64,000 nt of DNA from Elusimicrobia bacterium HGW-Elusimicrobia-1 (GTDB lineage Bacteria; Elusimicrobiota; Endomicrobiia; PHAN01): NCBI GenBank assembly GCA_002841695.1, contig PHAN01000008.1, forward strand, positions 1-64,000. Direction: 5' to 3'. Below the pieces are notes generated by a model. That model was not told the DNA's origin. It worked only from the letters and a program-made list of their open reading frames with translations, and ran no database searches. Made by a program: the position numbers and the translations under genes. This document shows, one piece after another, positions 1 to 64,000 of this stretch (its first letter is position 1; every line of letters starts with the position of its first letter).

Positions 1-95
1 GATTCTTCGCTTCGCTCAGAATGACGCTCGCCAAAGGACTCAGGATGACAAAAAACTCAGGGTGACGGATCCCCGTGTTACTCGCAATGACAATA
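1..95. repeat. Partial MITE-like element at window edge
   Basis: This stretch is built from modules ending in AATGAC, GGATGAC or GGTGAC. It closely matches the interior of the element at 14138-14339: both contain GATTCTTCGC and a CAGAATGAC...AAGGACTC...GATGAC/AATGAC run. It therefore looks like the right part of another copy whose left part lies outside the window. The reading frame of the next gene runs through it, so the annotated 5' end of that gene lies inside the repeat. Confidence 0.6.
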
Positions 96-2014
96 GCGGT
101 TTCGTCCTCCGCCGCGCCGCCGCCTTTGTCTTTTTCTCTTTACTCTTCACCCTTCCCGCTTCCCGTCTTTTGGCCTCATCCCAAATAACCCACACATCCA
201 AAACCGACTGGCAAAACGGCGTTTTAGTAAACGCTACTTGGTATCCCGAAACCCAAATCCAGCTTGATTGGCAGGGTTCGACATTTACCACGCCCGGCCA
301 CTCCCCGTCCGAGATGTGGCTCGCCGGATGGAAGTATCGTCGGAGAATCACGATAAACAACTCCCTCGCTTACGGCCTTAGCGATTATCAGGTCTGGATT
401 CCGACGAGCGCCTTTGGCTCAAACTGGACGCTGATACGCTCATCCGCGCAAACAACAATGGCGGATTTTCGTTTCACACCCTCGACAGCCACAACAACAA
501 TACCATACTGGATAGACCCCGACACCACAACCGCCAACTGTCGCGGATTTTGGGTGAAAATCTCTACACTACCCGCTACTTCAGGAACTACGATTTATAT
601 GTATTATGGAAACCCAAGCACCGGTGCGCCCACAATCAAAGTAGGAGATGCGGAATTACCCGGATGGAATGCATATATTATAAAACTGGTTCGTGGTGGG
701 AGCGTCGCTGATGGTAACTATTGGATTGATCCGGATGGAGGAAGTACAAGCAATGCCTATCAGATATATTGCGAAATGACAACGGATGGCGGCGGATGGG
801 ATATGATTTATACATCCGGACAATATATTGATTTAGATTCTGAAGTCACTCCGACAAGTCCGAATGTTGGAACATATGGGACTGATGGATATAGACGGAA
901 AGCGGGTTTTTTGCCATTTAAGGATGTTATTTTTGTTAATCACAACAATAGCGAAAAGGAGTGGTTCAAAAGAAATAGTGGAACGCAGACAACATTGGAA
1001 GAGTTGGCTTATCAATCTGATGCGGGCGACCAATCTATGGGATTATGGACAGCGTATGGTATTTATTCATCAGCCAATTACGAAATGATGGTTAGTGGCA
1101 TACGCGCACAGGATGATTTTAATCAAGGTTTTATGGCAAGTGGATATGTTACTGGTTATAAAAATGTGAATAGTTGGCAAAGTGATAGCAGTTCAAGATA
1201 TTGGAGACATCAGGCACAGAATACCGGTTATGCGGGGGTGGCGTGGAATGAAAATGGTCATACAAATGTAACGAATAAACTTGTGAGCGTTGGTTTAAGA
1301 GGGACGTTAGTAATGACATCTACTCCCACAATATCGTCCGTCGCCGCCGAAGAAGGCGCGTTTTTCTCAACCGGAACCTATCGCTCCGCCGTCATAGACA
1401 CCGCCTCAAAAGTCGTTGTCTCAAGCGTTTCGTGGAACCCCTCAACGCAACCTGCTGGAACCGCGCTCGTCGTCGGAATCCGCGTATCGTCTTATCCGTT
1501 TTCGATAAACTCATCAACCCCGTCGTGGCTTGCCGTATCAAACGGCCAATCGCTCAACTGGCACGGCCGTTACATTCAATATCAAAGCACATTTACGACG
1601 ACAAACTCGACGACAACACCCCGCCTTGAAGATATATCAGTAACTTACAGGGTAAAGCCCTGGCAGGAAAAATCAGTAACGAGAACCCCGCCAAATTCTT
1701 TCGGTTTCGGCGGGGGAGAAACTTGGGCTTGGCAAGTCCCCGTAAAATCCGGCTCCGCTCTGACGATAACCGCCTACATCCGCTACAACACCGAATACGG
1801 CGGCGCGGCGACGAAACCAAAACTTACACTTTCGGGTGCAGGTATTTCTCCGGCGAGCATATCGGCGACATCCTCCGCCGAGAACGCATGGGAACTCTTG
1901 ACCATAAACGCCGGAACACCGTCGCAAAACGCTACGCTCACTCTTAAAACGGAAGGTTTCTCGACGAATCCCGCCGCAAAGTTTTATATCGACGATATAA
2001 ATGTTTCGCAGTAG
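62..2014 (+). CDS. Secreted DUF2341 protein with inserted fibrinogen-like domain
   Basis: Predicted exported protein of 650 residues. Residues about 17-40 form a signal peptide (RR, then a hydrophobic run ending near LLASS). A DUF2341-type domain spans about residues 90-193, ending in IYMYYGNPSTG. Residues about 199-418 resemble a fibrinogen C-terminal-like domain (YWIDPDGG, YQIYCEMTTDGGGW). The rest resembles a jelly-roll or laminin-G-like beta domain (GAFFSTGTYRSAVIDT). No transmembrane anchor or sortase motif is visible. The DNA of the fibrinogen-like part is clearly more AT-rich than both flanks, which suggests domain capture. The start is uncertain: GTG 62 is the only in-frame candidate before the signal peptide, it lies in a repeat, and the frame stays open to the left edge, so the gene may begin outside the window. 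Role probably surface binding or adhesion, inferred from domains only. Confidence 0.7.
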   Translation: MTDPRVTRNDNSGFVLRRAAAFVFFSLLFTLPASRLLASSQITHTSKTDWQNGVLVNATWYPETQIQLDWQGSTFTTPGHSPSEMWLAGWKYRRRITINNSLAYGLSDYQVWIPTSAFGSNWTLIRSSAQTTMADFRFTPSTATTTIPYWIDPDTTTANCRGFWVKISTLPATSGTTIYMYYGNPSTGAPTIKVGDAELPGWNAYIIKLVRGGSVADGNYWIDPDGGSTSNAYQIYCEMTTDGGGWDMIYTSGQYIDLDSEVTPTSPNVGTYGTDGYRRKAGFLPFKDVIFVNHNNSEKEWFKRNSGTQTTLEELAYQSDAGDQSMGLWTAYGIYSSANYEMMVSGIRAQDDFNQGFMASGYVTGYKNVNSWQSDSSSRYWRHQAQNTGYAGVAWNENGHTNVTNKLVSVGLRGTLVMTSTPTISSVAAEEGAFFSTGTYRSAVIDTASKVVVSSVSWNPSTQPAGTALVVGIRVSSYPFSINSSTPSWLAVSNGQSLNWHGRYIQYQSTFTTTNSTTTPRLEDISVTYRVKPWQEKSVTRTPPNSFGFGGGETWAWQVPVKSGSALTITAYIRYNTEYGGAATKPKLTLSGAGISPASISATSSAENAWELLTINAGTPSQNATLTLKTEGFSTNPAAKFYIDDINVSQ

Positions 2015-2037
2015 GGACAGGTCGAGACCTGTCCCTA
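2012..2037 (+). terminator. 12-bp perfect inverted repeat overlapping the stop codon
   Basis: The arms TAGGGACAGGTC (2012-2023) and GACCTGTCCCTA (2026-2037) are perfect complements with a 2-base centre, followed by a short A run rather than a T run. It may end transcription of the gene before it, but the same kind of palindrome also occurs as a dispersed REP-type repeat in many bacteria, so either role is possible. Confidence 0.5.
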
Positions 2038-2156
2038 CAAAAAACCCGACCCGCCTTTATCGTGTCGTTACCCACACATCCCCGACGTCCAATAATATAA
2101 TTCGTTATTTTTGCTATAATCCGTTTGAAGCGGGGTAACATAAAAGGGGGAATATC

Positions 2157-2402
2157 ATGACGGTAATAGCCCTGCATAGAATCCTGCGGGACAAACTCAC
2201 GGATGAGGGAGCGGAAGCTCTTGTAAACTTGCTTGACAAGGTCTCATCAAAATCGGAAGATGCCATGCTGGAACACGCCGAAGAACGTTTCGAAAGACGG
2301 CTTTCCGACGTTAAAGCCGATATAATCAAGTGGATGTTTATATTTATCTTCGGACAGTTTTGGGCCATAGTAGGCGTACTTTTTGCGTTCTTCAGGAAGT
2401 AA
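2157..2402 (+). CDS. Small coiled-coil protein with C-terminal membrane segment
   Basis: An 81-residue protein with a helical, charged N-terminal part (LRDKLTDEGAEALVNLL, then EHAEERFERRLSDVKAD) and one C-terminal hydrophobic segment (IIKWMFIFIFGQFWAIVGVL) ending in FRK. This layout resembles the DUF1640/CCDC90-like family of short tail-anchored coiled-coil proteins. A clear ribosome site (AAGGGGG) lies 7-10 bases upstream of the ATG. The window holds a relative at 44472-44720 that shares the IKWMFIF...GQ junction and the same upstream layout. Function unknown; the membrane topology is inferred. It stands alone between the secreted protein and the infC promoter. Confidence 0.7.
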   Translation: MTVIALHRILRDKLTDEGAEALVNLLDKVSSKSEDAMLEHAEERFERRLSDVKADIIKWMFIFIFGQFWAIVGVLFAFFRK

Positions 2403-2412
2403 TCCCCACACC

Positions 2413-2441
2413 TTGACACGACGGGTGCTTTTTTATATAAT
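2413..2441 (+). promoter_or_regulatory. Sigma70-type promoter for the infC operon
   Basis: TTGACA at 2413-2418 and TATAAT at 2436-2441 are both perfect consensus boxes with a 17-base spacer. Transcription should start near 2448, giving a leader of about 205 bases before infC. Confidence 0.85.
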
Positions 2442-2447
2442 GGCCAC

Positions 2448-2594
2448 GTTGAAAGAAGCCGTCAGAAGTACAGCGGCTCGCCTCAAGCGCCACGTAAGGC
2501 GGCAAAGAGGCCCGATATAATATCGGTCGAAAAGTCCGAAAGCTCCCGCGGAATGAAAATCATCCCGCGTATATAAGGGAGCGCAGGACATTCG
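2448..2594 (+). promoter_or_regulatory. Structured leader of infC-rplT, probable attenuation control
   Basis: The untranslated leader can fold into several hairpins: AGCCG/CGGCT, CGCCT/AGGCG, CCGATA/TATCGG near 2513-2526, and a nested one with GCTCCC (2542-2547) pairing GGGAGC (2577-2582) around an inner stem CGCGG/CCGCG. The GCTCCC strand could also pair with the GGGAG that opens the terminator just downstream, giving a terminator/antiterminator switch. In Bacillus subtilis the infC-rpmI-rplT leader is controlled by L20 through premature termination. A similar L20-responsive role here is inferred from position and from rplT being in the operon; I have not matched it to a known leader model. 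Confidence 0.55.
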
Positions 2595-2628
2595 GGAGAT
2601 GCCGCGCAAGGCGTCTCCTTTGTTTTTT
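2595..2628 (+). terminator. Intrinsic terminator inside the infC leader
   Basis: The stem GGAGATGCC (2595-2603) pairs with GGCGTCTCC (2610-2618) with one G-U pair around the loop GCGCAA. It is followed by TTTGTTTTTT. It lies upstream of the infC start and downstream of the promoter, so it can act only as an attenuator of infC-rplT. Confidence 0.8.
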
Positions 2629-2652
2629 ACCCGGGAGGTAACCCTCAACTAA

Positions 2653-3261
2653 ATGAGTTACGACAGAATTTTTTACAGAATCAATCAGCAGATACGCACC
2701 TCTACGGTGCGTTTGGTGGATTTCGACGGAACACAGATAGGCATAGTGCCTATCCAGACGGCGCTTGAAAAAGCTCGGGAACGTTTTCTGGACCTTGTGG
2801 AAATAGTTCCCAAGGCGAACCCTCCTGTCTGTAAAATAATGGAGTACGCAAAGTTCAAGTACGAGGAATCCAAGAGAGTAAAGGATTCCAGAAAAAAGCA
2901 CAAAGGCGGGGAACTTAAAGAAATACGGATGCGCCCGCACATAGGCGATCACGACCTCGACGTCAAACTGCGCCACGCCAGAGAATTCCTCACGGAACAC
3001 AACAAAGTTCGCGTAAGCATAATATTCTACGGACGCGAAATGACGCACAGAGATCTCGGGTCCGCGCTCTTTGAGAAAATCACACAGCGGCTTTCAGATG
3101 TGTCCGAGCCGGCCCCCAGACCCAAAATGCTCGGTAACAGAATGATATTCATAATAGAACCGGCCAAGAACAAGCCGAAAACGAACGCCCCCGCGAAACC
3201 GCAGGCGCCGCAAACGCCCGCGCCGCAGCCGGCGCCCGCCGATAAACCGGCGCAGCCCTGA
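2653..3261 (+). CDS. infC: Translation initiation factor IF-3
   Basis: IF-3 binds the 30S subunit, prevents early 50S joining and checks start-codon and initiator-tRNA pairing. The 202 residues show the N-terminal domain (YRINQQIRTSTVRLVDFDGTQ), the linker and the C-terminal domain (KEIRMRPHIGDHDLDVK, then VSIIFYGREMTHRDLG). After about residue 172 there is an extra tail very rich in Pro, Ala and Lys, so the protein is about 20-30 residues longer than typical. The ATG follows a GGAGGT site with a rather long gap of about 12 bases. It is the first gene after a promoter, structured leader and attenuator, and precedes rplT by 40 bases. The usual rpmI gene (L35) is missing between them. Confidence 0.97.
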   Translation: MSYDRIFYRINQQIRTSTVRLVDFDGTQIGIVPIQTALEKARERFLDLVEIVPKANPPVCKIMEYAKFKYEESKRVKDSRKKHKGGELKEIRMRPHIGDHDLDVKLRHAREFLTEHNKVRVSIIFYGREMTHRDLGSALFEKITQRLSDVSEPAPRPKMLGNRMIFIIEPAKNKPKTNAPAKPQAPQTPAPQPAPADKPAQP

Positions 3262-3301
3262 ACGGATACTTATAACAATAAAATAGAAGGAGCCCCGAAC
3301 A

Positions 3302-3694
3302 ATGAGAGTCAAAACAGGCGTAAGCACACGCCAGAGAAAAAAGAAGTATTTTAAGCTCGCCAAAGGTTTTTATTCCGACAAATCCAGAAAGTGGCGCCAG
3401 GTCAAACAGCAGGTGGAGCGCGCCCTCAGAACGTCCTATGTGGGACGGAAAAAGAGAAAAAGAGAATTCCGCTCGCTCTGGATAATGAGAGTCAACGCCG
3501 CGTCCCGCGAAATGGGCATAAGTTACAGCCGTTTCATGCACGGTCTGCGTCTTGCCGGAATAGGCGTCGACAGAAAACAACTTTCCGAGATAGCCCTCGG
3601 AGACCCCAAACTCTTCAAGGCGATAGTAGAAGCGGCGCAAAAAGCGCTCGCCGCGGAACCACCTAAAGCGCCCGAGGCCGTCTCCAAACAGTAA
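3302..3694 (+). CDS. rplT: 50S ribosomal protein L20
   Basis: L20 binds 23S rRNA early in 50S assembly and in many bacteria represses its own operon. The basic N-terminal half (STRQRKKKYFKLAKGFY, SYVGRKKRKREFRSLWI) and the globular C-terminal part (SYSRFMHGLRLAGIGVDRK) are typical. At 130 residues it is about 10 longer than usual because of a Pro/Ala tail (AAEPPKAPEAVSKQ), echoing the tail on IF-3. GGAGCC lies shortly before the ATG. Its TAA is followed at once by the ATG of the potassium transporter gene, so the two are probably co-transcribed and translationally linked. Confidence 0.97.
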   Translation: MRVKTGVSTRQRKKKYFKLAKGFYSDKSRKWRQVKQQVERALRTSYVGRKKRKREFRSLWIMRVNAASREMGISYSRFMHGLRLAGIGVDRKQLSEIALGDPKLFKAIVEAAQKALAAEPPKAPEAVSKQ

Positions 3695-5029
3695 ATGAGC
3701 CACGCGCGTAAAATACTTTTCTTTTTCGCCGCCTCGATTGCCGTCGGCGGAGCGATATTGAGCATGCCTTTCGTCAGGCATGTCCCCTGTCAGCCCGCTG
3801 TCGGCGGAAGCAGCGCCTGGCTCACGGGATTTTTTACCGCGGCCTCGGCGATTTGCGTTACCGGCTTGAGCGTGGTGAACATCAACGAGTATTTCAACCT
3901 CGGCGGACAGCTGGTCATACTTGTTCTTATACAAATAGGAGCTCTCGGATACGTAACTTTCGCCACGGCGTCCGGAATGATACTGGGGAAAATCCAGATT
4001 CGCGAACGGCTGGCGATTAAAGAAGTCGTGGACCCATACAGTTTCGAGGGTCTTCTGGCCTTGCTTAAACGCATCATAAAAATGGCCATTGTAATAGAAC
4101 TCGCCGGAGCCGTGGTGTTAAGCTCCCTGTTTCTCCGGTATTTTCCGCCGCTCAAGGCCGTCTACTACGGAGTATTCCACGCCGTGTCCGCCTTCGCTAA
4201 CGCGGGGTTTTCGCTGTTTCCGTCGAGCTTTGAGTTCTTTTCGCGCGACTACGGCATAATGGCCGTGCTCTGCGCGCTGATACTTTCCGGAGGAATAGGT
4301 TTTCTTGTCCTGGCGGAACTTCTGGATTTTCGCCGCATTAAGGGGCTCACGCTTCACGCAAAAATGGCATTGATAGTATCGGGCGTTCTGCTTGTAGCCG
4401 GCACCGCGGCCGTCTTAATCTTTGAGAGCTCAAACCCGGACACGTTCGGCGGACGGGGAATTATTGAAAAAATCGGAAATGCCGTTTTTCTTTCGGTCAC
4501 GGCGCGCACGGCCGGTTTTAACACCATCAAGACGGCCATGCTGTCTCCTTCGACCCTGTTTTTTCTTATGATGCTTATGTTCGTGGGGGCGTCGCCCGGT
4601 GGAACCGGCGGCGGAATAAAAACCACTACTTTCGGCTCCGCGATTCTTTGGGCGTTCGCTTTTATCCGCGGCAAAGAAGATGTCAACGTTTTCGGACGGA
4701 AAATTCCTCACGAGCAGGTAAGAAAATCAGGCGCGTACGTAATGATGGGACTTGCCACGCTGCTGGTTTCATATCTGGTGTTTTCTTTCGTGGAACCGGC
4801 TCTGGAACCGCTGGAGCCGCTGGAAGGAATGTTTGAGGTCGTCTCGGCTTTCGGCACGGTGGGTTTAAGCACCGGAATCACGCCTTACCTCGGCGGAGGC
4901 GCCAAAATTATTCTCATTTTTACTATGATAACGGGCAGAATCGGCCCGCTGACTCTGGCTATGTCGGCCATAACCAGACGGGAAAAAGATCTCATACAGT
5001 ATCCGGAGGAACGCATTGTAATAGGTTGA
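3695..5029 (+). CDS. ktrB: TrkH/KtrB-type potassium uptake channel subunit
   Basis: Membrane subunit of a Trk/Ktr potassium uptake system, 444 residues with about ten hydrophobic segments and re-entrant pore loops. The four repeated filter-type loops are visible: TAASAICVTGLSV, SAFANAGFSLF, TARTAGFNTI and SAFGTVGLSTG, each with the conserved glycine of the selectivity filter. The length fits KtrB better than longer TrkH proteins. It starts directly after the rplT stop codon and its end touches the next gene, which encodes the matching cytoplasmic RCK subunit. Linking potassium uptake to the infC-rplT transcript is unusual but the spacing is clear. The choice between Trk and Ktr naming is not certain. 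Confidence 0.92.
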   Translation: MSHARKILFFFAASIAVGGAILSMPFVRHVPCQPAVGGSSAWLTGFFTAASAICVTGLSVVNINEYFNLGGQLVILVLIQIGALGYVTFATASGMILGKIQIRERLAIKEVVDPYSFEGLLALLKRIIKMAIVIELAGAVVLSSLFLRYFPPLKAVYYGVFHAVSAFANAGFSLFPSSFEFFSRDYGIMAVLCALILSGGIGFLVLAELLDFRRIKGLTLHAKMALIVSGVLLVAGTAAVLIFESSNPDTFGGRGIIEKIGNAVFLSVTARTAGFNTIKTAMLSPSTLFFLMMLMFVGASPGGTGGGIKTTTFGSAILWAFAFIRGKEDVNVFGRKIPHEQVRKSGAYVMMGLATLLVSYLVFSFVEPALEPLEPLEGMFEVVSAFGTVGLSTGITPYLGGGAKIILIFTMITGRIGPLTLAMSAITRREKDLIQYPEERIVIG

Positions 5030-5034
5030 AAACT

Positions 5035-5739
5035 ATGAACACTGACAAACAGTATTTCATCGTAGGATTGGGCACTTTCGGAATGAGTTTGGCAAAATCT
5101 CTGACCGACAGAAACGCGCAGGTTTTGGCCATAGACATAAACAAGGAAAGGGTGGACGAAGCGTCGTCGCAGGGCGTAAATGCCGTAGTAGCCGACGCCA
5201 CCGAGGAAAAAATATTAAAAAAACTCGGACTCGACGATTTCGACGTGGGCGTCGTGGCCATAGGCGAGAACCTGGAAGCCAGCATACTGACCACGCTGCT
5301 TCTTAAGGACATGGGCATAAAGCACATAATCGTCAAGAGTATGAGCCCGCATCACTCGCGCATCGCCGGCAAAGTCGGAGCCGACAGGGTTATTTATCCG
5401 GAATCGGATATGGCCGTAAAACTCGCCGACGCAATGCTTATGCCTTCCATAATAGAAGAAATAGAACTCTCCAAGGAGTATAATCTTGTCGAGATAGTCC
5501 TGCCAAAAGTTTTTTTCGACAAGACCCTGGCGGAGAGCAAACTCAAAGAAAATTTCAATCTTACCCTGATCGCCATACGCAGAAAAGAGACGGTAATATC
5601 CGAGGACGGCGCGACGGATATAAAAGAAGAAATGCTCGTTTCTCCCGACTCGCGCGAGGCCTTGCAGGAAGGCGACGTGATACTTGTGGTCGGCAAAGAG
5701 GCGGACACACAGAAATTACGACAACTTTCGGAAAAATAA
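5035..5739 (+). CDS. ktrA: TrkA/KtrA-type RCK gating subunit
   Basis: Cytoplasmic nucleotide-binding regulator that forms a ring under the potassium channel subunit. Residues about 8-20 carry the Rossmann motif VGLGTFGMSLA, followed by a typical RCK-N domain (VVADATEEKILKKLGLDDFD) and a C-terminal RCK-C domain (LTLIAIRRKETVI, EGDVILVVGKEADTQKL). About 234 residues, the size of KtrA with one RCK-N and one RCK-C unit. An in-frame TTG at 5026 overlaps the ktrB stop; the ATG at 5035 is preferred because the protein normally begins a few residues before the Rossmann strand. Together with ktrB it forms one uptake system. Confidence 0.92.
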   Translation: MNTDKQYFIVGLGTFGMSLAKSLTDRNAQVLAIDINKERVDEASSQGVNAVVADATEEKILKKLGLDDFDVGVVAIGENLEASILTTLLLKDMGIKHIIVKSMSPHHSRIAGKVGADRVIYPESDMAVKLADAMLMPSIIEEIELSKEYNLVEIVLPKVFFDKTLAESKLKENFNLTLIAIRRKETVISEDGATDIKEEMLVSPDSREALQEGDVILVVGKEADTQKLRQLSEK

Positions 5740-5761
5740 TCAGAGGATTATCGGATAAACT

Positions 5762-6037
5762 ATGACAAAGAAAAAAGACAAAGGCCCTCTCGACGAAGTG
5801 CTCGAGATGAGCGCCTTTTATATGATGAACAAAAGATACGACAAGGCCGTGGAGGTCTTGAAGTCGGCGCTACTGCAAAATCCCGACGACGCCGAACTTA
5901 ACTACAATCTCGGACTCAACTACGAGGTTCTTAACAAAACCGAAGAAGCCATAGAGATGTTTCAGAAAGCCCTGGCGGCCAACCCCTCGCACAAACACGC
6001 ATCCGAGCATCTCTCCAAACTTATGGAAATACGATAA
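5762..6037 (+). CDS. Small TPR-repeat protein
   Basis: A 91-residue soluble protein made almost entirely of two tetratricopeptide repeats (MNKRYDKAVEVLKSALLQNP and LNYNLGLNYEVLNKTEEAIE, ending KHASEHLSKL). Such proteins are usually protein-interaction adaptors; no partner can be named. Its stop codon overlaps the ATG of pheS by one base, so translation of the two is probably coupled. No signal peptide is seen. Confidence 0.85.
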   Translation: MTKKKDKGPLDEVLEMSAFYMMNKRYDKAVEVLKSALLQNPDDAELNYNLGLNYEVLNKTEEAIEMFQKALAANPSHKHASEHLSKLMEIR

Positions 6038-7080
6038 TGCCGCAAACGCAAGAAATCATAAAATCGCTCGAAAAGATAAAATCCGAATATTCCGCCGGCG
6101 CGGATCGGGCTAAATCAGCCGCCGAACTCGCCGACTGGAAAGCCCGATATCTCGGCAAAAAAGGGGAACTCGCCGCCATAATGTCATCGCTGGGCGGCCT
6201 CTCCGTCGACGACAAAAAAATCGCCGGTCGTCTCGCCAACGAAATCAAAACCGCCGTCGAGGAAATCTACGAAAAAAGCATACGCTCCATCCACGAATCC
6301 GAATATATCGCCCGCCTTGGCGCCGTCTCGGATCTGACTCTGCCGTCTGTCGGCGTGCCCCGCGGCCGGACTCATCCTCTCAGCGACACCATGGAAGAAA
6401 TATCGTCAATATTCGTTTCGCTCGGCTTCGCCGTCGCCGACGGCCCCGAAATAGAGGACGACTATCACAATTTCGCGGCGCTTAATTTTCCGGACTCTCA
6501 TCCGGCCAAAGAAATGCAGGACACTTTTTACGTGTCGTCGGAAGGCGCCGAAAAACTGCTCCGCACGCACACCTCGCCCGTGCAGATAAGGTCGATGAAA
6601 GGCGGAACGCCGCCGTTTAAGTTCATAGCGCCCGGCCGCGTTTACCGTCACGAAGCCGTCGACGCCACCCACTCTTACGTCTTTCATCAGGTCGAAGGTT
6701 TCTGCGTCGATAAAAAAACGAATCTCGCCGACCTTAAAACTGTGCTCGAAACATTTATAGAAAAATTCTTCGGCAAAAAATCTTCCGTAAGATTCCGCCC
6801 CAGCTACTTTCCGTTCACGGAGCCGTCCGTCGAGGTCGACGTTGAATGCCTCGTATGTTCCGGCGCGGGTTGCAAGGCGTGCAAGAACTCCGGCTTCATA
6901 GAACTTCTCGGCGCCGGAATGATACACCCGAACGTTCTTTCAAATTGCGGACTCGACCCCAACGTCTGGCAGGGCTACGCTTTCGGCATAGGCGTGGAAC
7001 GATTCGCCATGCAAAAGTACGGTGTGGACGATATGCGTCTTTTTTACAAAAACGAAATGCGGTTTCTCAGACAATTTTAA
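6037..7080 (+). CDS. pheS: Phenylalanyl-tRNA synthetase alpha subunit
   Basis: Catalytic alpha chain of the PheST heterotetramer that charges tRNA-Phe. The 347 residues are of usual length. The N-terminal coiled coil (residues about 1-90) is followed by the class II core with motif 2 (APGRVYRHEAVDATHSYVFH) and motif 3 (AFGIGVERFAMQKYG). The common CxxC...CxxC insert (CLVCSGAGCKACKNSGF) is present. The partner pheT follows after a palindromic element of about 90 bases that separates the two genes, where they are usually adjacent. Confidence 0.97.
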   Translation: MPQTQEIIKSLEKIKSEYSAGADRAKSAAELADWKARYLGKKGELAAIMSSLGGLSVDDKKIAGRLANEIKTAVEEIYEKSIRSIHESEYIARLGAVSDLTLPSVGVPRGRTHPLSDTMEEISSIFVSLGFAVADGPEIEDDYHNFAALNFPDSHPAKEMQDTFYVSSEGAEKLLRTHTSPVQIRSMKGGTPPFKFIAPGRVYRHEAVDATHSYVFHQVEGFCVDKKTNLADLKTVLETFIEKFFGKKSSVRFRPSYFPFTEPSVEVDVECLVCSGAGCKACKNSGFIELLGAGMIHPNVLSNCGLDPNVWQGYAFGIGVERFAMQKYGVDDMRLFYKNEMRFLRQF

Positions 7081-7112
7081 TACAAATGCGAATATTTGAA
7101 AAATCCCCTTTT

Positions 7113-7199
7113 AATTCCCCCTTAGAAAAGGGGGCGAGGGGGGTTGTGTTTTCCTCGGCGATTTTACAACCCCCGTACCCCCTTTGTTAAGGGGGAATT
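7113..7199. repeat. Palindromic MITE-like element between pheS and pheT
   Basis: The left arm 7113-7147 and the right arm 7166-7199 are inverted repeats of about 34 bases with a few mismatches (AATTCCCCCTTA at the left end, TTAAGGGGGAATT at the right end), around an 18-base centre. As RNA this would form a long hairpin within the pheST transcript. The right end also supplies a GGGGG that resembles a ribosome site 9 bases before a TTG at 7205. Confidence 0.8.
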
Positions 7200-7234
7200 T
7201 ACTATTGTCCGACGCCGCGTCTTCCCATAAAAAT

Positions 7235-9646
7235 ATGCTTCTTTCATACGAGTGGCTTAAAGAATTTATCGAACTTAAAGAAACGCCCGAAGAAATCGCG
7301 CGCATACTTACGACGCTGGGTTTTGAATCTGCCGTCCGGCCGGCCAACTCCGGATTTTCGGGAATCGTCGCGGCGAAAGTCGTCTCCAAAGTTCCGCATC
7401 CCGCGGCCGATAAACTTTCGCTCTGCGAGGTCTCCGACGGCGCGGCGACGTACAAAGTCGTCTGCGGCGCGCCAAACGTGGAAGCGGGGCAGATTGTGCC
7501 TCTGGCCAAAATCGGCGCGACGGTGGGCGGCGTCAAAATAAAAAAAGCAAAACTCCGCGGCGTGGAATCCGAGGGAATGATATGCTCCGAAAGGGAACTC
7601 GGCATCGCCGACGCGTCCGAAGGCATAATGACGCTCTCGTCCGCCGAAGCCGGACGTCTCGGCAGGGATTTCGCCGAACTTTATCCTCCCGATTTCATAA
7701 TCGAAGTCGAAACGCTCCCCAACCGGCCCGATATCCTGTCGCACTACGGCGTGGCTATGGAACTCTCGGCCAAGCTGAACCGCCCCGTTAAACCCCCCGC
7801 CGCCGCCGGCGACAAAATCAGGCCCGACGGCCTCCTTGCCGACGTTGAACCGACACTGCTTGCGGGCAATACGCCCGGGTGCGAATCTTATACCGCCGTC
7901 GCCCTCGACGATGTCGCCGTGGCCGAATCGCCCGAGTGGCTCAAAAACCGTCTGCGCCTGTGCGGGTACCGCCCCATAAACGCCGCCGTCGATATTACCA
8001 ATTACGTAATGACCGAGATGGGACATCCGCTGCACGCCTTCGACCGCGACAAACTCTCAGGCGGCAAGGTCATTGTACGCGCGGCTTCGCCGGGGGAAAA
8101 AATAAAAGCCCTCGACGGCAAAACCTACGACCTCGGCGAGAGCGACATAGTCATAGCCGACGGAGCCGGCGCGGCATGCGCCATAGCCGGAATAATAGGC
8201 GGCGAAACATCGGCCGTGTCGTCTTCGACCAAAAGAATTCTGCTTGAATCGGCCGTATTCAATCCGCAAAGAGTGTTCGCCGCGCGCCGCCGGCTTAAAA
8301 TATCCACGGAGTCGTCCTACCGGTTCGAGCGCGGAATGAGCAAAGCGCGCTCCATTGCGGCCTGTCAGCGCGCCGTCGAATTGCTCAAAAACCTCTGCTC
8401 GGCAAGACCGTCGGCTATCGTGGACCACGGGGCCGGACTTCCCAAAAATAAAATAGCCGTTTTCTTTGAAAAAATCCTTTCTCATACCGGAGTAAACATA
8501 GCCGAAACCAAAGTCCGCGGGATTCTTGCGGCGCTTTCCTTTGAAATAGTCCGCGAGGAAAAAGATTTTATAGTCGTAGAGCCGCCGTCTTTCAGACGCG
8601 ACATCTTTCTTCAGGAAGACGTTATCGAGGAAATAATCAGAGTTTTCGGCTACGACAACGCGCGTTTCGATTCCGCGCCGGCGCCCATACCCGACGGGAG
8701 TTTCGCCGCCGACCGCAGACGTTTCGACTTTGTATCATCCGCCAGACGTTTTCTGGCCTCGGCCGGCTTTGTTGAAAACGTAAACTACGGAATGATAGCC
8801 CCCGGGTGGTTTTCTTACTTCGACGAAAAGCTCTGTGTTAAAATAATAAACCCGGTGTCGCCCGAAGCCGCCGCCTTGCGGCCTTCGATTTTCTGCCAGA
8901 TGTGGGAATGTTTTAGGGCAAATCTCGGCGAAGGTTACGATTCACAAATGATTTACGAAATCGGAAACATATTCTATGACGGCGCGCAAACCCGTTCGCT
9001 CGGATTATTGGCGTCGGGCAACGTATTCGGCGACAACTGGAAAAAGGCGTCTTTGGACGCCGATTTTTACTTCCTGAAAGGCATACTCGAAAAACTTTCA
9101 TTCTTCGCCTGTAAAGACATCCGGCCGGAGTTCGCCGTCGATTCCGGCGCTTCAAATCCGCCGGGCGGCGCGAAGACGCCGGATTTTCTGGCCTTCGGCA
9201 TAAACATTATTTCGGAAGAAGAGCATATCGGCCGCATTGGCCCGGTAGCGCCGTCGCTGGCTTTGGCCGCCGGAGCAAAATCACCCGTGTGGTGGGCCGA
9301 ACTCAACGTCGATATTCTTGCCGAGAAACCCCGAAGAAACCCGATTCACAAACAATATTCTGTTTTTCCGGCGTCGTCCATGGATTTCTCGCTTATGGTG
9401 GAAGAAGGAATCCCATTCGGAACTATAAAAGACAACATCCTGAGGGTTATGGGCGATGAGGCGCATCTCGTTGAGTCCGCGGCTCCGGCCGATGTCTGGC
9501 GTTCGCCTTCCGGCGAAACCAGCGTGCTCGTCAGAATAACTCTGCGCCATCCGTCAAAAACACTCGACGCCGCCTCGCTCGGCTCTCTGCACGGTAAAAT
9601 TACAGCGGGGCTGACGCAAATCCCCGGATTGAAACTAAGGGCATAA
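7235..9646 (+). CDS. pheT: Phenylalanyl-tRNA synthetase beta subunit
   Basis: Beta chain of PheST, providing tRNA binding and editing. The start at ATG 7235 gives the usual N-terminus MLLSYEWLKEFIEL and 803 residues, the normal length. Visible in order: the EMAP-II-like tRNA-binding domain (VPHPAADKLSLCEV, APNVEAGQIVPLAKIGA), B3/B4 editing region (AVDITNYVMTEMGHPLHAFD), B5 (RRDIFLQEDVIEEIIRVFGY), the inactive synthetase core, and a C-terminal anticodon-binding ferredoxin-like domain (KQYSVFPASSMDFS). A TTG at 7205 is preceded by GGGGG from the repeat and could add ten residues; the ATG has no clear ribosome site. Distance from pheS is caused by the inserted palindrome. Confidence 0.96.
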   Translation: MLLSYEWLKEFIELKETPEEIARILTTLGFESAVRPANSGFSGIVAAKVVSKVPHPAADKLSLCEVSDGAATYKVVCGAPNVEAGQIVPLAKIGATVGGVKIKKAKLRGVESEGMICSERELGIADASEGIMTLSSAEAGRLGRDFAELYPPDFIIEVETLPNRPDILSHYGVAMELSAKLNRPVKPPAAAGDKIRPDGLLADVEPTLLAGNTPGCESYTAVALDDVAVAESPEWLKNRLRLCGYRPINAAVDITNYVMTEMGHPLHAFDRDKLSGGKVIVRAASPGEKIKALDGKTYDLGESDIVIADGAGAACAIAGIIGGETSAVSSSTKRILLESAVFNPQRVFAARRRLKISTESSYRFERGMSKARSIAACQRAVELLKNLCSARPSAIVDHGAGLPKNKIAVFFEKILSHTGVNIAETKVRGILAALSFEIVREEKDFIVVEPPSFRRDIFLQEDVIEEIIRVFGYDNARFDSAPAPIPDGSFAADRRRFDFVSSARRFLASAGFVENVNYGMIAPGWFSYFDEKLCVKIINPVSPEAAALRPSIFCQMWECFRANLGEGYDSQMIYEIGNIFYDGAQTRSLGLLASGNVFGDNWKKASLDADFYFLKGILEKLSFFACKDIRPEFAVDSGASNPPGGAKTPDFLAFGINIISEEEHIGRIGPVAPSLALAAGAKSPVWWAELNVDILAEKPRRNPIHKQYSVFPASSMDFSLMVEEGIPFGTIKDNILRVMGDEAHLVESAAPADVWRSPSGETSVLVRITLRHPSKTLDAASLGSLHGKITAGLTQIPGLKLRA

Positions 9647-9678
9647 CGCAAAGCGTTTGACTTTGCGGGCCGTTTTTT
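9647..9678 (+). terminator. Probable terminator after pheT
   Basis: CGCAAAG (9647-9653) and CTTTGCG (9661-9667) form a perfect 7-base stem around CGTTTGA. A TTTTTT run follows five bases after the stem (9673-9678), so the fit to a classic terminator is fair rather than perfect. Confidence 0.5.
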
Positions 9679-9691
9679 ATAGAATAAAAAA

Positions 9692-10075
9692 GTGAAAAAA
9701 AACACCGGCAGGGTGATGGTGGTTGACGATGATCCGGCCATCTGCGATCTTTTGAAATCGGCGCTTGAAACGGAGGGGTATATCGTCGACGTTTGCGAAA
9801 ACGACGCCGATGTCGATATATCTCTTGCCAAATTCCGGCCCGACGCCATTCTGATGGACGCGTCGATGCCGGGACTCGACGGCATCTCTTTGTGCCGCCA
9901 TATAAAGCAGTCGCCCGCGACATCGTCGATACCGGTTATAATCGTAAGCGCTTTCGACGACGACAAAACCCGCCACGACGCCTCGCTTTTCGGAGCCGAC
10001 GATTTCGTGGCCAAGCCGTTCGACGTAAAAAACCTGCTCGAAAAAATAAAAAAACTTGCGGGGGAGCCCAAATGA
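9692..10075 (+). CDS. Single-domain response regulator receiver protein
   Basis: A CheY-like receiver of 127 residues with no output domain. It has the acidic pair VVDDDP near residue 11, the phospho-accepting Asp in ILMDASMPGLDG (about residue 56), the conserved Ser/Thr position in VIIVSAF and the Lys in VAKPFD. It probably acts by protein contact as a diffusible phosphate carrier or motility/polarity switch; no kinase is adjacent. The start is a GTG with a weak ribosome site. Its TGA overlaps the ATG of the next small membrane protein, suggesting the two are made together. Confidence 0.88.
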   Translation: MKKNTGRVMVVDDDPAICDLLKSALETEGYIVDVCENDADVDISLAKFRPDAILMDASMPGLDGISLCRHIKQSPATSSIPVIIVSAFDDDKTRHDASLFGADDFVAKPFDVKNLLEKIKKLAGEPK

Positions 10076-10413
10076 ATACACTTATAGCCGTCTGTCTCGT
10101 CGTAGCCACAATATCGGCCACCGTCTCGGCGGTCTATCTTATCATGACGCTCATTCAGATGCGCCGCACAGCCGCGGAAGCCGAGGCGCTTCTGGCTTAT
10201 CTGAATCTGGAAGTCAGAAAAGTCGGGAACATCGGCGACACCATCGCTTCGGCGGTTTCATCCGTGGCTTCGAGCGCTCTGTTCCTTAAGATACCGTACG
10301 TGGCAAAAATCGCCGTCGGAGCGGTCGGCGCCCTGGCCGCTATGATAATGCGCCGCAAAAAGAATTCCGACTCAACCTGCTGCGCCGGCGAAGCTCATAA
10401 CTCAAAGAAATAG
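10072..10413 (+). CDS. Small membrane protein, DUF948-like
   Basis: A protein of 113 residues with an N-terminal membrane segment (TLIAVCLVVATISATVSAVY), a helical region, and a second hydrophobic stretch near residues 80-95 (VAKIAVGAVGALAAMIM), ending in a charged tail with a Cys pair (TCC). It resembles short DUF948-type envelope proteins often found next to YtxH proteins, and a YtxH gene does follow after 34 bases. The start overlaps the receiver stop (ATGA). Function unknown. Confidence 0.7.
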   Translation: MNTLIAVCLVVATISATVSAVYLIMTLIQMRRTAAEAEALLAYLNLEVRKVGNIGDTIASAVSSVASSALFLKIPYVAKIAVGAVGALAAMIMRRKKNSDSTCCAGEAHNSKK

Positions 10414-10447
10414 TCCCTAAACAAGGGTATTTTCAACGGAGGACACC

Positions 10448-10696
10448 ATGTCCGAAAGGTCTTCAGGCGAAACATTATTGGCTTTTATACTGGGCGGAAT
10501 AATAGGCGCGGCGCTGGGAGTGATTTACGCTCCCGCTTCCGGCAAGGAAACGCGCAAAAAACTCAACGAAGTGGGCGATGAAATAAAAGAGGGTTTGGAC
10601 GATTTTGTATCCGACGCCAAAGAACGTTTCAGCGTGGAAAAAGAAAAAATAGAATCTGTCATAGACGCTGGAAAAAAGGCGTACGAGAAAAAATAA
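10448..10696 (+). CDS. YtxH-domain membrane protein
   Basis: An 82-residue protein with one N-terminal membrane segment rich in glycine (LLAFILGGIIGAALGVIYAP) directly followed by the family signature APASGKETRKKL and a long charged amphipathic helix. This is the YtxH family, linked in Bacillus to general stress but without a known biochemical role. A strong ribosome site (GGAGGA) precedes the ATG. It closes the pheST-receiver gene group; tRNA-Phe follows. Confidence 0.85.
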   Translation: MSERSSGETLLAFILGGIIGAALGVIYAPASGKETRKKLNEVGDEIKEGLDDFVSDAKERFSVEKEKIESVIDAGKKAYEKK

Positions 10697-10714
10697 CGCA
10701 ACAAAAGTTTCAAT

Positions 10715-10787
10715 GCCGCGGTAGCTCAGTCGGTAGAGCACCGGTCTGAAAAACCGGGTGTCGACGGTTCGATCCCGTCCTGCGGCA
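10715..10787 (+). tRNA. tRNA-Phe (GAA)
   Basis: Full cloverleaf: acceptor GCCGCGG with CTGCGGC, D-arm GCTC/GAGC, anticodon stem CCGGT/ACCGG with loop CTGAAAA (anticodon GAA), T-arm GACGG-TTCGATC-CCGTC, discriminator A. CCA is not encoded. A T-rich run follows. It lies close to the pheST genes whose products charge it. Confidence 0.97.
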
Positions 10788-10823
10788 TTTTTTCTTTTTT
10801 TTAAGGTCAAGACCGCAGAAGCG

Positions 10824-11534
10824 TCAAACGCCGGATCTTATTTCTATAACGTCGCCTTCTCGTATTATATAATCCTTTCCCACAACCCGCACCAATCCCT
10901 TCTCCTTGGCGTCGTTCATGTTGTGAGCGCTCAAAAAATCCTCGAAAGAAACGATATCCGCCTTAATGAAACCCCTCGCCAGGTCGCTGTGTATCCGTCC
11001 GGCGCATTCAACTATATCTGACCCTTTTCTTACGGGCCACGCGTGCACTTCCTTGGGCCCCGCGGTATAAAAAAAGACAATACCCGCCTTTTCCAAAGCC
11101 GCCTTTATTATGGCGTCGACCTCATCTTCCGCAGGATCCTCCGGATTCGACACTTCTACGGAGACAACGGGCTTCATGCTCGACGGCGCAAGAATCTTCA
11201 GGTATTTCGTCTCGTCATCCGTCAACGCCGCGTCGCACAGGGGGATTTCTTTTTCAAGAAACGACAACGCTTTATTGAGCGCGGACATCTCCGCCGCATC
11301 CGGCGCGTTGGCGAGGCGGGATTCGATTTTTTCCATATCATGTATCAAAACATCCAGGATACTGCCCTTGGCCGCCGCGATGGCGTCGGCCTTGACAAGT
11401 TCCGCGCGCGCAAGTTCGACAAAAAAAGGCGAGATTTTGTCGGGCTCGCATTTTTCCACAAGGGCAAGCATACGCTCGTCGCGGTATTTTACTTTGCCCT
11501 CGGGAAGATTAATTCCGAAAAAACTTATTTTCAA
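10824..11534 (-). CDS. YchF-like protein lacking the GTPase P-loop (DUF933/TGS)
   Basis: About 236 residues. The C-terminal half is the TGS-like DUF933 domain of the YchF/Ola1 ATPase family (FFYTAGPKEVHAWPVRKG, IHSDLARGFIKADIVSFEDF, GKDYIIREGDVIEIRSGV) and the middle matches the YchF helical region. The N-terminus MKISFFGINLPEGK resembles the first strand of YchF but has no GxxxxGKS/T P-loop, and the later G motifs are also gone; YchF is normally about 363 residues. The start is a TTG at 11534, set 7 bases after a perfect AGGAGG; a GTG at 11549 would put that site inside the gene. Nucleotide hydrolysis is therefore unlikely; ribosome or RNA contact by TGS is possible. Confidence 0.8.
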   Translation of the reverse strand: MKISFFGINLPEGKVKYRDERMLALVEKCEPDKISPFFVELARAELVKADAIAAAKGSILDVLIHDMEKIESRLANAPDAAEMSALNKALSFLEKEIPLCDAALTDDETKYLKILAPSSMKPVVSVEVSNPEDPAEDEVDAIIKAALEKAGIVFFYTAGPKEVHAWPVRKGSDIVECAGRIHSDLARGFIKADIVSFEDFLSAHNMNDAKEKGLVRVVGKDYIIREGDVIEIRSGV

Positions 11535-11614
11535 TGCAGGCCTCCTCACTGTCCTTTTATCAGACGTATATTTTAGATTATTTTGATTTTTTTACCGCCT
11601 GCGGCGCGGCATAC

Positions 11615-11643
11615 TTGACAATTTACGGCGCGTTTGTTATGAT
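11615..11643 (+). promoter_or_regulatory. Promoter of the arsenic cluster
   Basis: TTGACA (11615-11620) and TATGAT (11638-11643) stand 17 bases apart, a strong sigma70-type promoter reading into the permease gene at 11695. Confidence 0.8.
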
Positions 11644-11669
11644 TACATATAAATATATATTGATATGTA
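11644..11669. promoter_or_regulatory. Operator-like AT-rich palindrome, candidate ArsR site
   Basis: A 26-base near-perfect palindrome runs from TACATAT (left arm) to ATATGTA (right arm) with an ATATATAT centre. It begins right after the -10 box and covers the expected transcription start. ArsR/SmtB repressors bind AT-rich imperfect inverted repeats of this size and position, and an arsR gene lies in the downstream cluster, so this is the most likely operator. The match to a specific ArsR site is inference. Confidence 0.65.
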
Positions 11670-11694
11670 GCCGCGTTTCGGCAAGAGGATAGGA

Positions 11695-12915
11695 TTGAAA
11701 GAATCTCATAAATTTTTCGTTATGCTCGCGGCGTTCGCAGCGGCCTACTTTCTGCCTGTTGAACAAACAGGCCTCGACGGCTCGAGCGCCGAAGCCCTTT
11801 TTATGCTCCGCGAATACGCAAGAGCGCACGTTATCCTTTGCCTTGTCCCCGCGTTTTTCATAGCGAGCGCGATAGCCAATTTTGTCAGCCAAAACGCAGT
11901 CATCAAATACTTCGGCGAAAAGACAAATAAGTTTCTGGCTTATTCCGTGGCATCCGTTTCCGGAACGATTCTTGCGGTATGTTCCTGCACGGTTCTTCCT
12001 ATCTTCGCGGGAATTCATAAACGCGGAGCGGGCATAGGCCCCGCCTCTACATTCTTGTATTCCGGCCCGGCGATAAATGTCCTTGCCATAATACTTACCG
12101 CCAGAGTTCTTGGCGCTCGTATGGGCGCGGCGCGCGCCGCCGGCTCCATTATATTTTCCGTTCTTATCGGCATGGCGATGCAGTTTATCTTCGGCAAAAC
12201 CGATGCGGCGAACGCGCGGGACGCCGCCAAAATTAAAGCGCCTCCCGCCTGCTGCGACGCGACTGTAAAACCGGCCCGGTCATCGACGGACAATGCCGAT
12301 AGCGATACAGTCAGACCGTTGTGGAAAAACTCCGTTTTTTTTGCCCTGCTGGCGGGCATATTGGTATTTGCCAACTGGGGACGCGCCGAATCACCCGCGA
12401 TTTGGCTTTTAATCTATAATCTGAAATGGTTTATAACCGCCGTGACGGCGATTTGCCTCGCGGTCATTCTCATCAAATGGTTTTCCGTCGACGAACTTAA
12501 AGAATGGACTGCTTCGTCGTGGGGTTTTGCCAAGCGGATATTTCCGCTGCTTTTTGCCGGTGTGCTCGTAGCCGGTTTTTTACTCGGCCGACCGGGTCAT
12601 ACCGCGCTCATTCCCGAGTCGTGGATACAAAATCTCGTCGGAGGAAACGGTTTCGGCGCGAATATCTTTGCTTCCGTCGCCGGCGCTCTTATGTATTTCG
12701 CCACGCTTACCGAGGTGCCGATTTTGCAAGGCCTCATCGGCGCCGGTATGGGCAAGGGTCCCGCGCTCGCCTTGCTTCTGGCGGGCCCCGCTTTGAGTTT
12801 GCCGAATATGCTGGTTTTGCGGGGAATACTCGGAATAAAAAAAACGCTTGTCTACGCCTTGCTCGTGGTGTCGGCCGCTACATTTGCGGGCTCGTTCTAC
12901 GGAAAATTTTTTTAG
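11695..12915 (+). CDS. ArsP/DUF318-family permease
   Basis: A 406-residue inner-membrane protein with about ten hydrophobic segments. The segment GTILAVCSCTVLPIFAGIHKRGAG and the later GPALSLPNMLVLRGILG match the two repeated halves of the DUF318/ArsP permease family; the Cys motif CSCTVLP is typical. Members export trivalent organoarsenicals or are linked to arsenite resistance. A hydrophilic stretch near residues 170-205 has a Cys pair (PACCD). The start is TTG 11695 after GAGGATAGG. It is the first gene behind the candidate ArsR-controlled promoter and is followed at 12 bases by a thioredoxin-like gene. The actual substrate cannot be read from sequence. Confidence 0.85.
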   Translation: MKESHKFFVMLAAFAAAYFLPVEQTGLDGSSAEALFMLREYARAHVILCLVPAFFIASAIANFVSQNAVIKYFGEKTNKFLAYSVASVSGTILAVCSCTVLPIFAGIHKRGAGIGPASTFLYSGPAINVLAIILTARVLGARMGAARAAGSIIFSVLIGMAMQFIFGKTDAANARDAAKIKAPPACCDATVKPARSSTDNADSDTVRPLWKNSVFFALLAGILVFANWGRAESPAIWLLIYNLKWFITAVTAICLAVILIKWFSVDELKEWTASSWGFAKRIFPLLFAGVLVAGFLLGRPGHTALIPESWIQNLVGGNGFGANIFASVAGALMYFATLTEVPILQGLIGAGMGKGPALALLLAGPALSLPNMLVLRGILGIKKTLVYALLVVSAATFAGSFYGKFF

Positions 12916-12927
12916 CGGAGATAACTT

Positions 12928-13161
12928 ATGAAAATAGAAATACTCGGAACAGGGTGCGCTAAGTGTAGATTGCTTTTTGAATCGGCTCAGAAGGCCGTGC
13001 AAGAGTCGGGATTAACGGCCGATGTCGCCAAAGTCGACTGTATCCGTGATATAATAGATTACGGCGTTATGGTCACGCCCGCGCTCGTTATCGACGGAGA
13101 AGTCAAGACCTCGGGCAGAATCCCGTCCGTCGACGAAATAAAAAACTGGATTAAGAAATAA
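12928..13161 (+). CDS. Small thioredoxin-like redox protein
   Basis: A 77-residue thioredoxin-fold protein with the active site GTGCAKC near residue 8-14 and the cis-proline segment VTPALVIDG. It belongs to the small redox-active disulfide protein 2 (MTH895-like) group, commonly encoded beside DUF318 permeases in arsenic clusters of anaerobes. It may reduce a partner or pass thiol-bound metalloid; that role is inferred. A GGAG site precedes the ATG. Confidence 0.88.
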   Translation: MKIEILGTGCAKCRLLFESAQKAVQESGLTADVAKVDCIRDIIDYGVMVTPALVIDGEVKTSGRIPSVDEIKNWIKK

Positions 13162-13221
13162 AATCTGACGGAACCTGGCATTCGCCGAACGCTTTAGAAT
13201 TCTTGCGCGGGAATATAAATC

Positions 13222-13563
13222 ATGAAAAACTTGCTTAAAATATTCAAAGCGCTGGGCGACCCCGCCCGCCTTAAAATAATCAAGATTCTGGAGACGCGCA
13301 GTATGTGCGTCTGCGAGATTACGGCGGCGCTTGATTCGCCGCAGCCAAATGTGTCCCATCACCTGAGAATTCTCAAAGAAGCCGGTTTGATAGTGGACGT
13401 CAAAAACGGCAAGTGGGTGGAATACGAACTTGCGGACTACGCGCCATCGCCGGAATTGCGGCGGATTATAGATTCCGCGTCCAAAATGCTAAAAAACGAC
13501 AAAGCCGTCGCGGCCGCGATCAAAAAATCGCGGTGCGCTGACAGAAAAAAACTTTGCCGGTAA
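13222..13563 (+). CDS. arsR: ArsR/SmtB-family metalloregulator
   Basis: A 113-residue winged-helix repressor. The core ALGDPARLKIIKILE, the recognition region PQPNVSHHLRILKEAGLI and the wing KNGKWVEYEL are typical. A Cys pair sits in helix alpha-3 (SMCVCEIT), the classic ArsR/CadC position for binding As(III)/Sb(III) or soft metals, and further cysteines lie near the C-terminus (RCADRKKLC). It likely represses the cluster from the palindrome at 11644-11669 and is released by arsenite. The gene lies within the cluster it would control. No separate promoter is obvious in the 60-base gap before it. Confidence 0.92.
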   Translation: MKNLLKIFKALGDPARLKIIKILETRSMCVCEITAALDSPQPNVSHHLRILKEAGLIVDVKNGKWVEYELADYAPSPELRRIIDSASKMLKNDKAVAAAIKKSRCADRKKLCR

Positions 13564-13569
13564 AAATAT

Positions 13570-14139
13570 ATGACTTGGACTGCTCAGAAAACGCTGCTTA
13601 AAAACGTCGCCATAATTTCCGTTTTGCCGTGCGTGGCGGAGTCGGACAAATTAAGATATATCGCCGAGTTCGACGCCGATATATCCGATGCAATGCCGTA
13701 CCTCAACACGGTAATAGAAAACGCGGTTTACAATCACGCGGGGAAGAACATAACCCTGACCAAAGACGGTATGATGATCGGTATTCACGGACGCCGCATA
13801 GCCGCCGGCAAAGTCAAAGACATCGCCGCGGCGGCCGAACTCAACGCCTGGCTGACCGATACGGTCAACGACGTCTGGAGCCGTCGGAATGAAATAACGC
13901 CGAACTATGAGCGGCGCAGGAAGCCGGCGGCCGTGGACTTGTATAAACTTCTGCCTCGGACGAATTGCGGCCGGTGCGGCGAGAAGACCTGCATCGCGTT
14001 TGCGCTGAAACTTTCGGAGGAGCAGAAAAACGTCGTCGCCTGCGCGGAGCTGTTTTCGGGGACGTTCGACGATAAAAAGAGAGAATTATTGCGTATTCTG
14101 AAAACATGCGGATATCCGATGCCCGCCGTATTTACTTAA
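13570..14139 (+). CDS. Fe-S cluster protein of the arsenic cluster
   Basis: A 189-residue soluble protein. The C-terminal third carries NCGRCGEKTCIAFALKL followed by a fourth Cys (VVAC), giving a CxxCx4C...C pattern of the 4Fe-4S domain seen in corrinoid/CO-dehydrogenase-associated proteins (PF04060). The N-terminal part (KNITLTKDGMMIGIHGRRIA) has no motif I recognise. It starts six bases after arsR and is likely co-transcribed. Similar Fe-S proteins occur in arsenic gene groups of anaerobes, but the biochemical role is unknown; an electron carrier for arsenical reduction is only a guess. Confidence 0.72.
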   Translation: MTWTAQKTLLKNVAIISVLPCVAESDKLRYIAEFDADISDAMPYLNTVIENAVYNHAGKNITLTKDGMMIGIHGRRIAAGKVKDIAAAAELNAWLTDTVNDVWSRRNEITPNYERRRKPAAVDLYKLLPRTNCGRCGEKTCIAFALKLSEEQKNVVACAELFSGTFDDKKRELLRILKTCGYPMPAVFT

Positions 14140-14339
14140 ATTGAGACAATTGAAAAAGTATCCAAAATGTCACCCTGAACGAAGTGAAGGGTCTATCTTG
14201 TCGTCGAAAGACGAGATTCTTCGCGGAGTTTATCCTGAGCGAAAAACCGAAATTCTTCCCACCCGATATATCGGGTGTCAGAATGACACCGCGAAGGACT
14301 CGGAATGACAAATACGGGGTTTTTCAACGGTCTCAAATT
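14138..14339. repeat. MITE-like element with 20-base terminal inverted repeats
   Basis: The left end (14138-14157, ...TTGAGACAATTGAAAAA) and right end (14320-14339, TTTTTCAACGGTCTCAA...) are inverted repeats with three mismatches in 20. The inside holds several GAATGAC/TCACCCTGA modules and a palindrome CACCCGATATATCGGGTG. No coding capacity. It has the same outer ends as the element at 46208-46374 and shares its interior with positions 1-95. It overlaps the stop of the Fe-S gene and separates it from arsC. Confidence 0.8.
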
Positions 14340-14353
14340 AAAGGATAATTTTC

Positions 14354-14800
14354 ATGGGAAAGAAAAAAGTTTTGTTTATATGCGTTCATAACTCCGCCCG
14401 CTCTCAGATGGCCGAAACGTTTTTGAACGCTTTGGGCGGCGAAATATTCGAAGCAAAAAGCGCAGGTCTTGAACCCGGCAAACTTAATCCGGTGGTCGTG
14501 GAGGCGATGATGGAAATCGGCTTGGATATTTCCGGCAATAAAGCTAAAAAGGCCGCCGATATCGCGGTGTCAGGCGAGTCGTTTGATTTTGTAATAACCG
14601 TCTGCGACAATGGGGCCGCTGCGACCTGTCCGTTTTTTCCGGGAGGAGGCGAGCGGTTACACTGGGGGTTCGACGATCCTTCTTCTTTTACGGGTACGTA
14701 TGACGAAAAACTCGCAAAAACGCGCGTTGTGCGCGACCAAATAAAAAATAAAATGGCGGATTTCTCATCGGGAAAAACAGGGGGAAAAGAAAATGTCTGA
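14354..14800 (+). CDS. arsC: Arsenate reductase, LMW-phosphatase fold
   Basis: Reduces arsenate to arsenite through a Cys relay. The 148 residues begin with the phosphatase-type loop [12 protein letters not shown] (CX5R; nucleophile Cys near residue 11). The two resolving cysteines are in [18 protein letters not shown], and the W/DDP segment ([10 protein letters not shown]) supplies the catalytic Asp. This is the thioredoxin-coupled (Staphylococcus/Bacillus) type. The arsenite produced would leave by the ACR3 carrier encoded next. The gene is separated from the upstream ars genes by a MITE-like repeat, but direction and content suggest one unit. Confidence 0.93.
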
Positions 14801-14837
14801 TTGTTGCGGCGGCAATACCGTAGGGAGAGTTTTATGA
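14793..14837 (+). CDS. Possible 14-residue Cys-Cys mini-cistron
   Basis: An ATG at 14793, inside the end of arsC in another frame and preceded by a GGGGGAAAAGAAA purine-rich site, opens the peptide [14 protein letters not shown]. Its TGA (14835-14837) overlaps the ATG of the ACR3 gene. The adjacent cysteines and the stop/start overlap suggest a translational coupling peptide or a thiol-bearing sensor. No homologue is known to me and chance cannot be excluded. Confidence 0.3.
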
Positions 14838-16006
14838 GCAATTCTTGCGCGGAAAGAAACATGAATATTTTCGAGCGATACCTCACGCTCTGGGTGGCTT
14901 TATGCATAGCCGGCGGCATACTTCTTGGACGGTTTGCGCCCGGCGCGGCCAAATATCTCGACGGCCTGGCGATTTATGCCGGCGAAGCCCCCGTCGTTTC
15001 CATACCGATAGCGGTCTGTCTTTTCTTTATGATGTATCCTATAATGGTCAAGATAGATTTCGCCAAAGTCGTAGCGGCCGGAAAATCTCCCAAGCCCGCG
15101 GGCTTGACGCTTTTCGTCAACTGGGCGATAAAACCGTTCACGATGTATGCCATCTCTCTTCTTTTTCTGGGCGTTCTTTTCAAAAATTTCATAGGCGCCG
15201 ACGCCGTGGATTACGTCAAAATGCCGCTGGGTCTTGATTTGTCCGTCGGAGCGACCCACGGCGCGGGCATGGTCGTGCTGCGCGAAGGCATCAAAATGCT
15301 GGAAATCCCTTTGTGGCGAAGCTACCTGGCCGGTTGCATCCTTCTGGGCGCGGCTCCTTGCACCGCGATGGTGCTTGTGTGGGGATACATGGCAAAAGGC
15401 AACGACGGGCACACTCTGGTTATGGTCGCCATCAATTCTCTTTCTATGCTGGCGCTCTACGGCATACTCGGCGGGTTTCTGCTCGGAGCGGGACGTCTGC
15501 CGATTCCGTGGGAAGCGCTGGCTTTATCCATAGCTATTTACGTGGCGCTCCCTCTTGCAGCCGGGTATCTTTCCAGAAAACTCATAATTAAAACAAAAGG
15601 CGAGGGCTGGTTTAATAATAATTTCTTGCACCATCTTACGCCGGTATCCATCGTCGCGCTTCTTGTTACACTTGTACTTTTATTTTCTTTCAAGGGAGAC
15701 GTCATAACGTCGAGGCCGCTTACAATATTGTGGATCGCGGCGCCGCTTTTCATTCAGACGAATCTTATTTTCGCGCTGACTTACGCGGCGGCGAAATTTA
15801 TGAAACTGCGTTACGAAGACGCCGCGCCGTCGGCCCTTATCGGGGCATCCAACCATTTTGAGGTGGCCATAGCCACGGCTGTAATGCTTTTCGGATTATC
15901 GTCGGGCGCGGCGTTGGCCACGGTGGTGGGGGTGCTTATCGAAGTTCCCGTGATGCTTATGCTTGTGGGATTTTCAAAAAGAACGGCGGGTTGGTTTAAA
16001 CAATAA
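14834..16006 (+). CDS. arsB: ACR3-family arsenite efflux carrier
   Basis: An inner-membrane arsenite exporter of about 390 residues and ten membrane segments, of the ACR3 rather than the classical ArsB fold. Diagnostic parts are KIDFAKVV, the segment around [13 protein letters not shown], the conserved [18 protein letters not shown] with its functional Cys, and the late [23 protein letters not shown] 14834 is chosen because GGGAGAG precedes it; an upstream TTG at 14801 adds a poor extension. It follows arsC and completes the detoxification route arsenate to arsenite to efflux. The symbol arsB is often used for this gene, though acr3 describes the family better. Confidence 0.95.
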
Positions 16007-16042
16007 AAGTCAATAAAAACACGGACTATCGTCGGGAAATAC

Positions 16043-17140
16043 TCACCCGCGCAGAATATGCGCGGCGGTGGCCTTGAATGTCAGGTAAACTTTTGAGCCG
16101 GTTTTAAGTTTGAGCGATTCCACGGATTGTTTGGTTACCACGGTTTCAAAATTAACGCCCCCGACGGCGGCTTTCACGGAATAGACGGAACCCATCGGCT
16201 CGATTTTGCCGACAACCGCCTCAAAAGAGTTTCTGGCGCTTGAATCTATCGGCGCAAGCGACACGAATATGTCCTCGGCGCGGAGCACTAAATAAATCTT
16301 CCGCGTCGAACCTCCGACGGCGGCGGAATCCGAATCACAAAAGTTTCCCGGACCAGTTTCAATTTGCAATTCTCCGACCGAAAAAATATTTCTTCCGCCT
16401 TCGCTCGATAAAAACCCCTCAAAAACATTTTCCGCGAACGAGTATTCGGCGGCTTCCAAATTCCCGGGACGGCTGAAAAATGCGTCCGCATCCGCTCCCG
16501 CGTCGATACTGCCCTTGTTCATAAAAAAAATTGTTCCGCTTATTTTTCTGGCCTGCGCCATATTATGTGTCGTTACAATTACGGTTTTTCCTTTCAGGGC
16601 TATGTTTTGCATCATTCGTTCCGCCGCGGCCGCGCCTACGGGATCCAGATTGGCCGTCGGCTCGTCGAAGATATAACAGTCGGGGTCAAGTATGGCGGCC
16701 CTGGCCATAGACAGCCGCTGTTTCTCTCCGCCGGAAAGCGCTCCGGCGGGCAGTGTTGCCTTGCCTTCGAGACCGGCCATCGACAGAGCGGCGTCAATCC
16801 CGTCGCGCGACGGCTTTACGCCTCTGACCCTGAGGCCGTAAACCAGATTTTCTTCGACCGACGCTTTGAAAAATACGGGATTCTGAAAAGCGAATCCCAT
16901 ACGCCTTCGGACGGCAAGTTTCCGCGCGCGGCTCATCTTTGAAAGCGGTTTGTCGTCGTAAAAGATGTCGCCGCCGTCGATTTTTTCAAGCAGCGCCACG
17001 GCTTTAAGCAGCGATGTCTTACCGGCTCCGTTGGGCCCCATAAGAACGTTCATCGCGCCGCTTTCAAAGACCGCGGACGCTCCGTCGAGTATCTTTTTTG
17101 AAGAGGCGTGTTTTGTCGCGCCCTCGATTTTTATTTTCAT
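16043..17140 (-). CDS. tupC: Tungstate/molybdate ABC transporter ATPase
   Basis: Energy-supplying subunit of an oxyanion importer, 365 residues. Walker A is GPNGAGKTS (near residue 40), the signature is LSGGEKQRLSMARA and Walker B is CYIFDEPTANLD. The C-terminal 100 residues form a TOBE-like regulatory domain (LVLRAEDIFVS, VYSVKAAVGG), as in anion importers where it senses the substrate. Start at ATG 17140; earlier in-frame starts lie within the permease gene. It is the last gene of the minus-strand group tupA-porin-tupB-tupC. Confidence 0.85.
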   Translation of the reverse strand: MKIKIEGATKHASSKKILDGASAVFESGAMNVLMGPNGAGKTSLLKAVALLEKIDGGDIFYDDKPLSKMSRARKLAVRRRMGFAFQNPVFFKASVEENLVYGLRVRGVKPSRDGIDAALSMAGLEGKATLPAGALSGGEKQRLSMARAAILDPDCYIFDEPTANLDPVGAAAAERMMQNIALKGKTVIVTTHNMAQARKISGTIFFMNKGSIDAGADADAFFSRPGNLEAAEYSFAENVFEGFLSSEGGRNIFSVGELQIETGPGNFCDSDSAAVGGSTRKIYLVLRAEDIFVSLAPIDSSARNSFEAVVGKIEPMGSVYSVKAAVGGVNFETVVTKQSVESLKLKTGSKVYLTFKATAAHILRG

Positions 17141-17144
17141 CGGT

Positions 17145-17831
17145 TCACTTTCCCTGAGCCAGTTGCAGCAGGGCATTCGCGGACATAGCCACGAGTATGA
17201 GAATAAACCCGAGCGCCAGCCCCGTCTCAAAATTGCCTTTCATCGTCTCAAGGGCTATGGCCGTAGTCAGAACTCTTGTCTCGCCCCTGATGTTTCCGCC
17301 GAGCATCATCGTCATTCCCGTTTCTCCGATGACGCGGGCGAAACCCATTATGACCGCGCTCGCAAAAGCGAAACGCCCCTCTTTTACGACCGCAAGAGCC
17401 GTCTGTAAACGGTCCGCGCCCATTGCGCGGGCAAGTTCGGAAGTTTCCCGCGCAATGTTTTTAAGCGCCGAGACGGTAAGCGTAAGTATTATAGGAAATG
17501 CCAGAACCGCCTGGGCGGCGGCCATAGCGTAAGGCGTGTAAAGCATCCCCAGAAATCCCATCGGCCCCCGACGACTTATGAGCCCGTAAACGAACAGACC
17601 CACGGCCACGGCCGGCACCGCCAGCCACGCGTTGAGCGCGCCGACGAGAAATCTTCTTCCGCGAAAGTCGCGCAGCGCAACCGCCACGCCGGCGGGGATG
17701 GCCGCGATGGCGGCGATAGCCGTCGCCGAGGCCGAAACGACCACCGACAAAAGCGCGATCTCGACTATTTCCCTTTGAGGGGGAAACAGCATCGAGACCG
17801 CGCGGCTGAGGCCTTCAAAAATATACTCCAT
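17145..17831 (-). CDS. tupB: Tungstate-type ABC transporter permease
   Basis: A 228-residue permease with about five to six hydrophobic segments and the EAA loop (SELARAMGADRLQTALAVV) that contacts the ATPase. The sequence GFARVIGETGMTMMLGGNI and TRVLTTAIALET is typical of TupB/WtpB-like proteins that import tungstate. Its ATG overlaps the stop of the porin gene by one base, and it ends 4 bases before the ATPase, so the genes are tightly coupled. Assignment to tungstate rests on the neighbouring TupA-type binding protein. Confidence 0.88.
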   Translation of the reverse strand: MEYIFEGLSRAVSMLFPPQREIVEIALLSVVVSASATAIAAIAAIPAGVAVALRDFRGRRFLVGALNAWLAVPAVAVGLFVYGLISRRGPMGFLGMLYTPYAMAAAQAVLAFPIILTLTVSALKNIARETSELARAMGADRLQTALAVVKEGRFAFASAVIMGFARVIGETGMTMMLGGNIRGETRVLTTAIALETMKGNFETGLALGFILILVAMSANALLQLAQGK

Positions 17832-18829
17832 TAAAACTTAACCTGGAACTGCCACGTCAACAGATCGTTCGCTACCGACGGAGTTTCGGCTGCCACCTCG
17901 TAATTTATACGGAAAGAAAAGAAATCATCGTATTGAATAAGAGCGCCAATGGTAGTCCTTGATATTTCGTCGTCGGCAACAGCGGAGTTTGCGTCGTAAT
18001 GGTCTTGCCGAGCCAGCAGAAGAGCGTAGGGGTAAGTCCACTTTGAAACCGGGAAAACATAATAACCCGCGGTGAAATAATAGCCGCTTTTGTCGGTCGC
18101 GCCGTCGCTGCCCGATATCTGCTCTGCTTTTACCAGAACCGGAGGCCCCGCCTTGCGATTTTCATACGCGACTTCCACTCCGCGACGGTTTTTTGTAACT
18201 TTGGCGGCGCCTGTTTTTCCGTCGTAGAGCGAACCGCCGATGCTAAGACCTTCAGCGGGCGACACTATCAGCCGGGCAATGCCCGCGCCGTAGTTGTTCT
18301 GCGCGGAAGCATTTGGTCCCGCGCCGTTATAACCGCCTATGGCCACAAACGGCTTGAGCGGAGTATTTTTGAAATTTTTGGACAACTCCGCGCCGATTTC
18401 TCTGGTCGGATAAACTAAATCCGTAACTACGTAGGACTTATTTATCAACTCCAAATCGGCGTCGGCCGTGACCTGTTCTTTCGAGAAATTATATTTGAAC
18501 TGTCCCATTTTGACATCAAACCAGTCGAAGTAGTTTATGCGGAAGAACGAGTCGAGCAATTTCAGCGTTCCCGCGGTGGAATCCATAGAAAAAGCGTAGG
18601 ACACGTCGTCGGAAACCGAGGCCTTTATCTCTATGCGGGCGTTCGGCACGGAAAATGTGGGCGTGCTCGTGTCGCTCAGCGCCCAGTCCGCGCGCACGCG
18701 GGCGAATCCGCCGATTTTTACTTTGGGATAAACCGTCGCCGTGCCCTCGGCTGCCGGCGCAACGGCCGCGCACACCGCCATTATGCAACCCGCCGCGAAT
18801 ATCGCGGCGCTTCTCGTAAATATTTTCAT
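17831..18829 (-). CDS. Porin-like outer-membrane protein in the tungstate operon
   Basis: A 332-residue protein with a clear signal peptide (MKIFTRSAAIFAAGCIMAV, cleavage near AEG) and many alternating amphipathic strands (KIGGFARVRADWALSD, SYAFSMDSTAGTLKLLD, VKMGQFKYNFSKEQ) ending with the terminal phenylalanine motif LTWQFQVKF of outer-membrane barrels. It resembles phosphate-selective porin O/P-type proteins. Start at ATG 18829; the ribosome site GGAGGC lies just upstream. Its place between the binding-protein gene and the permease suggests that it admits oxyanions through the outer membrane for this transporter, which is unusual and inferred. Confidence 0.82.
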   Translation of the reverse strand: MKIFTRSAAIFAAGCIMAVCAAVAPAAEGTATVYPKVKIGGFARVRADWALSDTSTPTFSVPNARIEIKASVSDDVSYAFSMDSTAGTLKLLDSFFRINYFDWFDVKMGQFKYNFSKEQVTADADLELINKSYVVTDLVYPTREIGAELSKNFKNTPLKPFVAIGGYNGAGPNASAQNNYGAGIARLIVSPAEGLSIGGSLYDGKTGAAKVTKNRRGVEVAYENRKAGPPVLVKAEQISGSDGATDKSGYYFTAGYYVFPVSKWTYPYALLLARQDHYDANSAVADDEISRTTIGALIQYDDFFSFRINYEVAAETPSVANDLLTWQFQVKF

Positions 18830-18900
18830 ACTGCCTCCTGAATTATGTTGTCGATTCTTTTCGTCGATACCGCCAAAAAACACGGCACATTTCGATTATA

Positions 18901-19749
18901 TTATTTTTTCGCGTCGGGGAAAAACAACGGCCCGCCGTATTTTTCCACCCCGTAATTCTTTATAATATTCTGCCCTTCCTTGCCCGTGATAAAAGAAATG
19001 AACCGCTCCGCGAGCGCGCGGTTTACGTGCGGATATTTCTTGTCGGAAACGGCTATTACCGAGTAAGGATTGAGCAGCAAAGCAGACCCCTCGGATATTA
19101 CGGAAAGGTTGACAAGCTCCTTCTTGTGCGCCAGCCATGTGGCTCTGTCGGTAAGAGTGTAAGCGGGTTTTTCCTCGGCGATTCTCAGAGTAACCTCCAT
19201 ACCGCTTCCGCTTTCCATATATACCTCGGCAGGAGGTTCGACGGCGGCGGCTTTCCATAGCGCGCGCTCTTTTTTGTGAGTGCCCGAGTCGTCGCCACGG
19301 GAAACGAACGCCGCGTTTTTCTGCGCGAAGGCGCGCAACGCTTCCGCGACATCAAGTCCCTCGGCTCCGGCGGGATCGTCCGACGGACCGACTATAATGA
19401 AATCGTTGTACATTACGTCGTAACGTTTCGGGCCGAAGCCGTCGGCCACGAACTTTTCCTCGGACGCGCGGTCGTGCACCAGCAATACATCGGCGTTGCC
19501 GTCGCGGGCAAGGCGTATCGCCTGACCGCTTCCGACGGCAATGACCTTGACTTTGCATCCGTATTTCTTCTCGAAAGGGGGGATAAGCGCGTCGAAAAGA
19601 CCCGAATCCATCGTCGATGTGGTCGACGCCAGCGTCAACTTTTTTGACTCCCCCGCCTTGGCCGCGGAATTGATCGCGGATGCCGAAAACAAAAAAAATC
19701 CAACTGCCCATAAAGCGGACAATCGGCGCAACGAATAACGACTCTTCAT
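18901..19749 (-). CDS. tupA: Tungstate-binding protein
   Basis: Periplasmic binding protein of about 282 residues with a signal peptide (SRYSLRRLSALWAVGFFLFS). The segment LASTTSTMDSGLFDALIPPF carries the TTST motif of TupA proteins, and ADVLLVHDRASEEKFVADG and FVSRGDDSGTHKKE are strongly typical. The family binds tungstate with high affinity, sometimes also molybdate. ATG 19749 is chosen because GGAAAGGAG lies immediately upstream; an ATG at 19767 precedes that site. First gene of the minus-strand operon, divergent from the molybdate-type operon. Confidence 0.92.
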   Translation of the reverse strand: MKSRYSLRRLSALWAVGFFLFSASAINSAAKAGESKKLTLASTTSTMDSGLFDALIPPFEKKYGCKVKVIAVGSGQAIRLARDGNADVLLVHDRASEEKFVADGFGPKRYDVMYNDFIIVGPSDDPAGAEGLDVAEALRAFAQKNAAFVSRGDDSGTHKKERALWKAAAVEPPAEVYMESGSGMEVTLRIAEEKPAYTLTDRATWLAHKKELVNLSVISEGSALLLNPYSVIAVSDKKYPHVNRALAERFISFITGKEGQNIIKNYGVEKYGGPLFFPDAKK

Positions 19750-19901
19750 AACTTCTCCTTTCCTCAATGGGAAGCATCGTCCGTTTCCGGGCGCGCTCTG
19801 TCGGTCCGGTTTCCATATTCGACGGACGTTCGATTTATTCGGCGAACGTCTTACATAATCGAGTTTAGGAAAAAGGACTCGGAGTGTGCGCGTGTATTAT
19901 A
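19750..19901 (-). promoter_or_regulatory. Leader of the tupA operon, possible Moco/Tuco-like RNA
   Basis: On the minus strand a perfect -10 box TATAAT (19901-19896) would start an RNA near 19889, giving a leader of about 140 bases. The leader begins ACACTCCGAG, holds a perfect 8-base hairpin GACGTTCG/CGAACGTC (19825-19850), a CCG-GAAA-CGG tetraloop hairpin (19781-19790) and then GATGCTTCCC just before a TTCC/GGAA pairing that could cover the ribosome site. These pieces recall the Moco/Tuco riboswitch class from memory, and the operon is a tungstate importer, but I have not matched it to the model. No good -35 box is seen. Confidence 0.35.
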
Positions 19902-19956
19902 CAAAAAAGTGTCAAATTTATGTAGAATATGCGAAAATCATTTTTGGGAGGATGAC

Positions 19957-20856
19957 ATGAAGATTATCCGCACAGGACTTAAAACATTTGCGCTTTCGGC
20001 CTCAATGTTTTTTATGACAACCGTTTCGTCGACGGCCGATATGACGGCCGCTGCGGAGAAAACGAAGGAATTATTTTTCTTTTGCGGCTCGGCCGTCAAA
20101 GTGCCGATGGACGAAATAATATCCGCGTACGAAAAATCCTCGGGCGTCAAAATAAACGTCATATACGGCGGCTCCGGCACGCTGCTTTCGCAGATGGAAC
20201 TCTCCCGCCGCGGCGACGTCTATCTGTGCGGCTCGCCCGACTACATTGAAATAGGCGAGCGCAAAAAACTGCTCGTCCCGGACACCGACAAAAAAATCGC
20301 TTATCTGGTTCCCGCCATAATAGTGCCGAAAGGCAACCCGAAAAATATCCGGACTCTCGACGATCTCGCGCGCAAAGGCGTGCGGGTCGGCATTGGAAAT
20401 CCCGAGACGGTTTGTCTGGGACTTTACAGCGTGGAACTTCTGCAATACAACAAACTGCTTGAAAAAGTTCTTCCGAACGTTGTCGTCTACGCCAAGTCGT
20501 GCGAAGACACCGCCACTCTGGCCGTGCTCGGAAAAGTCGACGCCATAATCGGCTGGGACGTCTTTGAATCGTGGAATCCGACGGAAGTCGAGTGGGTAAA
20601 GCTCGACGGTAAACGCATACCTCGGCTGGCCTACGCGCCCGTGGCGCTGACGGTCTTCGCGCGCGACCGCGCGGCATCCTCGCATTTTATCGACTATCTT
20701 TTTTCCGGCGACGCCGCGGAAATATGGCGCAAGTGGGGATATATATCCGACGAGGCCGAGGCGCGCAAACACGCGCCGGCGGCGGCCATCGGCGGAGAAT
20801 ACAAGATTCCCGAAAATTACTACAAAACACTTAAAAAAATCAGGGGCATCAGATAA
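19957..20856 (+). CDS. modA: Molybdate/oxyanion ABC transporter binding protein
   Basis: Periplasmic binding protein of 299 residues with a signal peptide (TGLKTFALSASMFFMTT). The mature part begins with FFCGSAVKVPMDEIISAYEK and continues NVIYGGSGTLLSQMELSRRGDVYL, typical of the ModA/WtpA group, which binds molybdate and tungstate. ATG 19957 follows GGGAGGA; the upstream in-frame ATG at 19909 lies before that site. It leads a plus-strand operon with permease and ATPase 3 and 3 bases downstream. Specificity (Mo, W or another anion) cannot be fixed from sequence. Confidence 0.88.
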   Translation: MKIIRTGLKTFALSASMFFMTTVSSTADMTAAAEKTKELFFFCGSAVKVPMDEIISAYEKSSGVKINVIYGGSGTLLSQMELSRRGDVYLCGSPDYIEIGERKKLLVPDTDKKIAYLVPAIIVPKGNPKNIRTLDDLARKGVRVGIGNPETVCLGLYSVELLQYNKLLEKVLPNVVVYAKSCEDTATLAVLGKVDAIIGWDVFESWNPTEVEWVKLDGKRIPRLAYAPVALTVFARDRAASSHFIDYLFSGDAAEIWRKWGYISDEAEARKHAPAAAIGGEYKIPENYYKTLKKIRGIR

Positions 20857-20859
20857 TAG

Positions 20860-21648
20860 ATGAAGAAAAACGTTTTACCGGCGATAGGTTATCTCGCGCT
20901 TGGCGCGGCGGCGGCGTTTTTCGCGGTCGCACTGGCCGGACTCTTCTGGAAAATGGCCGAAACCGCCCCGCAAAGGTCTTTCTCTGCGGAGCGCGCGTGG
21001 TTCGCCGTGCGGCTGTCCCTGTCGAGCGCGACAATATCGACCGCCCTCGCGATGGCCTTCGCGCTTCCGGCCGGCTATGTTCTGTCCCGACGGAATTTCG
21101 CCGGCAAGAGCGTGCTGGAAGCGGCTCTTCTTCTGCCCATGGTGATTTCGCCGGTGGCGCTGGGCGCGCTGCTTTTGATTTTCTTCGATACGCCGACCGG
21201 ACGTTTCATCGAAAAGGTGACCGGTCCCGTGGTTTTTGAGACGCGCGGCATAGTCGCCGCCCAGTTCGTCGTCATAGCCGGACTTGCCGTTACCCTGGCT
21301 AAAACCGTTTTCGACTACGTCGGCCGCGACTACGAAGACACCGCCAGAGCTCTCGGCTGCGGGGAAACCGAAACATTTTTCAGAGTCACGCTTCCCATCG
21401 CTTCCCGCGGACTCGCCGCATCGGCGATTCTGGTGTGGGCGCGGGCGCTCGGAGAGTTCGGCGCTTCCGTCACACTTGCCGGAGCCACCACTTACAAAAC
21501 CGAAACGCTGCCCGTGGCTATTTATCTTGCTCTGGCCTCCGCCGACGTGTATCACACCGGAGTGCTTATCATTCTTTCTTTCGCCATGGCTCTGGCGGTT
21601 CTTTTTATTTTGAAAAAAGCGGCGTCGTCGCAAGGCGGACATTATTGA
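20860..21648 (+). CDS. modB: Molybdate-type ABC transporter permease
   Basis: Inner-membrane permease of 262 residues with about six hydrophobic segments. The region AFALPAGYVLSRRNFAGKSV, the segment LLLPMVISPVALGALLL and the EAA loop YEDTARALGCGETETFFRV are characteristic of ModB/CysU-type anion permeases, and the following RALGEFGASVTLAG is a strong family mark. It sits 3 bases after modA and 3 bases before the ATPase gene. Confidence 0.9.
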   Translation: MKKNVLPAIGYLALGAAAAFFAVALAGLFWKMAETAPQRSFSAERAWFAVRLSLSSATISTALAMAFALPAGYVLSRRNFAGKSVLEAALLLPMVISPVALGALLLIFFDTPTGRFIEKVTGPVVFETRGIVAAQFVVIAGLAVTLAKTVFDYVGRDYEDTARALGCGETETFFRVTLPIASRGLAASAILVWARALGEFGASVTLAGATTYKTETLPVAIYLALASADVYHTGVLIILSFAMALAVLFILKKAASSQGGHY

Positions 21649-21651
21649 TAT

Positions 21652-22746
21652 ATGCTTGAACTTAAAAATATAAATTACCGGACGGGCGGCTTCGCCCTCG
21701 ACGACATTTCGCTTGCCGCGTCCCGAAAGGAATATTTCGTTCTGCTCGGACCGACGGGCAGCGGAAAAACCCTGATACTTAAAACTATCGCGGGATTGAT
21801 TCCGCCAATGTCGGGGAATATTATTTTCGACGGAAACGACATAACGCGCGTGCCTCCCGAGGATCGCGGCTTCGGATACGTCGCGCAGGATTACCGGCTG
21901 TTTCCGCATCTGGGCGTTTCGGACAACATTCTCTTTTCGCCCGAAGCAAGAAATCTTTCCGCCGCCAGCCGCAAAAAACTTCTCGACGGCCTGACCGCCT
22001 CGCTGGAGATATCCGACCTGCTCGAAAGGAGTGTCCGCAACCTTTCGGGCGGCGAGCGCCAGCGCGTGGCTCTGGCGCGGACTCTGGCATCCAAGCCGCG
22101 ACTCGTTCTGCTCGACGAACCGTTTTCCGCCATCGACGAGGGCCTCAAAAAACTTCTGTGGTTTGAAATAAAAAACATACTGGCGACCGCTGCGGCGCCG
22201 GTGGTGCACGTAACCCACGACATCGAAGAAGCGGTCACTCTGGCCGACAAAATCGCCGTAATCATCGACGGCAAAATATGCCAGAGCGGAACGCCCGACG
22301 ATATACTGCTGCGTCCCGCGTCCGAAAGAATAGCCCGCTATCTGGGGATAACGAACATCTACCCGGGCCGCGTAATATCTTCGGGCGACGGCCTTTGCGC
22401 GGTGGACTGCTCCGGATTACAAATTGCGGCCCCCGCGCCCGATATCGCGCCGGCCGACGGCTCGGCCGTTTCCGTCTGCGTCCGCCCGCAAAGCGTAAAA
22501 ATCATCCGGGACGGCGAAAGCGTCCGCGACGAACTCAGAGAAAATCTTTTCGACGGCGAAGTCGTTAAAACTTATTTTTTCTCGGATACGGCCGGTGTAT
22601 TTATCCGCTGCGGACGTCTTGTATTTGAGGCGAGATTCCCGCACGCGGTTTATCACAGAAACAAGCTCTCCATCGGGAAAAACGTCCGTATCGCGTTGTG
22701 GCGGCCGGATGTGATGATATATAAACCCGATTTTTTGCTAAAATAA
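21652..22746 (+). CDS. modC: Molybdate-type ABC transporter ATPase
   Basis: ATPase subunit of 364 residues with Walker A GPTGSGKTL, the Q-loop region FGYVAQDYRLFPHLGV, signature LSGGERQRVALART, Walker B LVLLDEPFSAID and the H-loop HVTHDIEEA. The C-terminal domain (VCVRPQSVKIIRDG, VFIRCGRLVFEARFP) is TOBE-like, common in ModC/WtpC. It is the last gene of the modABC operon; the gap to dnaE is only 43 bases, so some readthrough into dnaE is possible. Confidence 0.9.
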   Translation: MLELKNINYRTGGFALDDISLAASRKEYFVLLGPTGSGKTLILKTIAGLIPPMSGNIIFDGNDITRVPPEDRGFGYVAQDYRLFPHLGVSDNILFSPEARNLSAASRKKLLDGLTASLEISDLLERSVRNLSGGERQRVALARTLASKPRLVLLDEPFSAIDEGLKKLLWFEIKNILATAAAPVVHVTHDIEEAVTLADKIAVIIDGKICQSGTPDDILLRPASERIARYLGITNIYPGRVISSGDGLCAVDCSGLQIAAPAPDIAPADGSAVSVCVRPQSVKIIRDGESVRDELRENLFDGEVVKTYFFSDTAGVFIRCGRLVFEARFPHAVYHRNKLSIGKNVRIALWRPDVMIYKPDFLLK

Positions 22747-22789
22747 CCCCGCCTTAAACGTTAAAACGCATTTATCGCCGCCCCAACCA

Positions 22790-25700
22790 ATGCAACAGCA
22801 GTCGTTCGTCCATCTACATAATCACACCGAATATTCGCTTCTCGACGGGGCGTGCAAAATCTTCGACGGCAAGAAGCCCGGCGAACTTTTTAAAGTCATA
22901 GCCGACCGTTACAAGATGCGATCCCTGGCCATCACCGACCACGGCAATATGTTCGGGGCCATAGAGTTCTATCTTGCCGCCCTTGAATCCGGCATAAAAC
23001 CCATAATCGGCTGCGAGGTCTACGTCTCAAAAACTTCCCGCCTCGAAAGAGACCCGCGCTCGCGCAACCATCACCTTACGCTTCTGGCCAGAACCAACGA
23101 GGGCTACCGCAACCTCATGAAGCTCGTAACCATAGGTTACGTAGAGGGCTTCTACCGGAAACCCCGCATCGACTTTGAAGCGCTGTCGCGCCACTCCGAG
23201 GGCCTCGTATGCCTCTCCGGATGTCTGCAGGGGGAAATTCCCCAGGCGTTTCTCAGCGGTAAAGACGATGAAGCCGAGGCGCTCGCTAAAAAATATCTGG
23301 AACTTTTCGGCAAGGAAAGATATTACCTTGAAGTGATGGACAACGGGATGAAAGAGCAGCGCGACGTGGCCAAAAAACTCGTCGAACTCTCAAAAAAAAC
23401 CGGCGCGGGCCTCGCAGCCACAAACGACTGCCACTATCTTCACAAGGCCGACGCCGAAATCCACGACATACTCCTTTGCGTCGACACAGGCACCACTCTC
23501 GACGACCCGAAACGTCTGAAGTTTTCTACGGACGAATTCTATTACCGGCCGCCCGAGGAAATGATAAGAATCTTCGCCGACCTGCCCGAAGCCATATCGA
23601 ACACCGTAAAAATTTCGGATATGTGCGCCGTGGAACTCAACCGCGGACAATTTCTCCTGCCCGCCTACAACGACATCCCCGAAGGTCTCACGCCGTCGAC
23701 GTATCTCGAACAACTCTGCCTCGAAGGCCTCAAAAAACGCTACCCCAAACCGACCGAAGAACATCACGCCCGTCTGAAAAAAGAACTCGGCGTCATAGAA
23801 AAAATGAACTTCGCGGAATATTTTCTCATCGTGCGCGATTTCGTGGAATACGCGCGCGCCAACGGCGTGCCCGTGGGCTACGGCCGGGGTTCCGGAGCCG
23901 GCTCCATCGTGGCTTACGTTCTTAATATAACCAATATCTGCCCTCTCAAATACGGCCTGCTCTTCGAGCGTTTTCTTAATCCCGACCGCCGGACGATGCC
24001 CGACCTTGATATCGACTTTGCCGACATAGGCCGCGACAAAGTCATCGACTATGTCCGCAAAAAGTACGGCGCCGACAGAGTGGCGCAGATAATAACTTAC
24101 TCGGCGATGCAATCGCGCTCGGCCATAAAAGACGTGGCGCGGGTGATGGGTTTTGCGGCCACCGACGCAAACAAACTCGCCTCTCTGGTGCCGCAACAGC
24201 CCGGCACAAGCATTCAGGAATCGCTGCGGACAGTGGCCGATCTCAAAAAAATATATTCTTCCGACGATAAAGTCCGCAAGTGCCTCGACGCCGCCATGAA
24301 AATAGAGGGGCTCAAAAGACACACGGGCGTCCACGCCGCCGGAATAGTCATCGCCAAGGACGACATCACCAACTACGTTCCTATGGCCGTCTCAAAACGC
24401 GACAACGCCACCGTCACTCAGTACGACGGCGACTCGCTGCTGGAACTGGGACTTCTTAAAGTCGACATTTTGGGCATCAAGACCCTCAGCGTGGTGGACG
24501 AATGCAGAAAATCAGTGGCCGGGATCCGCGGCAAAAAAATCGCCGAGGTGCCTCACGACGACGTTAAAACTTACAAACTGTTCGCCGAGGCCAAAACGAT
24601 GGGCGTTTTCCAGCTTGAATCTTCGGGGATGAGAGGCCTCTTAAGAAACCTTAAGCCCACGGACATAGAGGATATAATCGCCCTTATATCTCTATACAGA
24701 CCCGGACCTATGGGCGCCGGAATGCTCGACGACTTCGTGGCCAGAAAACACAAAAGGGTCAAGATAGTATATGAGCATCCGCTGCTTGAACCGATATTAA
24801 AAGACACCTACGGCGTCATACTTTATCAGGAACACGTTATGAAGATTGCGCAGGCGCTGGCGGGTTTTACCGCCGGGCAGGCGGATCTTCTGCGCCGCGC
24901 GATGGGCAAAAAAAAGCCGGAGGAAATCGCCAAACTCGAAGGCGACTTCACGGGCGGATGCAAGAAAAACGGCATAGACGTTAAAACGGCCAAGAAGATT
25001 TTCGATCAGATACAGCACTTCGGCGGATACGGGTTCAACAAATCGCACGCCGCCGCCTACGCGATGCTCGCTTACGAAACGGCGTATCTTAAAGCGAATT
25101 TTACCATAGAGTTTCTCACCGCCCTTGTCAATTCCGAAATAGGCCGCTCGACCAAAAAAGAAGAGGACAACAAAGTGGTGGCCTATCTTAAAGAAGCGGA
25201 AAATTACGGCATAAAAATTCTCCCGCCGTCGATAAACAAATCCGCCGGAATGTTTACCGTCGAAGACAACGCCATAAGATACGGACTGCTGGCCGTCAAA
25301 AACGTCGGCGAAGCGGCCGCCGCTCACATACGGAAAGTCAGAGACGAATCCGGCGAGTTCAAAAATACTTACGATTTTATGCTCAGGGCGTCGTCGAGGG
25401 AAGTCAACCGCAAGGCCGTGGAGTCGCTGATAAAGGCCGGGGCGTTCGATTTCGTCGCCGAGACGGCCGGCTATGCCCGCGCGGAGTTTCTGGCCAAGTT
25501 CGAGAAGATGGGGGAGTTCGCGGCAAGATTCAATTCGAGCGGCGGCTCGTCGGGAATGCTCTTCGGCGTCGACGAGACGGAACCGGATTTTACCGCGGAA
25601 TTCCGCCCGTTCACCGAACACGAATGCCTCAAACAGGAAAAAGAAGTCCTCGGGTCTTATCTGTCGGGGCATCCGCTGGCCAAAATGGAAGACGAGCTTA

Positions 25701-26260
25701 ACAAATATTCGACCCACAGAATAGCCGAACTGCTCGGCGACAATCCGCCGCAGGGTTTCATCAAAGTGGCCGGCCTGATCGAAAGCGTCAGAAAATGTGT
25801 CACCAAATCCAAGGAGACATTTGCCAGATTCAAGATTGAGGATACCGCCGACGACATAGACGTGGTCATATTCCCCAGAAGTTATCAGGGGAACGCCGCC
25901 AAACTACTGGAAAGCGGCGCCACCGTAGTGGTCAAAGGCCGTCTCAACAACCGAGAACCGCGCGAACTCATAGCCGAAGAAGTCACCGACCTCGAAGAAG
26001 TCCGGCGGCTCGCGCCCGTGCATTATGAAAAAATGACCATAAAACTTATGGCGGCGGGGGTAGAAGACGATTTTCTGGCGGCTTTAAGAAAAACATTGCT
26101 TTCCCATCCGGGGGATACCAAGGTGTGTCTGGAAGCGACCGGAGCGGGGGGAGAGAAATTTCTCATTGAAACCCAGATGGCTGTAAAGGTGGACACCCGT
26201 CTTTTTGAAGCGGTCAAGAAGATGATGGGCGCCGAGAACGTTATTTTGACAAAAGCTTAA
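22790..26260 (+). CDS. dnaE: DNA polymerase III alpha subunit
   Basis: Replicative polymerase catalytic subunit, 1156 residues, the DnaE (type E) length. The N-terminal PHP domain opens with VHLHNHTEYSLLDG. The polymerase core has GYGRGSGAGSIVAY and the catalytic PDLDIDFAD near residue 403-411, with the third Asp in the palm sequence VDILGIKTL. The tail includes the helix-hairpin-helix/OB region (IKVAGLIESVRKCVTK). It lacks the exonuclease insertion of PolC. No separate promoter is clear. The C-terminal part is complete and ends at 26260. Confidence 0.97.
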   Translation: MQQQSFVHLHNHTEYSLLDGACKIFDGKKPGELFKVIADRYKMRSLAITDHGNMFGAIEFYLAALESGIKPIIGCEVYVSKTSRLERDPRSRNHHLTLLARTNEGYRNLMKLVTIGYVEGFYRKPRIDFEALSRHSEGLVCLSGCLQGEIPQAFLSGKDDEAEALAKKYLELFGKERYYLEVMDNGMKEQRDVAKKLVELSKKTGAGLAATNDCHYLHKADAEIHDILLCVDTGTTLDDPKRLKFSTDEFYYRPPEEMIRIFADLPEAISNTVKISDMCAVELNRGQFLLPAYNDIPEGLTPSTYLEQLCLEGLKKRYPKPTEEHHARLKKELGVIEKMNFAEYFLIVRDFVEYARANGVPVGYGRGSGAGSIVAYVLNITNICPLKYGLLFERFLNPDRRTMPDLDIDFADIGRDKVIDYVRKKYGADRVAQIITYSAMQSRSAIKDVARVMGFAATDANKLASLVPQQPGTSIQESLRTVADLKKIYSSDDKVRKCLDAAMKIEGLKRHTGVHAAGIVIAKDDITNYVPMAVSKRDNATVTQYDGDSLLELGLLKVDILGIKTLSVVDECRKSVAGIRGKKIAEVPHDDVKTYKLFAEAKTMGVFQLESSGMRGLLRNLKPTDIEDIIALISLYRPGPMGAGMLDDFVARKHKRVKIVYEHPLLEPILKDTYGVILYQEHVMKIAQALAGFTAGQADLLRRAMGKKKPEEIAKLEGDFTGGCKKNGIDVKTAKKIFDQIQHFGGYGFNKSHAAAYAMLAYETAYLKANFTIEFLTALVNSEIGRSTKKEEDNKVVAYLKEAENYGIKILPPSINKSAGMFTVEDNAIRYGLLAVKNVGEAAAAHIRKVRDESGEFKNTYDFMLRASSREVNRKAVESLIKAGAFDFVAETAGYARAEFLAKFEKMGEFAARFNSSGGSSGMLFGVDETEPDFTAEFRPFTEHECLKQEKEVLGSYLSGHPLAKMEDELNKYSTHRIAELLGDNPPQGFIKVAGLIESVRKCVTKSKETFARFKIEDTADDIDVVIFPRSYQGNAAKLLESGATVVVKGRLNNREPRELIAEEVTDLEEVRRLAPVHYEKMTIKLMAAGVEDDFLAALRKTLLSHPGDTKVCLEATGAGGEKFLIETQMAVKVDTRLFEAVKKMMGAENVILTKA

Positions 26261-26361
26261 AAAATATGTAGAATTGACATCCCAAGGCCTTCCGGATTCA
26301 TCCGTCGGAAATACGGCCGCCCCGGACGCTGTGCGGACGGGTTTTATGAGGGAGGAAAGCC

Positions 26362-27315
26362 ATGCGCAGGATAGTTTTGGTTTTAGCCGCCGTGATCGCG
26401 GCCTCACCCGCCGTTTTTTCTCAAACCCCGCAGTCAACCACACCCGACGAATATACCCTCAACATTTCCAAACTTAAAGACAAAGACCCTCTCGCGCGAC
26501 GTTCCGCCGCCGAAGCGCTGGGCGCCCTGCGCGATCAGCGCGCCATAGGCGACCTGACAACGGCCCTTCGCGACAACAATCCGCTCGTCAGACAGGCGGT
26601 CGTCGACGCTTTGGGAATGCTCAGAGCCAACTCGGCGATAAAACCCATAGGCGAAGCCCTGGTTACCGATAAGGAAGCTCAGGTCAGACAGAGCGCCGCC
26701 ATAGCCCTCGGATACATCGGAAGCGACGGCGGACAGGATTACCTGTCCAAGGGTCTGGAAGATAAAGTGTCCGGAGTCAGATATTCCGCCGCCGCTTCGC
26801 TCGGCCAGATTCGCTCGCCGGAGGCGGTCGCCGCTCTTTCTAAATTTCTTGCGGATCCCGACGCCGGAATGAGACGCAGCGTTCTTGTGGCTCTGGACCG
26901 CGCCGAAGATTCCTCGCCTTTGCCGTCGGTCAGAAATATGCTGGGCGACACCGACCCCGTAGTGCGGGCTATGGCCGCCAAGTTCGCCGGAAAGTTCAAA
27001 GACGCGGAAAGCCGCGCGGCGCTCAAGGAAATGCTCGGCGACAAAGATAAACGCGCCGTCGTCAACGCCGCTTACGCTCTGGGCCGCCTCGGAGACACTT
27101 CGGGCTTTCAGGCGGTGTCAAAAATCGTAAAATCCGAGCAGGACGTCACAATAAAAACTCTTTCGGTCGAGGCGCTGGAAGCCATAGGCGGCTCGCAGTC
27201 CGTATCCCTTCTTAAAGAAATGCTCAACGACCCCGACGAATACGTAAAAAACTCGGCCCGCTACGCTCTCATAAGAATGCGCGTGCCGCTCGACGACAAA
27301 ACCAAGAAAAAATAA
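26362..27315 (+). CDS. Exported HEAT-repeat protein
   Basis: 317 residues with a signal peptide (RRIVLVLAAVIAASPAVFSQ) followed by about eight HEAT-type repeats, for example DPLARRSAAEALGALRDQRA, NPLVRQAVVDALGMLRANSA and DPVVRAMAAKFAGKFKDAES. Such solenoids bind proteins or support envelope complexes; the partner is unknown. A strong ribosome site (GGGAGGA) precedes the ATG. It is followed after one base by an outer-membrane protein gene, which suggests a joint envelope function. Confidence 0.88.
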   Translation: MRRIVLVLAAVIAASPAVFSQTPQSTTPDEYTLNISKLKDKDPLARRSAAEALGALRDQRAIGDLTTALRDNNPLVRQAVVDALGMLRANSAIKPIGEALVTDKEAQVRQSAAIALGYIGSDGGQDYLSKGLEDKVSGVRYSAAASLGQIRSPEAVAALSKFLADPDAGMRRSVLVALDRAEDSSPLPSVRNMLGDTDPVVRAMAAKFAGKFKDAESRAALKEMLGDKDKRAVVNAAYALGRLGDTSGFQAVSKIVKSEQDVTIKTLSVEALEAIGGSQSVSLLKEMLNDPDEYVKNSARYALIRMRVPLDDKTKKK

Positions 27316-27316
27316 A

Positions 27317-28018
27317 ATGAAACTTACAGCGAAGTTCTCAAAATTACCGTCGATGTTTCTGGCAATATCTTTGGCGCTGTCGGCCGCGATACCGGCCGCG
27401 GCGTGGGAAATAATTGACGTCCCGACGGCCGAACCCATCGACTATTCCACTTACCGCCTGGGCTTCCGGCTTTACGGAGGCGGGGGAATACTGACGCGGG
27501 CCACCTTCGGCGTATTCCGCAACGTAAACCTCGGCTTCGCGTGGGACATAAAGAACATAATCGGCGCGAACGACGTGGAACTCGTTCCGCCGTCGATACA
27601 TCTTAAAATCCGCTTTTACGAAGGCGACAAAAAATTCCCGGCGTTTGCCATCGGCTACGAAGCCCAGGGGCATTACTGGGACAAAGCCGGGCAACTCTAT
27701 ACCGAAAAAGAACGTGGGATATATATGGTCGCCACAAGGGAAATGTTCACCCCGGGGCTCGAATTTTCTCTGGGCGGAAACGTCAACGATTTCAAGGAAT
27801 CCATCGTCTACGGTTTCGCCGGCGCCGAGTACGATTTGGAAACCGTGTCTTTTCTTCTCGAATACGACAATCTTCATTTGGAAGAAAATCAGCGCCTGAA
27901 CGCCGGTCTGCGCTTCAAAATCACGCCCGACCTTCACTTTGAACTGGCCGGCAAAAACATAGGCAGAAACTATCCGGCCGAAAGAATCATCAAGTCAAAC
28001 TACATAGCACGGTTCTAA
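27317..28018 (+). CDS. Outer-membrane beta-barrel-like protein
   Basis: 233 residues with a signal peptide (SMFLAISLALSAAIPAAAWE). The mature chain is a series of short amphipathic strands (YRLGFRLYGGGGILTRATFG, VNLGFAWDIKNIIG, LEFSLGGNVNDF, SIVYGFAGAEYDLE) and ends in NYIARF, the final Phe expected for barrel insertion. Resembles YjbH/DUF-type envelope proteins of the kind that report "IGANDVELVPPSIHLKIRF"-like segments; no function is known to me. It lies directly after the HEAT gene and 14 bases before accA, in the same direction. Confidence 0.75.
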   Translation: MKLTAKFSKLPSMFLAISLALSAAIPAAAWEIIDVPTAEPIDYSTYRLGFRLYGGGGILTRATFGVFRNVNLGFAWDIKNIIGANDVELVPPSIHLKIRFYEGDKKFPAFAIGYEAQGHYWDKAGQLYTEKERGIYMVATREMFTPGLEFSLGGNVNDFKESIVYGFAGAEYDLETVSFLLEYDNLHLEENQRLNAGLRFKITPDLHFELAGKNIGRNYPAERIIKSNYIARF

Positions 28019-28032
28019 AACGAATCCCGCCA

Positions 28033-29058
28033 ATGGAAACTTCCAGACACTGCATCGAGTTTGAAGTCCCCATATTTGAACTCGAAGAAAAAATAAAGTC
28101 GCTAAAAGATTCCGTCCCACGGACGGGCATCACATCCGGCGCCGACATAAAATCTCTGGAAGAAACCTGCGAACGTCTGAAAACGGAAATCTACGGCAAT
28201 CTGACCCCGTGGCAGCGGGTTCTTCTGGCCCGCCATCCGCGCAGGCCGTACTTTCTCGACTATGTCCCTTTTATTTTTTCGGACTTTACCGAACTCCGCG
28301 GAGACCGTTGTTTCGCAGACGATAAGGCGGTCGTGGCGGCGCTGGCGACCATAGACGGCAAGTCCTGCGCCGTCATAGGCCAGCAAAAAGGCCGCACACT
28401 CGACGAAAACCTCGCGCGCAATTACGGAATGGCCCATCCCGAAGGTTACCGCAAGGCGCTGCGCATCATGAAACTGGCCGAAAAATTCCGGCTGCCGCTT
28501 TTGACTTTCATTGACACGCCGGGCGCGTATCCCGGCATCGGCGCCGAAGAAAGAGGCCAGGCCGAGGCCATTGCCCGCAATCTCAAAACGATGTCTTCCC
28601 TTAAAATACCCGTCATAGCAACCGTCATAGGCGAAGGCGGCTCGGGAGGAGCTCTCGGAATCGGCGTGGCCGACAGAATAGTTATAATGGAAAATGCCTA
28701 CTACTCGGTGATTACGCCCGAGGGCTGCTCCGCTATACTTTTCAAGGACTCCCGACGCGCGCCCGAAGCCGCGGCGGCATTAAAAATTACCGCTTCGGAT
28801 TTAATGGAATTGTCCATAGCCGACGCGATTGTGCCTGAGCCCCTGGGCGGAGCCGACAAAGACCCGTCGTCGGCGGCGGCGGCGCTTAAAAAAGTATTGC
28901 TTGAGCAGCTTGCTTCGCTTTCTAAAATCCCTTTTGATAAACTTCCGCAGGAAAGATACAAGAAATACCGCGTCATCGGCTCGGCGCAAAAGACAAAATC
29001 CGAAGGTCGCGGAACCCGCGGAACATCCGCGAAAAAATCTCAAAAAACAAAGCACTAA
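28033..29058 (+). CDS. accA: Acetyl-CoA carboxylase carboxyltransferase alpha subunit
   Basis: Alpha chain of the carboxyltransferase that makes malonyl-CoA from acetyl-CoA and carboxybiotin. The 341 residues show ELRGDRCFADDKAVVAALAT, the substrate site GMAHPEGYRKALRIMKLAEK, FIDTPGAYPGIGAEERGQAE and IGEGGSGGALGIGVADRIVI, all highly conserved. The C-terminus carries an extra basic, Lys/Ser-rich tail (after residue 320), a habit also seen in IF-3 and L20 of this window. accD is not in the window. Confidence 0.96.
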   Translation: METSRHCIEFEVPIFELEEKIKSLKDSVPRTGITSGADIKSLEETCERLKTEIYGNLTPWQRVLLARHPRRPYFLDYVPFIFSDFTELRGDRCFADDKAVVAALATIDGKSCAVIGQQKGRTLDENLARNYGMAHPEGYRKALRIMKLAEKFRLPLLTFIDTPGAYPGIGAEERGQAEAIARNLKTMSSLKIPVIATVIGEGGSGGALGIGVADRIVIMENAYYSVITPEGCSAILFKDSRRAPEAAAALKITASDLMELSIADAIVPEPLGGADKDPSSAAAALKKVLLEQLASLSKIPFDKLPQERYKKYRVIGSAQKTKSEGRGTRGTSAKKSQKTKH

Positions 29059-29076
29059 AAATCAGGGAGGAACAAT

Positions 29077-30066
29077 ATGCCTTTGACACCGATGAAGCAG
29101 ATTCTCGACGAAGCCAGAAAAAAGGGCTACGGCGTGGGCGCTTACAACGTCAACAACATGGAGCAGATTCAGGCGATAATGGCCGCCGCGTCAAAAACGC
29201 AGTCGCCCGTCATAATTCAGGCGTCGCGCGGAGCGCTTAAATATTCCAATTTCACTTACCTCAAACACCTTATGATTGCGGCCGCCGAGGAAAATCCGAC
29301 GATACCGCTGTCAATGCACCTCGACCACGGCAACTCGCTTGACACCGTCAAGAAATCTATCGACCTGGGTTTTACTTCCGTAATGATAGACGGCTCTCTT
29401 AAAGAAGACGGCAAGACCGCCTCCGACTACGCCTACAACGTGGCGGTCACCCGCTCCGTCGTGGAATACGCCCACAAATACGGCGTTACCGTCGAGGGTG
29501 AAATCGGCACGCTGGGCGGCATAGAAGACGGCGTGGGTTCGGGCTCCATCCACATTACCGACCCCAAGGAAGCAAAGAGATTCGTCGACGACACCGGTCT
29601 CGACGCGCTGGCCATAGCCATAGGAACTTCGCACGGCGCGTACAAATTTAAGGGCGCGGTCAATCTCGCGCTCGACGTCTTAAAAGAAGTCCGCGCGCTC
29701 ATCGACATTCCGCTGGTTCTCCACGGAGCGTCGAGCGTGCCCAAGGAACTCATCGACGCAGTCAACAAATACGGCGGCAAAATGCCCGGCGCAACCGGCG
29801 TTCCGATGGCCTCGCTCAAAGAGGCCATAAAACTCGGCGTCTCCAAAATCAATGTCGATACCGACGGACGTCTGGCCGTGACCGCCGCCATCCGCAAGGT
29901 CTTCGCCGAGTCGCCGGAGAAATTCGACCCGCGCGATTATCTGGGCCCCGCGCGCGACACCCTCACGGAACTCATCGCCAAAAAGATGGAGGACTTCGGC
30001 ACGGCGGGACACGCTTCCGACTACAAGCCGATGTCGCTTGAAGAGGCGAAGAGGTTTTACAGGTAG
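29077..30066 (+). CDS. fba: Class II fructose-bisphosphate aldolase
   Basis: Zinc-dependent aldolase that cleaves fructose 1,6-bisphosphate, 329 residues. Zinc-ligand and active-site segments are visible: LSMHLDHGNSLDTVKKSIDL (Asp/His), GEIGTLGGIEDGVGSG, AIAIGTSHGAYKFKG and LVLHGASSVPKELI, followed by the phosphate-binding INVDTDGRLAVTAAIRKVF. GGAGG precedes the ATG. It is followed at 33 bases by the PPi-type phosphofructokinase, the preceding step in glycolysis, so the two form a functional pair. Confidence 0.96.
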   Translation: MPLTPMKQILDEARKKGYGVGAYNVNNMEQIQAIMAAASKTQSPVIIQASRGALKYSNFTYLKHLMIAAAEENPTIPLSMHLDHGNSLDTVKKSIDLGFTSVMIDGSLKEDGKTASDYAYNVAVTRSVVEYAHKYGVTVEGEIGTLGGIEDGVGSGSIHITDPKEAKRFVDDTGLDALAIAIGTSHGAYKFKGAVNLALDVLKEVRALIDIPLVLHGASSVPKELIDAVNKYGGKMPGATGVPMASLKEAIKLGVSKINVDTDGRLAVTAAIRKVFAESPEKFDPRDYLGPARDTLTELIAKKMEDFGTAGHASDYKPMSLEEAKRFYR

Positions 30067-30099
30067 TTGTGGTTTCGAAATACAGTTGCGAGGATTATT

Positions 30100-31788
30100 A
30101 TGCCCAAAGCCAAAATATCCGAAATCGAGGCCGTAAGATTAAACTTTAAGCCGGTTTTGCCGGCGGTCTTGAAAAAAGGCCCCGCGCGGATAAAACCGAA
30201 ATTCGGCAAGCCGACGGAAAGCGTTTCTGACAGCGACGACCTCAGGAAACTTTTTCCGAACACTTACGGCCTGCCGACGGTAAGTTTCATCGCGGGCGAC
30301 AATACGCCGGTGTCGAAAAAAGCCCTCAAAGTCGGCGTGGTGCTTTCCGGAGGGCAGGCGCCCGGCGGACACAACGTCATCGCGGGGCTTTTCGACGGCT
30401 TGAAAAAAGCCAATCCCAAAAACAAACTCATCGGTTTTCTGGGCGGGCCGTCGGGAATACTCGACGACAAATGGCGGGAAATAACCTCGCAATATCTTGC
30501 CGGTTACAGAAACACCGGCGGATTTGATATTATTCAGTCCGGCCGCACCAAGATAGAAACGCCCGAACAATTCGAGCGGACGAAAAAAGTTTTGAGCGCC
30601 GACGAAATAGACGCTCTCGTCGTCGTAGGCGGCGACGATTCCAACACCAACGCGGCTCTTTTGGCCGAATACTTTAAAAAAGAAAATATGGACGTAAGCG
30701 TAATCGGCGTTCCCAAAACCATCGACGGCGACCTCAAAAATGATTGGGTCGAGACGTCCTTCGGCTTCGATACCACCACAAAAATCTATTCGGAACTCGC
30801 GGGCAACATCTGCCGCGACGTCAATTCGGCCCGCAAGTATTGGCATTTCATCCGCCTGATGGGAAGGAGCGCCTCTCACATAACTCTTGAAGTCGCGCTC
30901 AAAACGCGGCCCAATATAACCCTCATCGGCGAGGAAGTGCTTGACAAAAAGATGACACTCGCCGAAGTCGTCGACGGCATAGCCGCCGTGATAGCCGCGC
31001 GCGCGGGCGACAAAAAAAACTTCGGCGTGATACTCGTTCCGGAGGGCTTGATTGAGTTTATTCCCGAGATGAAAGAACTCATAACCGCCCTCAACGACGT
31101 TATGGCCGAAAACGAATCCGCCGTCAACGCGATACCCTCGGCCGACGAAAAAAAGAATTTCGTCTGCTCGCGCCTTCCCGAGAATCTCGCCGCTCTTATG
31201 AAGTCCCTGCCGCCAATAATCGCCTCGCAGCTTCTCATCGACAGAGACCCGCACGGAAACGTTCAGGTGTCGCAGATTGAGACGGAAAAACTGCTCATCG
31301 AAATGCTTAAAGTCCGCCTTTCCGAAATGAAAAAAACCGGCGCCTACGCGGGAAAATTTTCCGCCATAACGCACTTCTTCGGCTACGAAGGCCGCTGCGG
31401 AGCCCCGTCGAACTTCGACGCGAACTACACGTACGCGCTGGGATATAACGCCGCGGCGCTTGCCTTAAACGGTCTTACGGGCTATATGTCGTCCGTGCGA
31501 AAACTCGTCAAGGAATCTTCGACGTGGATCGCCGGCGGCGTGCCACTGACGACAATGATGAATATCGAAAGAAGAAAAGGCAAAGAGAAACCTGTCATCA
31601 AAAAGGCCCTTGTAAAACTCGACGGCGCTCCTTTCGCGGCGCTCCTTAAAAACCGCGACGAATGGGCGATTACGGAAGGGTACGTTTATCCGGGGCCGAT
31701 ACAATACTTCGGACCGGCGGCCGTGACGGATATGACGACAATCACGCTTAAATACGAACAATCCACGAAAAAGGAGATCTCAAGATGA
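30100..31788 (+). CDS. pfp: Pyrophosphate-dependent 6-phosphofructokinase
   Basis: Reversible phosphofructokinase of the long, plant-like PFP subgroup, 562 residues. The nucleotide/PPi site shows VVLSGGQAPGGHNVIAG, VVVGGDDSNTNAALLAEY (the GGDDS form with the second Asp that favours PPi over ATP), the catalytic PKTIDGDLKN, and MGRSASHITLEVA. Using PPi saves ATP and is common in anaerobes. Start at ATG 30100 after GAGGAT; a further upstream start at 30067 would overlap the aldolase stop. Its TGA overlaps the ATG of the next gene. Confidence 0.95.
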   Translation: MPKAKISEIEAVRLNFKPVLPAVLKKGPARIKPKFGKPTESVSDSDDLRKLFPNTYGLPTVSFIAGDNTPVSKKALKVGVVLSGGQAPGGHNVIAGLFDGLKKANPKNKLIGFLGGPSGILDDKWREITSQYLAGYRNTGGFDIIQSGRTKIETPEQFERTKKVLSADEIDALVVVGGDDSNTNAALLAEYFKKENMDVSVIGVPKTIDGDLKNDWVETSFGFDTTTKIYSELAGNICRDVNSARKYWHFIRLMGRSASHITLEVALKTRPNITLIGEEVLDKKMTLAEVVDGIAAVIAARAGDKKNFGVILVPEGLIEFIPEMKELITALNDVMAENESAVNAIPSADEKKNFVCSRLPENLAALMKSLPPIIASQLLIDRDPHGNVQVSQIETEKLLIEMLKVRLSEMKKTGAYAGKFSAITHFFGYEGRCGAPSNFDANYTYALGYNAAALALNGLTGYMSSVRKLVKESSTWIAGGVPLTTMMNIERRKGKEKPVIKKALVKLDGAPFAALLKNRDEWAITEGYVYPGPIQYFGPAAVTDMTTITLKYEQSTKKEISR

Positions 31789-33245
31789 AGATCAACGAAA
31801 AGGTTTTGGCAAAAACAATCGCCCGATGCAAAGAGCGCGGAATAATCATTCCGACTTTCGCCCAGCAGAAAGATCCCTCGAAAGTTCCGCAGAAGATAAA
31901 AGACAAACTCAAAACAATAGGGCTTCAGGACACGCACCCCTTGAATCTCTTTCGCATAACATGGAAAAATAATCCCAAAGAAAACGGCGGAGACGGGCTC
32001 TACGGGGACGTCAACTATCTGGAAATTCCCTCGGCCATATCGGGCGTGAAAGCCCGAATCGTGGGCATAGTAGGTAAATGGTTCCCGACGGGCGCGCACA
32101 AAGTCGGGGCGGCTTTCGGGTGCCTGGCTCCGCGTCTCGTCACAGGAAACTTCGATCCCGCGACGCAGAAAGCCGTGTGGCCCTCGACGGGAAACTACTG
32201 TCGCGGCGGAGCGTTCGACTGCGCGCTTCTTGCCTGCGACGCGATAGCGATACTCCCTCAGGAGATGTCCAAAGAGCGTTTCGAGTGGCTCAAAGAAATA
32301 GGCGCCAGCGAGATTTTCGCCACGCCCGGCTGCGAGTCCAACGTCAAAGAAATATACGACAAGTGCCACGAGCTCAGGAAAGAGCGCGGTGATAAAATCG
32401 TAATATTCAACCAATTCGACGAGTTCGGAAACACAATGTGGCACTACGAAGTCACGGCCTCGGCAATGGAAGAAGTTTTCAACAAAATCAAAGGCGCGCG
32501 CGGTCGCTTCTCGGCATATGTTTCGGCCACCGGCTCGGCGGGCACCATAGGCGCCGGCGAATATCTCAAAAAGAAATTCCCGACGATGAAAATAGCGGCC
32601 ACCGAGGCGTTGCAATGCCCCACGCTGTATCTAAACGGCTTCGGCGGACACAGAATCGAGGGCATAGGAGACAAGCACGTGCCGTGGGTTCACAACGTCC
32701 GCAATACCGACAACGTCGTAGCCATCGACGACGAATTCACAATGAGAGTGCTGCGCTTATTCAATGAGGAAGCCGGCAAAAAGCGTCTCCAGAAGGCCGG
32801 GGTTTCCAAGGCCGTCGTCGAAAAACTCCAACTTCTGGGAATATCGAGCATCTGCAATCTGATCGCGTCCATCAAAATGGCCAAGTACTACGAGATGAAC
32901 GAAAACGACGTGATATTCACGGTCTTCACCGACTCGGCCGCCATGTATCTGTCGCGTCTGGATGAACTCACCAAGGAACGCGGCCAATATACCGAGGAGA
33001 ACGCGGCTATCGACATTGAACACTGCCTCGGTGGCGTGGGAATCGACTGGCTTAAGGAACTCAGCTACCAGGACAGGAAAGCCATTCATAATCTGAAATA
33101 TTTCACTTGGGTGGAACAGCAGGGAAAGACGGTCGAGGAGATAAACGCCCTCTGGGAACCGGAATTCTGGGACAAGATTTTCACGCAGATCCCCGAATGG
33201 GATCGTCTCATAGAAGAGTTTAACAAGAAAACGGGATTGGCGTAA
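31785..33245 (+). CDS. PLP-dependent fold-type II enzyme of the ygeW-like cluster
   Basis: A 486-residue enzyme of the tryptophan-synthase-beta/cysteine-synthase fold. The probable Schiff-base Lys is in FPTGAHKVGAAFG, the cofactor phosphate and substrate loops in PSTGNYCRGGAFDCALLA and SATGSAGTIGAGEYLKK. It is longer than threonine dehydratase or YgeX (about 400 residues) and lacks the usual YgeX segments, so I do not call it diaminopropionate ammonia-lyase. From memory, similar "PLP-dependent protein, beta subunit" genes lie next to ygeW, ygeY and carbamate kinase in other anaerobes. A deaminating or lyase role on the amino acid released in that pathway is inferred. Strong site AAAGGAGA and ATGA overlap with pfp. 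Confidence 0.8.
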   Translation: MKINEKVLAKTIARCKERGIIIPTFAQQKDPSKVPQKIKDKLKTIGLQDTHPLNLFRITWKNNPKENGGDGLYGDVNYLEIPSAISGVKARIVGIVGKWFPTGAHKVGAAFGCLAPRLVTGNFDPATQKAVWPSTGNYCRGGAFDCALLACDAIAILPQEMSKERFEWLKEIGASEIFATPGCESNVKEIYDKCHELRKERGDKIVIFNQFDEFGNTMWHYEVTASAMEEVFNKIKGARGRFSAYVSATGSAGTIGAGEYLKKKFPTMKIAATEALQCPTLYLNGFGGHRIEGIGDKHVPWVHNVRNTDNVVAIDDEFTMRVLRLFNEEAGKKRLQKAGVSKAVVEKLQLLGISSICNLIASIKMAKYYEMNENDVIFTVFTDSAAMYLSRLDELTKERGQYTEENAAIDIEHCLGGVGIDWLKELSYQDRKAIHNLKYFTWVEQQGKTVEEINALWEPEFWDKIFTQIPEWDRLIEEFNKKTGLA

Positions 33246-33352
33246 GACACCGGGCACGCGCCCGAGTATTTCAAGCCGACCCAAAAAATCTGACCGGCCG
33301 CAGGCCGGATGTGCGGCCGAGCGCAAAGCGCGCGCCGCAAACGGAGGACTTT

Positions 33353-33811
33353 ATGGTAAGATTTGCCGTGGACAAGTCGTTGTCGCTGGAAAAACAGTCG
33401 CTGCTGAAAATGGCTCTTTCAATCTCTCAGGAGTTAACCGGTTCCGACGGCGGTTCGGTAATGCTGGTGGAAGGCGACAATCTGGTGATTCGCGGATACT
33501 CAGCGTCGGATCCTTCAATCGACGCGGCGTCCAAAATGGGAATCTCCGTAAAAGTCGGAGAACGCGCCTCCGGCAAGGCCGCCCAGACAGGCGAGTCGGT
33601 CGTCATAGTCGGAGACATAACAAAAGACAATCGTTTCTCCGGACTGCAGAAGTTCCACGAAATCAAATCCGGCGCGTCCGTGCCCGTCAAAAAAGACAAC
33701 CTTGTAAAAGGCGTCATAAACGTTCACCGCGTCAAATCCAGCGCTCCCATAACAAAAGACGACGTGGACGTAGTAAGCGTGGTCGGCAAATCTCTGGCCG
33801 AAGCGCTTTAA
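33353..33811 (+). CDS. GAF-domain protein
   Basis: About 152 residues forming a single GAF domain (LKMALSISQELTGSDGGSVMLV, GERASGKAAQTGESVVIVGD, ASVPVKKDNLVKGVINVHRVK), with no effector domain attached. GAF domains bind small ligands such as nucleotides, haem or amino-acid derivatives. Placed between the PLP enzyme and ygeY, it may sense a metabolite of that pathway. ATG 33353 follows a GGAGG site; the earlier in-frame ATG at 33311 precedes that site. Confidence 0.85.
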   Translation: MVRFAVDKSLSLEKQSLLKMALSISQELTGSDGGSVMLVEGDNLVIRGYSASDPSIDAASKMGISVKVGERASGKAAQTGESVVIVGDITKDNRFSGLQKFHEIKSGASVPVKKDNLVKGVINVHRVKSSAPITKDDVDVVSVVGKSLAEAL

Positions 33812-33865
33812 TCGGCATCGGCTTATTTTCGTTACAAAAAAATATATGAACCGGAGGCATTTTCA

Positions 33866-35071
33866 ATGGCACTGATTTCCTCGAAAGCGCTCCACGAAAG
33901 AGCGAAACACTACGAAAAAGACATGGTCAAGTTCGCGCGCGACCTGGTGGCGATTCCGTCGTTTCCCATGCAGGAAGGCCGTCTCGTTAAACGCATAGCC
34001 GCCGAAATGAAGAAGGTCGGCTTCGACAAAGTGAAAGTGGACAAGATGGGCAACATCATCGGCGTCGTCGGAAAAGGCAAGACGAAAATCATGATAGACG
34101 CCCATATCGACACGGTGGGAGTGGGCGACCCTAAAGCGTGGAAATGGGATCCTTTCAAAGGAAAGTACGAAAAGGGGATGATTTACGGAAGAGGCGCCAC
34201 CGACCAGAAACTATCTATGGTGCCTATGGTTTATGCCGGCAAAATTATCAAGGATTTGAAACTCGACGGCGACTATACCGTCTGGATGGTAGGGTCGTGT
34301 CAGGAAGAGGATTGCGACGGATTGCCCCTGCTGCACATAATTCAGAAAGAAAAGATGAAACCCGATTACGTCGTGATAACCGAGCCCACAAACCTAAAGG
34401 TTTATCGCGGTCATCGCGGCAGAATGGAAATGAAGGTCGTCGTAAAAGGCGTCTCCTGTCACGCTTCGGCGCCCGAACGGGGCGACAACGCCGTCCAGAA
34501 AATGTCTTTTATCGTGCAGGAAGTAACCAAACTAAACGTTCGTCTCAAAAAGGATAAATTCCTGGGCAAGGGCACTGTGGCCGTGACGAAAATAGAATGC
34601 CAGACGCCCTCTCTTAACGCCGTCCCCGACGAAGCCACCATTTATCTCGACAGACGCCTGACCGCCGGAGAAACTCTTAAATCGGCCGTAGCCGAGATAA
34701 AGCGTCTTCCCTCGGTAAAGAAATTCAAAGGCCGCGTCGAAGTTCTTCAATACGAGGCGATTTCATGGACGGGACTTAAAGTCGGACAGGAAAAATATTT
34801 CCCGACGTGGGTCATACCGGAGAACCACAAACTCACAAAAGCCATGGTTAAAGCGGCTTCCATCGCTCTTGAAAAAAAGCCCGTCGTGGACAAATGGACG
34901 TTCTCCACAAACGGCGTGGCCTCTATGGGGCGGCTCAAAATCCCGACCATAGGATTCGGACCGGCACACGAGATATATGCCCACCAGGTGGACGAGCGGA
35001 TGCCAGTGGAGCACCTGCGCAGAGCCGCCGTGTGTTATGCCGCGTTCCCTAAGATACTGACTTCGAAATAA
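33866..35071 (+). CDS. ygeY: YgeY-type M20 metallohydrolase
   Basis: Zinc-dependent M20 amidohydrolase, 401 residues. Metal-binding segments are IMIDAHIDTVGVGD, YGRGATDQKLSMVPMVYAG and SCQEEDCDGLPL; the dimerisation part includes GVSCHASAPERGDNA and the C-terminal His in GFGPAHEIYAHQVDE. It closely follows the YgeY group (labelled selenium-metabolism hydrolase in databases). In E. coli and gut anaerobes ygeY belongs to the ygeW/ygeX purine-degradation cluster; its substrate is probably an N-carbamoyl or acyl amino acid. No in-frame selenocysteine codon is seen. Confidence 0.9.
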   Translation: MALISSKALHERAKHYEKDMVKFARDLVAIPSFPMQEGRLVKRIAAEMKKVGFDKVKVDKMGNIIGVVGKGKTKIMIDAHIDTVGVGDPKAWKWDPFKGKYEKGMIYGRGATDQKLSMVPMVYAGKIIKDLKLDGDYTVWMVGSCQEEDCDGLPLLHIIQKEKMKPDYVVITEPTNLKVYRGHRGRMEMKVVVKGVSCHASAPERGDNAVQKMSFIVQEVTKLNVRLKKDKFLGKGTVAVTKIECQTPSLNAVPDEATIYLDRRLTAGETLKSAVAEIKRLPSVKKFKGRVEVLQYEAISWTGLKVGQEKYFPTWVIPENHKLTKAMVKAASIALEKKPVVDKWTFSTNGVASMGRLKIPTIGFGPAHEIYAHQVDERMPVEHLRRAAVCYAAFPKILTSK

Positions 35072-35076
35072 TAAAG

Positions 35077-35107
35077 GGGAGATTAGGAAATTAGGAGATT
35101 GGGAGAT
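35077..35107. repeat. Short imperfect tandem repeat before ygeW
   Basis: Repeated units close to GAGATTAGGA or GGAGATTGGG cover about 31 bases just after ygeY. The G-rich units resemble ribosome sites and produce a TTG (35099) that would extend ygeW. A similar low-complexity repeat with heptamers occurs at 51436-51522. Confidence 0.45.
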
Positions 35108-35179
35108 GAAAATCAGAAACTCTTAAATAAAAAGGAGACAGGCGCGGGAATCTCCGACGAACCGCGCCGGCAAAAACTT

Positions 35180-36376
35180 ATGACAGCCAAAATCGACGTA
35201 AACAAGGCGCTCGCAAGGATCGCCGAAATCAAGACACGTTTTTTCAACAAGGATTTCCTTCTGACGTGGATGTACAAGGCCGATGAACTTGAAGTCGTTC
35301 TTTCCCTGGCCGAAGTGCTCAAGGAACTCCACGCGCAAAATGTTTCGCTTAAAGTTTTCGACACCGGCATCGCCGTGTCGAACTTCCGCGACAACTCCAC
35401 GCGCACGAGATTTTCGTTCGCATCCGCCTGCAACCTTCTGGGACTTGCCGTGCAGGATCTCGACGAAGGCAAATCGCAAATCGCCCACGGCGAAACCGTG
35501 CGCGAGACGGCCAATATGATATCGTTTCTGACGGAAGCCGTAGGCATCAGAGACGATATGTTCATCGGCAAAGGCCATACCTATATGAAAGAGGTCTCGG
35601 ACGCCCTCGACGACGGATATAAAAACGGCGTGCTTAACCAGCGTCCGGCCATAGTAAACCTGCAGTGCGACCTCGACCACCCCACACAGGCGATGTCGGA
35701 CCTGCTCTATATCAAAAACCATTTCGGCGGATTCGACAAACTCAAAGGCAAAAAAATAGCCATGACGTGGGCGTACTCGCCTTCCTACGGCAAACCGCTT
35801 TCTGTGCCGCAGGGCGTGATAACGCTTATGTCGCGTTTCGGGATGAATGTCGCGCTGGCCTATCCCAAGGGTTACGAACTCCTGCCGGAAACCCTCGAAG
35901 TTTCAAAAAAACACGCCAAGGAATCAGGCGGCGAATTTTCCGCATCGAATTCCATGGACGAAGCGTTCAGAGACGCCGACATAGTGTATCCTAAGTCGTG
36001 GGCTTCTTACGAAGTCATGAAAAAAAGGACGGGGCTCGTCGAAAAAGGCGACAAACAGGGACTTTCCGACCTTGAAAAACAGTGCCTCGCGGAAAACGCC
36101 ACTCACAAGGACTGGACTTGCGACGAAGCCAAGATGAAACTCACCAAGGGCGGCGAAGCCGTTTATATGCACTGTCTGCCCGCCGACATTACCGGCGTTT
36201 CGTGCAAAGAGGGCGAAGTTTCGGCGGGAGTTTTCGAGAAATACCGCATCGGAACTTACAAAGAAGCGGGTTTCAAGCCGTTCGTCATAGCCGCTATGAT
36301 GATGGCCTGCCGCTTCAAGAATCCGTCGGCCGTTATCTCGGATTTGCTGAAAAAAAACGCTACGCGCGTAAAATAG
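35180..36376 (+). CDS. ygeW: Knotted carbamoyltransferase YgeW
   Basis: A member of the ornithine/aspartate carbamoyltransferase superfamily, about 398 residues. The carbamoyl-phosphate motif is FRDNSTRTRFSFASA; QRPAIVNLQCDLDHPTQAMSD, MTWAYSPSYGKPLSVPQG and YMHCLPADITGVSCKEGEV match E. coli YgeW almost word for word. It probably runs phosphorolysis of an N-carbamoyl amine, giving carbamoyl phosphate for the carbamate kinase at 38615. ATG 35180 matches the N-terminus of known YgeW; a TTG at 35099 after repeat-like GGAG units would add 27 unrelated residues. Confidence 0.93.
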   Translation: MTAKIDVNKALARIAEIKTRFFNKDFLLTWMYKADELEVVLSLAEVLKELHAQNVSLKVFDTGIAVSNFRDNSTRTRFSFASACNLLGLAVQDLDEGKSQIAHGETVRETANMISFLTEAVGIRDDMFIGKGHTYMKEVSDALDDGYKNGVLNQRPAIVNLQCDLDHPTQAMSDLLYIKNHFGGFDKLKGKKIAMTWAYSPSYGKPLSVPQGVITLMSRFGMNVALAYPKGYELLPETLEVSKKHAKESGGEFSASNSMDEAFRDADIVYPKSWASYEVMKKRTGLVEKGDKQGLSDLEKQCLAENATHKDWTCDEAKMKLTKGGEAVYMHCLPADITGVSCKEGEVSAGVFEKYRIGTYKEAGFKPFVIAAMMMACRFKNPSAVISDLLKKNATRVK

Positions 36377-36529
36377 ACGGCTGGCGCCGGCCCCCGATTA
36401 TTCCAGCCGCCCGTCTTATCCCGGCCGCGACCGGAGCGGACATTTTGCTCCCGACGGAAATCTGTAACGCCGGAGCCGACGACCTGCGAAAATCCGCAGG
36501 CGGCGCCGCGCAGATAGATTTTAATAAAA

Positions 36530-37591
36530 ATGGAAAAACTGTTGCCTTTGGCGTTACCGGACGAATGGGAAGAATACCGTCCACAGGAAATAAACAATAA
36601 CACACTAACCATATGGTTCGGACATAAAAATCGGTTTCTGCCCCTTCTCGCTTTACCGGACGACCCTAATTTTTCGCAAGACCTGCGCAATCCTCAAACG
36701 GCAAAATATGATTACAATGCCCGTTTGGATATTACCGATTATATAGTCGAGCGCGCCGCCGGGGGATTTCTTGAAAGTTATCTGCTGCCCATCCCTGCGC
36801 AGTGTTCCACGACTCCTGCATTGGGCGCGTCTGACATTCTATCTTGCGACTGGAGAAAACAATTCGACGAGATGGGTTTTACCGCCGAAAAAGGAACATT
36901 TTTAGGTGAAGAGGCCGTATTTATTATCGGTAAAAACGGTGAAAGAACTTGCCAAGCAGTCAGAATCAACGCCTTTATTATCGGCGGAGACGTACTATTT
37001 TATACAACCTTGTCCCCGAGAAATACCCCGATTCATTCCGCCGTTTGCGAGGTGACAAAAACAAGTCATCAATGGATTACATATTGCAAATGCCAATATT
37101 GCAGACCCCATCCGCGATGTTCGACTCTGGAAAAAGAAGGGCTTGTTCACTCGGAGAAAGTCAGGCCATTGTTGGAATACGTTTTTTCAGAAATCAGAAA
37201 ACGGTTGACATCAAAAAATCCAACGCAGGAGGCATGGGATATACGAAACGAAGGAGCATCATATTCAGAATATGACTGCTCCAAACTTACGCGGACGATA
37301 TATCCGTTTTTACCGCGCACGGCGCGAGAACAATACGATTATTTCAAAAATCGCGGCGCCATAATTTCTTCGCGATATGACCTCCATGAAGGGGATTTGA
37401 TATTTTTTAAGGACGGGGCGGAACAAATCAAGCATGTGGGGTATGTGGTTTCCAATATAGACGGAAACATTCAATTTATTCATTCAACCGCCAAGAAGGG
37501 AGTGAGGGATTTTGACTGGAACACAACTGGCCCCGAGGGAAACAAAAACAAATACGGTGAACTGAATTTTGCGGGGGGAGGAAGGCCGTGA
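36530..37591 (+). CDS. NlpC/P60-type cysteine hydrolase
   Basis: 353 residues. The C-terminal part (about 220-330) has the NlpC/P60 layout: catalytic Cys in YSEYDCSKLTRTIYPFL, GDLIFFKDGAEQIKHVGYVV with the His, and FIHSTAKKGV. The N-terminal 200 residues are not recognised and hold a Cys/His cluster (KCQYCRPHPRCSTLEKE). No signal peptide is visible, yet NlpC/P60 enzymes usually cut cell-wall peptides. The gene is more AT-rich than its neighbours and splits the ygeW-carbamate-kinase group. Its stop overlaps the GTG start of a gene for an exported beta-propeller protein, which could be its partner or inhibitor. Confidence 0.75.
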   Translation: MEKLLPLALPDEWEEYRPQEINNNTLTIWFGHKNRFLPLLALPDDPNFSQDLRNPQTAKYDYNARLDITDYIVERAAGGFLESYLLPIPAQCSTTPALGASDILSCDWRKQFDEMGFTAEKGTFLGEEAVFIIGKNGERTCQAVRINAFIIGGDVLFYTTLSPRNTPIHSAVCEVTKTSHQWITYCKCQYCRPHPRCSTLEKEGLVHSEKVRPLLEYVFSEIRKRLTSKNPTQEAWDIRNEGASYSEYDCSKLTRTIYPFLPRTAREQYDYFKNRGAIISSRYDLHEGDLIFFKDGAEQIKHVGYVVSNIDGNIQFIHSTAKKGVRDFDWNTTGPEGNKNKYGELNFAGGGRP

Positions 37592-38517
37592 AAAAAATTA
37601 TTTTGCCGATTGTTTTGATGTCTTGCGCGGCGGTTATGCCGGTTTGCTCGGCTGACCCGGTAAAAATATCTTTCGAAAGAGACGGATATATCTGGACAAC
37701 CATATCAAACGGCGATAAGTCCGCGCGGATTTGCAAGGGCTGTGACTCTGATATATCCCCCGACGGGAATAAATTGGTGTTCACTTATGATACCTCCAAG
37801 GGATATGCGTCCATAAACAGAAAAATCGCCGTCGTTGACTTGAATTCAGGAAAAATCAATATATTAACTTCTATCCCTGACAATAATAGTTATGGTCCCA
37901 TATGGTCGCCCGACGGAAAACAAATAGCGTTTATGCATCGGACTAACGACGGATGGGATGTGGGAATTGTAAACAGTGACGGCGACAATTTTCACCTGCT
38001 TACTCATGGCACGGGAAACAGCTGGAATATGTTCTCTTCTCCCGCATGGTCGCCCGACGGAAAATATATATTGTTCCATGATATGGAGTATCTGTACAAA
38101 ATAAATCTTGAAGGTGAAATATCCATGGCGGAAAAAATAAAAGACATTCTGGATTTTTCAACATACAGCATATGCGACGGGACAAGATTTTTACTGTCGA
38201 AAGATGAAAGATATCTGCTGATTGATCCGCCGGACGTAAGTCGTTTCGGCATGAAGGGTCTTACGGGCCCCGTTTATGCGCTCGTTGTTTATGACAGAAA
38301 GACAAAAATCGCCGCCAAAATATCTCCCGATAATTTATACGCTCATCGCCCGGACTGGGTGAACGAAAGAGAGATTATTTTCGAAGGGACAACGGAAGAG
38401 GATTTTGCGCGGATGGGCGAATGGAGGGCGCCAAGCAACATATATAAAATTTCCATTGACGGCAAAGACCTCAAATTGCTGATAAAAAACGGCGGGTCGC
38501 CATCCTGCTCGAAATGA
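37588..38517 (+). CDS. Exported TolB/PD40-type beta-propeller protein
   Basis: 309 residues with a signal peptide (KIILPIVLMSCAAVMPVCS). Repeated blades with the PD40 signature follow: CDSDISPDGNKLVFTYDT, GPIWSPDGKQIAFMHRTNDG and PAWSPDGKYILFHDMEYL, each with DG(K/N) turns. Structure like the TolB C-terminal propeller, but no TolB N-terminal domain. The GTG start (37588) overlaps the stop of the NlpC/P60 gene by four bases. An interaction with that enzyme in the periplasm is inferred from the overlap only. Confidence 0.8.
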   Translation: MKKIILPIVLMSCAAVMPVCSADPVKISFERDGYIWTTISNGDKSARICKGCDSDISPDGNKLVFTYDTSKGYASINRKIAVVDLNSGKINILTSIPDNNSYGPIWSPDGKQIAFMHRTNDGWDVGIVNSDGDNFHLLTHGTGNSWNMFSSPAWSPDGKYILFHDMEYLYKINLEGEISMAEKIKDILDFSTYSICDGTRFLLSKDERYLLIDPPDVSRFGMKGLTGPVYALVVYDRKTKIAAKISPDNLYAHRPDWVNEREIIFEGTTEEDFARMGEWRAPSNIYKISIDGKDLKLLIKNGGSPSCSK

Positions 38518-38614
38518 ATGCGTCCCGTCAGGTAAATTCAATGACCCAAAATTCTGTAAAAATACAAATCTGTCATCCCCAATGTTCCTATATTATTTCA
38601 CGGAGAACGCATAA

Positions 38615-39556
38615 ATGGGAAAAACAATCGTAGTCGCCATCGGCGGAAACTCGCTTATCAAGGACGATAAGCATATGTCGGTGCCGGATCAGTACAAAGC
38701 CGTGTGCGAGACGGCGGCTAATCTTGCCGGTCTCATAGAAGCCGGCAACCGCGTAGTCGTAACTCACGGCAACGGCCCGCAGGTCGGCTTCATACTCCTT
38801 CGCTCCGAGCATTCCAGAGGGCTTATGCACGAGGTTCCTCTTGAGGTTATAGTAGCCGACACTCAGGGAGCCATCGGCTACCAGCTGCAGCAGGCGCTCC
38901 AGAACGAACTCTGGAACCGTAAAATCAGAAAAAATGTGGTGACCGTGGTAACGCAGGCGCTCGTCGATAAAACCGATCCGGCTTTTCAGAAGCCGTCGAA
39001 ACCCATCGGGCAGTTTTATTCGGCCGAGAACGCCAAAGAGAGAATGGAAAAAGAGAAGTGGACTATGGTCGAAGACGCAGGGCGCGGATGGCGCCGCGTG
39101 GTGCCGTCGCCCAAACCGTCGCGCATAATAGAAAGCAAGGCCATTAAAAATCTGGTGTCGGAAGACGTGGTGGTGATTTCCGTCGGAGGCGGTGGAATTC
39201 CCGTAGTCGCCGACGACAAAGGCGCCCTCTCGGGCGTGGCCGCCGTTATCGACAAGGATCTGGCGTCGGCCGTCCTGGCAAAGGAAATCGGAGCCGATAT
39301 GCTCGTCATATCGACGGCCGTCCCCAAGGTTTATCTTAACTTCGGCAAGCCGGATCAGAAGTCACTCGACAAGATTACAATCAAAGAAGCCAAACAATAT
39401 ATATCCGAAGGTCACTTCAAACCCGGCTCAATGCTTCCTAAGGTGCAGGCGTGCGTTTCATTTCTGGAGGCGGGAGGAAAAGAGGCGCTCATAACTATGC
39501 CTGAAACCCTGACCGAAGCGCTCGAGGGCAAAAACGGAACTCTGATAGTAAGATGA
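38615..39556 (+). CDS. arcC: Carbamate kinase
   Basis: Makes ATP from carbamoyl phosphate and ADP, 313 residues. The sequence shows VVAIGGNSLIKDD, VVTHGNGPQVGFILLRSE, SVGGGGIPVVADDKG, LVISTAVPKVYLNFGKP, and VQACVSFLEAGGKEALIT, all hallmark segments. In the E. coli ygeW cluster the equivalent is yqeA. Linked in function to ygeW upstream, although two AT-rich genes lie between. GGAG precedes the ATG. Confidence 0.95.
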   Translation: MGKTIVVAIGGNSLIKDDKHMSVPDQYKAVCETAANLAGLIEAGNRVVVTHGNGPQVGFILLRSEHSRGLMHEVPLEVIVADTQGAIGYQLQQALQNELWNRKIRKNVVTVVTQALVDKTDPAFQKPSKPIGQFYSAENAKERMEKEKWTMVEDAGRGWRRVVPSPKPSRIIESKAIKNLVSEDVVVISVGGGGIPVVADDKGALSGVAAVIDKDLASAVLAKEIGADMLVISTAVPKVYLNFGKPDQKSLDKITIKEAKQYISEGHFKPGSMLPKVQACVSFLEAGGKEALITMPETLTEALEGKNGTLIVR

Positions 39557-39629
39557 ACTGCTCGCGGATTCGGATTTTTTAATACATAGCGCTCGCGATA
39601 TATTCATATCCAAAGAGGGGGATGAAAAA

Positions 39630-40397
39630 ATGGGGTTTAAAAAAATCGCGTATGGTTTGTTGTTTTTGTGGGGGATGTCGCTTGCGTCGCGGCTTTACGC
39701 TCCGCCGCCCGGATGGGTAGAAACCAGACCGACAATTCAGGAAGAGATAGCGGAATACGAAAAAAAGCGCGTTCTCTCGCCTCGCGCCTCCGCGCTAAAA
39801 AATATTTTTGAGGAATTAAAAATAAATCCCGCCTCGCCGGCGCTGCAAGCCGAGTATCTGCAATATTTCCCCGAGAATCAAAGGGACTTTGACGCTATAT
39901 TCGGGTATGATATGGATGCTCCCGGATGGCTTGAGGGCGCGAAGGAATTATATAGAAGCGGCAATGAGTATATCCTGATTCTTGAAAAGTTCAATCGGCG
40001 ATATATGCCTTATATCTGTAAGATATCGCTTGATATTGCTAAAGAGAGTTCAGCTTTTGAGGTTGACAGATACGGCGAACTTAGAATGTTAATGACGGGT
40101 TTACTGTTTAAAAATCCCGAAATTTTCCGGAAAAAACTTTTTTCGCTCGCTCCGCCAGAACGCGCCGCCGCTATTCGCTTTGCGATACAGCACATATATG
40201 GCGAGCAATTTCCCGGATTCTTTGCAAAATTGCGCAAGGATGGCGATAACGAATTCATTTCTCTTATCGGAGATGCCATAAAGTGGGGCGTGGGGTTGGA
40301 TATGGGATGTTCTTGCAGATTGTTACCGCCCGACGCCACGAGTTATATAATAAATATATCAAGCGACACCGCCGAAGGCGGATGTGAACATCACTAA
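39630..40397 (+). CDS. Unknown exported protein
   Basis: 255 residues with a signal peptide (FKKIAYGLLFLWGMSLASRL). The rest is helical and not recognised: PPPGWVETRPTIQEEIAEYE near the N-terminus, a middle part FNRRYMPYICKISLDIAKES and a Cys-rich end (DMGCSCRLLPPD, EGGCEHH). The pattern of helices could be a divergent HEAT or TPR solenoid. The gene is AT-rich and has a GAGGGGGA site upstream. It belongs to the accessory stretch after carbamate kinase and has no clear operon partner. Confidence 0.6.
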   Translation: MGFKKIAYGLLFLWGMSLASRLYAPPPGWVETRPTIQEEIAEYEKKRVLSPRASALKNIFEELKINPASPALQAEYLQYFPENQRDFDAIFGYDMDAPGWLEGAKELYRSGNEYILILEKFNRRYMPYICKISLDIAKESSAFEVDRYGELRMLMTGLLFKNPEIFRKKLFSLAPPERAAAIRFAIQHIYGEQFPGFFAKLRKDGDNEFISLIGDAIKWGVGLDMGCSCRLLPPDATSYIINISSDTAEGGCEHH

Positions 40398-40430
40398 TCA
40401 GAGCCAGCGCGATAAACGGAGTACTGCGGC

Positions 40431-41375
40431 ATGAAACAAAAAAATATTTTCTCGTCGGAAACAGTCAAAGAGATAGAAGGTATCGGCCCCAAGACCGGCA
40501 AAGTCCTTGCCGATGCCGGCATTAAAACGCTGGAAGATTTCCGACGGGCGGACATAAAACGACTTAGTAAAACGACGGGGATTGCCGGGCGGGTTTTGTC
40601 GGCATGGAAATCGTCAGCGGTATTGCAGCGGATTATCGGCATAGACCGTCAGATAGCGGAAGTCCTCGTCAAAAACAACATACGTGATTTAATTGTCTTG
40701 CGCAATGCTAATCCGAAGAAAATTCTCGAAATAATCAAGTCCGCCCGCGAACCGAAAGACAAGTACAACATCATTCCCGACACTTACACGAAAATCGTTA
40801 CTCTTGAAAAAGTTTTGATGTGGCAGTGCTCCGTTAACACAAGTCATATTGCGCCCGGCGGATTTGGCGCTCCCGCCAGATTGTCCGCCGACGGCTATAT
40901 AAACATTTGGATAATCAGAGAATATGAAACGAAGTTTTCCACATTGGGTTCTATTTTTATCGCGGGCAGACATATTTACACTTTAGAACCGCCGGATCGC
41001 AACAATGCCGCTACCGACAATTATCTTACAGCCGGAAGAATTTTTCCGGGCAGTTACTCGTCCTTTGTCAGAACAGACGGCACCCGCGGTTGGAGGATAG
41101 AATTAAAAAATGTCCCCGCGAGGAGCGATATCCAAATTCATAAGGGCAGTCATCCTGAACACACGTGGGGGTGTATTTTGCCCGGAATGGACAAAGGGAA
41201 TGATAGAGTGTATGATAGTGACACTGCGATGAAAACTATTAAGGCCCAAGTGGAATCGTCGGGGACGAATCCCGATATTACGGTTAATGTTTGCGGCGTG
41301 CCCATAAGTATAATCAATGAGCCGCCCACTCAGCCGCCGTCCACGCCGCCGACGTCTTCCGGCGGCGGGTGGTAA
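40431..41375 (+). CDS. Helix-hairpin-helix domain fused to DUF5675-like domain
   Basis: 314 residues. Residues about 8-110 contain two helix-hairpin-helix units (IEGIGPKTGKVLADAGIKTL and IIGIDRQIAEVLVKNNIRDL), similar to DUF4332. Residues about 155-280 resemble DUF5675 (STLGSIFIAGRHIYTLEPPD, GRIFPGSYSSFVRTDGTRGW, IHKGSHPEHTWGCILPG), a domain found in phage and secreted proteins, in which a His and the HxxxxTxGC part may be functional. The end is Pro/Thr-rich (PPTQPPSTPPTSSGGGW). No signal peptide. A DNA-binding-like HhH module joined to this domain is unexpected. Function unknown; it is followed by the isoprenoid-like gene. Confidence 0.7.
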   Translation: MKQKNIFSSETVKEIEGIGPKTGKVLADAGIKTLEDFRRADIKRLSKTTGIAGRVLSAWKSSAVLQRIIGIDRQIAEVLVKNNIRDLIVLRNANPKKILEIIKSAREPKDKYNIIPDTYTKIVTLEKVLMWQCSVNTSHIAPGGFGAPARLSADGYINIWIIREYETKFSTLGSIFIAGRHIYTLEPPDRNNAATDNYLTAGRIFPGSYSSFVRTDGTRGWRIELKNVPARSDIQIHKGSHPEHTWGCILPGMDKGNDRVYDSDTAMKTIKAQVESSGTNPDITVNVCGVPISIINEPPTQPPSTPPTSSGGGW

Positions 41376-41380
41376 AAAAT

Positions 41381-42493
41381 ATGAACGGCGGACATTATTT
41401 CAACTCCGTCGCAAAAGAACAGGTTTTGGCCGTTCTTGAAAAGAACGGAATGCTCCCGCCCGATAAAACATACGAACGGGTCGTCAAAAACAAAATCGCG
41501 CTGGGTCAAAAACTTTGGGATACGGTTATCGGTGATGCCATAGGTCAAGAATTGCGTGAATTTTGTGAGACCTCAATAAAAGAGCGGGGGAGATTTTATC
41601 ATATCGAACATATCCCAAGATACGCCGCATTCGGACACGATATAGCGGATTGCTTTTGCCGTTTATTCGGGGTCTCGGAAAATACGGCGAGCGATATCGC
41701 CGCCGCCGGAGCGTTATTGAATTCTTACGCCGCCCTTTTCGACAAAATCTGTGATGATTACACCGAATTGCGTCCGCATCTCATGCGCCGGTGTTCGCCT
41801 GAAATTTTGTCCCGTGCGGCGTCGCTCACGCTATCGGACACAAAACCATTTTTTAGATTAAAAGAAAACGACGCTCCGTTGGTCAAAATCGTTGTTCTTT
41901 TGATTAGAGAATATTTCAACAGGTGTGCGGCTATACTTGATTGTTCGGGAGGCGATAAAATCCGCGCGGAATTTCAAAACACGGTTTCGCTACTTTATAA
42001 ATCGGAATTAACGAGTATAAATCTCACATTCGCCGCGAGAATGTCCGGGAAAAGTGTATATAAGATTTTACGGAATAAGAGCTCTTTGCTTATATGGCTA
42101 TTGGTTTTGCCTTGTTTATCGCCTCCCGCAAGGAAGTGCGGCGGAAAATTAAGCCGGCTAAAGGAAGCGGTTCTGGATTTGGGCGACGTATTTTGGATAT
42201 TGGATGATATTGTGGACTCCTCGGAGGATTTGAGTTGCGTCAGATGGGGTTATCCGACATTGCAATTTACAGGGCGAGTTTTTTTAGAAAACAGAGATTG
42301 TGCGTCGATTTTAGACGATATGCTTAATCGCGGCATAATATCATCGGCAGCCGAAAATATGTGCATCAAATATCGAAACGCAAAAAGAGAGTTGGAAAAG
42401 ATGACACACAACATCGTTGATTTTGATAAAATATTTCTCCCATGGTTCAGGATGTGGATTGATTCTACGGGTTGCGCATATTTTCGGGAGTAA
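41381..42493 (+). CDS. Class I isoprenoid-synthase-like protein
   Basis: 370 residues, mostly alpha-helical. Two Asp-rich segments resemble class I terpenoid/prenyl-diphosphate synthases: LFDKICDDYTEL (about 119-130) and LGDVFWILDDIVDSSED (about 267-283), the latter like the second DDxxD motif. A true first DDxxD is not perfect. Overall identity to known prenyl synthases appears low; it fits the uncharacterised class 1 isoprenoid biosynthesis enzyme group. The ATG at 41381 is preferred; GTG 41369 overlaps the previous stop. AT-rich like its neighbours. A made-to-order lipid or terpenoid product is possible but unproven. Confidence 0.6.
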   Translation: MNGGHYFNSVAKEQVLAVLEKNGMLPPDKTYERVVKNKIALGQKLWDTVIGDAIGQELREFCETSIKERGRFYHIEHIPRYAAFGHDIADCFCRLFGVSENTASDIAAAGALLNSYAALFDKICDDYTELRPHLMRRCSPEILSRAASLTLSDTKPFFRLKENDAPLVKIVVLLIREYFNRCAAILDCSGGDKIRAEFQNTVSLLYKSELTSINLTFAARMSGKSVYKILRNKSSLLIWLLVLPCLSPPARKCGGKLSRLKEAVLDLGDVFWILDDIVDSSEDLSCVRWGYPTLQFTGRVFLENRDCASILDDMLNRGIISSAAENMCIKYRNAKRELEKMTHNIVDFDKIFLPWFRMWIDSTGCAYFRE

Positions 42494-42499
42494 TTGAAA

Positions 42500-43735
42500 A
42501 TGAAAAAAATCCTCGGATACCGCTGTCTGGACTGCGGCAAAGAAATAAAATACGAGCCGCTCAGATACCTCTGCGACTGCGGGGGGAATCTCGACGTGGT
42601 TTACGACTACGCCGCGATAAAAAAAACGCTGACCCGCCGGTCGCTTGAAAGCAATTATCGTCTTGACCACTGGCGTTACCTCGACGTCCTGCCGCTCGCA
42701 AATCTCGACAAAATACCCAATCTTCAGGTCGGATGGACACCCGTTTATAAAACCCCGCGATTAGCCAAGGCGCTCGGCGCAGGGCAGGTTTTCATAAAGG
42801 ACGATTCGCGCAATCCTTCGGCGTCTTTCAAAGACAGAGCGTCGTCGGTGGCTCTGGCTTACGCCCGCGAAAACGGCGTAAAAAAAATCGTGGCCGCTTC
42901 CACCGGCAACGCGGGCGCGGCTCTGGCTTGCATGGCGGCAAGCGTGGGTTTTCCGTGCGTGATAATAGTTCCTAAATCCGCGCCCAAGGCAAAGATTGCC
43001 CAGCTTATGAACTTCGGCGCGACGGTCATCGCCGTCGACGGCATGTACGACGACGCTTATGACCTCTCCGTAAAAGCCACTCAACAATTCGGATGGTACA
43101 ACCGCAACACCGGATATAACCCCATTACCCGCGAAGGCAAAAAAACCTGCGGACACGAAATCTGCGAGCAGTTCGGATGGACGCCGCCGGATTATGTCCT
43201 TGTGTCCGTGGGCGACGGCAACATTATAAGCGGCATCTGGAAAGGTTTCAAGGATATGAAAGCGCTGGGGCTCGTCGACAAACTGCCGAAGATGGTCGCC
43301 GTACAGTCCGAAAAATCGAACGCGGTTTCTCTGGCGTACGCCACCGCCGCGAAAAATCCTTCCTCAAAAATCGAAATAATGCCGGTTCACGCCTCGACTA
43401 TCGCCGATTCAATATCCGTCGATATGCCCAGAGACGGCATCGCCGCCGTGCGCGCGTTGATTGAATCCGGCGGATTCGCCGTGGAAGTCGCCGACGAGGA
43501 AATCATAGCGGCGATATCCGTCTGCGCACGCGAAACCGGCGTATTTCCGGAGCCGGCAGGCGCGGCATCCGTCGCGGGACTCAAAAAAATCGCATTCCGC
43601 ATAAAGGATTCCGAAACGGCTTTGTGCGTAGTCACCGGTTCGGGGCTTAAAGATATCGCGGCGGCATCCAAATCGGTCGGCGAGCCGCCCGTGATAGCGC
43701 CCACCGTCGACGCCCTCTCGAAACTCCTCCAATAA
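42500..43735 (+). CDS. thrC: Threonine synthase
   Basis: PLP enzyme converting O-phosphohomoserine to threonine, about 411 residues. The N-terminus has a small zinc-ribbon-like part (YRCLDCGKEI, LCDCGGNLD) typical of one ThrC class. The Schiff-base Lys is in NPSASFKDRASSVAL, the phosphate loop in ASTGNAGAALACMAA, and the Gly-rich VSVGDGNIISGIWKGF follows. Start ATG 42500 preferred over TTG 42494. Codon use returns to the GC-richer style of the genome core. Closeness to the PLP enzyme at 31785 is not a sign of shared function. Confidence 0.9.
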   Translation: MKKILGYRCLDCGKEIKYEPLRYLCDCGGNLDVVYDYAAIKKTLTRRSLESNYRLDHWRYLDVLPLANLDKIPNLQVGWTPVYKTPRLAKALGAGQVFIKDDSRNPSASFKDRASSVALAYARENGVKKIVAASTGNAGAALACMAASVGFPCVIIVPKSAPKAKIAQLMNFGATVIAVDGMYDDAYDLSVKATQQFGWYNRNTGYNPITREGKKTCGHEICEQFGWTPPDYVLVSVGDGNIISGIWKGFKDMKALGLVDKLPKMVAVQSEKSNAVSLAYATAAKNPSSKIEIMPVHASTIADSISVDMPRDGIAAVRALIESGGFAVEVADEEIIAAISVCARETGVFPEPAGAASVAGLKKIAFRIKDSETALCVVTGSGLKDIAAASKSVGEPPVIAPTVDALSKLLQ

Positions 43736-43737
43736 TT

Positions 43738-44355
43738 ATGATAAGCAATATTTTAGAAATTCTCGGCGGATGGGATACCGCGCTTTTTCGAATTTTAAAC
43801 GGCTCGCTGACGTGCGGATTTATGGACGCGCTGATGCCTTTCGTTACAAATACCAAAAACTTCTATCCGGCGTTTATTCTGCTGTTCGCGGGGTTGATGA
43901 TTTTCGGCAAATATCGCGGCAGAATCGCGGGCATAACCGTGGTAATGGGAACAAGCATAGCCGACGTTATTTCAAGCAGGATACTCAAAGAGTTATTTGC
44001 CCGACCCCGGCCATTCGTTACCCTTGAAGACGTCCGGCAGTTGGTAGGCGCGGCCGGATTTTCCATGCCGTCGTCGCACGCTTTCAACTCATTCGCGGCG
44101 GCCACGATGTTCGCTCTTTTTTTCGATAAAAAACTTCCGGACATAAAAAATCCCGCCGAAAGATTCGCGCGGGAAAAGTGGGCGGCGATTGTCGCGTATT
44201 TTCTGGCTTTTTTAAGCGCGTATTCGCGGATTTACGTCGGGGTTCACTATCCGGCCGACTCCCTTGTCGGCGCGGCGGGGGGAATGTTGACTGGGTGGCT
44301 GTCGTACAAGGCGGCGAAGGCCGTCGCGGTTAGGGCGGGACGGCCGCTTGATTGA
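43738..44355 (+). CDS. PAP2-family membrane phosphatase
   Basis: 205 residues with about five to six hydrophobic segments. The three phosphatase motifs are present: KELFARPRP (KxxxxxxRP), MPSSHAFNS (PSGH-like, with the catalytic His) and SRIYVGVHYPADSLVG (SRxxxxxHxxxD). Members hydrolyse undecaprenyl pyrophosphate, phosphatidic acid or related lipid phosphates. It starts two bases after thrC. Substrate unknown; a role in recycling a polyprenyl phosphate would fit either the cell wall or the nearby isoprenoid-like gene. Confidence 0.88.
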   Translation: MISNILEILGGWDTALFRILNGSLTCGFMDALMPFVTNTKNFYPAFILLFAGLMIFGKYRGRIAGITVVMGTSIADVISSRILKELFARPRPFVTLEDVRQLVGAAGFSMPSSHAFNSFAAATMFALFFDKKLPDIKNPAERFAREKWAAIVAYFLAFLSAYSRIYVGVHYPADSLVGAAGGMLTGWLSYKAAKAVAVRAGRPLD

Positions 44356-44471
44356 ATAAGTATCGAAAAAACAATATCCGGATTTTTGGGTGATACGTTT
44401 TCTTGACTTCGTCCGTTTATTTTTATATGACGTCGGCTCAGACCACCGGCGGGGATAAGGGGGAAAGACCG

Positions 44472-44720
44472 ATGGCTTTAGTGAACACGCTCAAAATCTA
44501 CGAGATGTTAAGACCTCAGTTCAAAGACGAATCCGCCAAAACCATAGCCAAAGCGATAGAAAACTCGCTTGAAGAGTTTCATTTAGGTCAAAAAGAGGTT
44601 CTCGCCACGAAAGAAGACCTTGCTACAACCAAAACCGAGATTATAAAATGGATGTTCATCTTTTGGGTGGGGCAGGTCGGCGTAATGACGGGACTTTTCG
44701 CGGTTTTTTTGAGAAGATAA
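44472..44720 (+). CDS. Second small coiled-coil membrane protein
   Basis: 82 residues with a helical charged N-terminal part (LKIYEMLRPQFKDESAKTIA, then LGQKEVLATKEDLATTKTEI) and a C-terminal membrane segment (IIKWMFIFWVGQVGVMTGLF) ending FLRR. It is a relative of the protein at 2157-2402 (shared IKWMFIF...GQ and the same size). ATG 44472 is chosen because AAGGGGGA lies just upstream; an earlier in-frame start at 44403 precedes it. Family as for DUF1640/CCDC90-like proteins; function unknown. Confidence 0.7.
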   Translation: MALVNTLKIYEMLRPQFKDESAKTIAKAIENSLEEFHLGQKEVLATKEDLATTKTEIIKWMFIFWVGQVGVMTGLFAVFLRR

Positions 44721-44812
44721 AAATGGAAGAAAAATTCTGCGCCACCTCGTAGCGTGCTCTCTCTCGTAGTTTCTCTCCAATAAATATTTCAAAATCGTCA
44801 TATAAAAATTTC

Positions 44813-44841
44813 AACCGAGCGATTTATTGCTCGGTTTTTTT
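44813..44841 (+). terminator. Intrinsic terminator
   Basis: CCGAGC (44815-44820) pairs with GCTCGG (44829-44834), extended by AA/TT, around GATTTATT, and is followed by seven T. It would end transcription from the thrC/PAP2/small-protein side. Confidence 0.9.
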
Positions 44842-44850
44842 ATTTAACAC

Positions 44851-44986
44851 AAAAAGGGGGGTGATAAATTGTATCGGTCCCGATTTACCGGGACGATGTA
44901 GGCGCCAACCTTGGTTGGCTTGTAGTTGCAGACCATTGGTCTGCCCAGAGAGATACCCCGTCCCGATAAATCGGGACACCCCTTTT
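44851..44986. repeat. Cluster of four REP-like hairpins
   Basis: Between an outer AAAAGGGG...CCCCTTTT pair lie four perfect hairpins: GTCCCG/CGGGAC (44877-44894), GCCAAC/GTTGGC (44904-44919), GCAGACC/GGTCTGC (44928-44944) and GTCCCGAT/ATCGGGAC (44960-44977). The first and last share the GTCCCGAT arm. No coding potential. It looks like a mosaic of REP units rather than one RNA gene, and it lies between a terminator and the lipoprotein ribosome site. Confidence 0.75.
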
Positions 44987-45019
44987 ACAAAAGGGGAAAT
45001 TTAAATTGGAGGTTGTTTT

Positions 45020-45364
45020 ATGAAAAAATTGATCGTTGGTTTGTTGGTTGTCAGTTTTGCAGGTTGTTCAATGAAAAGCCCAATGTTTCATTCCACAATG
45101 ACAAGTATTCAAGTGCCGGCCGACAAGTATGAAATTCTCAGTTCCGAGGAAGTTCGCGGCCGCGCGACTAACTCAATTCTTTTTGGGTTACTATTTTTTG
45201 GTGATGCTGGTTTAGCAGCAGCATATAAGGACGCACTCTCAAAAAATCCAAGCGCAAATACCCTTGTGAATACTATGGTGGATGGACAACATTCAAATAT
45301 TCTTGGGATTTATCAGAGTTATACTACTATTGTTACAGGTTTACCGGCGAGAATAAAGAAATAA
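45020..45364 (+). CDS. Small lipoprotein, TRL-like
   Basis: 114 residues with a lipoprotein signal (KKLIVGLLVVSFAGCSM, lipobox FAGC). The body SIQVPADKYEILSSEEVRGRA, SILFGLLFFGDAGLAAAYKD and a short central hydrophobic stretch resemble TRL-domain-like lipoproteins of unknown role. AT-rich DNA and the hairpin cluster before it suggest later acquisition. GGAGG precedes the ATG. It converges with rlmB on the other strand. Confidence 0.75.
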   Translation: MKKLIVGLLVVSFAGCSMKSPMFHSTMTSIQVPADKYEILSSEEVRGRATNSILFGLLFFGDAGLAAAYKDALSKNPSANTLVNTMVDGQHSNILGIYQSYTTIVTGLPARIKK

Positions 45365-45400
45365 AAACAGAGTAGCGGGTGGTATGAGGCGAGTAGTTCT

Positions 45401-46183
45401 TTACTTCCGCCGCGCGGCATATAAAATGATACCCGCCGCTACCGAAGCGTTAAGCGACGCGATTGATTTATTCTGGGGGATGGCGACGACCTCGTCGCAG
45501 AGTTCCGCGACGGTTTTTCTGATGCCGCTTTCTTCCGAGCCGATGACAACCGCCAGCTTTTCGGGAAAAACAAAACCTTCCATCGTCTTTGCGCCTTCTG
45601 AAGCAGTGCCCACCGCAAAATATTCCAAATCTTTCAACGCCGATATCGCGTTCTTCACGTTAGGCACGCTGTATACGTCTATGTGCGAAACCGCTCCGGC
45701 CGAGGCCGTATGCACCGCGCCGGTGAGTGTGGCGGCTCTCCATTTTTGTATGACGACTCCGTCGGCGCCGAAACACACGGCGGAACGTATTATGGCTCCG
45801 AGATTATGCGTATCGGTTATCTCGTCGAGAATCACGAACAGCCCTTTGTCGAGAGCCGCGGCCTTATCCTTGAGTTCGTCCATACCCAAAAGAGGAGTGC
45901 CTGACACCAGCGCAAGAATATTTTCCGAACGACCCGCGATTTCTCTGAGTTTTTCGGGCGGAACAAAATGAAACGGAACGCCGTTGGCCTTGGCAAGCGA
46001 TATTATTTCGTCGAGACCGCTTGAGCGGGTAGACACAAGAAGCTTGGAAACCCTCGCAGGATTTTTTATGATGAACTCGCGCACAGGATGATACCCCGCC
46101 ACAAAATCCGCCGAATCGCGCGCGGGCTTCCTGTCTTTGGAAAATTGCGGTTTGAAAACTTTATGTCGCTTATCTCTGTTCAT
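45401..46183 (-). CDS. rlmB: 23S rRNA 2'-O-methyltransferase RlmB (TrmH/SpoU family)
   Basis: About 260 residues of the SPOUT superfamily. An N-terminal substrate-binding part (VAGYHPVREFIIKNPARVSK) is followed by the trefoil-knot motifs: LDEITDTHNLGAIIRSAVCFG (motif 1), AVVIGSEESGIRKTVAELCD (motif 2) and IPQNKSIASLNASVAAGIIL (motif 3). The gene methylates 23S rRNA G2251 in E. coli. ATG 46183 has AAGGAAGG upstream; the ORF extends further but without such a site. It is the last of the minus-strand cysS group, from which it is separated by a MITE-like element. Confidence 0.93.
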   Translation of the reverse strand: MNRDKRHKVFKPQFSKDRKPARDSADFVAGYHPVREFIIKNPARVSKLLVSTRSSGLDEIISLAKANGVPFHFVPPEKLREIAGRSENILALVSGTPLLGMDELKDKAAALDKGLFVILDEITDTHNLGAIIRSAVCFGADGVVIQKWRAATLTGAVHTASAGAVSHIDVYSVPNVKNAISALKDLEYFAVGTASEGAKTMEGFVFPEKLAVVIGSEESGIRKTVAELCDEVVAIPQNKSIASLNASVAAGIILYAARRK

Positions 46184-46207
46184 TGTGCCTTCCTTTTTTA
46201 TGATGAT

Positions 46208-46374
46208 ACCATTGAAAAACCTATTTTTTGACCATTTTGTCATTCCCGAATGTTTTAATCCCCGATAAAGACACTCGGGGACGAATCCATTATCGACGGA
46301 AAATCTGGATTCCCGCTGGAGTTTACCCCCGCGAAGGCGGGGGCGGGAATGACAAGAGAAGGTTTTTCAACGGT
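46208..46374. repeat. MITE-like element between rlmB and cysS
   Basis: Outer ends ACCATTGAAAAACCT (46208-46222) and AGGTTTTTCAACGGT (46360-46374) are inverted repeats with one mismatch in 15. Inside is a second pair, GTCATTCCCG (46239-46248) and CGGGAATGAC (46344-46353), and a CCCCCGCGAAGGCGGGGGC hairpin. The TTTTTCAACGGTC end is shared with the element at 14138-14339, so both belong to one family. The interior also carries the TCTGGATTCCCGC motif known from widespread bacterial repeats. Confidence 0.8.
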
Positions 46375-46387
46375 CACATGATACAGC

Positions 46388-47734
46388 TTAAATCTTTTTA
46401 ATCTTGGCTCCGGATTTTGTGTCTTCCACGGCATATCCCAGGGCCTTCAACTTTTCGCGGAAATCGTCGGAAAGCTTAAAGTTTTTCGCTTTGCGCGCGG
46501 CTTCCCGATCAGCGGCCAATTTCAGAACTTCCTGCGGAACTTTATCTCCGGCGACTGCCAAAGCAATGCCCAGAACACCGAGCATTTCAGCCAGCGCATC
46601 GACGGCGCCCGCAGTTCCCGCAAAAGCCATATCAACCGCGGAATGAACGCTTGCCAGAGCGGATGCGGTATTGAAATCGTCGGACATGGCGGCGTCGAAT
46701 TTTTCGAGCAACTCCGTCCGCCTGTCGGCGCCCGACGGCGCGGCGTCTTCGACCCTGACATCCAAAGCGTTTTGAATTCTGCGGCAGGCCGCCGCCGACT
46801 GTTTCAGGCCTTCGTCGGAAAAATCAAGCGGAGAGCGGTAATGCTGCGAAAGCAGAAAATATCTTACAACCGCCGGATTATATTTTGCGAAGATATCGCC
46901 CAAAGCGAAAAAGTTGCCGAGCGATTTCGACATCTTCTGGTCGTTTATCGTGACAAATCCGTTGTGAACGAAGTAACGGGCGAAAGTTTTGCCGTCGTGC
47001 GCGGCCTCCGACTGCGCTATCTCGTTTTCGTGATGGGGGAAAATAAGGTCCTGTCCGCCGCCGTGTATGTCTATCGTGTCGCCCAGATATTTTTGCGCCA
47101 TTGCCGAACATTCGATGTGCCAGCCCGGACGGCCTTCGCCCCACGGCGACGGCCACGCGGGTTCGAGCGCTTTCGATTTTTTCCATAAGGCGAAATCGAG
47201 CGGGTCGGCCTTTTTTTCGTCGGGGGAGACCCGCGCGCCGCTCATAAGCTCGTCGAGATTGCGCTTAGAAAGCTTGCCGTATCCGGCGAACTTTCTTACG
47301 GCGAAATAAACATCGCCGCCCGCCTCATAGGCAAAACCTTTTTCCGTAAGTTGCCGCACAAGCTCCACTATCTCCGGCAGCGTTTCGGTGACCTTGGGAT
47401 AGACGTCCGCGTCAAGCACGGAAAGTTTTCTTATCTGCTCAAAATATTCGTCTATGTATTTTGACGCTATCTCAGCCGGCGAAACGCCCGCCGCGGCGGC
47501 GCGTTTTATTATTTTGTCGTCGACATCGGTAAAATTCTGTATATGCCTTACCGCGAAACCAGCGCGATTAAGAAACCTCTTTATGACATCGAAAGCCACA
47601 TAGCATCGCGCGTGCCCCAAATGCGCCGAGTCGTAGGGCGTTATGCCGCAGACGTACATCCGCGCGGTTTTTCCGTCGAGAGGGGAGAATTCCTCTTTTT
47701 TTTGCGAAAGCGTGTTATATACTTTTATTTTCAT
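46388..47734 (-). CDS. cysS: Cysteinyl-tRNA synthetase
   Basis: Class I synthetase, 448 residues. It shows the zinc Cys and HIGH-like motif MYVCGITPYDSAHLGHARCY, the zinc/substrate residues near GWHIECSAMAQKYLGD and DIHGGGQDLIFPHHENEIAQ, and KMSKSLGN. A helical C-terminal domain with GYAVEDTKSGAKIKKI ends the protein. The gene lies in the order (yacL-ispD-ispF)-cysS-rlmB common in Firmicutes and other phyla, although a membrane protein gene and repeats now separate the parts. Confidence 0.97.
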   Translation of the reverse strand: MKIKVYNTLSQKKEEFSPLDGKTARMYVCGITPYDSAHLGHARCYVAFDVIKRFLNRAGFAVRHIQNFTDVDDKIIKRAAAAGVSPAEIASKYIDEYFEQIRKLSVLDADVYPKVTETLPEIVELVRQLTEKGFAYEAGGDVYFAVRKFAGYGKLSKRNLDELMSGARVSPDEKKADPLDFALWKKSKALEPAWPSPWGEGRPGWHIECSAMAQKYLGDTIDIHGGGQDLIFPHHENEIAQSEAAHDGKTFARYFVHNGFVTINDQKMSKSLGNFFALGDIFAKYNPAVVRYFLLSQHYRSPLDFSDEGLKQSAAACRRIQNALDVRVEDAAPSGADRRTELLEKFDAAMSDDFNTASALASVHSAVDMAFAGTAGAVDALAEMLGVLGIALAVAGDKVPQEVLKLAADREAARKAKNFKLSDDFREKLKALGYAVEDTKSGAKIKKI

Positions 47735-47750
47735 ATTTAATAGCGGGTTT

Positions 47751-47808
47751 TTGTAGCGGCGGGATTGCTATCCCGCAATTATGGCGAATGGCAATTCGCC
47801 CGCTACAA
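47751..47808. repeat. REP/BIME-like palindrome
   Basis: TTGTAGCGG (47751-47759) pairs with the CCGCTACAA ending at 47808; inside are two further hairpins, GCGGGATTGCTATCCCGC and GGCGAATGGCAATTCGCC. Non-coding, between cysS and a membrane protein gene, both read from the minus strand. Confidence 0.75.
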
Positions 47809-47842
47809 GTGACCGGGGTATACCCGGCGGCAGTGACATAAG

Positions 47843-49222
47843 TCAACGCCTGCCGTTTTGCGGCTTGGAGTAATACTCTATGCGCGAAATCTCGGCCTTT
47901 ACTCTGTCTCTGTCGAGATGATGAGGATCTAATTCCAGTACCTTCCGGAAATGTTCCAGCGCCCTTTTCTCGTCGAAAATCCGGTAAGCGCAGGCCAGCG
48001 CCAGCCGGTAATGAAACTCGGCGTTGGCGGGGAATATCGCGGCGCCGCGGGTCAACTGCTCGACAGCGGCCTCGTCCCAGCCGCCCGCCGACAATCTCGA
48101 CGCTTCCGCGAATATATTCTCCGATAATTCGTAATCCCGCCTGTTGCCCAGATGAGCTTTCTGATACCACTGGAAGAATCCGGCGAAAAATACGACAAAG
48201 GCCGCAAGCGCGGCAAGATACAGCGCCGCTCCCCTGCCTTTGACCGCGGAATCGCCCGCTGACACCGCGGGATTATCGTCGGCGGCTGAAATACTTTTTC
48301 GCAGCGTCTCCGGAGTCAGCGACCATAACCCAAGCGGTATGAATACCGGAAGTATCGGAAGCCACAACCTCGGCTCTATCATTATTGTCATCGTAAAATG
48401 GATTATGGCGAAAAACGGGATTACCAGAGCTGCCCGCCTCATAAAAAGCGGTTTCGACCGGAAATCTCTGAAAGCATAAAAAACAAACGGCCCGAAAAAT
48501 ATCAGCGCGTAAATATAAGTCCTGAGGTCGGACAGATTTGAACCAAGATAAAATAAATCCGAATAGTAGGCCTTGATGGCGAAAGTCCTTCTGAGCAGCG
48601 CGTAAATCCCAATACCGAGAGCTCCCGCGACCGCCGTCTCGACGATGACCGCGGTATTTTTCCTCCGGCCCCAGCGCGCGAAAAGCCATATCGGCACAAG
48701 CAAAATGGCCGTCTCGCGGTTGAACATGGCGACCCCAAGAACCGCAAGAAAAGCGGCGTACCTTCCGCTTGCCGCCGCGTACATTCCGACGACAAAGAAA
48801 AATAAATTCGGAATATCCATCGGCTGGAAGTAATATCTTATATAGGTAAACGGCAACAGAGCGAAAAGCCACAACACGCCTATGACGGCCGCCTCGCGCG
48901 CGAACCACTTAGTAAGGAACGTAAAGAAAAACCAGCCCGCCAGCATTGTAAAAACAAACCGTATCGCCGTAAACGCTGTCTGAAAATCCAAGCCGGAACG
49001 CATCAGACCTTCCGCCGCGTAATGCACGAAAACTCTGTACTGTATGGGCGCGGGAGCCGACGCGGATATTACCTGCTCGTGAAGCGCTTTCTGCACACCT
49101 CTTACTCTTGAATCTACAAACCAGTCGTGGACTACGACCTGCGCGGCGCTCATCGCGGCAATCAGAATGAAAACCGCGGTCTTTGAAAACGTCGGGGATT
49201 TAGAGGGAAAATTGGAGGGCAT
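47843..49222 (-). CDS. Multi-span membrane protein with C-terminal TPR
   Basis: 459 residues. About ten membrane segments in the first 330 residues (for example VFTMLAGWFFFTFLTKWF, IPNLFFFVVGMYAAASGRYA, MFNRETAILLVPIWLFARW) resemble glycosyltransferase-39/PMT-like transporters, but the usual DE/DD loop motif is not obvious. The last 110 residues carry TPR-like units (WDEAAVEQLTRGAAIFPANA, FDEKRALEHFRKVLELDP). Located next to ispF with a one-base junction, so co-transcribed. Function uncertain; lipid-linked sugar transfer is possible. Confidence 0.7.
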   Translation of the reverse strand: MPSNFPSKSPTFSKTAVFILIAAMSAAQVVVHDWFVDSRVRGVQKALHEQVISASAPAPIQYRVFVHYAAEGLMRSGLDFQTAFTAIRFVFTMLAGWFFFTFLTKWFAREAAVIGVLWLFALLPFTYIRYYFQPMDIPNLFFFVVGMYAAASGRYAAFLAVLGVAMFNRETAILLVPIWLFARWGRRKNTAVIVETAVAGALGIGIYALLRRTFAIKAYYSDLFYLGSNLSDLRTYIYALIFFGPFVFYAFRDFRSKPLFMRRAALVIPFFAIIHFTMTIMIEPRLWLPILPVFIPLGLWSLTPETLRKSISAADDNPAVSAGDSAVKGRGAALYLAALAAFVVFFAGFFQWYQKAHLGNRRDYELSENIFAEASRLSAGGWDEAAVEQLTRGAAIFPANAEFHYRLALACAYRIFDEKRALEHFRKVLELDPHHLDRDRVKAEISRIEYYSKPQNGRR

Positions 49223-49690
49223 CTATTTAAGAAGGCAGACGGCGAAAGCCGCCATTCCTTTTTTACTGCCTACCGCGCCGAGACGTTCGTTGGTTGTGGC
49301 CTTCACGGAAACTTCCGACGACTTGATGCCGGCGGCGCGCGCGATGTTGGATACCATCGCCGGAGCGAAAGGGGAAATTTTCGGCGCCTCGGCGACTATC
49401 ACGGAATCCAGATTGACAATTTTATATCCGCGTTTCCTTATTTTTGCGGCTACTTTTTTAAGAAGCCCGACGGACGACGCGCCTCTGTACGCCGGATCGG
49501 TGTTCGGAAAAAGCATCCCTATATCGCCGAGACCCGAGGCGCCCAGCAGGGCATCCATAATCGCGTGTACCAGAACGTCGGCGTCCGAATGTCCGTCGAG
49601 ACCTTTCGGATGTTTGATCCTTACGCCGCCCAGAACCAGCGCGCGGCCTTTCTTAAAACGATGTATGTCGTAACCCATCCCGATTTTCAT
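49223..49690 (-). CDS. ispF: 2-C-methyl-D-erythritol 2,4-cyclodiphosphate synthase
   Basis: MEP-pathway enzyme that forms the cyclodiphosphate, 155 residues. The metal site is in GMGYDIHRFKKGRALVLGGV (Asp/His) and GHSDADVLVHAIMDALLGA; the CDP-binding part ends with VSVKATTNERLGAVGSKKGM. Its ATG overlaps the ispD stop by 4 bases. Together with IspD this shows isoprenoid precursors are made by the MEP route. Confidence 0.96.
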   Translation of the reverse strand: MKIGMGYDIHRFKKGRALVLGGVRIKHPKGLDGHSDADVLVHAIMDALLGASGLGDIGMLFPNTDPAYRGASSVGLLKKVAAKIRKRGYKIVNLDSVIVAEAPKISPFAPAMVSNIARAAGIKSSEVSVKATTNERLGAVGSKKGMAAFAVCLLK

Positions 49691-50400
49691 CTTTTGACCT
49701 TTTTGCGGGCCAATAATATGGCTTCGGCGGCGGCCATATCGCGCCGCGTAGTTATCTTGAAATTCTCCGCGGAACCCGCGACTAATGCCGGCTGTATCCC
49801 GATGTTTTCCACGAGATACGAATCGTCGGTAGCCGAGGCGTCGGGCCTCTCGTAAGCCCTCATTATTATTTCCTTGCCAAAAACCTGCGGCGTCTGCGCC
49901 ATAAATACGCTTGAGCGCGGGACGGTTCTTGAAACCAGCCGCCCGCCGTCGCTCGATATTTTTACCGTGTCGGTGGCCGGCATCGCGGCCAGAGCCGCGC
50001 CCTGTTTTGCGGCGGCGCGGATAGTGTCGGCTATGATTTTTTGCGTCACCAGCGGCCGGGCGCCGTCGTGCACCAAAACCATCGAGGATGTGTCTGAAAC
50101 GGCATTCAGGGCATTTGCCACGGAGTCAAAACGTTGGCTTCCTCCGGCCACAAACTTTACGCTCAAGCCGCGTTTGACGGCGCGACCGCCCGATGCAGCA
50201 TACGCCTTGCGGACTTTTTCGGTCATACCGGCAGGAACTGCCACAATTATCTGGCTCACCCCGCGCGCTGAAAAAAGCGCATCGAGCGACCATTCGTAGA
50301 CAGGTTTGCCGCAGAGCGGCGCAAACTGCTTCAGAGAGCCGAACCTGCGGCCTCTTCCGGCCGCCACTATTATGGCCGATATTTTATTTTTGCGGGTCAT
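49687..50400 (-). CDS. ispD: 2-C-methyl-D-erythritol 4-phosphate cytidylyltransferase
   Basis: MEP-pathway cytidylyltransferase, 237 residues. The nucleotide-binding N-terminus is IVAAGRGRRFGSLKQFAPLCGKP, with VLVHDGARPLVTQKII and the C-terminal part ATDDSYLVENIGIQPALVAG. It overlaps ispF downstream and lies 15 bases after the PIN-TRAM gene, all on the minus strand. Confidence 0.96.
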   Translation of the reverse strand: MTRKNKISAIIVAAGRGRRFGSLKQFAPLCGKPVYEWSLDALFSARGVSQIIVAVPAGMTEKVRKAYAASGGRAVKRGLSVKFVAGGSQRFDSVANALNAVSDTSSMVLVHDGARPLVTQKIIADTIRAAAKQGAALAAMPATDTVKISSDGGRLVSRTVPRSSVFMAQTPQVFGKEIIMRAYERPDASATDDSYLVENIGIQPALVAGSAENFKITTRRDMAAAEAILLARKKVKR

Positions 50401-50415
50401 CGCGTTATTTACGGT

Positions 50416-51402
50416 TTATTTTTCGCCTTCGACGGATTTTACGAATATCATCCTGCCCGACGACGTCTGCAGAAGCGACACTACCACGCAGTCGATTCTC
50501 TTTCCCAAAAGACGTCTGCCGTCTTCCACCACGACCATCGTTCCATCGTCGAGAAAGCCGACGCCCTGCTCGCGTTCCTTGCCTTCTTTGGCCACGTAAA
50601 TCTGCATTTTTTCGCCCGGAAGGTGCACGGGTTTAAGGGCGTTTGAAAGGTCGTTGATGTTCAGCACGACTATTCCCTGAAGCGCCGCGATTTTATTGAG
50701 GTTGAAATCCGTCGTTATTATGCGCGACTCAAGTTCTTTTGCCAGTTGTATGAGTTTAAGATCCACCTCGCGGATTTGTGGTATGTCTTTATCGATTATT
50801 TTTACGGCAATCAGAGATTCTTTCTGTATCTGCGCTATGATGTTGAGTCCCCGTCTTGCCCTCGTGCGCTTGGCGGAATCGGACGAATCGGCAAGGCCTT
50901 GCAGCTCCTCAAGTATGAACTTGGGAACGCCCAGCACCCCGTTGAGAAAATTCGTGGCGATGACGTCGGCGATTCTTCCGTCTATAATCGACGAAGTGTC
51001 AACCAGATAAATCTGGGCTCCGCTCTTTTTTGTTCTTTTGAGTATGTCTCTGTCGAGCAGATCCAATTCGTTTTTCTTCATTACTGCCAGGGTCACGCCG
51101 AGATACGCAAACGCGAACTTTATAAGCAGGGAGTAATCGCGCATAATTTCGTAGAGTTTCTGATTCTCGATGAGAAAAACCGTGTAATCCAGAAGTTTCG
51201 CGCCGATCAATCCCAGTATCGCACCCACAATCGCGGCGATAAGCGTATCAAGAGCTATTTTTTCCACCAGATACTCTATGACGATAACGACAGCGGCTAT
51301 GGCAAATCCTATGGCCGCTCCTTTTATGCTGCGGGAAACCTGCAGATAACCTATTAACCCGCCGCCCGCAACGGCCAGTAATCTTAAAGTCCAGATAAGC
51401 AA
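50416..51402 (-). CDS. YacL-type PIN/TRAM membrane protein
   Basis: 328 residues: four N-terminal membrane segments (WTLRLLAVAGGGLIGYLQVS and following), a PIN nuclease domain with the acidic site in VDTSSIIDGRIADVIATNFL and TTDFNLNKIAALQGI, and a C-terminal TRAM RNA-binding domain (GQGVGFLDDGTMVVVEDGRR). This is the YacL layout; members are presumed membrane-bound RNases. It leads the ispD-ispF group, the common gene order in many bacteria. Confidence 0.92.
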   Translation of the reverse strand: MLIWTLRLLAVAGGGLIGYLQVSRSIKGAAIGFAIAAVVIVIEYLVEKIALDTLIAAIVGAILGLIGAKLLDYTVFLIENQKLYEIMRDYSLLIKFAFAYLGVTLAVMKKNELDLLDRDILKRTKKSGAQIYLVDTSSIIDGRIADVIATNFLNGVLGVPKFILEELQGLADSSDSAKRTRARRGLNIIAQIQKESLIAVKIIDKDIPQIREVDLKLIQLAKELESRIITTDFNLNKIAALQGIVVLNINDLSNALKPVHLPGEKMQIYVAKEGKEREQGVGFLDDGTMVVVEDGRRLLGKRIDCVVVSLLQTSSGRMIFVKSVEGEK

Positions 51403-51435
51403 AATGTCCTCCTGTTGAATCAGTGATTAGTGAAT

Positions 51436-51522
51436 AGTGGTTAGTGGTTAGTGGCTGGTAAAAACTTTTATATGGCTACCGATAGATAGCAAAAACAAAC
51501 TAACCACTAACCACTAACCACT
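51436..51522. repeat. Heptamer repeats arranged as an inverted pair
   Basis: Three AGTGGTT-type units on the left (51436-51454) and three complementary CCACTAA units on the right (51504-51522) form a perfect 19-base inverted pair, with a 49-base AT-rich centre. It lies between aroE and the PIN-TRAM gene. The pattern can grow by slippage and may form a hairpin in RNA. Confidence 0.7.
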
Positions 51523-51527
51523 TTCTT

Positions 51528-52409
51528 TTATGCTTTGTTTTCAAGGGCTTTTTTCATCGCTTCCAGCGGCGCAGGGCGTCCCGTCCATATTTCAAAAGCG
51601 AGCGCGCCCTGATGAAGCAGCATACCCAATCCGCCGGCGTGCCTGAGTCCCATCAACGAGGCCGACTTCAAAAGCTCCGTTTTACGGTTATACACAAGAT
51701 CATAAACGAATGCGTCTTTCGCTCCGGCCGATACAATCGACAAATCATCCATCGACATAATAGCGGGGTCGCCTTCTTTCATTCCGACGGGGGACGCGTT
51801 TACTATCAAACCGGCTCCGACGGCCCGTCGCGCCGAATCGACAACCTTCGCGCCGAACTTCGCGGCCAGCCGCGACGCTCTGTCGGCAGCCGTGTCGCAA
51901 ACGGCTATTTCCGACGCTCCCCGCGATTTAAGCGCGGCGACAACCGCCTGCGCGGCGCCGCCGGCGCCCATTACCAGGACTTTTTTTCCGTCCGGCGAAA
52001 AACCTTCGGCGTCGAGCGCCTTCAAAAAACCGCCGGCGTCGGTATTATATCCGAGCAGAAGGCCGTCCGCGCCCGCCGCTATGGTATTGACCGCGCCTAT
52101 CCGGCGCGCGAATGCGTCGAGGTCGTCGAGGTATTGTATAACCGCTTCCTTGTGGGGAACGGTAATGTTGACTCCGGCCAGTCGGTGCTTCTTTATGGCC
52201 GCAATCGCCTCGCCCAACTCCGACGGCTCCACTTCAAACGCGGCATAGTGCCACTCCGCCATCCCCGCGGCTTCAAACGCCGCATTCTGCATCGACGGCG
52301 ACAGCGTATGCCCCACCGGCTTGCCGAAAATACCGACCAGACGGCTTTTGCCGCGCCGTCGGGCGCTATCCAGGGCGGACTCGATGGCGGTTTCCGCGCA
52401 GGTTGTCAT
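51528..52409 (-). CDS. aroE: Shikimate dehydrogenase
   Basis: NADPH-linked enzyme of the aromatic pathway, 293 residues. The shikimate site is FGKPVGHTLSPSMQNAAFEA and VNITVPHKEAVIQYLDD (the catalytic Lys), with GYNTDAGGFLKAL. The NADP fold is VLVMGAGGAAQAVVAALKSRG. The extended N-terminus (about 20 residues) is longer than usual. Its start overlaps the stop of the TPR gene by 4 bases, so they are coupled. Confidence 0.95.
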   Translation of the reverse strand: MTTCAETAIESALDSARRRGKSRLVGIFGKPVGHTLSPSMQNAAFEAAGMAEWHYAAFEVEPSELGEAIAAIKKHRLAGVNITVPHKEAVIQYLDDLDAFARRIGAVNTIAAGADGLLLGYNTDAGGFLKALDAEGFSPDGKKVLVMGAGGAAQAVVAALKSRGASEIAVCDTAADRASRLAAKFGAKVVDSARRAVGAGLIVNASPVGMKEGDPAIMSMDDLSIVSAGAKDAFVYDLVYNRKTELLKSASLMGLRHAGGLGMLLHQGALAFEIWTGRPAPLEAMKKALENKA

Positions 52410-52918
52410 TTTTTATTTTTGTCGCCGAGTGTCTCAATTTTTCGGCGGGCGGTTCTATTGTCGGGATATCTGGCCGCGGCGCGGGCGAAAGCGTGCAGGG
52501 CGCGCTCCTTCTCGCCGAGCATCTCATAAACGCATCCAAGATGCACCATCGCCCATTCTTCGTAAGGTTTTACCGCCAAAACACGCAAGGTTTTTCTGAG
52601 CGACTCGCGGTAGTCGCCGGAATAATAATCCCTGACGGCGCCGAAGCCCGCCTCATTAAAAGAATCTCTCTGAGCGCTCGCGGATTTACCGCCGCCGGCC
52701 TGACGTGTTTGCTGCGGCGGCATCCCCATATACAACGCGATGAACGACAGAGATATCAGCAGAATCGCTATTTTTTTGTGATAAAGAACGACCCTCTTGT
52801 CGTTTGCCAAAAATTCCCGCATCAGGGCGTTCATGGACAGAACAAGGGCCGGATTGTAAAGAAACGCGACGCCCAGAGCAAAAAGCGCCGCGCCTATGAC
52901 TATTTTAACGGCGTCCAT
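52406..52918 (-). CDS. Membrane protein with TPR units
   Basis: 170 residues. Two membrane segments near the N-terminus (VKIVIGAALFALGVAFLYNP and IAILLISLSFIALYMGM) are followed by two TPR-like repeats (YYSGDYRESLRKTLRVLAVK, MLGEKERALHAFARAAARYP). No specific role can be named. It overlaps aroE downstream by 4 bases. Confidence 0.7.
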   Translation of the reverse strand: MDAVKIVIGAALFALGVAFLYNPALVLSMNALMREFLANDKRVVLYHKKIAILLISLSFIALYMGMPPQQTRQAGGGKSASAQRDSFNEAGFGAVRDYYSGDYRESLRKTLRVLAVKPYEEWAMVHLGCVYEMLGEKERALHAFARAAARYPDNRTARRKIETLGDKNKK

Positions 52919-52999
52919 AAGGGTGCTATTTTATCAAAATGAGAGAGGTTTTCAAAGGAGGGGCGCGTCACAAAACTGCTTAAATTGCGGGAAAATACG

Positions 53000-54109
53000 C
53001 TATCCGCGACGGTCAAAAACCAAAACCGTACCGCCAAGACGGCCGGAGCCGTCGTCTATGGCGGTGATATTTACGCGGGCAGAGGCGCTTTCGAGCGAAC
53101 CGTCGATTACGGAACCTATCGACGAGCCGGATTTTTTCAGAAGTTCAAGCAAAACAGCGTCTTTTACGACTTCCACCACATGGCGGCCGCGCATTATTAC
53201 GGGTTCGTCGGCCGTAATGCCAAGAATATCGCAGGCGACTTTATTTACGTACACGATATTGTCCGAAGAGTCCAAAACCACAAGACCGGATTTCACGCCC
53301 GATGCCACCTCGTAAACGAAATTATTTATAAGACATTCGGTCGTGGAACGCGCGCTGTTTTCCGCGGCGGCGCCCTTGGAAACTTTATCGAGTATGGAGT
53401 TCACGGCAACGGCGACTTCGCCGATTTCATCACGGTCGCTCACGGTAATACGTTCCGCCGAACTGCCCAGAAGAACGCTTTCAAGATTTTTATGAATTTT
53501 TTTCAACCTGGCGACAATAGTGAAATGCAGCGTCAGATAGAAAAAAACCACTCCGGCGAAAATAAGTCCGGCAAGAATATACAAGGCGCCGGTACGGGCC
53601 GAAGCGGCGTCGGCGTCAATTTTCTGCGAAGACACTCCCGTCACAAGAAAAGCCGGCGGATCGACTTCCAGCGGCACGGCGTAATCGTAACCCGATGGAT
53701 CGGACCGTCTGAAAAAAAGAGGAGAAGTCATCGACGGGAGCGAATTAACCAGCCGGTCATCGGGAAATTTCTGCGCCCAAAGCTCTATCTTATTGTCGGC
53801 TAAGATGGCGCCGTCGGACGACAGCACGCTCGCCCTCGAGAAATCGGGAGACGAACTCATCTCCTGCAAATAGTTCAGAAGCGAAACGTCGTCATGCGCC
53901 CTCACCGCCTGCGAAACGCGAGTGATCATTATGTCCGTTATATTCTTGGTTTTATCGCGAAGCGCGCGGTGCAGGTGGGAATAAACCGCGGGCAGATGCA
54001 CAAAAAAGAAAACAGCGGACAATACGGCTGCCAGAAAAACGGCTGAAGCGGCAAGAGGCAGCATTACAATGGATTTTTTTTTAGGTGACATCGTCGCAAT
54101 ATCATTCAT
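53000..54109 (-). CDS. Membrane sensor with HAMP and PAS but no kinase
   Basis: 369 residues. A first membrane segment (IVMLPLAASAVFLAAVLSAV) and a second (GALYILAGLIFAGVVFFYLT) enclose a periplasmic sensing part; then a HAMP-like linker (DRDEIGEVAVAVNSILDKV) and a C-terminal PAS domain (SGLVVLDSSDNIVYVNKVAC). The chain ends there (LVFDRRG), with no histidine kinase, cyclase or MCP region, and the next plus-strand features leave no room for a split gene. It may pass signals by protein contact. Confidence 0.82.
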   Translation of the reverse strand: MNDIATMSPKKKSIVMLPLAASAVFLAAVLSAVFFFVHLPAVYSHLHRALRDKTKNITDIMITRVSQAVRAHDDVSLLNYLQEMSSSPDFSRASVLSSDGAILADNKIELWAQKFPDDRLVNSLPSMTSPLFFRRSDPSGYDYAVPLEVDPPAFLVTGVSSQKIDADAASARTGALYILAGLIFAGVVFFYLTLHFTIVARLKKIHKNLESVLLGSSAERITVSDRDEIGEVAVAVNSILDKVSKGAAAENSARSTTECLINNFVYEVASGVKSGLVVLDSSDNIVYVNKVACDILGITADEPVIMRGRHVVEVVKDAVLLELLKKSGSSIGSVIDGSLESASARVNITAIDDGSGRLGGTVLVFDRRG

Positions 54110-54125
54110 AATGGCCTCGCGGGTT

Positions 54126-54153
54126 TTGAATTCCTATTAGGTTTTGTTATACT
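54126..54153 (+). promoter_or_regulatory. Probable promoter of the small-protein/A24 peptidase group
   Basis: TTGAAT (54126-54131) and TATACT (54148-54153) are 16 bases apart, upstream of the strong ribosome site GGGAGGTGA before 54236. Confidence 0.6.
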
Positions 54154-54235
54154 TGACCCGTCGCCGGTTCACTCAGCGGCAAAGCAAAACGCCGGCGGGA
54201 ATCCGACGAACATTTTGACGGGAGGTGAGAATATC

Positions 54236-54322
54236 ATGGACATCGTTACAATTCTTTGCCTGGTAGCGGCAGTCGTAATCGTGGCGGTTCTGGTTTCCCG
54301 TAAAAAAAAGAAACCCGAATAA
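54236..54322 (+). CDS. 28-residue single-span membrane peptide
   Basis: The peptide begins MDIVTILCLVAAVVIVAVLV and ends SRKKKKPE: one hydrophobic span followed by a positive tail, so it should lie in the inner membrane with the C-terminus inside. A very strong ribosome site (GGGAGGTGA) lies 6 bases before the ATG, and a promoter-like pair lies upstream. This support is much better than chance for so short a frame. The A24 peptidase gene follows after 12 bases. Function unknown. Confidence 0.55.
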   Translation: MDIVTILCLVAAVVIVAVLVSRKKKKPE

Positions 54323-54334
54323 ACAAAACCAAAG

Positions 54335-54865
54335 ATGCCGCCGACATCCTTCAACGCCGCCGATATACTGTTTCTGACGTTTCTTTGCGTATCAGCGGCG
54401 AGTGATTTATTCTATCAAAAAATATACAACAAGTCAATCGTTATTTTTCTTGCCGGCGGCGTTTTTGTCGTCGTAGCCGGCATATCCGAAACAACGATTC
54501 AGAGCGCTTCATTAGGCCTGCTTCTGGGTTTTTTCGCGCTGCTGCCTTTTTACTTTGTCGGCGCGATGGGCCCCGGCGATGTTAAATTTTTAGCGGTCGC
54601 GGGGTGGTATTTCGGGCCGTCAAATTTGTTATACGGTTCGCTGTACGGAGCGGCGCTCGGAGGTTTGGGAGCCGTAGTTATACTGTCCCGGCGCGGCGCG
54701 TTAAAAACAACGATGATGCGCGCGTTTGAAATAATGAAGTCATTTTTAGTTACCGGCGGCAACATCCCGCCGCCACCGGCAGATTCCATAAAACTGCCAT
54801 ACGCTTTTTTTCTGGCGGGCGGTCTTGCGGCAAGGGTCGCGGAAATAAAGTTCCTGATTCCGTAA
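54335..54865 (+). CDS. A24-type prepilin peptidase-like protein
   Basis: 176 residues with about five hydrophobic segments. The family GxGD site is GAMGPGDVKFLAVAGWYFGP, with a first catalytic Asp in SAASDLFYQKIYNKSI. The N-terminal methyltransferase domain of full PilD/GspO is missing, as in CpaA/TadV-type peptidases. It would process pilin-like or pseudopilin signal peptides at the inner membrane. No pilus genes lie nearby. Confidence 0.85.
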   Translation: MPPTSFNAADILFLTFLCVSAASDLFYQKIYNKSIVIFLAGGVFVVVAGISETTIQSASLGLLLGFFALLPFYFVGAMGPGDVKFLAVAGWYFGPSNLLYGSLYGAALGGLGAVVILSRRGALKTTMMRAFEIMKSFLVTGGNIPPPPADSIKLPYAFFLAGGLAARVAEIKFLIP

Positions 54866-54871
54866 AACTAT

Positions 54872-55042
54872 ATGCTTCGGCTTGTTCTTGGCATGTCCGT
54901 GGGCGCTGCGTGGGGATTAGTTTTTTGGTTTTTCGGACGTTGCGACGACGGCGTTTGCTTATTTACATCCGCATGGCAGACAACCGTTACGGGCGGCGCG
55001 GCCGTGGGCGCCATTTGGGCCGTTTGGAAAGATAAAAATTGA
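54872..55042 (+). CDS. Small DUF6132-like membrane protein
   Basis: 56 residues with two hydrophobic spans (RLVLGMSVGAAWGLVFWFFG and TTVTGGAAVGAIWAVWK) joined by GRCDDGVCLFTSA. The Gly-rich spans with a CxxGxC-TS turn match the pattern of the DUF6132 family. Small predicted inner-membrane protein of unknown role. It starts 7 bases after the A24 peptidase gene. Confidence 0.6.
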   Translation: MLRLVLGMSVGAAWGLVFWFFGRCDDGVCLFTSAWQTTVTGGAAVGAIWAVWKDKN

Positions 55043-55063
55043 CAAAAAAGTAAGCCGCCGATT

Positions 55064-55092
55064 TTGAGCGGACGCGATTTTTTTTATATAAT
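55064..55092 (+). promoter_or_regulatory. Promoter for the flavoprotein gene
   Basis: TTGAGC (55064-55069) and TATAAT (55087-55092) are 17 bases apart, with a stretch of T between them; start near 55099. The CCGC...GCGG pairing just before the T run could also end transcription from the gene upstream. Confidence 0.7.
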
Positions 55093-55148
55093 GACCCAAG
55101 TTGTGCCGCGTCTTATATCGGTATTTATGACGAGGAACCCATAAAAAT

Positions 55149-56246
55149 ATGTCACCCAAAACAAAACTGCCGGATCTGGTAATAGGCGATCTACACATAA
55201 ATCCCCCGATAGTGCAGGGCGGGATGGGCGTAAGGATTTCTCTCAACGGCCTTGCCTCGGCGGTAGCCGAAGCGGGCGGGGTGGGTACCATAGCATGCGC
55301 TCTAATAGGCGGTATCAAATCCCATATGTCGTCCGACGATCACACAGCGGCCGATACTGACGAATTGGCTTTTCAAATACGGGAGTCAAGAAAAAAAACA
55401 AAAGGGGTCATAGCCGTCAACATAATGATGGCCCTTACCAACTACGACGCCCTTTACAAGACGGCCGTCCGTGAAGGCGTCGACATAATTTTTTCGGGAG
55501 CAGGATTACCGCTGCGTCTGCCCGAGTACGTAAAAGGTTCAAAAACAAAAATAGCTCCGATAGTATCTTCGGGCAGAGCGACCGAGCTGATAGCAAAAAC
55601 CTGGCTGCGCAAATATAACTACACGCCCGACGCGATTGTTTTAGAAGGCCCGCTTGCCGGCGGACATCTGGGTTATACTTTTGAGGAATTGGAAGATAAG
55701 GCGAAAATGCCAAAGTGGGAGGAAATCCTTCCCGACGTCGTGGCCGTGGCGAATAAATACGTGGCAGCCAACGGACGCAAGATTCCCGTTATTGTCGGAG
55801 GCGGAATTTTCGACGGCAAAGACATAGCCAAAGCGCTCAGGTTGGGCGCGGCGGGTGTCCAGATTGCCACCAGATTCGCCGCAACCGTGGAATGCGACGC
55901 GCACGAAAACTTCAAGAAAGCCATAGTAGCTTGCAAAGAAGAAGATATAACGATAATAAAGAGCCCGGTCGGAATGCCGGGCAGGGCGCTTTCAAACTCG
56001 TTTCTTGAAAAAGCCAAAAGCGGCCAGATAAAATTCGATTGCAGTTTCCAGTGTCTGCATACCTGTGACCCGCTCAGGTCTCCTTATTGTATAGCAACGG
56101 CTCTTATAGCCGCCGCAGAAGGCCGCCTGGACGACGGGTTTGTTTTCGTGGGACAAAATGCGGGCAGGGTTAAAAGCATTATGCCCGTTCGGGAACTTAT
56201 CAACGAGTTAGTCGCCGAGACCGAACAGGAACTGGGTTTGAAATAA
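55149..56246 (+). CDS. FabK/nitronate monooxygenase-like flavoprotein
   Basis: 365 residues of the FMN-dependent TIM-barrel family. Visible are PPIVQGGMGVRISLNGLASA, AVNIMMALTNYDALYKTAVR, FSGAGLPLRLP, LEGPLAGGHLGYTFEEL (with the conserved His), VIVGGGIFDGKDIAKALRLG and GAAGVQIATRF (phosphate site), with FQCLHTCDPLRSPYC near the C-terminus. It could be an enoyl-ACP reductase (FabK) or a nitronate monooxygenase; the extra Cys-rich insert and length do not decide between them. No fab genes are adjacent. Confidence 0.82.
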   Translation: MSPKTKLPDLVIGDLHINPPIVQGGMGVRISLNGLASAVAEAGGVGTIACALIGGIKSHMSSDDHTAADTDELAFQIRESRKKTKGVIAVNIMMALTNYDALYKTAVREGVDIIFSGAGLPLRLPEYVKGSKTKIAPIVSSGRATELIAKTWLRKYNYTPDAIVLEGPLAGGHLGYTFEELEDKAKMPKWEEILPDVVAVANKYVAANGRKIPVIVGGGIFDGKDIAKALRLGAAGVQIATRFAATVECDAHENFKKAIVACKEEDITIIKSPVGMPGRALSNSFLEKAKSGQIKFDCSFQCLHTCDPLRSPYCIATALIAAAEGRLDDGFVFVGQNAGRVKSIMPVRELINELVAETEQELGLK

Positions 56247-56308
56247 ATTTTTCAGGAACGCCGCGCACGGTCTTTGCGACGCGCGCTGTTTTTTTACGAC
56301 ACATTCAC

Positions 56309-56381
56309 GGGCCTATAGCTCAGTTGGTAGAGCACCTGACTTTTAATCAGGGTGTCGAAGGTTCGAATCCTTCTAGGCTCA
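56309..56381 (+). tRNA. tRNA-Lys (TTT)
   Basis: Acceptor GGGCCTA/TAGGCTC, D-arm GCTC/GAGC, anticodon loop CTTTTAA between CCTGA and TCAGG, T-arm GAAGG-TTCGAAT-CCTTC, discriminator A. First of a three-tRNA run. Confidence 0.97.
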
Positions 56382-56395
56382 TTTTTTTTGGATAT

Positions 56396-56467
56396 GCCCC
56401 CATCGTCTAGGAGTTAGGACACGGCCCTTTCAAGGCCGCGGCAGGGGTGCGAATCCCCTTGGGGGCA
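56396..56467 (+). tRNA. tRNA-Glu (TTC)
   Basis: Acceptor GCCCCCA/TGGGGGC, D-arm starting GTCTAG, anticodon loop CTTTCAA between CGGCC and GGCCG, T-arm AGGGG-TGCGAAT-CCCCT, discriminator A. The T-loop starts TGCG, common in tRNA-Glu. Confidence 0.95.
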
Positions 56468-56553
56468 TTTTTAGGACATATCCTCCGACCTTCCGACAAC
56501 CGTTAACGGGCGGTTTCACCGCCTTAGAGTGTTTTCCTTCAACATCCGAATAT

Positions 56554-56627
56554 GCCCCCATAGCTCAACTGGATAGAGTGAACGGCTTCGAACCGTTAGG
56601 TTGCAGGTTCAAGTCCTGCTGGGGGCG
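56554..56627 (+). tRNA. tRNA-Arg (TCG)
   Basis: Acceptor GCCCCCA/TGGGGGC, D-arm GCTC/GAGT, anticodon loop CTTCGAA between AACGG and CCGTT (anticodon TCG), T-arm GCAGG-TTCAAGT-CCTGC, discriminator G. Confidence 0.95.
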
Positions 56628-56663
56628 CGTTCAGGCCGTTGCGGGAAGGCGCAGAGTTATCCC

Positions 56664-57443
56664 ATGTCAGAAAATATAATAGAACTCAAAAGCATCAAAA
56701 AAACTTATTCGTCGGGATTGTTCCGTCCGGTAAAAACCGCCGCCGTATGCGGTGTCGACCTGTCGGTGAAAAGAGGCGAGATATTCGGACTCCTCGGCCC
56801 GAACGGCGCGGGAAAAACCACGATACTAAACATAATAATAGGGTTGCTGGCGGCCGACGCGGGCTCCGTAGGAATAATGGGGGAGGACTCCACGCGGGGA
56901 ATGTCCGACCGTATACGCAATAAAATGAATATGTGCTCGGGCAATCCAAATTTTCCCTGGTGCATGACCGTCACGGAAATCCTGTTTTTTTATGGATTAC
57001 TCTATGGTCTGGGCGCAAGACGTTCCCGCGAGGCCGCACAAAAATGGATAAAGTCGTTCGAGCTCGAAAAACATGCCTGCACAAGATTCGATGAACTATC
57101 GACAGGGACAAAACAGCGTCTTGCCATGGCCAAATCCCTTCTCAATGATCCGGACATACTGCTTCTCGACGAACCGACAATCGGGCTCGACCCCGACATA
57201 GCCCGCAAAATAAGGACACTTATAAAGAAAATACACGCCGAAACATCCATAACTATAATACTGACTACCCATTATATGAAAGAGGCCGAGGAACTCGCCG
57301 GAAGAATCGCTTTTATAAAAAACGGCTCCGTCACCGCCCTCGGAACTTCGGAAGAATTACGCGGAATAACAAAGCAGGAAGATCTCGAAGGCGCGTTTCT
57401 TGAACTCGCCGCCGACGATAAACTTTATTATGAACGCCATTAA
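56664..57443 (+). CDS. ABC-2 exporter ATPase
   Basis: ATPase of 259 residues. Walker A is GPNGAGKTTILNII (near residue 42), signature LSTGTKQRLAMAKS, Walker B ILLLDEPTIGLD, H-loop LTTHYMKEAEELAGR. Typical of NodI/drug-type exporters with an ABC-2 membrane partner. ATG 56664 is taken; the frame runs back into the tRNA-Arg gene. The permease gene overlaps its end by 14 bases. Confidence 0.9.
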   Translation: MSENIIELKSIKKTYSSGLFRPVKTAAVCGVDLSVKRGEIFGLLGPNGAGKTTILNIIIGLLAADAGSVGIMGEDSTRGMSDRIRNKMNMCSGNPNFPWCMTVTEILFFYGLLYGLGARRSREAAQKWIKSFELEKHACTRFDELSTGTKQRLAMAKSLLNDPDILLLDEPTIGLDPDIARKIRTLIKKIHAETSITIILTTHYMKEAEELAGRIAFIKNGSVTALGTSEELRGITKQEDLEGAFLELAADDKLYYERH

Positions 57444-58221
57444 GCGCGAAATAGAAAAGACACTGGCCTTCACTTACAGAAATTACATATTTCTGAAGCG
57501 GAATATCTTCACTTTTTTTGAAATTCTTTTCTGGCCGATGATGGGGCTTTTTTCGATAGGACTTATGGGTAGTTTTCTGGGGCTGGGGGAAAATATGCTC
57601 TCGTTCCTGCTTACGGGAACGATACTTTCCGGAGTGGTGCAGGTAACGCAACTCGACGTGTCGTACGGAGTTCTATACGAGATTTGGTCTAAAAGTGTCA
57701 AGCAAATATTCGTTGCTCCCGTAAGGCACTACAATTATATTCTGGGTTCCTGGCTGGTGGGCATAGCAAGAGGCGCTCTGGTGTTCGCGTTTATGAGTTT
57801 TCTTGCCGGTAAAATCTTCGGATTCGTCCAGCCGCCGCTAAAAATAATGCTGATTTCATTAGCCGGCATATTTCTGATGGCTCTTCTGATCGGAATGACG
57901 GTCAGTTTGTCGGTGCTGGTTTTTGGCCAGCGCATAGACATAATAGCGTGGTCACTGACGGTAATGCTAATGCTGGTATGCGGCATTTATTACCCCGTCA
58001 GTTTTCTGCCGGCGCCCGTGGCCGCCATCGCCAAACTCATTCCGCTGACGTACTTTCTTGAATATTTCCGCGTTCCCTACGGATTTCACTCGTCGCTCGG
58101 TTCGCCGCTTCTCAAAGGTTTCGGACTTCTTGCCGCCTACCTGGTAATCCTCTACGGTTTCATCGTCATGGCGTATCGAAGATCCCGCCGCTCCGGCGCG
58201 ATTCTTCGTTTATCGGAATAA
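57430..58221 (+). CDS. ABC-2 exporter permease
   Basis: 263 residues with six membrane segments and the ABC-2 C-terminal motif (YYPVSFLPAPVAAIAKLIPLTYF). NodJ/DrrB-like. It forms an exporter with the overlapping ATPase upstream. Substrate unknown; lipids, sugars or drugs are all possible. ATG 57430 overlaps the ATPase gene; a start at 57400 would overlap more. Confidence 0.85.
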   Translation: MNAIKREIEKTLAFTYRNYIFLKRNIFTFFEILFWPMMGLFSIGLMGSFLGLGENMLSFLLTGTILSGVVQVTQLDVSYGVLYEIWSKSVKQIFVAPVRHYNYILGSWLVGIARGALVFAFMSFLAGKIFGFVQPPLKIMLISLAGIFLMALLIGMTVSLSVLVFGQRIDIIAWSLTVMLMLVCGIYYPVSFLPAPVAAIAKLIPLTYFLEYFRVPYGFHSSLGSPLLKGFGLLAAYLVILYGFIVMAYRRSRRSGAILRLSE

Positions 58222-58276
58222 ATCCTCGACGGTAATATCGAACGATTCCGCGAATATTTCTGTCTACAAATGAAAA

Positions 58277-58302
58277 ACCGCCATTCCTGTTACAATGGCG
58301 GT
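58277..58302. terminator. Hairpin between convergent genes
   Basis: ACCGCCATT (58277-58285) and AATGGCGGT (58294-58302) form a perfect 9-base stem with a CCTGTTAC loop. It lies between the exporter permease and the minus-strand tRNA-Ala, preceded by AAAA, so it may act as terminator in both directions. Confidence 0.6.
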
Positions 58303-58322
58303 CTATGCCCTAAAACGAGAAA

Positions 58323-58395
58323 TGGAGCTGAGGGGAGTTGAACCCCTGACCTCCCCGTTGCGAACGGGGCGCTCTACCAACTGAGCTACAGCCCC
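58323..58395 (-). tRNA. tRNA-Ala (CGC)
   Basis: Read on the minus strand: acceptor GGGGCTG/CAGCTCC, D-arm GCTC/GAGC, anticodon loop TTCGCAA between CCCCG and CGGGG (anticodon CGC), T-arm AGGGG-TTCAACT-CCCCT, discriminator A. Confidence 0.96.
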
Positions 58396-58491
58396 ACGAC
58401 TACGGGAATGTAGCGGCTTTTTTCGCTACAGCCCCGAAAATTCGTTGTATCTTGCTCGGAGATGATACAAAAAATCAGGATTTTTTCAAAA

Positions 58492-59328
58492 TTACCGTGA
58501 ATTCGGAGAACCCAAAGCCGACGAAAACCGGTCAATTTTTTCAAGACCCTTTTCGAGGTACATAGGGTCTTTGGTTTCCACGATATCAAGCCAGACACGC
58601 AGGGCATCGGCCGTACGGCCGCGCTTTTCGTAGTTGTTGGCCACTATTACCCGGACCATGTTCGGAGCGTTCCTGTCACGAATCGCCTGTTCAAGAAGCG
58701 CGAGCATCTCATCGTCCTTCAAATTCTGCTTGTACATAATAGCCGAAACATACAAGTGAAACTGCCAATAATCGGGATTATGGCTGATACCCTCGCGAAA
58801 AATCGCCAGCGCCTCGTCGACTCGCTCATAATTCCACGCCAGCGCTCCGCCGGCGAAAAGATAGGCATACTTGAAATGCGGATCCAGCCGGACAACGCGA
58901 AGCGCCATATTGTAAACGTCGGGATGTCTCTTACGTTTATCGTCTGAGGAAGACATCTTCGTCGACGAGGGTTCGCGGCGGGCGCTGAGTGTTCTCTTGA
59001 GCGCGGCCGCCTTTTGCGAATCCAGAAAATCAAGTCCAAACAACAACTTGCTCGAGGCGTATTCCAGCAGGAATCTCTCCTGAGGTTTTAGTTTTTCGTA
59101 TTCCTCGTCGGTGCCGACGTATTGCAGCAACTGTATCCATGCGATGTCCGAGGCGAATCTTCTGGCTCCCGCCGCGACTCCGGCGGCGTCGAGGGAGGAG
59201 AAACTAGACATAGGCGCGGGACGAGACAGGTACGGCGCGGCGAAAGTTCCCATTGCCGACGACAGAGCGCCGGCCGCGATGAATGCGGCGATTATCGCCG
59301 ACGACGAAAGAAAAATGTGTGTTTTCAT
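58492..59328 (-). CDS. Exported or membrane-anchored TPR protein
   Basis: 278 residues with an N-terminal hydrophobic anchor (FLSSSAIIAAFIAAGALSSA). TPR-like units follow (HPDVYNMALRVVRLDPHFKY, ERVDEALAIFREGISHNPDY, KRGRTADALRVWLDIVETKD). Similar TPR proteins accompany ABC-2 exporters in several anaerobes. It lies 43 bases after the exporter permease gene on the same strand, so it is probably in that operon. Confidence 0.78.
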   Translation of the reverse strand: MKTHIFLSSSAIIAAFIAAGALSSAMGTFAAPYLSRPAPMSSFSSLDAAGVAAGARRFASDIAWIQLLQYVGTDEEYEKLKPQERFLLEYASSKLLFGLDFLDSQKAAALKRTLSARREPSSTKMSSSDDKRKRHPDVYNMALRVVRLDPHFKYAYLFAGGALAWNYERVDEALAIFREGISHNPDYWQFHLYVSAIMYKQNLKDDEMLALLEQAIRDRNAPNMVRVIVANNYEKRGRTADALRVWLDIVETKDPMYLEKGLEKIDRFSSALGSPNSR

Positions 59329-59370
59329 CTTGTCGAACGGGAAGAGGAAACCGCGTGTCCGCCAAACGAC

Positions 59371-60126
59371 TCAAAATTCTTTCTTTCTGAAAACCAGCCA
59401 GGCGGCGCCCACAGCCGCGAATGAATACATCAGTGTATACGACATTACCGCAACCAAATGACCTGCGGTAACGACTCCGGTGTCCATAGGGGAGAATTTA
59501 TCCAAACGTGGAACGATAAACCGCGACGCCCACGCAAGAGCTTTAACGACGGGCGACGATGCCAGAGAACTCAGAAATGCCATCTCTTCGGTGAAATGTC
59601 CCAATACCCACAGGAAAAGCGTGAAACCCATAGAGGCGGCCCGTGAAGTCGTAAGCATGGCAAGAAGCATCGCAAGAGCAAGAACCACCGCCATCTTCAT
59701 TGCGCTTAAGAGCGTAAGAAGCGCGTCGGCCGGTTCGGGCAGGCCGCCCGCAAGAAGTACCACGGCGGTATTAAAAACCTCCATAAGCGCCAGCAGAGCC
59801 GCCACCGACAAAAGAAAACCCATGTATCTTCCCGCAAGATAGACCCATCGGGGAACCGGACGGGCGGCTATCATATAGACGGATTTATTCTCCATCTCAT
59901 CGTAAATAAAATTCGTTCCGACGAGCACGGCGGAAAACAATGCGATATATTCCGCGGCGAAATGTCCCATGTCCCTGAGCACCCGTATTTTTTGCTCGCC
60001 GCCTATCGCCGATAAAATTCCGGACCCCGCCAAAACTACAAAACCGAAAAGCCCCAGCGCGTAAAACATCTTCTGGCGGGCATTGTCGACAACGGTATAG
60101 CGAACAAGCGCCAAAAGTTTTTTCAT
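59371..60126 (-). CDS. ABC-2 type exporter permease
   Basis: 251 residues with six membrane segments. The segment FIYDEMENKSVYMIAARPVPRWVYLAGRYMG is typical of NosY-like/ABC-2 permeases (the DEMExxT cytosolic helix). ATG 60126 overlaps the ATPase stop by 4 bases, so the two form one exporter. The substrate is unknown. Confidence 0.88.
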   Translation of the reverse strand: MKKLLALVRYTVVDNARQKMFYALGLFGFVVLAGSGILSAIGGEQKIRVLRDMGHFAAEYIALFSAVLVGTNFIYDEMENKSVYMIAARPVPRWVYLAGRYMGFLLSVAALLALMEVFNTAVVLLAGGLPEPADALLTLLSAMKMAVVLALAMLLAMLTTSRAASMGFTLFLWVLGHFTEEMAFLSSLASSPVVKALAWASRFIVPRLDKFSPMDTGVVTAGHLVAVMSYTLMYSFAAVGAAWLVFRKKEF

Positions 60127-60854
60127 GATACCGCCCCCACAAAAATATTCTCCAGTTCGCCGGGGCGCGAAAATTCCGCCGCCGAAGCGATTTTTATGAG
60201 ACGGCCCGACTTTATGATACCCACGCGATCGCAAAGTTTTTCGACCTCCGAAGTTATGTGCGAAGAAAGTATTATCGTCTTGCCGGATTTTTTCAGAGAT
60301 TCCAGAAGTCCCCGCATTTCTCGTATACCCAGCGGATCCAGCCCCGATGTCGGCTCGTCGTAAATGAGTATGCCGGGATTATGTATCAGCGACTGCGCCA
60401 TACTCAGACGCTGCTGCATTCCCTTGGATAGTTTGCCGACTTTGCGCGACGCAAAATCTCCCAGACCCACCATCGACAGAGTTTCTTTTATTCCGGTTTC
60501 GCCGACCTTCACGCCGGAAAGGGCCGAGAGAAATTGCAATGTTTCGCGTACGGTCAGATTTTTATGAAAGTACGATATTTCAGGAAGATATCCTATGTCG
60601 CGGAGTACCGAAGAGTCCGATGGCGAAACGCCCGATACCAGCACCCGCCCCTCGTCGGGACGAAGGAGCCCCATAATGAGCTTGAAGGCAGTTGTTTTTC
60701 CGGCGCCGTTTAGTCCGAGCAACCCGAACGTCTCGCCGCCTGCGACGGAAAAACTCAGATTTTCCACACCCTGCGAAATACGGGGTCTGAAAAGATACCT
60801 GACGGAAGCGTCGCGGTAACGTTTGGTGACGGAGTCGAAAACTACGGCGTCCAT
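60123..60854 (-). CDS. ABC exporter ATPase
   Basis: 243 residues with Walker A GLNGAGKTTAFKLI (about residue 45), signature LSKGMQQRLSMAQS, Walker B GILIYDEPTSGLD and ILSSHITSEVEKLCDRVG. Group of CcmA/NosF-like exporter ATPases. The gene follows serA by one base, so it may be read from the serA promoter region, and overlaps the permease gene. Confidence 0.9.
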   Translation of the reverse strand: MDAVVFDSVTKRYRDASVRYLFRPRISQGVENLSFSVAGGETFGLLGLNGAGKTTAFKLIMGLLRPDEGRVLVSGVSPSDSSVLRDIGYLPEISYFHKNLTVRETLQFLSALSGVKVGETGIKETLSMVGLGDFASRKVGKLSKGMQQRLSMAQSLIHNPGILIYDEPTSGLDPLGIREMRGLLESLKKSGKTIILSSHITSEVEKLCDRVGIIKSGRLIKIASAAEFSRPGELENIFVGAVS

Positions 60855-60855
60855 T

Positions 60856-62436
60856 TTAGAATTCCACGTAGCGGACTTGCTTTACGCCCTCTATGGATGA
60901 TATCGCCCCGAGTATATCGCGCGCGGGGCAGGCGTCGATATTCACAAAAGTGAGCGCCTCGCCGCCGGCTTCCCTGCGCGCCACATCCATTCCGGCGATA
61001 TTTATGCCGCGCTCGCCCAGAAGCGTTCCTATCCTGCCGATGATTCCGGGCCGGTCGATGTTTGTAAGAAAAAGCATACAGCCGGACGGCGCAACGTCGA
61101 CGGCCAGGCCGTTGACGCGCACGATTTTGGCGATATGGTCGGCGAAGACCGTGCCGCCGACGGATATCTCCTGACCGGAAGCCGACTGCGCCCTGAACGT
61201 AACGAGCGCATGATAGCCGCCCGCCGAACGGGGAGAACTTTCCAGAATCTCTATGCCGCGCGACCGCGCGACGGCCATCGCGTTAACGTAACTGACCGGT
61301 TCGTCCATCGACGGGGACAAAAATCCTTTAAGATATGCCAGCGTTATGAAATACTGCGACCTGTCCGGCAGCGAGCCCGCGCATTCCGTAAAAATCTTTC
61401 GCGCGGAGCCGTCGCCCGTCTGAAAAACGAAACGGCCGATGTTCTCGGCCAAATCCAGATACGGCTTCATCGAGCCGAAAGATTCCGCGTCGAGTGCCGG
61501 CAGGTTCAGAGCGTTTCTTATGGCTCCTTTTTCGAAAAAATCCGCCACGCATTCGGCTATCTCGCGGGCTATCTTGACCTGCGCTTCCTGAGTCGAAGCG
61601 CCCAAGTGCGGGGTGACGACGTCGGCGGCGTCGATAAGCGTAAAATCTTCGGGCGGCTCTTTGGCAAAAACGTCCACGGCCGCGCGCACCCGCCCCGACA
61701 AAACCGCCTCGGCCAGGTCTTTCTCGTTGACTATGGGGCCGCGGGCGGCGTTTATGATGCAGGCGCCTTTCTTCATTCCCGCGATAGAATCCTTGTTTAT
61801 CAGATTTTTCGTCGAATCATTAAGCGGCAGATGAAGAGAAACTATGTCGGACACTTTCAGCACATCGTCCAGCGATGCGGCGGATTCCGCCTCCATCGAC
61901 TTGGCGAAATCTCCGGCTACGAAAGGGTCGTAAACCAGTATTTTCATTCCGAAACTTTTGGCGCGCGCGGCGACTTCGCGGGCGATGCGGCCGAAACCGA
62001 CCAGCCCCAGCGTCTTTCCGGGAAGTTCCGCGCCGATGAATTTTTCGCGTTCCCACTTGTGGGATTTAAGAGACGCGTGCGCGGCGGGAATGTTACGCGC
62101 GAGGGCCAGCATAAGAGCCATAGTGTGCTCGGCCGCGGCTATGGTGTTTCCGCCGGGCACGTTCATCACGGCGACGCCTTTTTCCGTCGCGGCGGCCATA
62201 TCCACGTTGTCTACGCCGGTTCCGGCGCGAGCGACAAGTTTAAGTTTTTTTGCGGCGGAGAGCACGTCGCGGGTCACTTTGACCTCGGAGCGTATGAGCA
62301 GTCCGTCGGCGTCGGCGATGAGTTTTTTGAACTCCTGCGCGTCGGGCTTGGGATGCACGGCCACGTTGAAATTTTTATTCGAGAGCAACGCTTCAAGTCC
62401 TTCGCTGCTCTTGTAGGTCATCAGTATTTTAAACAT
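60856..62436 (-). CDS. serA: D-3-phosphoglycerate dehydrogenase
   Basis: First step of serine synthesis, 526 residues, the long form with an intervening and an ACT domain. The NAD fold is LGLVGFGRIAREVAARAKSFG, followed by LKLVARAGTGVDNVDMAAAT, INAARGPIVNEKDLAEAVLS (catalytic Glu/His region) and DVVTPHLGASTQEAQVKIA. The C-terminal ACT part is FLTNIDRPGIIGRIGTLLGERG, which allows feedback by serine. It lies 26 bases downstream of the aminotransferase gene on the same strand. Confidence 0.96.
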   Translation of the reverse strand: MFKILMTYKSSEGLEALLSNKNFNVAVHPKPDAQEFKKLIADADGLLIRSEVKVTRDVLSAAKKLKLVARAGTGVDNVDMAAATEKGVAVMNVPGGNTIAAAEHTMALMLALARNIPAAHASLKSHKWEREKFIGAELPGKTLGLVGFGRIAREVAARAKSFGMKILVYDPFVAGDFAKSMEAESAASLDDVLKVSDIVSLHLPLNDSTKNLINKDSIAGMKKGACIINAARGPIVNEKDLAEAVLSGRVRAAVDVFAKEPPEDFTLIDAADVVTPHLGASTQEAQVKIAREIAECVADFFEKGAIRNALNLPALDAESFGSMKPYLDLAENIGRFVFQTGDGSARKIFTECAGSLPDRSQYFITLAYLKGFLSPSMDEPVSYVNAMAVARSRGIEILESSPRSAGGYHALVTFRAQSASGQEISVGGTVFADHIAKIVRVNGLAVDVAPSGCMLFLTNIDRPGIIGRIGTLLGERGINIAGMDVARREAGGEALTFVNIDACPARDILGAISSIEGVKQVRYVEF

Positions 62437-62462
62437 AATTTATGCGCTCCGTCGGGGGGAAG

Positions 62463-63593
62463 TCATTTTAATTTTTCCTCGACGGCGGCCACGCCTGCGC
62501 CGGCGGCGAATTTATATCCGAGTTTCGAGAGGGTCATTTCCAGAGCCGCAAATCCCACGAGCAAATCCGGGCGGGTGATGTATCCCATATGGGCGAGGCG
62601 GAAAATTTTGCCTTTGAGACGCTCCTGCCCGCCCGCTATAGAAACCCCGTAATCCAAACGCATCGTTTTGACTATAAGCCCGCCGTCCAAGCCGTCGGGG
62701 ACTTTCGCGCTGGTAACTACCCGGCACGGATTTGAGGCAAAAAGCTCCATTCCCAGCGCCTTCACGCCGGCGCGGGCGGCCTCGGCCATCAACAAATATT
62801 CCGACCACATTTTTTCAAGCGTGACCGCCTTCATCATATCAAGCGCCTTGGCGAGACCGACGAAAAGTCCGACGGCGGGCGTAAAAGGCGTTTCCTTGCC
62901 GGCGGCGGATTTTTTCATTCTGTTAATATCCCAGTAAAACTTGGGGAGGCGGGACTTTTCGGCGAGACGCCACGCTTTCGCCGACAGGGAAATAAACGAA
63001 AGTCCCGGCGGAAGCATAAGACCCTTTTGCGACGAGGAAACGACGACGTCGAGTTTCCAGTCGTCCTTGAGCATCGGCTCGCCGCCCAGTCCCGATATCG
63101 CGTCGACCACAAGAACAGCGTCGGTGGCGGCCGTGATTTTTCCTATTTTTTCAAGATCATTGACGGCTCCCGTCGACGTTTCCGTGTGTGTTACGAAAAC
63201 CGCCTTCGCGTCGGGATTTTTTTTGAGCCATTCTTCCACGACCGCGGGATCGACAGCGCGGCCCCATTCCACGCAGATGACTTCCGGAGCAAGTCCGAAG
63301 GCCTGCATTATCTTGGCCCATCTGTCGCCGAAAACTCCGGCAGAGACCACGAGCGCCTTGTCCCCGGGCGAAAGAATGTTGACCACGGCGGCTTCCATAG
63401 CGCCGGTTCCGGATGCCGCGTAAACATAAACGTCGTCGGCGGTTTGAAAAACGTATTTTAGTCCCTCCGACACTTTTGTGAAAATGTCGCCGAACTCCGA
63501 CGTCCTGTGATGCAACACCGGCAAAGAAAGTTCCGCCAGAACTTCCGGCGGGACGGGCGTCGGCCCGGGGGTCAGCAGATAGTGCTTTTTCAT
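62463..63593 (-). CDS. Class V aminotransferase (serine/alanine-glyoxylate type)
   Basis: 376 residues. The family N-terminus is LLTPGPTPVPPEVLAELSLP with HHRTSEFGDIF; the PLP Lys is in VVVSSSQKGLMLPPGLSFIS; the Asp in LVVDAISGLGGEPM. Members act as alanine/serine-glyoxylate or phosphoserine aminotransferase. The partner serA just downstream suggests that it supplies the second step of serine synthesis in place of SerC, as in several archaea and anaerobes; glycine formation from glyoxylate is the alternative. The RBS AAAGGACAAC lies before the ATG. Confidence 0.9.
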   Translation of the reverse strand: MKKHYLLTPGPTPVPPEVLAELSLPVLHHRTSEFGDIFTKVSEGLKYVFQTADDVYVYAASGTGAMEAAVVNILSPGDKALVVSAGVFGDRWAKIMQAFGLAPEVICVEWGRAVDPAVVEEWLKKNPDAKAVFVTHTETSTGAVNDLEKIGKITAATDAVLVVDAISGLGGEPMLKDDWKLDVVVSSSQKGLMLPPGLSFISLSAKAWRLAEKSRLPKFYWDINRMKKSAAGKETPFTPAVGLFVGLAKALDMMKAVTLEKMWSEYLLMAEAARAGVKALGMELFASNPCRVVTSAKVPDGLDGGLIVKTMRLDYGVSIAGGQERLKGKIFRLAHMGYITRPDLLVGFAALEMTLSKLGYKFAAGAGVAAVEEKLK

Positions 63594-63648
63594 TGTTGTT
63601 GTCCTTTCGATTCGGATTGTGAGAAAATTTGGGAATCTCCGGCGGGAC

Positions 63649-64000
63649 TTACATTATCCACCATTTCTGGGTTTGCAATTCAAGCAGAAGTTTAGGGTCG
63701 AGCTTGAGTTTCGTCTCGTCCACCGCCTCCCTTATGGCCACAATGCTGACTTCCTCAAGGTCTATCAAACGATCCTCGGCCGATTTTTTGCCGGACGGAT
63801 CTATGACAACTTTGACCTTCGGGCGCGTCGGCATATTCTCGTTGGTAGACACTACCTTGGCGACCTCGGAGTTGGAAAGCCGCACGTAACTGCCCACAGG
63901 ATAAAGCGACATAACCGTGATGAACGCCTTCATAACTTCGTTGTCAAAACTTTTTTCGGCCTCGTTGATTATCGTTTTTATGGCTTCGTGCGGTATCACG
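63649..64000 (-). CDS. C-terminal part of an HD-GYP-type protein (cut by window edge)
   Basis: Only the last 116 residues are in the window; the start lies beyond the right edge. The segment PHEAIKTIINEAEKSFDNEV followed by MKAFITVMSLYPVGSYVRLS matches the end of HD-GYP phosphodiesterase domains, which normally continue with this NGEIGVV-like beta extension. The catalytic HD residues are outside the window. Probably a c-di-GMP or related phosphodiesterase. Confidence 0.78.
   Translation of the reverse strand, partial: VIPHEAIKTIINEAEKSFDNEVMKAFITVMSLYPVGSYVRLSNSEVAKVVSTNENMPTRPKVKVVIDPSGKKSAEDRLIDLEEVSIVAIREAVDETKLKLDPKLLLELQTQKWWIM

Follow-up and report, generated by a model that had tools for sequence, protein, structure and literature searches.

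Genes and composition of the locus

We analysed a window of 64,000 nucleotides from contig C8 of the genome G000 (2.06 Mb in 25 contigs, 96.9% complete). The core genes of the locus, all on the forward strand, are ygeW, encoding a knotted carbamoyltransferase (35180–36376; TIGR03316, 5e-192, above the cut-off), arcC, encoding carbamate kinase (38615–39556; TIGR00746, 1.3e-122), and thrC, encoding threonine synthase (42500–43735; TIGR00260, 3e-57). Genes A (36530–37591) and B (37588–38517) lie between ygeW and arcC, while genes C (39630–40397), D (40431–41375) and E (41369–42493) lie between arcC and thrC, again on the forward strand. The six reading frames that the initial annotation had described around carbamate kinase were thus all recovered.

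YgeY and YgeW, which both pass their curated profile cut-offs, are encoded upstream of A–E and, together with a carbamate kinase, belong to the reductive uric-acid pathway that is known from E. coli (PMC12507026). The host gene group here likewise has YgeW, YgeY and carbamate kinase, whereas A–E lie outside that cluster and do not figure in relatives' gene order. Beside ygeY and ygeW, a 486-residue PLP-dependent enzyme (31785–33245) is, by NCBIfam, cysK-like and not clearly a YgeX, and may point to a variant of the pathway.

The GC content of A, B, C and E is 44–46% and that of D is 48%, against 53.4 ± 2.8% for the other window genes (n = 42, at least 200 aa). A, B, C and E are each lower in GC than all 42 comparison genes, D is second lowest, and GC3 and codon adaptation are likewise low in A–E. 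The AT-rich island of the initial annotation therefore holds for these five genes but not for arcC, which at 54.5% GC is ordinary for the window. The AT-rich genes form two segments split by a core gene, not one block, and a single island is ruled out by the core composition of arcC together with the differing histories of the two insertions described below.

Two accessory insertions around arcC

The sister species G001 is the sole comparison genome from the same genus and is fragmented (340 contigs, 89% complete); the next-nearest relatives of G000 belong to other families of the class. The first insertion, carrying A and B (approximate limits 36377–38590), is absent from G001 according to both flank alignment and the gene order of its contig C318, where ygeW and arcC are adjacent across a gap of ∼97 bp, too small for A–B. 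The second, carrying C, D and E (approximate limits 39557–42493), is absent from G004, G010 and G013, three genomes of a different family in the same class. In these, a transcarbamylase gene (43% identical to YgeW), arcC and thrC are consecutive with nothing between them, the arcC–thrC gap being 1–68 bp.

The extra genes are not gained and lost as a unit. In G001, the stretch ahead of thrC holds a gene related to C at 63%, an in-frame 3′ remnant of E and two other genes, and neither A–B nor D. Because the relative of C and the remnant of E stand before thrC there without D, while the ygeW–arcC interval is empty, A–B and C–D–E have separate histories. The gene orders therefore indicate that A–E are two independent accessory insertions in a conserved transcarbamylase–arcC–thrC group, and that the gene content ahead of thrC also varies. 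An earlier proposal of cargo inserted between core genes is upheld as to insertion, by the adjacent core genes in the three class relatives and, for ygeW–arcC, in G001, and has to be amended from one island to two insertions. No tRNA lies within 36–44 kb and no integrase was seen among the frames examined. Even without any reading of what the genes do, the locus cleanly shows a single core gene flanked by two accessory insertions that are independent of each other.

The first 7 bp of gene E lie within the end of D, and 6 bp separate its own end from thrC. Its product is an orphan with no N-terminal export signal by hydropathy, no notable match in Pfam, NCBIfam, PHROG or PADLOC, and no homologue in plasmids or viral contigs. 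It had been annotated as isoprenoid-synthase-like, for which the Asp-rich motifs KICDDYTE and FWILDDIVD and the predicted helices speak; against it, the only named PDB match, octaprenyl-diphosphate synthase, is non-significant (E 0.47) and Pfam gives none. The AlphaFold model is all-helical and of low confidence (pLDDT 39.5, not usable), so that E is at most weakly compatible with the class I isoprenoid-synthase fold. The one match to E among genome contigs (L002, Desulfatirhabdium) spans 29 residues on the strand opposite a dehydrogenase frame and was set aside as fortuitous. The remnant in G001 (L061:10361-10489, minus strand of contig C88) directly precedes thrC and has kept the reading frame, so that E or a related gene stood before thrC ancestrally in the genus.

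Gene C encodes a protein with an export signal by hydropathy. We found no notable match for it in Pfam, NCBIfam, PHROG or PADLOC, no relative in plasmids and none in the rest of the phylum beyond the genus. Its description as an exported protein with no known relatives thus stands outside the genus, though not within it, where contig C88 of G001 holds the 63% relative. The dN/dS of C is 0.24, compared with 0.03–0.16 for the flanking core genes; it changes more quickly than they do, yet is under purifying selection.

The region upstream of thrC in G001 has further features. Upstream of the relative of C, the 5′ end of thrC is present as a second copy of 37 codons terminated by a stop codon (L061:14562-14672, minus strand of C88); its protein is closer to the thrC product of the window than to that of G001 itself, pointing to a scar of recombination between congeners. 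An exported 461-residue protein inserted before thrC (L061:10486-11871) matches peptidase-MA weakly and has an AMPK1_CBM/CBM48 glycogen-binding-like domain at its C-terminus. Between it and the relative of C, a 421-residue protein (L061:12347-13612) looks ATP-grasp-like by eye, with no Pfam match.

The A family and its two-gene cassettes

Protein A comprises an N-terminal Cys/His-rich domain (about residues 1–224; 36530–37201) and an NlpC/P60 domain (residues 242–326; 37253–37507; PF00877, 1.6e-9, 38.1 bits against a cut-off of 23), with candidate catalytic residues in the motifs YDCSK (Cys), KHVGY (His) and FIHST (third residue). The initial annotation of an NlpC/P60 enzyme lacking a signal peptide is confirmed, since the Pfam match exceeds the curated cut-off and no N-terminal export signal is seen by hydropathy. 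The closest PDB likeness of the catalytic domain is to the murein endopeptidase MepS/Spr (2k1g, 8xud); MepS, however, is an exported lipoprotein, whereas A has no signal peptide and adds the 225-residue N-terminal domain. The AlphaFold model of A (pLDDT 46.9) gave no significant fold match and is not usable.

The N-terminal domain, ∼225 residues long, is common to A and two further proteins, A′ in G000 and A″ in G001, with 41–56% identity to A; for the domain of A″ the identity is 35–41% (E 1.5e-33 over residues 1–223). Residues H169, C173, H180, C186, C188, C191, H194 and C197 are invariant in all three. Pfam yields nothing for the domain even at E 10 and the PDB no convincing match, and among 341 genomes of the phylum we found no relatives outside the genus. 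The three proteins are small (353–396 aa), and hydropathy shows no N-terminal export signal in A′ and A″ either.

A′ is 60% identical to A overall and 67.5% identical in the NlpC/P60 part, whereas the C-terminus of A″ has no detectable similarity to that of A. Among solved structures, the closest to this part of A″ are hedgehog N-domains (E 0.003), the M15_3 match being weak (0.025) and below the Pfam cut-off. The motifs SRHYSGNAVDL and PHIHIEY reproduce the His…Asp…His spacing of the M15/hedgehog zinc fold, so that this domain is weakly M15/hedgehog-like.

Each family member is followed by an exported partner. B is a PD40/TolB-like β-propeller with a hydrophobic N-terminus by hydropathy (PF07676, 5.4e-14), in agreement with its annotation as an exported β-propeller, and its start overlaps the end of A by 4 bp (GTGA). 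The second pair, A′B′, lies on contig C10 of G000 and is 60% and 53% identical to A and B; it is preceded by cysE and then a small FMN-binding-type gene, and a membrane-pyrophosphatase-like gene comes after (names from sequence reading). The third, A″B″, lies on contig C111 of G001, away from ygeW–arcC. At all three junctions (GTGA, ATGA and TAA-A-ATG) the partner starts within the stop codon or 1 nt after it, and B′ and B″ likewise have hydrophobic N-termini by hydropathy. B and B′ are PD40 propellers beside NlpC proteins, whereas B″ is an unrelated 187-residue protein beside the M15-like A″.

The counterpart sites in the other genome lack the cassette or probably lack it. The ygeW–arcC site of G001 is empty, and at the A″B″ site in G000 the neighbouring 678-residue gene is followed by an unrelated gene. 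The A′B′ counterpart in G001 is probably empty as well: the stop codon of the preceding gene is followed by sequence that G000 has downstream of B′ (33 bp at 88%, E 2e-4), after which the G001 contig ends. Comparing the three cassettes, we found neither shared borders, ends or flank sequence nor target duplications. On these alignments A–B is one copy of a movable, genus-specific two-gene cassette, and this N-domain cassette is the new element of the locus.

Wall enzymes of this kind might simply serve the cell itself, with A and D processing or recycling its own peptidoglycan, B and C acting as exported regulators or sensors, and the pairs being ordinary lineage-specific duplicates. Cell growth commonly involves NlpC/P60 and M15 enzymes, the NlpC domain of A is closest to MepS/Spr, and TolB-like propellers are ordinary envelope proteins. 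We nevertheless regard self-directed remodelling as unlikely, given the lack of signal peptides in A, A′, A″ and D, the swap of the catalytic domain together with its partner, the presence and absence at three sites and the low GC of A–E.

Wall enzymes, partners and a possible role in antagonism

Protein D, which had been described as an HhH–DUF5675 fusion, matches both families: a helix-hairpin-helix (HhH)/DUF4332 N-terminal region (HHH_5, PF14520, 3e-13; 40458–40607) precedes DUF5675 (PF18925, 7e-21; 40911–41255) and a Pro-rich tail, with no N-terminal export signal by hydropathy. A His and a Gly-Cys are kept in ten DUF5675 sequences (IHxGNxxxDTxGCIL) in a manner reminiscent of the active site of YkuD-type L,D-transpeptidases; a DUF5675 profile search of the PDB gave nothing credible. 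D shares this IHxG…GC motif with DUF5675 proteins (PHROG 1501), from which it differs by the HhH N-terminus. D is probably a second signal-less wall enzyme, encoded behind the exported protein C.

DUF5675 is frequent in phages (PHROG 1501; Vibrio phages) and the NlpC domain of A weakly matches endolysin and tail PHROGs, so A and D could be endolysin-like genes stranded from prophages or phage satellites. We consider this origin improbable. No structural phage genes lie nearby, no full-length relative of D was found in phages or plasmids, and A has no homologue in plasmids or viral contigs, its phage-labelled matches spanning the NlpC domain only and belonging to proteins that, unlike A, carry signal peptides. 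Three coupled pairs at three sites are also unlike random decay, and the purifying selection on C argues in part against it.

A better fit is offered by polymorphic toxin systems, in which a conserved N-terminal trafficking domain is joined to an exchangeable C-terminal toxin and followed by an immunity gene (PMC7073777). Like the TANFOR-domain toxins of Bacteroidetes (PMC7073777), the A family combines a common N-terminal domain with an exchanged C-terminal enzyme (NlpC in A and A′, M15-like in A″) and a coupled partner, directly downstream, that changes with the enzyme, although this swap rests on three members in two genomes and its statistics are thin. Presence and absence at the genus level are also shared. 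The A family, known here from sequence, differs in the small size of its proteins and in an N-domain with no Pfam counterpart. A second likeness is to the NlpC/P60 and M15 effectors of type VI secretion systems (T6SS), which have periplasmic immunity proteins; as in these, A is a probable peptidoglycan hydrolase that lacks a signal peptide and has an exported partner encoded behind it.

We therefore favour, at about even chances, the reading that the A- and D-type proteins are polymorphic peptidoglycan-hydrolase effectors with exported immunity proteins. A would be made in the cytoplasm, its common N-terminal domain serving as a loading or export tag, and the exchangeable C-terminal domain (NlpC/P60 in A, an M15/hedgehog-type zinc peptidase in A″) would cut the peptidoglycan of a competitor. 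The translationally coupled partner would stay in the periplasm of the producer and inhibit the enzyme it is paired with, the β-propeller acting against NlpC and the unrelated small protein against M15. D, with its His and Gly-Cys as in L,D-transpeptidases, and exported C would form a second pair working by the same logic. Counting against this reading, a β-propeller is unusual as an immunity protein, C occurs without D in G001, and no export machine was found among the markers searched. The T6SS marker TssC/VipB (PF05943) is absent from G000 and six related genomes, G001 included (control positive), the tail-sheath gene of phages and contractile injection systems (PF04984) is absent from G000 and G001 (controls positive), as is the VirB4 ATPase (PF03135), and Pfam found none of the usual T6SS marker or adaptor domains.

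These absences, and the missing signal peptide, would also suit release in the manner of a bacteriocin, with the same toxin–immunity pairs but with A freed by lysis and its N-domain binding a receptor for uptake, following pesticin or colicin logic, rather than being injected. We rate this as a slim prospect, since the many Cys and His residues of the N-domain resemble a metal site of the cytosol, we recognised neither a TonB-box nor a translocation region, and no lysis gene was seen.

The initial annotation had also considered a new envelope or defence system. The defence half found no backing, as no PADLOC model matched A–E better than E 0.022. Two of the five proteins are probable signal-less peptidoglycan hydrolases, and the way the cassettes behave suggests antagonism more than defence against phages. 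Within the effector reading, we hold it possible, if rather doubtful, that the family is a new class of polymorphic antibacterial effectors, in which an undescribed Cys/His-rich N-domain is carried by two-gene cassettes moving between unrelated sites without T6SS, contractile or VirB4 machinery, and hence by an unrecognised delivery route. If the proteins are indeed effectors and immunity proteins, the N-domain would offer a handle on an antibacterial wall-cutting family and a pointer to its delivery machine in a lineage where none of the known ones was found, and a β-propeller inhibiting an NlpC/P60 enzyme would be a useful new inhibitor type.

At the end of contig C48 in G001 (L059:1-366), an HhH domain is fused to the second half of amidase_2, beside PreA-like and M20-hydrolase-like genes; this site, too, adjoins genes of nucleobase-catabolism type. 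The fusion, which may be decayed as it lacks the first half of the amidase, sits behind a membrane-anchored protein of 158 residues. A second series, of an exported partner and then an HhH–wall enzyme, is thus possible (C–D and the C48 pair).

Two other features of G001 concern its accessory sites. The contigs of L061 and L078 both end within or close to one and the same repeat (TGAGACCGTTGAAAAA...), whose family occurs at accessory sites, and directly behind A″B″ a multi-zinc-ribbon protein is encoded (L057:4329-4694), possibly a third gene of the cassette.
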